Below, piece after piece: positions 1 to 32,513 of a stretch of 32,513 bases of DNA. The DNA is from Spirogloea muscicola. Taxonomy: Eukaryota; Streptophyta; Zygnematophyceae; Spirogloeales; Spirogloeaceae. Position 1 is the stretch's first letter, and each line of letters begins with the position of its first letter. The stretch lies in the NCBI GenBank assembly GCA_009602725.1, contig WELB01000006.1:201108-233620 (forward strand), in the 5' to 3' direction. A program made the position numbers and the translations under genes. The notes below the pieces were generated by a model, which did not search any database, was not told the origin of the DNA, and saw only the letters and a program-made list of their open reading frames with translations.

Positions 1-726
1 GCGGGCGGCGCGCGGCGCGCCCTCTGGCCAGAAGGTCGCGCGGCGCCCGCGCGTGCCGCTCGTCGCTCCGACTATGCTGCTGGGAGGCCGTGCGACGGCC
101 TGAGGGCGGGGCGGCGAGCGGCGCGCCGCTGTCGCGCTCGACCAGAGCAGTGGATTGTCGACGAGACCAGTGGGCCTGGACGATGGGATCGCTGTGACCA
201 AGGGGGCTTGCGACGTGCTTGCCCTGAGCACTGCAATTGGGAATGAGCAATGAAGCAGGTGCGGAACAGCTTACCACTCTGACGAACGCTCACTCCTTGT
301 CCGTCAGGACCTGTTCTCACCATCAGTCTGACGGTGTGGGCGTTGTTAGGTTTGGCCGACCAAGGAATGGCTTGCATAGGCCCATTAGCAGTGTGAGATC
401 CGCACTTGAAGCACGACAAGGTGAAGCTTGGCTGGGTCCTGCGATACTGTGCTTCGACCTAGCAGAGACGAAGCCGGATCGGCATGTTCCTCTTGCAAGC
501 CCTTAGTATAGGTGTCAATATTCTATGCATGACTTCAGCAGAAACGAGATGGAAGCAATATCTGAGCGGCTGGGCTCTGCAATCCACCTTCATTGACCTG
601 AAATGCAGGTGGTGTCTGCAGATGGTGCTCGCTAGGTGACTGTAATTTCGGGCCCAAGCCCCTTGGGAGACCCTCGGATGTCAGGACACTGGAAGGGCAA
701 GCAGGGCTCCGCGGGGGCCACTTGAG
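1..726. promoter_or_regulatory. GC-rich upstream region of the PRAF-like gene
   Basis: I recognise no protein family in this stretch on either strand. The first 240 bases are very GC-rich and full of CG dinucleotides; the rest is mixed in composition. The first PRAF exon starts at 727, so this should hold the promoter and 5' untranslated region of that gene, perhaps with a leader intron. Open frames exist on both strands (for example 72-419 minus and 237-506 plus), but their low-complexity, Arg/Pro-rich translations look like chance frames in GC-rich DNA. No TATA-like or other core element stands out. Confidence 0.4.
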
Positions 727-3700
727 ATGGCAAAGCAGGGGCAGAAGCTGCCTCCTACAAAAGCTGCCGAGCAGGTGTTCCCTCGTGGAGGTCCTGCAGA
801 GCGAGACATTGAGCAGGTACTGCTGATGATTCACTTCTTGAAAGTCTGACAGTCTCCTAAGTTGTTAGTAAGATGACGAAAGGGAGCAGTATCTCATGAG
901 AGAGAGCTTTGCCACCATATGCTATGGAGCGGAGCTCATCGGGGACAAGTCTAGGCTTGAATGTGCAGATGACTTGAGTTTCATTCCAACTGGGGTGCCA
1001 GAGTGCTCTGTATGGTTGCCGGATGCATGGGCGGTTCAGAAGAAACAGCAACACCTGCTGAACAATTTGAGTACTATCATGATTCCTTGTGCAGGCTATC
1101 ACTGCTCTTAAGAAGGGCGCAAATCTGCTGAAATATGGGCGAAGGGGCAAGCCGAAGTTTTGTTCCTTCAAGCTATCAGGAGTAAGTGATCCTCGTGACA
1201 AGGACCTCAGCAGCTCACAACGAGGGATGGGCAAGCTCTACTTGCAGCATCTTACATGGATATGGTCCTCATCTCTCACACTCCAAGGGAGACTTGTGTA
1301 ATGCAGGACGAAGCAGACTTGGTCTACTACTCAGGAGCGTCAGAGAAGACCCTTACATTAAGTACTGTGTCTTCAATATATCCTGGGCAGCGAACAGTAA
1401 GCAGAGAAGGATCAGCATGTTTCAGCTTGTAACTGCTGAGGATGTACTGACCAAATGAATTTATGCGTTGTAGAGACTCTGACCTGCTAAGTCACTGCTG
1501 CAATGTGAGACTTACTATCTTGAACAATCCAGCACTTATTAAACACGATCTGAACGACCACGAGTCTCGCTTTTCAGACTGCTAATTGAGGTTGTTAATC
1601 TGTCTCTGGCAGCCGGTTTTTAAGCGTTACCCACGACCAGACAAAGAGTACCAGTCATTCTCCTTGATCTATCAGAATGGGGAGCGTTCACTCGATCTTG
1701 TAAGTACAGCTTGACCCTCTGAATATGGGTCGCGAGATGAAATCCCTGTGGTTATGTGTTGCCATTCACTTTTGTCCATCTGATTCTGAGCCCTCGTGGA
1801 GATTGAAAGGACTGTTGCTGCACAGTGACAAGTCCTTGCACTATGTGCTCACCGCAGATTTGCAAGGACAAGGACGAGGCAGAGATATGGTTTATGGGAT
1901 TGAAGGCCCTCATCACAAATGTCCGGAAGCCCAAATTCGAAAGTCGAGGCTTGGGTGGGTCAAGGTCAAAGGTTGCATCATCTCAGGAGTTTTACAACAG
2001 TCCAAGGAGCAGCCTCCTTGACATGGCAAATTACGGCAGCCAAGACGAGTTGCAGGTAGGCCCCCATTCCGAACCTCCTGCCTTACTCACAGTCCTGTCT
2101 TCCTCGGGACATTGTATCTCGCTAATGATCAGCAGTGTCTCAGTGGCACTGAAGGGCGTCCAGGTGACTCCCGCCATTGCCTCGGCTCTCATCCTTCTTG
2201 TCAGCCCTTGCCGCCATGTTGCATACGCTTCCTTTTGATAGGTATTCACTGCAGAACAGCGCCAGCACCAGCTGAGTTTATTCGTGTGCAACTCTCTGTG
2301 TTGGCAGAAGGCTATTGCCGGTGGCTCTTCTCAGGGGGGTACCTCGCAAAGATCATCTACTCCAGGTTCCCCCAGCAGGGAGAACTCTGAGTTGCCCTCC
2401 CCTCAGGAAGGTGACGGGAGTGGGAATCTGGACCCATCAGGCCCACACCACGTTTCCAGGGGCTCCGATGACTTTGCTCAGCTGTTAGCCGAGATGAGGC
2501 AATCAGGGGAGATCTTGTTTGATGCTGGCCCAGCCAGTTGGTCAGGCCGCAGGTCCCCTGGGTCGTCTCTCATGGGTGCTGAGTTGCTAGAAAGGCGGGG
2601 AAGGGTATCACCAGGCCTGGCGGGTGGCGAGAAAAGCAATGGCGCAGTCCTGCTATTGGCGTCCGGCAGATCGCCTCCTCCTTTTGGGAGCTTTATGTCG
2701 TTGGTTTCGGAAGACTCTTTTACGCACACGACCAAGAGTGCAACTTTTGGCGAGTGGAAATACAGTGGAAGATTAGACATGCGGCAAAGCCGGGAGTTGT
2801 CAACAACGAGTAGCCAAGGCTCAGGAGCTGAGGGCGAAGATGAAGTGCTGGGAGACGTGCATGCCTGGGGAGAAGGCTTGGCAGGGGGAGTTCTTGGAGG
2901 AGGGGTGAGAAAGGGAAGCCTGGCAGCAATGGGATCCGGAGTGGCTGAAAGCATCAGTGCAACCTCTGATGCCCTCCTGCCCCGAGCATTAGAGTCATCG
3001 GTGGTGCTGGACGTCATTAATATTGCTTGCGGTGGACGACATGCTGCTCTGGTCAACAGAAGAGGGGAGGTTAGCCATGCTACTGACTTACACTCTGACT
3101 TTGTGTACTTGGAGAACTGGGTCGCCGCTTGTTTGTATCATTCAGAGGAGTCAGCTTGTGCCTTTGCTACTTTCAGTACTTGCTCCAAGCACTCCACTTT
3201 GACTATACTTCAGTATGCACAAAGCAGGTCTTTTGCTGGGGTGAGGAATCAGGCGGTCGTCTGGGCCATGGCACTGATTGCGATGTCCCCCATCCTCAGC
3301 TAGTGGAAGCTCTTGCAAGCACCAATACCGTGCAGGTAGCGAGCCCATCTTGTGTGTCAAAGAAGAGACCAGGACTTACTAGTTGCTATGAAACCAAGCA
3401 CGCATCACTGTATGCACCACAGGTTATCATTCCATTTGTAGTATTCACATATAACCTTCCCACAATTTGTGGACAGTATTTTAAAGAGTAGATGGCACTT
3501 ACAATGCACTTGAGTGCTTGTTGTGCCAGGTGGCGTGTGGCGAGTTCCACACATGTGCAGTGACTCAGGCAGGGGAGGTCTACAGCTGGGGAGACGGGAC
3601 ACACTGTTCAGGGCTGCTCGGGCATGGGAATGACATCAGCCACTGGATACCGCGCAAAATCAGTGGACCCCTGGACGGGCTGGTTGTCAGGCAAGTCTCG

Positions 3701-6700
3701 TGTGGCCCATGGCACAGTGCTGTCATCACTGAAGCGGGCCAGCTCTTCACCTTTGGAGACGGCACATTTGGTGCTCTGGGCCACGGCGACTATAAGTAAG
3801 TCTTTCATCAGCAGGGACATGGGCAACTTATTTGCCTGAATGTGAAGTACATCTCTGACTCCGTCTATTGACTCGGTTTACACCTCCACTTTTGCTGGCC
3901 ATTGATAGCTGTTATAGATTTGCTTGGAGCATTATAGTGCCTGAGCTATGTCATTCTGACAACCTGCCAAGCAGGAGCTATTCTACTCCGAAGGAAGTGG
4001 ATGCATTCAAAAACATGTATGTATCCACAGCAGCCTGTGGAGTGTGGCACATGGCAGCCATTGTTGAGAGACGTTCAGTCCTCTTACCAGGCGATGTAGC
4101 AGGGGCTCTCGAGCCTGCAGACGGGTTCTTCTCTCCACCTGGTTGGTAACCACCACAAGCAATATGGCACAGCAACCTCTTGTATATGGAAGCATGTCAG
4201 GATATTTATTGCTATCCCGGCCAACTCAAATCTGTGGGCTACTCTCAGTGACTTGCGGTACTCCCCTTTCCGGCTGTGAGAGTGTGTAAATGGAGCAGCC
4301 CCTGTCAGACCTGAAGCCGATGCACAAACATGTCAATGCTGCAGGTGACCTTTATACCTGGGGCGATGGCGACAAAGGCCGGCTTGGGTTCAAGCCTGAG
4401 AGCAGTTCTGCTGTGTCAGTGCCGATGATTGTTGAGTCCCTGCAAGGACACAGCTTCAGTCAGGTGGCCTGCGGTCACTGCATCACTGTGGCGCTGACCT
4501 TCCTGGGACAAGTTTACGTAATGGGAAGCAGTGCTTACGGCCAACTCGGTGTACCAGGAGCTTCTGGTCGAGATCCAGGTATACGTACACCACAACAAGT
4601 AGGCAGATTGAAGCATTTCCTTTCATTGCTGCCAAACTCTGAAGCCTGACAACTGGCTTTGTGACGCTTGTCTCCATCTCAGCGCAGCCTTCAAGCTTAC
4701 ACCTGGCAATGTGCAGTCTTTGGCAGATGGGCTAACGCAAAATTTGGATTGTCATCATGCAGTGCTTGTGGAGGGTAAATTGAAGGGATCTCCTGTCGAG
4801 CAGATTGCATGTGGTGCTTTCCATGTTGCAGCCTTGTCCATCACTGCCGAACTCTTCACGTGGGGCAATGGCGCAAGTGGAAGGCTTGGCCACGGTGACA
4901 GCAAAGATCGAGAGTCACCTACTCTTGTGACAGCGTTGAAAGACAAACGCGTCACGCATGTGAGGAGCCTGACCGAAATATGTCAATCATGTGTTGTCAG
5001 ATGTCTCTGTGCGAGCAATGAGTCATTGTGGAAAACGTTTGTGAAATTGGCACTTCAGAGGGGTGAACAAGTGATTCCTGACATACTGAGCAGGAAGTTA
5101 GCTTGATTTTTGATGAGATATAGAGCAGCCTGTGGTCATGAAGCTTTCTGAGGATCTCTTTTACTCCATTGCTGTCACGCGACTCTCAACACACTGAAGA
5201 TGTGCTGTTGTGCAGGTGGCTTGTGGGGTTAGTTACACTGTGGTCATCAGCCAGCACAAGTTTGTGACTGGAGCAGACCATAGCATGTGCACTCAATGCA
5301 AGCAGCAGTTTGGCTTCACCCGCCATCGCCACAACTGCTATCAGTGTGGTCACATATTCTGCAGCTCGTGCTCCTCCAAGCGGGCCTTGCGGTAAGTTAC
5401 GTTCTCTCCTTCCTGTATGAACTCTTCAATTGCATGTTTGCAGTAAAATGAATGGTCAAGTGAAGGCCAGTTGTATGGGGTTGACGGGAGCACCTTGTGT
5501 CAGGGGCGCGTGACAGCTCAACATGCTCAATACTCCTCACCAAGGTTCCCAGACTGAGCACATTTGTCATGCTTTGGCAGGGCTGCAATGGCTCCAGACC
5601 CCAACAAGGCCTACAGAGTTTGTGACTCCTGCTTCCTGAAAATCTCTAATCTTGGTGAGGGGGGCGAGCTCGTTACTAGCTCCATGCGATCTATACCTGG
5701 GACAAAGTGGAAGGCTGCAAGAGGAAAGCTGGAGACAAACAGATCTTCTGGTGCGTGTTGCCTTCCGTAGTGGTGACTTTGTTGGGCGCTTTGTATCTGG
5801 CCAAGAACCTTCTCAGGTTGCCTTGAGGATTGCCAGCAGGCCAGATGTATGATCAGCCTCCGTCAAGTCTCAGCAGATCAGTGGAGCAGTAGGTTTGCTG
5901 CTGTGAGTGCGAGCCCAATTTGCATGACAAAGCCTGCACAGGGTCTCCTCCTCAGCTGTAGCTTAGCTTGTGTGATATGCTTGCAATGCCTCGTGGACCC
6001 CAGCTGCTGTCAGAAGTGGGACTGACAAGCCATAGAGCACTGTCACCTGTGCCACGCACACTTGCTGCAGCAGGAGGCCCCACGTTTCTGCCCTCTGTGT
6101 CGAAGAGCTATCCTCCTCCGGCCCCAGGCGCCGGAGCGCCAGGCAGCAACCCTGGCCCTGGTGGCCAGCGAGCAAGGGGCACCAGGTGGCCGGGCGAGAA
6201 GTCTGACCGCATTCATCCGGCGCCGCAGTGGGGTATCGTCAACGCTCCCCCATCCTTTCCAAGGCCTGCACAGCAACAGATGACTGGAGCTGTGGTGAAC
6301 GCGACACAGCCAGCTTCGTTGGGCCAGTCTGCAGCACGACCCAGCGACCTGCCTCCACTTGTTGGCTTGAGCGGCGGGCTTGACAGAGTGAGGGACAGTC
6401 AATCAAAAGCAGTGGCACAAGTGGTTCCCAGGGAAATTATAGCTTCAAATACACCGAGACCCTCAACAGCGCCGAGTGGCTCGAAAGGAAGTGCAAGCTC
6501 CTCTGCGTCGTCTGCTGTGGTAGATGATCTCAAGCGCACCAATGATGCCCTGTCCTTGGAGACCGTCACATTGAGGAGACAGGTGCGTGCAGAGTGGATA
6601 TATTTCAGCGTAGGCCGCAAGCCAAGGATCAATTGTTGGGGACAGGCCATTTATACTCTTAGGAGCAAGCATTGTGGCTTACTACTCTGTGACTTAGTGA

Positions 6701-9097
6701 ATGTCAGGCTAATACACATGATTCTTTCTCTTAGCTCAGTACAGGCAGTGACTGCCGTCCAACGACACTCTTTTGTCATGCTCAGGGCATCATGTGACTC
6801 GTCTGTGTGCAGATTGAGGAGCTGCAAGCCAGGTGCTTGGCTCAGGAGAGGGAGCTAGCCCAGTCTCGAGCAGAGGCAGGCAGGCAGGTGCAGCAGGCAG
6901 TGACCGTTGCAGGGGAGGAGTTTGCCAAAGCAGCTGCAGCGAAGGAGGTCATCAAGTCCCTCTCTCTGCAGGTCGGCACTCTTTCGCAGCCCTCTTTCTT
7001 GGATGGGCTTCTGCTGTATATGGTCGTTCAGAAGCAATGCATTAGCAGAGACCTCAGCTCCTTTGATTCTGACATCAACTTGGAATGTAATTCAGTCTAA
7101 GATTTCCAAGTCCTTACTTCTACACAAGTATGTCTGCTTGCCTTTCTGGACTCAGGCAGTCAAGCAGTCTTGTCAAGCAGCACAAGTCGTATTTATTCAT
7201 TCATCTGCGGTGTTAGTACTTCCTTAAGCAGGCTCATCAGCTTTGACGTCAATGTCCGCTGATATGTCGTTGTGTTTGACGATGACGTTCGGCAAAGGGC
7301 TCAGTATTGACACAAGCTCCTCCTGTACTGCAGTTGAAGGAGGTAATGGAGAGGCTGCCAGAGGGCGCTCTGCGCGGCATGAAGATGTTACCGAGTGCCT
7401 CGCTGAATGGCACGGTCCCTTACCCCGTGGAAGACTCCATTCCCAGCCCAAAGCCTCCTTCGGAGGACGCCAACATGAGTGTGAGAGCAGGTCACGACTC
7501 TGTTGTCTGGGGCGCTGATGACAGAACGACGGCTGGCACTGAAGCCCTGGAGGACTCCCTCCTGACTGCCTCCATGGCTGAGGCTACTCGCACGACACAG
7601 GCCAGGAAGGCGCAAGTGGCAGCAGACATGGGGCCGGCAGCACCTCCGTTCTGGCCGGGCATGCAGATGTTGCTGGCTACAGCGGTAGCTCGACCACCCA
7701 GCATGATCGTGTCAGCAGTTGACGCCAGTGAAGTCGATGTTTCCAGCACGTCGGGAAGTTTCTTAGGTAAGCCCGTACATTAGATAGGATACAGAAGCGG
7801 AGCAAAAGGGAGATAGAGACTTGGGCGAGTGACCGAGGGTAGTGTGCAGAACTCGAAGCTCTGCATGAGAATGAAACACTCACGTCCCGTACTCTTGGCA
7901 CTCGAACTCAGTGCCAACGAATTCAACCATGTGGGAGTTTCTTTGCTTAGCATGGATGGCGCAGTGGACAGACTGTGGTCACTTTACAGTGTAGTCGGCT
8001 GTACCTGATTTCCAATAGCAACAGGTCTGACTGCAATAAAACGTTGATGTATCATGACTTTGTTCGCAGGCCTTCCTTCTCAAGGGAGGAGTCGTCCTAG
8101 ACCAAGTCTTCCACCATCTCTGAGTCGGCCTGCAATGGATAGGTGAGAGACGTGCAATGAGAGAGCGTCATTTTCTCTGCATGGAGCAGCACACCTTGCT
8201 CAGCTGCCTCGGTGCCAAGTCTTATAATGCATATCTCTCAGTCATCCATTGATGAGAAAGTGTTGTGCCACAGCTCCAGTAACGGCTTCTCTGCAAAAGA
8301 GGGAGACGAGGGCCTGCCTGAGGATGTAGGCGAGCCATGCGTGAAACGAAGTGGGAGGGCGGAGCGAGAGGTGAAGGCAGGAGCCGAGGGGGAGTGGGTT
8401 GAGCAGGTTGAGCAGGGCGTCTTCATCACGCTCCAGTCGCTGCCCTTACAACAAGGCACGGAACTGCGAAGGGTTCGCTTCAGGTAAGATGTCAGGCCTT
8501 CTGGCCATGCAAATTCTCACCATTGCAGGTGCTGTCTGCTAAGTGTGATAGAATCTGACCTGCTTTATTAAGGCGCACAGGAAGAAAGATCACGTAAGCA
8601 GACACAAGATGCAGATGATGATGTATGTGGTGTCATTGCAAATTCCATACGTGCCAAGATTGTTAATTGCTCACAGCTCACAGTAGCTAAGTGAACCCCA
8701 CTCAAGTGTCAGAGCTGATGCCGTAGTCATGGGACACAAATCGACTGAAAGTTCACCGTGTGCCTGCTTGACCAGTCGGAAGCTCTTCAGTGAGCGTCAG
8801 GCTGAGGCCTGGTGGACGGAGAACCGGCTCAGAGTCCACGAGCTCTACTGCATCCGGTCTGCGGGCTCGACCTCGTCACAGACTTCGGACCTCTCACAAG
8901 GGAGCACTTTCCGGCCTCAGTCCAGCCTCAGGCCACTCGCTGGGGAGCTCCTGTCCCCCTCTACCTCTGTACCTCCTCCCATGGCCTCCTCTGGTAACAT
9001 CATAACCACTGCAATATTTTCTCTGCCTTCGCCTTCAGCTGGACAGACCAGTGAAAGACGAGCTGCTTTCGCTCCAGACATGGACAAGGCAAGATAA
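727..9097 (+). CDS. PRAF: PRAF-type protein: PH domain, seven RCC1 repeats, FYVE zinc finger, coiled coil, BRX domain
   Basis: Exons: 727-816, 1095-1181, 1307-1396, 1613-1699, 1858-2055, 2308-3069, 3228-3335, 3530-3795, 3975-4141, 4345-4578, 4727-4959, 5216-5391, 5581-5654, 6014-6582, 6813-6971, 7334-7766, 8070-8142, 8274-8483, 8776-9097. All join in phase: 4338 nt, 1445 residues, longer than the roughly 1,000-1,100 residues usual for the family. The ATG at 727 opens a 30-codon exon ending RDIEQ, as in known PRAFs. Domains: PH about 31-150 ([29 protein letters not shown]); seven RCC1 blades about 360-795 ([34 protein letters not shown]); FYVE 799-850 with eight cysteines (799, 802, 815, 818, 823, 826, 847, 850); coiled coil about 1030-1110; BRX about 1308-1365 ([22 protein letters not shown]). 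Known: PH/FYVE parts bind phosphoinositides, RCC1 part can act as a GTPase exchange factor, BRX mediates protein interaction in polarity and trafficking. Least certain: the 5654/6014 junction, the 8274 acceptor, and whether 8994-9042 is a tiny intron. Confidence 0.93.
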
Positions 9098-10700
9098 CCT
9101 TCTGACGACTAGTGCTTCTTCCCAAGCTCTCCCTGTGCCCCACCTGTACTGCTTCAGTACTCCTTAGGCCCCTATCGTCTGCAACACATTCTTCAAGGGC
9201 GCGACTTACCGTGCTCAAGGTTGTGCCATGCCCTTTACCCTGGCTTTATCATCCTAGACTCTCGCCAGGCTGTGGAGCGGTGGCCCAGATCGTTGTGCCA
9301 CAACCAGGTGACTAGTACAACACACTTGGTACTTAATACCGGGATCATTTATATTTCTAGCCCTCCATTCATGTCAAAATTGTTGGAGTCATGTGCCAGA
9401 TGTCTTTCTGAGGGTGACAATACGAGTCTTTGGGGCTGCTATATGTATGTATGGCGTGCTATGGTATTCAAAATGACAGGCATGGTTTAAGCCTCAATAA
9501 CACAAAAGGTGGGAGACTCAGTGCTTGTTTCTGTACTTCCCGAGGCCGAGATCTTAGCATGGAAAGTAGTCATGAGGAGGTCGAAGTACACGTTGAGCTT
9601 GTCTCCCAACAGCTTGTATAAGGTCATCGCTGTTGCTACCTGAGAGTGCTTGATGGGTAGATCTTGAAAGCGTCATTTTCCTTAATGTCAACTTCTCGGT
9701 TCAAACAATTGGCCCCGTAAGTCTCTGAAGTATATGTAGCAGCCCGAGTTTGGACGGCAGTCCGTTTCAGCTTGGAGCAATTCCAACCTCTTCTGAAGCT
9801 CGGCTGCTAGCTGGGAGGTGGCACTGTCGCCAGACCCGCTGCTCTTGCAGCAGCAGTTGTTTTCCAATGGAAGATAACTGCCGATAGACAGATTCTGTAG
9901 ATGTCTGCAGTGCAACCATCACGAGACAGGGAGGCTATGCAGTGCAATTTTGCGACGGTATACCCAAGATGGCTGCACGGCCTTGCTAATGCAGCTGAGC
10001 ATCGAGTGCCACTGTAATCTTGCAGGCCCAATCTTGTTCGGACTCGGAGTTTGTGGGGTGTGTGGCCCAACGTGCGGCAACCTGCGTCCGGTTAGCCAGT
10101 CCACAACTCCGCCTCTCGGCTGAGTCATCAGTGAGCTTCGGCCAAGAGGTCCACACGGCCGTGTCAAGAGGGTCACGGCTGGGAATGGCCAGCGCGGGCA
10201 GAGTGCGGAGATGGGGCGGGACGGTGCCAGCAGAGAAGGCCGGCGCAGCTGTACAAGCAGGCTTCAGCGGACGTATACGCCACCCTGAGGAATTGCTAGA
10301 CAAGGGTGGTCAGCCTGACTAGGGGCCGGACGCGCCGGTGCAGGAGGATATGCCCTTTGGGGTGAGCGCCTGAGACGGCAGCCACCGCCCGACGAGCTGC
10401 GAAGGTGTTTGGGAATGGAGGCTAGCGAGCGACGAGACGGCCGGACGCAGATCGAGGGCTGGGTGCTCGCCCGCTCGCCGGGCCTGCCGCCGCGGTGGGC
10501 AGGCGCGGCGGGTGCTGAGGAGCTCCCAGCCGCCACAGCTTGCTCTTGGTGTCTCTGACCTGCGGCTGCTCACTAGTTGACACGTCAGTGGCCACTTGAA
10601 TCGCTATGTGCTTCAGCGCTCCCAGGCCCTTCGAAGGTTTTGGCCAATCACAACCATCGACCTCATAGAAGAGTCTTTCTCTTTCAATCTCTCTCCGAAG
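9098..10700. other. Spacer downstream of the PRAF-like gene
   Basis: This follows the PRAF stop codon and must begin with its 3' untranslated region. I see no recognisable protein family, RNA gene or long repeat from 9098 to about 10010. One exon-like frame at 10020-10322 is listed separately. From about 10320 to 10560 the DNA becomes GC-rich, with overlapping minus-strand frames that are Arg/Ser/Pro-rich and have no family likeness. No clear polyadenylation signal was identified. Confidence 0.4.
10020..10322 (+). other. Exon-like open frame of unknown identity
   Basis: A 100-residue frame that follows a good acceptor-like cag ending at 10025 and runs to a TAG at 10320-10322. Its translation (CSDSEFVGCVAQRAATCVRL, then a Gly/Arg-rich stretch) is not repetitive and could be a terminal exon of an unplaced gene. 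It does not fit the phase of the last PRAF exon if that exon is spliced at the GT near 8994. I recognise no domain. It may be a chance frame. Confidence 0.2.
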
Positions 10701-10912
10701 AGAAGGCGCGCGGGGCGCATGAATTGAAAGGGAGGCCAATTCAAGCCAATACATTGTTCAGGCAGAGTCGAGTGCAGACTAAACAATGCTACATAATACG
10801 GAGACCTAATCTAAGGTACCTAAGATGACATTAGTACCCACGGGTGAGCACAAACAAATCTGACAAGCTAACTTGGGGAGCTGGAGCGCCGCCACGAAAG
10901 CCGGAAAAGCTC
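10700..10912 (+). repeat. Dispersed repeat fragment (modules shared with 19.1-19.6 kb and 29.5-29.7 kb)
   Basis: The segment starting gagaaggcgcgcggggcgca and continuing through gaaagggaggccaattc recurs, diverged, near 19132-19205, 19544-19583 and 29517-29560. The second part (gtgagcacaaacaaa, then ctgacaagct, then a gccgccacgaaagccgg-like run) recurs at 29630-29690. The copies are clearly related but not identical. No protein or terminal repeats are visible, so the repeat class is unknown. Confidence 0.7.
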
Positions 10913-11284
10913 TTTCAAGTGCGCTTCTTGGCTTATGTGTTCGTCCCCCTGGCTGTGGACGTGCACGGGGCTCTCGGGTCCCAGTGGCTCGACCTGCTGG
11001 CCAGGCTTGCGCGGCGCGCTGTGTCCCGCAGGCGCGGGTGAGCCGGCGGACTTCAACGCCGCTGGCTCGTGGGCTCAAGTCTATCGTATGAGATTGTCCG
11101 TATCCCTTCAGCGGTCCATGGCCCACGCTCTGCATCTGCGTGCTGGCCGTGCTCTCGCTGCGGCCTCCGGCTGTCGTCAGGGGGATAGTTTTCCGGCAGC
11201 TAGTCTGTCGGATCTGAGGCTCCTCACTCGTAACTACTGAGTGATCCATCCTCCCCCTGTTCTGACATAGCATCTTCAGGCCCC

Positions 11285-11431
11285 TTTGTAGCTGCTACAC
11301 GCTTGTAGGCCCTTCCGAACCTTTGTCAATTCTTTTTGGGCTGGCTTTTCGCAGCCCTTGCCCCCATTGGGAGTGCCACTTCTTCAATGACAAAGGTTCG
11401 GAGGGGCCTACAAGCGTGTAACAGCTACAAA
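11285..11431. repeat. Fold-back hairpin with 43-bp arms
   Basis: The left arm 11285-11327 and right arm 11389-11431 are reverse complements with about two mismatches (gctacacgcttgtaggccc against gggcctacaagcgtgtaac). The loop is 61 bases. It holds a gggctggc...gcagccc mini-stem and the phrase cattgggagtgccacttctt, which recurs 190 bases downstream at 11555. The structure resembles a small fold-back or MITE-like element, but no target-site duplication is obvious. Confidence 0.8.
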
Positions 11432-11641
11432 CAGGAAGCGCGGCCAGATTGACTGGTGGCTTGGAAAGGCAAGCCCAAAGGAATGGACAAGGTCTGAATG
11501 AGCGAGTGCGAAGGACTAGGACTAAGACATCAGCCAGGGGACGCTCAGTAACCTCATTGGGAGTGCCACTTCTTCTTGGCCCCCTTCGGACCTTGTGTCA
11601 ACTATTTCGGGCTGGCAGTTGTTCACAGCCCTTGCCCGCCT

Positions 11642-11839
11642 TTGCACCAGAAAGCTGGGCGAGCTCTAGTTGGTGGCAGAAGGGCTTCGTATCTGACATC
11701 TAGTACTCATGCATCGATTAGCGACCTTTATGGTTTGACCCGTGGTTACCGAGCGGATCAATCTGCTGTAGGTTATGTAGATCTTCAGATGTGCTTGCCT
11801 TTGTACTTGGCCATTGGCCTACGTTTGTTTCAAATACAC
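11642..11839 (+). repeat. 198-bp repeat module, inverted partner at 19724-19921
   Basis: This stretch (caccagaaagctgggcgagc at the left, gcctacgtttgtttcaaata at the right) matches the reverse complement of 19724-19921 over its whole length with scattered mismatches. The two copies are about 7.9 kb apart, face opposite ways and lie either side of the kinase gene. No coding content is recognised. Confidence 0.85.
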
Positions 11840-11880
11840 TAAAGTTTTATTTGGGCGAGCCACTTGTTTTCGGGCGACGT

Positions 11881-11909
11881 CTAGAGGGCGACGTCTTCCC
11901 GCCCTCTAG
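11881..11909. repeat. Perfect 10-bp hairpin
   Basis: ctagagggcg at 11881-11890 pairs exactly with cgccctctag at 11900-11909 around a 9-base loop. The words gggcgacgtc and gggcgacgtc also repeat in tandem across 11873-11896. It sits at the left edge of the next repeat module and may be an insertion-footprint or terminal structure of the dispersed family. Confidence 0.7.
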
Positions 11910-12017
11910 CTATTCTGACCTGCACTTGCTGACTAGAGGTTACTGAGAGCCTCCTTGTCGTCTTAGCACTTAGTCCCCTGCTTTCTGCGCCATTCGGCTC
12001 CTCTTGACCTTGTCCAT
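11901..12017 (+). repeat. Repeat module, direct copy at 19295-19415
   Basis: The two copies share gccctcta, tattctgac, tgcactt, ctgactag, ggtta, gcgccat and gacctt in the same order and spacing, with substitutions and small indels. Both lead rightward toward family DNA. Here the module is followed by a 14-base T run (12017-12030) and the gggggctggc...cagccacc stem motif, then the assembly gap. Confidence 0.8.
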
Positions 12018-12076
12018 TTTTTTTTTTTTTGGGGGCTGGCTTCTCCCAGCCACCAGTCAATTCGGCCGCGCTTTTC

Positions 12077-12854
12077 NNNNNNNNNNNNNNNNNNNNNNNN
12101 NNNNNNNNNNNNNNNNNNNNNNNNNNNNNNNNNNNNNNNNNNNNNNNNNNNNNNNNNNNNNNNNNNNNNNNNNNNNNNNNNNNNNNNNNNNNNNNNNNNN
12201 NNNNNNNNNNNNNNNNNNNNNNNNNNNNNNNNNNNNNNNNNNNNNNNNNNNNNNNNNNNNNNNNNNNNNNNNNNNNNNNNNNNNNNNNNNNNNNNNNNNN
12301 NNNNNNNNNNNNNNNNNNNNNNNNNNNNNNNNNNNNNNNNNNNNNNNNNNNNNNNNNNNNNNNNNNNNNNNNNNNNNNNNNNNNNNNNNNNNNNNNNNNN
12401 NNNNNNNNNNNNNNNNNNNNNNNNNNNNNNNNNNNNNNNNNNNNNNNNNNNNNNNNNNNNNNNNNNNNNNNNNNNNNNNNNNNNNNNNNNNNNNNNNNNN
12501 NNNNNNNNNNNNNNNNNNNNNNNNNNNNNNNNNNNNNNNNNNNNNNNNNNNNNNNNNNNNNNNNNNNNNNNNNNNNNNNNNNNNNNNNNNNNNNNNNNNN
12601 NNNNNNNNNNNNNNNNNNNNNNNNNNNNNNNNNNNNNNNNNNNNNNNNNNNNNNNNNNNNNNNNNNNNNNNNNNNNNNNNNNNNNNNNNNNNNNNNNNNN
12701 NNNNNNNNNNNNNNNNNNNNNNNNNNNNNNNNNNNNNNNNNNNNNNNNNNNNNNNNNNNNNNNNNNNNNNNNNNNNNNNNNNNNNNNNNNNNNNNNNNNN
12801 NNNNNNNNNNNNNNNNNNNNNNNNNNNNNNNNNNNNNNNNNNNNNNNNNNNNNN
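12077..12854. other. Assembly gap, 778 N
   Basis: A run of 778 unknown bases. It begins inside repeat-family sequence (ggctggc stem, then cagtcaattcggccgcgc) and ends in extremely GC-rich DNA. Open frames that appear to span it are meaningless. The first exon or promoter of the kinase gene may lie in or near the gap. Confidence 0.99.
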
Positions 12855-13513
12855 GCGCGCGCCCGCTCAGCGGCGGCGCGCGCCACGGCGGGGTCCCCGG
12901 GCAAGATGGGCAGCTCCCGCCGCTTCGTCGAGGGCCGCCGCGGCCGCGGCCAGGTTCGAATCCCCGTCTCGTCATTCATTTTCCGCTGTCTTTTGCCTCC
13001 TCGTCCTGGCTGGCCTCTCGGCGGCACTGGCAGCGGCGGCCATGCCGGCAGCTCCGCAGCAGCTCTCTCTGCGCCGCGCGGCCTCGGGCGGGAGCTCTGG
13101 CTGCAGCCACAGGGCCCCTCCTCACCGAAGAAGCTGATGCCCGCCGGTCCAGCTCAGTCAGTCTTGCTCGAGGTCGCCGAGGCATGCTCGGTTGCCGCCT
13201 ACTCCCTCTCTCGAGGTCACAGCGGGAGCGCTGGTGGAGCTGGCAAAGTAGTGGGCAATCAGCTTCTGAAGCTCCAGGTGTTGCCCTCGCAATTGGGTGC
13301 CAAATTAGGAGCGAGGGCGTTCCCGTGCAAGCAGGAGAAGGTGGTGTGGGGGGGGCTGATTTCAGAGGAGTTTTGAGTGGTTGACACAACGGCAGGGGAG
13401 CTGAGCCGGTGCTGCATGGCAGATTCCGGTTGTCCACTGGAGCAAGAGCTCCTGCAGAAGGACTATGTGTCCTGATGTTGTGGCAAGCAGCAGCAAAGTG
13501 AAGCTCCGACTTA
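12855..13513 (+). other. GC-rich region, candidate 5' exon(s) of the kinase gene
   Basis: This lies between the gap and the first recognisable kinase-gene exon. The frame from the ATG at 12906 stays open to 13376 and contains a plausible stretch (AQSVLLEVAEACSVAAYSLS) followed by ctccag|gtgttg at about 13279, which could be a donor. A second ATG at 13042 opens only 31 codons. STY kinases normally have a short N-terminal segment before the helix found in the next exon, so a first exon is expected here or in the gap. I cannot decide which frame, if any, is used. Confidence 0.35.
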
Positions 13514-16500
13514 GTGGACCAGGCTGGCCGCTGCGCTGGACTGAACGCAGTCACCTTGACAGGAGGCAAGACAGATCTGACAGGGAAGACTCTGTTGCTA
13601 TGGAGGCGTGGAGAGATTCTGACGACGGTCGCGCGGCGTCTTGTGGCGGTGCAGCAGTACTGCGTGAAGCAGTCCCTGTGCGAGGCGGTGGTGAAGCAGG
13701 TCGTGGAGCGCTGCCGTGCCGCCGGCCTCAGCGAGCATGTCGTGGAGGATGTCCAGAAGCACTTTGCTCGCCTTCCTGCCAGGTGCGCGCACACATAGAG
13801 CAACACCTCTTCGAGAACATTCTTGTCACTGGTCGCATGCTGCTCCCTTGATCAGTCAACAATTGTGACAGCCCCATCAGCAACTGGTAACAAAGTGTGG
13901 CCGTTGAGCATGGGTGATCATTTTGATGCTCAAATGGTGGCGAGAACATGGCCAGAGCAGTTGCCATGGGCGAGGGCTTTCAATGATGGCAGGTTTTCGA
14001 GGACTGGGCAATGACACTGATTGCTGGCAGCCGACTGGTGGACCCCTTGTTGTACTCGACGCACTCGATGCAATCGGTGAACGAGTCCAAGGGCATCAGG
14101 AGTCTCACATGGGTTCCGTCGGGGACTTAGCCTTAGCGCCGGCTGTTCCATGTGCCCTGCAGATACGCGCTGAACATTGACCCGCAGCGGTACGAGGACT
14201 TGCTGCTGCACATGCGCCTCATGGCGGAGGCGCGGGAGGCCCAGAACGTGGCCGCCCACAGCCATGGCGGTACGGGGGACGAGGCTTACGTGCTGCCCTG
14301 CGTCCACGTGCGGCGGGTGGCCCTCGTTGTACCTGCCATCGGCTCCGGGACGAGCCCGCGGACTGGATGGCCCATCCGGACGGCGGAGCTGGATGATGAC
14401 GGCGACTTGAGCATGGGGAGCGTGAGCAGCCGTATGGGGAGCGCTGATGCTAGCCGCGGCGGCGGCGGCAGCCGGCAGGGCATCCCGATCCCGGGCCTGC
14501 CCAGGCCGGCCTTTGGGTCCGGCACCAACCTGTCGGCCATGGGTGCGAGCGGCGGCAGCCCGCGCGTCGGCTCGCTGCCGCGCTCGTACCCGCGGTCCTC
14601 CTCCTACGGCCGCCTCACGCCGCTGCAGTCCAGGAATACGCCGCCGGGCCTGCGGGACATGTCGCCAGGCCGGCCGCGGCTCCCTCGGCCGGCCTTCGGT
14701 GGCTCGTACACCAACCTTGCCGAGATGGGCGAGGACGACGCGCCGCGCACAAGCCACTGGGAGATTACGGTTGCCACCGCTGACATCCACGGCCTCCTCA
14801 AGTATCTCACCTCTGTCTTGAGCAACTCGTCGCTCGAGCTTGATATCAAGGTGCACGTCATGCCAAAGCTCCATCCAACCTCTTATCATCACCAAGTTGT
14901 AGTTGATCTGCATGCCCTTCCAATACTGTAGTCTTCCTTGTGTCTGGCATGCCTGATGACAGTCCATCGTGGTTGTCGTATCTCATCTTCACTCTCTGTG
15001 TGAAATAGGAGAGTGAGGATCTATCAGTTGCTATATTCATGGTGTCTGCAATGAGATGGCTCACCATTTTTTTTTGGATATTTATCTGCAGGAAGCTCAT
15101 GTATTCAGCTCCATAGATAGCATGGCTCTGGAGGTGTTTGTGGTGGAAGGTTGGAGCGGCGATGATGTGAGTGCTTGCTTGAGCACCACAAGTTGCTTCA
15201 ATGTCTTGCTTAGTCGATGGAAGCTCATATCAAGGTGCATGAATTGAATTATATGGGCATCATCTGACTCTTCCTTTCAAGGTCCACATGTATACAGTCC
15301 AAAGGGGCTTTACTTAGCACGTATTGTCTGCGATCTGCATACTTACAGTAAGCTCCTCTTTTCCAAGCAGCCTGAAGAGCTTCAACAAGCAGTGCTAGCG
15401 GCGGTAGTGGACAAGCTTCATGGCAAGGACTTTGGGGCACCTTTTCAGCTGTCCGAGGAATTCCAGATGCAGAGCCTGCGAGCAGCTGCTGAAGCCATTC
15501 AGTACGAGGATTGGGCTGTCAACTTTCAGGATGTGAGTGACCTCCTTGAAGGGCTAACATTAACTGCTGCAATCTGCTAGTCTGCGTGTGCTCAGTCATC
15601 ATATGCGTGGGATGAGCAAGTGATGCATTGCACTTGCTGCTGAATATATTGAGCTCTTACTAAGTCAGGGTGTCCCCCTCATCTTAGTTGCAGCTGGAAC
15701 TGGGCAGCCGACTTGGGGGTGGATCTTCCGGGCGCCTGTATCGAGCGAAGTACCGGGGCCAGGATGTGGCTGTCAAGGTCATCATGCTCGCGGATGGCTC
15801 CTTGGAAGGGATCTCCGGTTCTCTGCGGCCTGCTCCTGGCTCGGAGCTTCTGCAGATGTTCAAGCAGGAAGTGGCAATAATGAGGTGAATATCTTCTGCT
15901 TTTGAGGTCTAGGCATCTAGGTGCAGATAGGAGTTGCATTCTTGCACACACAAGAGCCTTGGTAAAGCTGGCGGCTTGTTGGGCTCGGTGGCGGTGAGCT
16001 CCATGTCTGTTGCTCTGGCCTTGGTGTTGATGGGCGAGTGTGCTATGCTGATGGGCCAGGATTGTTCGCCACAAGAACCTCATCCAGTTCATCGGAGCCT
16101 GCCTATGCTGGCCTCGCCTGTGCATTGTGACCGAGCTCATGGCGGGCGGCAGGTTGTTGTTCATAACTGAGCTTGCCAATCACAGTTGGACATATAACGC
16201 TTGGCTTGTTTGTAGAATCTACGCAGTACACTTTGAGTAGCATGATATTCTCCTTCCTTTGCTGTATCTGCTGAGGCTACTTATTGCTGCAGTTATATGA
16301 GCTTGGTCTGACAGTGGCAATTCTCTGGGCAGTGTGAGGGACATGATGCAGAACAAAGGAGGGGGCCTTGAGCCGCTCGCCGCCCTCAAGGTGCTGAGGG
16401 ACGCTGCAAGGGGCATGGATTTCCTACACAGGTCCGTGCTGCTCACGCCCTCCCACTTGTGCAAGTCCTCGTGAGTCAGCACGCGTCTGTGTAAGAATTC

Positions 16501-17978
16501 ATGGTAGAACCTCGGATTGTTGGGTTTAGGGAGCTTAGCCCAGGATGCCATTTGCTTGAGACCTTTGAGGTCCTGTGGCTAGATTGCCAAGCAAAGGCCT
16601 CCCTGCCTCCAGGTGCACTACTGAGGACCCTCTCTGTAATCAACGATACAAAGAGGATCAGTATGACTGTTGGGACTAGGATTTGTTCTCATGGACCTTG
16701 TGGCGGCCCTCCTTGCAGACGAGGAGTTGTCCACCGAGATCTCAAGGCAGCTAATCTCCTGATTGATGAGCATGATGTAAGTCCTCCTTGATTGCTATAT
16801 TTCTCTTTGCCGTGTCTATTGCTTATAATGGTAGGCAAACATGTGTTACTTTCCGACCCCGGCATTTGGCAGTGCTGTTTGGGCGTAGTAATGGTTCTGC
16901 ACAGATCATAGAAAAAGAGCTCAAGAGTAAGAGCGCCTCAGTATGTACATGACAGGGGTGTATGCTGTGTCTTAAAGCACATCTCGGCTGCCATATGTCA
17001 CTCACTGTGTATCATCATTTCGACCTGTGGACTTGCCAACTGCAATGCAGGTAGTCAAGGTGTGTGACTTTGGTGTGGCACGGATGAAGCCCGGCGGCGG
17101 GCCTGGTGAGGCGGCAGGAGAAGCATCCGAGATGACGGCCGAGACGGGCACATACCGTTGGATGGCCCCTGAGGTGAGACTTGCATCTAATGACATCTAT
17201 GCATCAGCCTAGCGCTGGTCACCCTTGCAGACAAGTCACAGCTTAAACTGTGCGTAACCTTGCTAACAGTTTCTCTTATCTATGTTGTGCTGTTTGGCAT
17301 GTATGGCTGTTTACCTGTCATACAGGTACAGGATTTCCACGAGTTTGCCTCACACTACTGACTTTGCTTCGTCTGTAGGTGCTGGAGCACTGCCCATACG
17401 ATCACAGAGTCGATGTGTACTCCTTTGGCATCATGATCTGGGAGATCCTGACTGGGGACATCCCATACGCGGGCCTCACGCCTCTGCAAGCGGCTATCGG
17501 GGTTGTTCAAAGGTGTGATGGCAGTGTGGCAAGGGAGTGGAGATAATCAACTAGCTGTTATGCTCATGCGCAGCCAGGTGCTAGCAGGTGCCAGCAGCTA
17601 AGTGGAACTCAACACTAGCAGCCGTTGAATACTCACGAAGTTACTTGACCTTGCAGACAACTGCGTCCCGTCATGCCGACGACTGCCCCACCCAAGCTGA
17701 AGGAGCTTGCTCAGCGGTGCTGGAGTACAAATCCTGCTGATAGGCCCGAGTTTGACGAGGTACGCGTCAGTGGTCATTGACCTCTTTTCCTGTCGATGGC
17801 AGCCATCTTGCTCCATAAGATCAAAGAGCAAGTGGGTATAATGCTGTTTGCTAACCAATAGATTGACACTCTCTTGCGCGGAGTCATGCTCGCTGCCGAC
17901 GCTGCCGTCATGCTCTGCATTGACGACATTGTATTGTATCTGAGGCTGACGGTTGAGATGCTAACTTACACTTATTAG
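13514..17978 (+). CDS. STY: ACT-domain Ser/Thr/Tyr protein kinase (STY8/17/46 type), 5' end incomplete
   Basis: Exons: (13514)-13782, 14163-14850, 15092-15166, 15371-15532, 15694-15884, 16060-16152, 16315-16431, 16719-16776, 17051-17173, 17379-17512, 17657-17759, 17862-17978, all in phase, about 709 residues from 13514. That position is only where the frame opens; it has no ATG. The true exon edge is somewhere in 13514-13655 and a first exon is missing. Residues from 13514: conserved helix to [13 protein letters not shown] about 48-95; low-complexity linker 120-285; ACT domain 288-342 ([17 protein letters not shown]); kinase from about 393 with Gly-rich loop GGGSSG 406-411, Lys426, HRDLKAAN (Asp539), DFG 557-559, [13 protein letters not shown] ending 592. 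All catalytic motifs are present, so it should be active. Plant relatives are cytosolic dual-specificity kinases, some of which phosphorylate chloroplast transit peptides. Oddities: 13 extra residues between beta-3 and helix C compared with my memory of STY46, and a short hydrophobic C-terminal tail. Confidence 0.92.
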
Positions 17979-17994
17979 GGGTTGTTAGACTCAG

Positions 17995-18322
17995 AAAGGT
18001 GATGGACGATTGTGCCGTCTTTCTCAAGTGTGCAGATCTTGGCGATTTTGGAGGACTGCATGAAGCCGGCAGTGATGTGGAAGAAGGGCCTGTTTGGAGT
18101 GAAGAAGAAGACTTTGACCAACCTGTAAATGCACCGCAAGCACCACTAGAGCCCTTGTACAATTTCTCCAGCCTCGGCCGCGATGGCAATCTTTTTGGAT
18201 GCGCCCTGCGCGGATCCTGTACATTCTGCCTACAACCCGGATCGGCCCAAGCTGCAGGGGCTGTGCCCGAGCTCTTGCTGGTGCTCGCAGGATTGCCTGC
18301 AGCAAGATGCCGCGTCATCTAG
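17995..18322 (+). other. Exon-like acidic open frame after the kinase stop
   Basis: This frame follows tcag at 17991-17994 and runs to TAG at 18320-18322. Its translation (VMDDCAVFLKCADLGDFGG, then an acidic stretch with VWSEEEDFDQ) looks more protein-like than typical spacer. It could be an alternative 3' exon of the kinase gene or a remnant of another gene. I found no donor in the preceding kinase exon that leaves the matching phase, so the link is unproven. No domain is recognised. Confidence 0.25.
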
Positions 18323-19131
18323 ACCTCTATCTCTATCTTTTCCACCGGTGGCGCTGTGACCAGAGCTGCGGCAACCACTGCTCTCCTTATCATCCCCTCC
18401 AGACGCGCTTTCAGGACGTAAGGCTGCAGTGCTTACATCTGAAAAGCTTCATCCTGGGGGACGTCAGGCCCTCGCTGTCATTTTGAGCTTTTTCCAACCT
18501 CGCTCCTATGACAGATTTACTCTGTGCTACATGTGGCTGCCAAGCAGAGCGGCATCAGATGAAAGTTAGCACGTGAGTGTTGTGCTTTCTTACAATTTTG
18601 AGAGCTCCCTGCTACAGCACTTCCTCGGGGAAATCTTAGTGCATTTCCGGGAAGCAAGTTTTGCCCGCCCAACGTGAGAGCCCCTCCAAGCCTTGTCACG
18701 AGTTTGGTTGGCGTTGTTGGATGAGATGTCAGATATTAGTGCCACACATTCTTTGGGACTCATAAATTGGGACTCACAAAGTGCCCAGTTGAGCGCACAC
18801 TCTAGAAAACAATAAGAAAGCAGACTGGATAATAATAAGGTGATGGTGATTGTTCAACTTTATGGATCTTTTGACTTATCGTGATGCTGTTTGTGGTGTG
18901 GATTGGAAATCTGGGCACGACAACTCCTAGGGAGGTTGATGTTTGCCATTGATAATGTCCACAGCTCTCCAGGAACAAGAGCAGGACAGAGGCAGGGCCT
19001 TAAAGTATGTGTCACTTCGTTGCTCAAATGAAGTATCTCGGGTCTCAGTCTTGATGCCTCCCAGCCCTTAAGCCCGATAGGACTGGACAAGCCTTCATCA
19101 TAAAGCCATGCAAGTCTCCACGAAGCTGGAA
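18323..19131. other. Spacer, no gene seen
   Basis: No coding region or RNA gene is recognisable. The first part probably includes 3' untranslated sequence of the kinase gene. A small tandem doublet (tgggactcataaat, then tgggactcacaaag) is present near 18755-18782. The segment is less GC-rich than the genes. Confidence 0.4.
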
Positions 19132-19205
19132 AGAGAGAAGGCGCGCAGTGCGCATAAATTATAAGGTGGCAAATCTAAGCCAGTACACTGTACAGGCAAA
19201 GCCAG
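19132..19205 (+). repeat. Dispersed repeat fragment related to 10700-10770
   Basis: The run gagaaggcgcgcagtgcgca, then aattataagg, then aagccagtacactgtacaggc follows the same order as 10702-10768 with substitutions. It is a diverged copy of the family that also appears at 19544 and 29517. Confidence 0.65.
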
Positions 19206-19294
19206 TATCAAGTTTGGGGCTTCTCATGAAGACAGGAGTTGCCTTGCCGAGAAGTGGAGACAGCAGTCAAGGCGAGGCAGACCCTTGGGTTACA

Positions 19295-19415
19295 GCCCTC
19301 TATTTATTCTGACTTGCACTTACTGACTAGTGGTTATTGAGAACCCACTTTACTGACGTCTTGGAGAAAAATATCCTGCTTATTGCGCCATCCGGCCCTC
19401 TCAGACCTTGCCCAT
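19295..19415 (+). repeat. Repeat module, direct copy of 11901-12017
   Basis: It carries the same ordered words as the copy at 11901-12017 (gccctcta, tattctgac, tgcactta, ctgactag, ggtta, gcgccat, gacctt). It lacks the long T run found after the other copy. About 110 bp are alignable by eye. Confidence 0.8.
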
Positions 19416-19539
19416 CCCTCTGCGCTCGCCTCTCACAGCTATTGCCGTCATTTAAGAGGAGCTGATTCGCTTCCTCACGCTCTCTCGGAGAGCCACTTTC
19501 TTGCGTAGCGTCTGGGAGGCGAAAGGCGCAAAAGAGAGA

Positions 19540-19692
19540 GAGAAGGCGCGCGGTGCGCATAAATTTGAAAGGGAGGCCAATTCTAGCCTCACACAAATGT
19601 CCTAATAACTGGGTAATGAGCTGGCTAAGGGGAACTCAAGAAGAAAGGGCGCGCCCATTGAGGATAGGGGCTGGAAAAGCCAGCCCAAAAAC
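19540..19692 (+). repeat. Composite dispersed repeat: GC motif, spacer word, GGCTGG stem
   Basis: It starts with gagaaggcgcgcggtgcgca and gaaagggaggccaattc (shared with 10.7 kb and 29.5 kb). It continues with aatgagctggctaagggg (shared with 29591-29608) and ends with ggggctggaaaagccagccc, a perfect GGCTGG/CCAGCC stem that recurs at 19976 and 29775. The same module order at 29.5-29.8 kb shows this is one composite family rather than chance similarity. Confidence 0.75.
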
Positions 19693-19723
19693 AAAAGGAC
19701 GCGAAGGACGAGAAGGAAAATTC

Positions 19724-19921
19724 GTGTGTTTGAAACAAACGAAAGCCAAATGGCCAAGTACAAAGGCAAGCACATCTAAGACCTATATAACCTACAGCAG
19801 AATGACCCGCTCAGTAACCGCGGGTCAAAACATAAAGGTCGCTAATCGATGCCTGAATACAAGATGTCGGATAAGAAGCCCTTCTGCCACCAACTAGAGC
19901 TCGCCCAGCTTTCTGGTGCAA
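19724..19921 (-). repeat. 198-bp repeat module, inverted partner of 11642-11839
   Basis: This is the reverse complement of 11642-11839 along its whole length with scattered mismatches: caaatggccaagtacaaagg here corresponds to cctttgtacttggccattg there, and ctagagctcgcccagctttc to gaaagctgggcgagctctag. It lies between two GGCTGG-stem modules. Confidence 0.85.
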
Positions 19922-19927
19922 GGCGTT

Positions 19928-20012
19928 AGCCTGGGCACGCTGCAAAGAAAGAGGAAAGTGCTCGCCCATTGAGAATAGGGGCTGGAATAACCAGCCCGAA
20001 AAAGAATGAACA
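19928..20012 (+). repeat. Dispersed repeat module also present at 29701-29803
   Basis: The sequence gggcacgctg, then aaagaaagaggaaagtgctc, gcccat, ataggggctgg, ccagcccgaaaaagaatg recurs at 29701-29803 in the same order. It ends in the GGCTGG/CCAGCC stem typical of the family. Confidence 0.75.
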
Positions 20013-20140
20013 GAGTACGAGAAGGGGGCCAGGGGAAGCGCTAAGTAACAGAAAGGGGCCAGGGGAAGAAAGGAAGAGAAAGGAAGCGCTAAGAAAAGCG
20101 CGGGGAAGCGCTAAGAAAAACAAGCACACACAGAAACAAA
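20013..20140 (+). repeat. Purine-rich tract with short imperfect tandem units
   Basis: The word ggaagcgctaag occurs at 20034, 20082 and 20104, and ggggccaggggaag occurs twice just before. The plus strand is almost entirely A and G. This looks like local slippage expansion at the edge of the repeat cluster. Confidence 0.7.
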
Positions 20141-20499
20141 GAAGCTACGTATCACTCAGTAACCCCTGCTAAGCAGCCTCAGGCCAGGCTCTCCTGAAAG
20201 TGGGTCCCCTGGCCAGAGCCAAAGGCAGCAGCGAACTTCAACTACACAGCTATGCAAGTGACCACTGCGAACGAACGGGAGGAAAGTGGCTCCTCCTTCA
20301 ACGGCATCCGCCGCTTCGAAAGCCCATCAAGAAGCCCCAATTGACGAGACGCTGCCGGACGGGGCAGGGCCTGGGCGCCCGCGCCGCGCCGGCCGCCCGA
20401 TTGGGCGCCATCCGGCGGCAGGGGAGAGTCGCACGGCACCCAGTCGCACGCGTGCGACGGCGTCGCACGACCCGCGCGTCGCCCCAGTCGGCCCCTCCC

Positions 20500-20508
20500 A
20501 AACCCTAA
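20500..20508 (+). promoter_or_regulatory. Telo-box (AAACCCTAA)
   Basis: An exact AAACCCTAA lies 52 bases upstream of the ATG at 20560. In plants this motif is known from promoters and leaders of translation and growth genes, where Myb-like telobox binding proteins recognise it. It is a single copy, not a telomeric array. Whether it functions here is inference. Confidence 0.55.
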
Positions 20509-20520
20509 CCCCCCGGGCCC

Positions 20521-20546
20521 GGCGGCGGCGGCGGCGGCGGCGGCGG
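20521..20546 (+). repeat. GGC trinucleotide tract in the 5' leader
   Basis: About eight tandem GGC units lie between the telo-box and the ATG. It is a likely length-variable and hard-to-sequence site, directly beside the ambiguous base at 20567. Confidence 0.9.
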
Positions 20547-20559
20547 AGGCGCCGGAGCC

Positions 20560-20989
20560 ATGAGCCNTACGGCACGGCCGGCGCCGCCGCCGCGTATCGG
20601 CAGGCGGCGCCGGCGGCGTCGGCGGCCGCTGCGCCCGCCGGCGGCGCGTACGGCCAGAAGACGGCCGCGAGCTACGGGCAGCAGCAGTACGCCCAAACGG
20701 CTTACGACCTCCAGGTGCCGCCCCCGCCGCCGCTCTTCCCACCTTGCCTGCAAGCCGGCTTGGCCGGCCAGCCTTCCGTACGCCGGCGAGTGCGGCAGTA
20801 ACGTCGGTAGCGAGCTTCTGAGCGGCTACGTCAAGGTTCGGACGTTGTGGCTGCTGCTCGCTCGTAGCCATCGGCGTCGCTCATCAGCTCAGCTTCCAGG
20901 GTGCTATCAAGCGTGCGTGGTCTTAGCACCACGGTCTCATGTCCTTGCTGCCACGTCCATGGCAGGCTGCTGTCGCGGCGCAGCAGCAC

Positions 20990-21022
<33 letters not shown>

Positions 21023-24000
21023 GTGGTCTATGGTGGAGGCATCAGCGATGCAGCTTATGGAGGCGTCAGTGCGGCAGCCGCGCAGCAGCCAGCAGCGGCC
21101 TGGCAGTCTGCTGCTGGGGGCCACACGGGCACGCAGGCCAAGGCCCAGTATGGTGGAGCCTATGGTGCTTACGGCACTGCGCAGCAGGCCGGCCAACAGC
21201 AGGTCTTGACATCAGACACCGCACCTTCTGGCACAGCCTCAGCTTCGTGACTGCCGTGTAGACTTGAGCAAGGCATGCTGGCTTGCCGTTCTGCAGCTTT
21301 AGTCTGACGACTGGTTCTGCAAGCCGTGCTTTCCAAGCAGAGTCAAGGCTATGCCAACTACGCAGCTCAGCCAGCGGTTGCGCAGACAGCGCGCACGGCA
21401 TATGGACAAGCGCCCAGCTCTGATGTAAGTACTCCTGAGAGCTGGAGTACACGAGCCGAGCTTGTCCTCTTGCTGCACAGCCGTTGCGCTTCTTGGCTCT
21501 TGGAGGTGACTCTTCGGCCGGCACCTTCATCTGGGGTGGTGCTTCTCAGCCTGTGGCTGCGCACATGCTTTGGCAGGTATTGAGCGCAGCCGCACGGACT
21601 GCCAGGTCCCCCGAGTACGCATTGGCGGCTGGCGCAGCTGCCTACGGGCAGGGCTCGGCGCAGGCTGCACTCACTGGCTACAGCTCATCGGCTGCCGGCT
21701 ACAGTGCCGAATTGCCCAAGTACCAGAAGACCGCCGCCGACTACAACTCTGTCAAGGCTGCACCATATGGCTCAGTCACGCCGCCGCCCCAGTATGCTGC
21801 CAGATTGTCTGCAGAGCCTGCCTATGGATCCGCGTACGGGAGTACAGCCAGCGACTTCAGGACGCAGCCTCCACAGGCTAGTGATTATGCATCTTATGGG
21901 CCATCGAAAGACGTGCGCCTTGGTGCGGCCAGGCAGTACCAGGACAGTCAGGCTGCAGCCGCAGCGGTGGCAAGAGCAGTAAGCACCTCTGTACATTCTC
22001 AGAGGGTCAGCTGCATGGGTCAGCCCTGCATGACTCAGCCTGTCCTTGATGACTGACGGCACTGGATGATGGCTTCATGACGAGTACAGCCCTTGTACTT
22101 GTCATGGAGCTGCTTGAGTGAGGACTTGCATGTCATTCAGCATCTAATCACTTTTGTCTGCCTGCCTAAAACTCATTCTATATTTATGTCGTGTACCCCT
22201 GTGCACACTGTCGCTACTCTGGTGGACGTGGTTGACCAGGAGCAGCAAGATCATCTGGTGAGTACGTATCTGTACAGGGGAGCCGAGTTCACTGTTGCAG
22301 GATTGTGGATGGTTGATGCAGATAGGCTTCGTGTGTTCTCCTCGCAGCTGTCTTATGCAGGGTGTGTCTTTTATACGTTCATTTGCAGGTACAACAATAT
22401 GCCAGGCAGCAGCAGCAGGCATTGCAGCAGGTGCAGACCCTGGCACAGGTGGCACAGGCAGCGGCAGCGCAGGGGAGAGCAGCTGTGGTTGACTCAGGCC
22501 CCAGGTAGCGACCCTTACCAGCATGTATCGTCTGGCACCTTGAGCACTTGGATGTTCTCATAACAATGAGAAAAGCTGTTGACGTCCAAGTCTTAGTCAT
22601 CCTTTGAAACCAGTATATTCGACTTCATACAGTGACCTGGAGTGCCTGAAGCAGGGGGCAGCTTTCCGGCGCATATGGTGGGGGCATGAACTCGAAGCCC
22701 GACATTGGCCTGGGGAGGAGCTCTACATCAGCTGCAGCTTACAGTGGCGGCTACGGAAGAGGAGGCACGAGTGTCGCGCCCGGCTTCGGGGGGCCCAGGG
22801 GCAGCGCAGACAGCTTGGCTGGCCAGGGCGGTGGCTTCGGAGCGACTTCGCCACAGAGCGCGCAGTTTGCGGCTGCCCTGCCTCGCCAGGCTGCAGCTTC
22901 CGGCTTCTCAGCGCAGCAGCCGGCCTTTGCGCCTGCCCCTGGGGCGCATGCTGCTGGCAGCTACCAAGCTCAGCACGGCACTGGCTTCAGCCAGCCCGGC
23001 CGAGGTGCTACCGCGCAACATATTTCACATTTGTCTGTGCACGATCTGACAGTTGACAGCTGCAGCCTTAAAGGACAAACCCTACTGCTGTGCTTGTCGT
23101 GCAGCATTTGGGTCTAGCTCTTGTGTCACTTGTTATCTTATATACACAACATCTGCAGGTGGTTTTGGAGGTGGCCGTGGAATGGGAGGTGGCGGGCCCC
23201 CAGGCAGGGCCATTGGAGGCGAGTTTCCGTTTGCGGGTCACCAGCGTGAGACTGGCTTCAGCAGGACCCCGATAGCAGGACCTTCGGGTCGGTACGACTT
23301 TGAGCGCCGGGAGAGGCGGTTTGATGGTGAGAGAGAAAGAGAGAAGTACGACGATCGGCGGCCGGTGCGAGATAGGGACCGAGACCGAGACCGGCGGGTC
23401 GATGACGATCGCAAGCGTGAGTCAAGCAGGCGCGAGGAGAGGGATGACCGGGTCTCCAGGCACAAGTGAGTGGCACCTTGTTTTGAGGGTACTGTGCCCC
23501 TCAATAGTGCAGCTCATCTGGTGAAGAGTTCTTTAAAGTGGTTGTTAGATCATATTTGGCAGAGGTCGATGACAGGGATGCAAGCAACTGTAGCTGCTGG
23601 TGTTGGTATCTTCAGTGTACCTTGAAAATTGTCATCTCTTGGTTGTAATTGCTGCTTTGAGGAAGCCAGGTATGCATGTTGTACACATATGTGCTGATTG
23701 TTCCTTTTGGGGACAATTCTGCAGGCATGCCTCTCCAGCCAAGGATGTGCGGAAGTCTTATGTCTGTAAGGTGTGCTTGCCTTTCTGCTTACATTCATAT
23801 CACATAAACACTGGGATTTGGAGAGATGTTTTATCAAACATCAGATCAAGTCCTTGGCACATTAAAACCTGAGCTGTCGATTTCTATATTTGTATTCTTA
23901 TTCTTAATTTATATGCTCAGCCACTCGATTTGTGTCACGTTCTTGAACTGCACTCTTCAGGAGCTATCAGCACCTCATGTCAGGTAGCCGTAATCTGTAG

Positions 24001-27000
24001 TACTCATTCTGAGTTGGCTGGGGGTGCTCAGGTGGATCCTTTCTCGTTTGTTGAGGCTGAACGGGACTGCCATTCTATCACTCGCTGCTATACACGCCTG
24101 CACATGATGCCCGAATTTTCAAGAGTGAGTAAGCCTTCACTATTCCTTTTATTGTGAAGATTACTTTGACCTGGTGGGTCGAAACAGGCTCTTCCAAGCT
24201 CATATACCAATCTCAAGCTTACGATTAGTCTAATGTCGAAGTGATTGTGATTTGAACAGCTGGTCGCGTGCTGGGTAGCCAACAAGGACATGATCTCCAT
24301 TTCAAATCCTATCAGGTCCGTCTATCTTTCAAGCCCTGGTCTAGAGCTAAGCTCTACTTACCCGTACACTCTGGTTCTTAGCTTTGGATTGTGGAGGAGC
24401 ATCTTCAGAATGTTGCAGTGAAGCCCCGTCTTACTCGCCAGCTCAAGCATTCACACGACACAGTCAACCCCGTTGGCTTCATTGGGAAGGATGTTCGGCA
24501 GTCCTGTCAGCTGCGACGCCCTTCAGCTCGGTTCGCCAGCAGCGCCTAGCTTGTTGGGTTTGTGCGCGATGGTTTTGATCTACGTGGCTTCCACGGCAAG
24601 AGGGAATGACGGAGCCATTTCGTCCGTTTTCCTCCACTCCTGGACAGCTTTGAGCACGACATTGTAGACATAGAGGACGAGACTGCTGCGATGGAGACTT
24701 CTGCAAAGCCAACACCAAGCCCGAGGACTGTTGGGAAAAGCTCTGTCTATAATGTCAAGGTAAAGCGGCTTGGCAGTGTTCCAGTGTGGGACAGTAGGTG
24801 GCAAAGGGTGGTGTCCTACTCATTCTCCAGCCTTGCAGCTATGTCTACACCGGCCATCAACACCATGTCTCCTTGGCTCTAAGCACAATCAGGGGGGTCC
24901 TTCTGCTGCGTTGATATCGCTAAGCACTTCTTCGAATTGGTCTTCCAGTCGATGGCTGTCTTATCCTTTCAAAGGAGAAAGTCAGGCCCTACAATGACAT
25001 CTTCTGGGCGAGATTCTTGGCTAAGAACACCTCAGGCTGACCAAGTGGCAAGTGCTGTGCCACGCCGAATGGTCAGATATGACAGAGCCAGATCAGGAGC
25101 CTCTAAAGATCCTCCAAGTTTTATCAGCGCACTCCTTCCTCTAAATCTACTCCATTCCACTATATTTGTAGGTCATGTTGATGACTGGCGCTGACAGAGC
25201 TGCTCTGGAGGAGTTGCTGGTGGAAGTCAAGACACTGAATGATGGCAAGCCCATGCACCTGCATAATCTGGTGAAATTTGTGACAGTGCGCAAGGATCGC
25301 AATGCAATCATGCCAGTTGGAGGCTCATGGGATGCTGATCTTGATGGCGGGGACCCTTCTACTGATGAAGCACTTATTCGGACTGCTATCAGGTATGTTG
25401 TTCTTGTATGGCTAGCATGTGGCTGGCATGACCACAAAGATCATTACATAATGCAGCTCCTCTGTAGCCCCGAGAATTGTGGCTACTAATTGTACAGAGT
25501 CGGTTCCTTGTTTGGCTTCAATGAAAGTAGTGTTGAGCGCGTGACATGCAAGGTGATGATACTGTGGCAGATGTACAAAAGAGTTGGTGCATCTGGATCT
25601 CAGCGGCTGCAAACAGTGGACTCGCTTCATAGAGGTCTGTCACTGAGCTTGCATAGAAGTCAGTCAGAGGCCCACGCTTCATAGAGGTCAGTCATAAGGC
25701 CAAGGCACCATGTGCTGTAACAGCATGCATCCGGTTTTTAATTGTGCATACCGTCTCCCTGAAGTCATATGCACCAGATATTGCTGCCTGTATTCTGGGT
25801 CCTTCAGTAGCCGCAAGAAGTCAAAATGATACTGCTATGATAGCACCTTCCCTGAGCATGCGCCTCTGACATGCAGGTCCATTATGAGAGGTCTGCGGGC
25901 AACAACTTGGCCAGCCATCATGAGGTCACCATTTTCTTCCTTCCGTCCATTCACGACATTGTTCCATCGCTGGAGGAGTGGAGGTCCGTTTGGAAGTCAC
26001 ATCAGCAGCAAGTTAAGATATCAAAGGAAAGTGCCACTTTGGACAAAAGCAAACCTGCTAGCGACAAAGCAGGGCAGCAAGAGAAGATGAACATGCCCAA
26101 GGAGGAAGAGGAGACGAAAGACATGCCTAAGGAAGAAGAGGAGGTGACTCACACAACATTAGTCACCTTCAAGGCTGAAGCCTAGACTTGGGTTGTGAGT
26201 CAAGTCTGTCTAATGCCGGGAGAGGACTGATGGGCTTGCAGGTTGCATACAGATGCGCTGAGCAGTGTGTTGAGCATTCTTGATGTTGTGCTTTGCCAAG
26301 CATCACTTCTGCATGGACTGGTAAGGTCTCTCGACCTTTGGTAACACGCTGTAGGTGTCCGTGTGTATCAGAAAGTGGAGGAGGGCAGCATCGAGCAGCC
26401 GCACCAGGCACCAGCGGCAGAGGTTGCACCACAAGGTACTTTGGCATTGCTGTGCTTCATGCATGACGTGGGTCCTGATTGATGATAAGGGTTTTGCCTG
26501 GCGAGTGAAATGAGGCTGATACTGAGATTGCTGGTACAGATGGCCAAGAGATGCAGGATTCCGCAGAGCTTCAGCCAGCAAGTGACGTTCTGCCAGGTGA
26601 GGAGGCAGGCGGCAAAGCTGGAGACCTAGCTACAACTGATGGGCAGCAGGAGGAGGTGAAGCTTGAAGGAAACGATGAGACCAGCAAAGTTCAGCCCATG
26701 GAGGAATTGAAGGACGTGGAGATCGCGCCATCTGAGGAGCAAGTGCATGCTGAATCGACTGTAGAAGCACCGCAGGAGTCAGGACTGAATCCGATGGAGG
26801 TCGACGTGCAAAAAGAGGAGGCCTCGGCAGTGCCGAAGGAGACAGACCCAATGGAGGAGATCAAAGATGAGCCAAAGCAGGAAAGCATTGCTTCAGAGCA
26901 CGTGAAGGAGGAAAAGGAAAGCAATGAAGAGCCAAGCAAGGAGCCAGAAGTAGGCGAGATGGAGGCTGGCATGGACCAGCCTGCATTGCTGCTTGTCACG

Positions 27001-28769
27001 GAGCGTAGCAAGCACGCCAAGGTGAGGGTCAATGCACATGGTATATACCAACGGGCTCGGTTCCCACGCCAATTTTGATACCATCTCAAGATGCTAGTCC
27101 AAAGGTACAGGGCATCCTGGTTGTGGTCAAGTTTGTGAGACTTCATTGCTTGGATGCAGTGGAAGTCGGTGAGCATCTCACTGGATGGGCTTCTGGATTA
27201 TGACGAGGAGGACAAGGAAGAGTGTACCTTCGAGGTAGGTCATTCCGACTGTAGTGCAAGATCATCATGAAAATTTCATCGTATATTTCTGCACAATGGA
27301 CATCATCCTTCCTGGGCCCTGGTCATGCATGTAGATGGGCCTCGACCTGAATGATTCTGTGGCGCTTCTACAGCTGTCTCTCTTTGCTGAGAGCTTCAAG
27401 GAGATGCTCCAGTGTCGCTACGGCTGTCATATACTGGGCGCACTGGAGGTCCAATCTCTACTTCCACCTTCTATGCACAACAATGAAGCATAGCTGGCGG
27501 CATAGGCTTGTAGCTCAAATTACCACATGTATTTAGAAGCATCCAAGCATACTGGCTGAGCAACCTCCTTGTCTGCCAGGCATTGTGGGTGCAGAGCCAC
27601 GGGCGCAAGAAGGAGGAGAAGAAGCGGGCACGCTCAGAGGGCGAGAAGAAGGACAGTGGCAAAGAGGAGCCAGCTGTCAAGAAGCAGGAGGTCGAAAAAG
27701 AGGGAGAGAAGGAGGTCAAGAAAGAGGAGCCAGCGGAACAATCGGACGAGCCTTTGCAGAAGCAGGGCAATGATGTCATTGACATTGAGGAAACACCCGC
27801 TGGCAACCCCCCACCTGCCACAGAGAATGGGGATGCTGGTCAGCACACCACTGATGCAGTTGAGGTGCCTGAGCACAAGGTGACTGCAGAAGAAGGTGGG
27901 ACAGAGGAGAGTGCTGCCCACGCTGGGGAGGAGCCCCCCAAGCAAGAGCAGGGCCAGGCTGAGCCACAAACGCCACTGCAGGACATGGTTAAGGAGGTGA
28001 AGCAGGAGTCTGAAGCGGCGGCAAAGCCTAATGACGTTTCTGTGCGAGAAGACGAGGATTACCAATCTGAGATAGAGGATGCGAGGGAGGTGAGCAACAA
28101 GCTATCAGAACGTGGCAGGAACTAGTCAGCAAGTTCAGTGAGATTTCTGCCTCCTGCCTCCACCGCCAATCGGATTTGTAGCATCCTCACTGGTGTTGTA
28201 TAATCTCCGTGTGCAGGCCTTTCGGTACTTTGATCGCAATCGAACTGACACCTTGAAGGCAAGGCACTGTCTATCTGTTCTTAAATTTTGTGTAGCCAAG
28301 GGAGTCAAGATGTAGTCACTTGCCTGGAGTACATTGTCACAAGCTTTTGTCATCAGTGCAAGCTTGCATGAGGTCTCTATGAGGTCCCTCACAGAGGTTT
28401 TCTTAAGAAATAGCTATATATTGACGCTCCTTGCAACATTGTTGCTTGTTTGCATGTAGGCTGAGGATGCCCGATGCATCTTGCACAACTTAGGCAAGTA
28501 CCTCACAAGCAAAGCTGTGAAGGTGAGTCACAGTAGTGCCAGAGTTGTCATGGGAAGCATGTCACTGATACCATATCATGCAGGCCCCAACATTGGGAGG
28601 CAACAGAAAGATAGTTGCCCTTGTGGGATGCTCACAAGCTCAGTAACATGCTGACTATTTCCAGGACCTGGTGGCCTGCGCTACATCTGAGACTGCTGGG
28701 AAGTCAAGAGCAGAAGCCATCCTCTACCAGAACATTGGGAAGAAACAGCCAGGTGGAGATTCTAAGTAG
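20560..28769 (+). CDS. RSA1: CCAR1/DBC1-family nuclear coregulator, SHORT ROOT IN SALT MEDIUM 1-like
   Basis: Exons: 20560-20714, 20966-21202, 21341-21424, 21577-21978, 22389-22504, 22655-23004, 23159-23465, 23725-23770, 24032-24124, 24260-24315, 24648-24759, 25172-25392, 25498-25552, 25877-26143, 26372-26435, 26540-27021, 27160-27234, 27335-27448, 27580-28089, 28217-28258, 28460-28522, 28665-28769; about 1,315 residues, in phase after exon 1. Order: Tyr/Gly/Ala/Gln-rich N-terminus with poly-Gln; Arg/Asp/Glu tract (23320-23465); conserved core (RKSYVCK, FEHDIVDIEDE); DBC1 inactive-Nudix-like region (MTGADRAALEELL, PVGGSWD, VHYERS, EEWRSVWK); acidic Lys/Glu tail; SLDGLLDYDEEDKEECTFE and LSLFAESFKEMLQ blocks; C-terminal EF-hand-like segment (AFRYFDRN, ILHNLGKYL). 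Arabidopsis RSA1 acts in the nucleus with RITF1 in salt and oxidative stress responses; animal CCAR1 is a coactivator. No SAP domain seen. A single N at 20567 puts the ATG out of frame with exon 1. The 21202 donor (gtcttg) is weak; 21246 is an alternative. Confidence 0.92.
20567..20567. other. Single ambiguous base that breaks exon 1 frame
   Basis: The ATG at 20560 reads through ATG AGC CNT, but the clearly coding Tyr/Gly/Ala/Gln frame of exon 1 begins at TAC 20568, two positions out of step. The N probably marks a collapsed or unresolved few bases in this GC-rich leader and not a real one-base ambiguity. Confidence 0.75.
20981..21022 (+). repeat. CAG repeat encoding poly-Gln
   Basis: Fourteen codons, nearly all CAG with one CAC and one CAA, inside exon 2 of the CCAR1/RSA1-like gene. 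They give a Gln tract interrupted by one His. It is likely length-polymorphic. Confidence 0.95.
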
Positions 28770-29230
28770 GTGGAGATTCGAAGTACAGGGATCTGTGTAG
28801 GAACCTTTTTGGTAGGCCAAACCTTGAGTGGGTCTCATCAAAGAGATGCAGAGCTACTCCGAGTGGTGTTGTCGTTGAAAGCGTTGCAGCTTTTGCCATC
28901 CCACTTTCAGAAGTGGTCTAGTTGTTGACACTAACCTCTGCCAACCTCTGTGGCAGCATAGTGCTGCACGCTCACTTTTGATAACCTGATTGTACACCTC
29001 GCGGTTTTGATCACCTGATCACGTTTGCTGGGCAAAGTTTCTAGCTTGACCTTGTTTGACCGAGAATACTTACACAATGGTGAGCTTTTTAGGCACTTCC
29101 CAGCACAACATTGAGGATGCATGTGCGGGTCGAGACTTAATGGCCACTTTCTACCAGTGACCCCGGTACTTCGAGGACGCCACCTGGGGTTGTTGACATA
29201 GCTCTGGGGGAAAAGTCTGAAAGGGCCGAC
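28770..29230. other. Spacer after the CCAR1/RSA1-like gene
   Basis: This follows the TAG at 28767-28769, so its first part should be 3' untranslated sequence. No coding region, RNA gene or strong repeat is seen. Composition is moderate in GC. The sequence turns into dispersed-repeat DNA at about 29240. Confidence 0.4.
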
Positions 29231-29239
29231 CGGGGCTAA

Positions 29240-29811
29240 AACAACACAGCTATGCAAGTGACTACAGCGAATGGGAGCTCAGCCCAAAGGCGTGGACAAG
29301 GTCCAAACGAGCCACAAAGAGCGAAGCCCAAGGCTTTGCGGGGCGTTAGGAACAAGCACTGCGGCTGGAGGAGGGGTGCTGGCGCCCACTCGAGAGCGAC
29401 AGTGGTTGCAGCGGTCTCAGACCCCGGGTTGCAGAGCGAAGCCCAAGGCTTCGCAGAGCTTGGGAACAAGCACTGCGGCTGGAGAGAGAAGGCTCGCCCT
29501 GCGCATGAAATGAACGGAGAGAAGGCGTGCGATGAGCATGAAATTGAAAGGGAGGCCGTTCAAGCGTTACAAAAGTCCTGGTAACGGGGCAATGAGCTGG
29601 CTAAGGGGGACAATCATATCCTCGAGTGAGCACACACACAGCTGACAAGCTGAGCTGAGGAGCCAGACTACCACCACGGAAACCGTTAGCCTGGCTTAAT
29701 GCACGCCCAGCACGAAAGAAAGTGCTCGCCCATAGAGGAAGTGCCCATAGAAAGTGCTCGCCTATAGAGAAGAGGGGCTGGCAAAGCCAGCCCAAAAAGA
29801 ATGGATAATGC
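29240..29811 (+). repeat. Third cluster of the dispersed repeat family
   Basis: The order is: acacagctatgcaagtgac (shared with 20246-20264); a direct repeat pair at 29318-29370 and 29433-29484 (agagcgaagcccaaggct...aacaagcactgcggctggag); the gagaaggcgtgc and gaaagggaggcc words (29517-29560); aatgagctggctaagggg (29591-29608); the gtgagcac, ctgacaagct, ccaccacg words (29628-29680); and aaagtgctcgcc with the GGCTGG/CCAGCC stem (29733-29803). This is the longest contiguous run of the modules in the window. It ends about 45 bp before the transposon terminus. Confidence 0.8.
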
Positions 29812-29847
29812 TTAAAGCTAAAGAAAGAGGTGCCGGAAAAGGACTAC

Positions 29848-29910
29848 AGTCAAACCTCGATGTAGTTACACAGGTCGGTTTGGCAAGGATGCGTAAGTAC
29901 ATCGAGGTGT
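29848..29910 (+). repeat. Transposon terminal repeat with subterminal inverted words
   Basis: The terminus CAGTCAAACCTCGATGTA at 29848 is followed about 40 bases later by tacatcgaggt (29897-29907), the reverse complement of acctcgatgta (29855-29865). This makes a small subterminal palindrome. Such subterminal repeats are common transposase binding sites in Tc1/mariner-pogo elements. The partner terminal repeat is not in the window. Confidence 0.7.
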
Positions 29911-30285
29911 TCCTACGCAGCCACATAGGTAAATTTGGGGGCAAAAGTACGTATAGCAAAACAATCCACAAAATGGCCATATTCTTTTTTAAAATGCCGA
30001 TGGGCAAGTTTATCCCACAAGGTGGAGTCAAGCATTCTTCCCCAATGTCTTTACAAGCATAGGCATCCCATATCGACCAAGATAAGGACACACATGCATA
30101 CAACCACTTAAGGTGATCCAATTGATATTCACCATGTGCACACTAGCGGAGGTATCGCACATCGACCAACATGAGGTAAGTCAAGCATACGGACAACAAT
30201 AGCTATCGCATCCAAGGTGGGGGAAAGGGAAGAACGGAGGAGGACGATAGGGGAGTTGAGACGAGGGGAGGGGAGCCAAGGTGAA

Positions 30286-30476
30286 ATGGCAACCAACGCT
30301 GAAGTGGTGAGCGCGAGTGAGCAATATGTCCGTGTTGAGCAAGCCGAATTTCGAACCAAGGGACCCCTACTCGACCTATGCCACCCCCTATCGCCCCAGT
30401 ACTATGACGATACAATGGAGGAAGGGGCTGATGAAGAGGGTGAATGGAGAGGGAGGATGTGTCGACGGTGATGAAG
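30286..30476 (+). other. Possible plus-strand exon inside the transposon, unidentified
   Basis: The frame through PNFEPRDPYSTYA ends at gatgaa|gtaagt (donor at 30477), and a second frame opens at the ATG at 30286 but stops just before that donor. It runs opposite to the C-terminal transposase exons. I recognise no family and found no convincing next exon. It may be an accessory frame, captured sequence or chance. Confidence 0.2.
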
Positions 30477-30609
30477 TAAGTCTAATGTCATGTTATCTAC
30501 TTGTCGTCAACTCTTTCCGCGGACATGTATGTCGAGATCTTAGCCTGCTTCCTGCTAAGCATGTGTAAAACCGCATCGTTCGCCGCCATATTTTGCCAAC
30601 GCTCGCACA

Positions 30610-31322
30610 TCAAGATCTCCTGTTGTGTGAGCGATGCATTCCTTGTGCAAGGTATCTACCTACTTGCCCTATCAATACAGTCGCTTCATTGTGCGTTATC
30701 CATCGAGAGGGAGGATCATCGGAGTCATCGTCTTCACCGTCGTTGCTTGTTGAGGGTAGGATTTGAGAAACGATCTGTTCATCTGTGAGTGTGGATGGAG
30801 CCTCAACCTGATTCAACACATCGAATGTCACCATATATGACGATGACAGCATCATTCAATGCTTCATCATTCATTCTACATTGCATATGCCATAGAAGCT
30901 TAAGAAGGAAGCATAAGTTGCAAGCGTCACTTACTTCGTCTTCCCATGGAAGATTAAGATATTCTTCGGCACTGAGTCCATTTGGCCCAAGCTTCAGGTC
31001 GGCGATATCGCGTTCAAGCTCTTGCAAGTCGGCGGCCTCATCATACGGCTCAAGTTGATCTTGATCAAGCATGGCACTGTCCTGAGCCCACTTGGGAAGG
31101 ATGGCTGCCTTCTTCCAGCAGTTTTGGATTATCGCAGCAGGAGTCTCCGCCCAAATCGCGACAGTCCATAGGATAGCCTGCATCCATGAAAAGCCACCAA
31201 CTTCAGTACACACTTCAATGTCACAAGCATGGAATCCAATCAAACCAAAAGTAAGATAGGATCCTACCTTATAGATGGTGTGCTTATCTTCGTTGAGGGG
31301 GCCGTGCACATGCGTATCCACC
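30610..31322 (-). pseudogene. Tigger-like transposase, C-terminal exons
   Basis: Minus-strand exons: 31322-31268 (THVHGPLNEDKHTIYK), 31177-30935 (AILWTVAIWAETPAA, IIQNCWKKAAILP, ending LPWEDE before a GTAAGT donor), and 30807-30610 (STLTDEQIVSQIL, acidic DGEDDDSDD run, NEATVLIGQVGRYLAQ, stop at 30610). The order of an Ile/Trp-rich helix, NCWKKA motif, T-D-E-x-I-V block and acidic tail is the usual C-terminus of pogo/Tigger transposases. The preceding DDE core exons are not found upstream; plus-strand N-terminal exons begin instead at 31361. This is therefore a detached C-terminus. Confidence 0.75.
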
Positions 31323-31360
31323 CTACTCTATTGATGACCACCACATCCTTTCTCATGCAG

Positions 31361-31996
31361 GTATACAAGGACGGCTAGCCAAGCGACGAGGAAGAGAGAT
31401 GTTAGAGTCATGTTTTACTGACTTGGACCGCAAACGTATCTGTGAGCTGAAGAGGACAACCCATCCATGACACAAGACCAGATAGCTAGGGAAGCATCGA
31501 AGAAACTGAAAAAACAGATCAGTCGAGTCGTTGTGTGCCGATTCCTCAAAGAGGCGACCAGGTGGTTGAACGTTGCCGAGAGCACTTTCAAAACAATGCG
31601 CCATAAGGAACCAAAATGGATGGACGTGGAAGCTGCCACCTTTAGATGGTTTGAGGACGTGAGTCACATTTCACAAGCTGCTTAATGCATGCTCATGCCC
31701 GTGCTCATGCTCATGCTCATGATACAATCACACAATCCAAGCCCATGGCACTAATGTGCATATCCGCCAGAGAAGTGGGATAAATCATATGCATAGCAAC
31801 TCGTATGATTGATTGATTGATTCGAACAATGGTGTGAATCATTGCAGAGGCGCAAGACGAAGCAACACGTGCCGGACGACCAGCTTGTGGGCATGGCATG
31901 CAAATTTGCTAAGATGTTCAAGATCAATGGGTTTACTGGTTCTTGAGGCTGGCTCTCAAATTTAAAACGAAGGCATAAGATCAAACTTCACTACAT
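31361..31996 (+). pseudogene. Tigger-like transposase N-terminus, left inverted copy, frameshifted and with a stop
   Basis: Parts: 31361-31470 (RLAKRRGREMLE, DRKRICELKRTTHP, then TGA); a shifted continuation from 31467 to 31658 (MTQDQIAREASKKLKK, VVCRFLKEATRWLN, EAATFRWFEDV, ending at a GTGAGT donor); and 31848-31996 after a cag acceptor (DDQLVGMACKFAKMFKING, in-frame TGA at 31944-31946, then GWLSNLKRRHKIKLHY). These are the Psq-like and CENP-B-type DNA-binding helices of pogo/Tigger transposases. A one-base slip near 31464-31468 separates the first two parts. The copy is non-functional as read. Confidence 0.75.
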
Positions 31997-32002
31997 ATAT
32001 GG

Positions 32003-32068
32003 AGAGGCACAATCAGCAGATCCATGTAGAGGCACATATATGTAGAGGCACAATCAGCAGATCCATGT
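32003..32068 (+). repeat. 25-bp direct repeat in the hairpin spacer
   Basis: agaggcacaatcagcagatc plus catgt occurs at 32003-32027 and again at 32044-32068, 41 bp apart. A shorter piece (tagaggcaca) lies between them. The spacer of the inverted repeat is thus mostly a tandem duplication. Confidence 0.9.
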
Positions 32069-32075
32069 CTTCACC

Positions 32076-32513
32076 ATGTAGTGAAGTTTGATCTTATGCC
32101 TTCGTTTGAAATTTGAGAGCCAGCCTTGGGAACCAGTAAACCCATTGATCTTGAACATCTTAGCAAATTTGCATGCCATGCCCACAAGCTGGTCGTCCGG
32201 CACGTGTTGCTTCGTCTTGCGCCTCTGCAATGATTCACACCATTGTTCGAATCAATCAATCAATCATACGAGTTGCTATGCATATGATTTATCCCACTTC
32301 TCTGGCGGATATGCACATTAGTGCCATGGGCTTGGATTGTGTGATTGTATCATGAGCATGAGCATGAGCACGGGCATGAGCATGCATTAAGCAGCTTGTG
32401 AAATGTGACTCACGTCCTCAAACCATCTAAAGGTGGCAGCTTCCACGTCCTTCCATTTTGGTTCCTTATGGCGCATTGTTTTGAAAGTGCTCTCGGCAAC
32501 GTTCAACCACCTG
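32076..32513 (-). pseudogene. Tigger-like transposase N-terminus, right inverted copy (runs off the window)
   Basis: It mirrors 31559-31996. Minus-strand exon 32513-32414 is partial, the intron is 32413-32225, and the second exon runs from 32224 to at least 32076. Where the left copy has TGA, this copy has CAA (32128-32126), reading FTGSQGWLSNFKRRH without a stop, so it is the better-preserved version. The intron is present in both copies, so the duplication occurred at the DNA level. The rest of the gene, if any, is outside the window or deleted. Confidence 0.75.

Follow-up and report, generated by a model that had tools for sequence, protein, structure and literature searches.

The right end of the window, the 32,513-nucleotide stretch of Spirogloea muscicola DNA analysed here (C6:201108-233620 of a 153-Mb, 471-contig assembly), holds a damaged transposon copy in which part of the transposase gene is repeated in mirror image. 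The locus appears to be a defective, rearranged transposon copy that has the potential to form a hairpin and is cut by an assembly gap; as such it would be ordinary in kind.

Structure of the palindrome

The inverted repeat is present in the window. Its two arms are each 438 nt long and are 79 nt apart (Table 1). The arms are identical at 433 of the 438 positions, and the longest exact run is 321 nt. An initial annotation, made from the letters of the window, had given the same arm lengths, an identity of about 99% and a 79-bp spacer, all of which are borne out. The RNA fold of the 955-nt palindrome has an energy of -884 kcal/mol, compared to a mean of -284 kcal/mol for 20 shuffled sequences, indicating that the pairing is not due to chance. 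Within the loop and the last 4 nt of arm 1, a 41-nt unit (31993-32033) is followed by a 35-nt partial tandem copy (32034-32068).

An intron-like stretch bounded by the motifs GTGAGT and TTGCAG makes up 189 nt of each 438-nt arm, and its counterpart in arm 2, placed from the motif positions, spans 32225-32413. The initial annotation described two copies of the DNA-binding exons, intron included. The intron is present in both arms; however, the full exon 1 is found in the left copy only, and the right arm comprises the last 100 nt of exon 1 followed by the intron and the beginning of exon 2. The left exon 1, which is 288 nt long, is broken: its start codon differs from that of both complete copies of the element, and two stops are positioned inside it. 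The inverted duplication itself was correctly recognized, but it does not start at 31361 as annotated, since the inverted segment extends from 31300, inside an element that starts at 29845.

Table 1. Features of the rearranged element and its left neighbour, in window coordinates
Feature	Position	Strand	Basis or remark
DBC1-domain piece of gene left of the element	25172-25489	+	Pfam DBC1, 2e-12; conceivable source of read-through
Rearranged pogo/Tigger-like copy	29845-32513	- (transposase reading)	BLAST against complete copy C139:161432-165342; right end lost in gap
TA and left terminal inverted repeat, 28 nt	29845-29872	+	Comparison of ends among copies
Left part of element, complete-copy positions 1-1466, normal orientation	29845-31301	+	BLAST against complete copy
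C-terminal transposase reading frame	30803-31327	-	Open reading frame in left part of element
GG common to both pieces at left junction	31300-31301	.	Exact 2-bp overlap
Inverted segment, complete-copy positions 3122 down to 2393	31300-32024	+	BLAST against complete copy
Exon 1 remnant, left copy	31371-31658	+	Start codon changed, two stops
Arm 1 of palindrome	31559-31996	+	Five mismatches to arm 2
Intron-like stretch GTGAGT...TTGCAG in arm 1	31659-31847	+	Motif positions
Loop	31997-32075	.	Between the arms
Arm 2 of palindrome, normal orientation of element	32076-32513	-	Reference positions 2424-2859 at 32079-32513; ends at gap

Organization of the rearranged element

The reference for the numbering of the element is the complete copy at C139:161432-165342, which is 3911 bp long and was used as it stands. 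In this numbering, the window copy is composed of positions 1-1466 in the forward direction, positions 3122-2393 inverted, and positions 2424-2859 in the forward direction up to the gap. Positions 1467-2392 (926 bp) are missing. In a profile search of the genome, positions 1-144 of the 177 positions of the DDE_1 profile fall within the C139 counterpart of the missing stretch. The missing stretch thus contains most of the catalytic domain, and its place is taken by the adjacent N-terminal gene segment, copied in inverted orientation, with an overlap of 2 bp at the left junction. The inverted piece has internal breakpoints at both sides and lacks a terminal repeat of its own. The C-terminal transposase frame of the window copy gave no match in Pfam.

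An inverted internal segment of this kind is present in none of the other seven close copies, two of which end in gaps. A genome search in which the best candidates were scored found the palindrome at one place only, without a second example. Neither the loop nor the left junction was found a second time, and the matches elsewhere were to their separate parts only; these searches scored the best candidates, so that a missing match is not equivalent to absence. Both complete copies have about 47 bp of self-complementary sequence (85%).

Transposon family in the genome

The genome search with the complete copy returned 53 listed matches, with 40 of the 61 candidates scored. Among the matches listed, eight places, including the C139 query, have an identity of at least 89%. 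The copies in C139 and C240 are complete by sequence, 97% alike, and are putative sources of transposase. Internal deletions are found in the copies in C106, C300 and C153, those of C106 and C300 being simple, and the C106 breakpoint at 1485 is close to position 1466 of the window copy. The copies in C6 (the window), C77 and C341 run into N gaps. TA and 28-nt terminal inverted repeats are present at both ends of the copies in C139, C240, C106 and C300, and the C153 copy has TC where the left TA is expected. The window copy has the TA and the 28-nt terminal repeat at its left end, and its right end is inside the gap.

The DDE_1 domain of the C139 copy was matched at 4e-20 (Pfam), and both C139 and C240 are among the 26 matches of the DDE_1 search of the genome. 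The spacing between the second and third D of this domain is 41 residues in the complete copies. The pogo/Tigger-like nature put forward initially agrees with the TA and 28-bp terminal repeats and with the DDE_1 domain of the complete copies, and the search that had been suggested for relatives finds complete copies in C139 and C240. "Tigger-like" is the label that we presume for the window element, and it appears to be a reasonable one. A DNA-binding domain of the CENP-B/HTH type was sought in the C139 copy. Exon 1 reached 18.1 bits against HTH_Tnp_Tc3_2, for which the cut-off is 31.5, and the exon 2 frame matched no family in Pfam.

The presence of pogo elements in green algae is reported in PMC7386202, and a Tc1/mariner survey states that no elements were identified in Chlorophyta (PMC7325037). 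A MITE-like family of short relatives is similar to the final ~110-180 bp of the element (71-79% identity) at no fewer than 32 places (e.g. C303:77717-77874), at least six of which also match the first 66 bp of the element, about 0.2-0.45 kb away.

Surroundings of the element

The last base of the right arm is also the last base of the window, and the gap begins with the next base, C6:233621, which is N. Every base read within C6:233621-254255, a range covered except for 251001-253000, is N, which gives the gap a length of about 20.6 kb, and called sequence resumes at C6:254256. The right arm has no right-hand flank because it is cut by the gap, which masks the true length of the arm and its right-hand neighbour. 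The far side of the gap was considered as the other half of the element and rejected, as the 1,745 called bases in C6:253061-256000 do not match the element.

Gap edges were compared using 20 control stretches of 9 kb, hand-picked at round coordinates on 19 contigs without a random generator. The 26 edges tested have at least 500 called bases each; 15 are in control stretches and the rest at other loci studied. Two of the 26 edges, the window's own and one of the 15 control edges, have an inverted repeat (100 bp or more at 85%) within 1.5 kb. Only the repeat at the window's edge reaches the gap, and the unrelated control one ends 664 bp short of it. Two of the 20 control stretches (L033:373-1734 and L041:6427-6574) contain close inverted repeats of 145-171 bp and a 148-bp palindrome, which are probably small repeat families.

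Three diverged copies of the left flank, which holds a DBC1-domain gene, are present in the genome: window 25001-29713, C37:182140-186744 (92%) and C21:322758-327144 (87%). Their number and divergence would fit a set of copies as after a genome triplication. Neither C37 nor C21 provides a clean empty site. The C37 sequence runs into a gap. The C21 fragment matches the window up to position 29834, with no match to the element within the 6 kb fetched; it was rejected as a clean empty site because a dispersed repeat adjoins the shared part and the similarity is lost before the TA is reached. Immediately left of the element, at 29517-29714, is a dispersed repeat that recurs at about 40 or more further places with ~76-89% identity (40 of the 2789 candidates scored), and is probably much more numerous than the matches listed. 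Further to the left, the window contains an RCC1-repeat gene on the + strand (2242-4649; RCC1 7.9e-20 at 4290-4649) and two inverted copies of a 0.2-kb repeat (11637-11839 and 19724-19925), which are 91% identical and 7.9 kb apart, the first being near the window's internal 778-base N gap (12077-12854).

Probable origin of the palindrome

We favour, with some reserve, the explanation that the window locus represents a pogo/Tigger-like DNA transposon copy that is defective and has been rearranged internally. A repair rearrangement within the element is preferred because both breakpoints of the inverted piece lie within the element and the piece has no terminal repeat, because the left junction has a 2-bp overlap and the loop a tandem duplication, and because the C106, C300 and C153 copies are internally deleted, C106 with a breakpoint near that of the window copy. 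A break within the element may have been repaired with template switching, which would have generated the inverted segment, and the event may belong to the same class as that behind the internal deletions in other copies. The rearranged copy would not give rise to a working transposase. Long double-stranded RNA would be produced only if a right-end promoter in the gap or read-through from the left gene transcribed the locus, and no evolved function is expected.

The broken exon 1 and the substitution pattern of the arms also speak for this explanation. The arms have substitutions in common that neither complete copy shows, three of them clear and two in the indel-rich fold point. Private changes number four in arm 1 and one in arm 2; at four of the five differing sites, arm 2 has the state of the complete copies and arm 1 is private. 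Copies concealed by gaps could, however, carry some of the changes that appear private to arm 1 or common to both arms.

Alternative explanations

It is possible, but in our assessment unlikely, that the palindrome is an assembly artefact absent from the genome, produced when fold-back or chimeric reads extended or mis-joined a contig end that lay in a multi-copy element. Arm 2 stops exactly at the gap, so that the rearrangement is unbounded on the right. The element is multi-copy, and assembly fails in this transposon family, because the C77 and C341 copies also end in gaps. The single occurrence of the loop and left junction among the best candidates scored likewise points to an artefact. 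However, in none of the 15 control gap edges does an inverted repeat reach the edge, and the loop and left junction resemble products of repair. The complete-copy state of arm 2 at four of the five differing sites would not arise if arm 1 had simply been read a second time; reads from other copies, however, could produce it. The palindrome is probably real.

A silencer comparable to Mu killer would require that both arms are transcribed, that the RNA folds back and is cut by Dicer, and that the resulting small RNAs silence the complete copies in trans. We regard this function of the locus as improbable. Silencing in trans is possible because the genome contains complete copies and genes with Argonaute domains and with paired RNase III domains, and because 65-75% of the 21-mers of the arms are exact in a complete copy. 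Specifically, 273 of the 418 21-mers of arm 1 and 313 of the 418 of arm 2 occur exactly in at least one complete copy, in which putative small RNAs from the arms would find targets. The genome profile search yielded 19 Piwi-domain matches at four loci (C188, C41, C54 and C5), and six RNase III matches that are paired ~1.3-1.5 kb apart at C67, C277 and C9, as in Dicer-like genes. The energy of the folded palindrome also speaks for a silencer.

A corresponding search gave no match to RdRP, and the miss is not counted as evidence because none was found in any control genome either. PMC7994812 reports RDR homologs in streptophyte algae and, for S. muscicola, three DCL2/3/4 copies attributed to genome triplication; the triplication is also mentioned in PMC9065682 and PMC11547041. 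The genome analysed here likewise has three paired RNase III loci and three copies of the left flank, and its nuclear genes for the small subunit of Rubisco (eight matches at four loci), which seem streptophyte-like, point to the green lineage. Conceivable sources of transcription are the element's own right-end promoter and read-through from the plus-strand DBC1 gene. However, the element end with the expected promoter is inside the gap, each arm is partly intron, and the hairpin route is disputed even for Mu killer, as discussed in PMC3440606.

We give little credence to a self-contained version of the silencer, in which the remainder of the element lies within the gap, the inverted segment of ~0.7 kb is fully paired, and a single RNA covering arm, loop and arm is transcribed from the native promoter at the right end. 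Such an element, possibly mobile and non-autonomous, would silence its own pogo/Tigger family via Dicer without a flanking gene. Two separate insertions of the same family facing each other would place homologous pieces in opposite orientation, but this explanation is rejected as hardly credible, since the inverted piece is broken off inside the element at both ends and lacks a terminal repeat, and since arm 1 and arm 2 have substitutions in common that both complete copies lack.

A palindrome that proves real and transcribed would represent a naturally occurring hairpin trigger directed at a DNA transposon in a lineage other than flowering plants, similar to Mu killer but in a streptophyte alga, a group in which small-RNA knowledge is called almost non-existent in PMC7994812. 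The start of the silencing of a transposon family would then be directly testable in a simple alga. Should the locus be no more than a damaged copy or a product of misassembly, it would show that a palindrome abutting a gap needs to be checked before it is taken for a locus.

Comparison with known systems

Among the best-matching open-access titles and abstracts, no such locus is described for a pogo/Tigger element in algae. Derivatives of pogo/Tc1-mariner elements and MITEs arise as internally deleted, defective copies. The window copy is likewise defective by internal rearrangement and keeps its left terminal repeat, but it has an inverted internal segment in place of the deleted part.

The parallel to maize Mu killer (Muk) drawn in the initial annotation holds in part. 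Muk is a rearranged MuDR that, like the window element, is internally deleted, carries an inverted duplication of part of the transposase gene and has a palindrome whose centre is difficult to sequence (PMC3440606), a likeness qualified by arm 2 of the window copy ending at the gap. The parallel in mechanism is weaker, as the account of Skibbe et al. 2012 (PMC3440606) links Muk silencing to a pair of short antisense transcripts from which the large hairpin could not form; it leaves open a contribution from longer transcripts, and notes that the centre of the Muk locus could not be sequenced. In contrast to the window locus, Muk is described there as genetically silencing MuDR; both of its end repeats derive from one end, the duplication covers ~1.3 kb, and its transcripts are known. 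The window element belongs to another transposon family and has its right end in the gap.

The long-hairpin locus of Teosinte Pollen Drive differs from the window locus in its documented 22-nt RNAs and tested target gene (PMC11390486). The two are alike in that each is a long, near-perfect inverted repeat that could supply Dicer directly.
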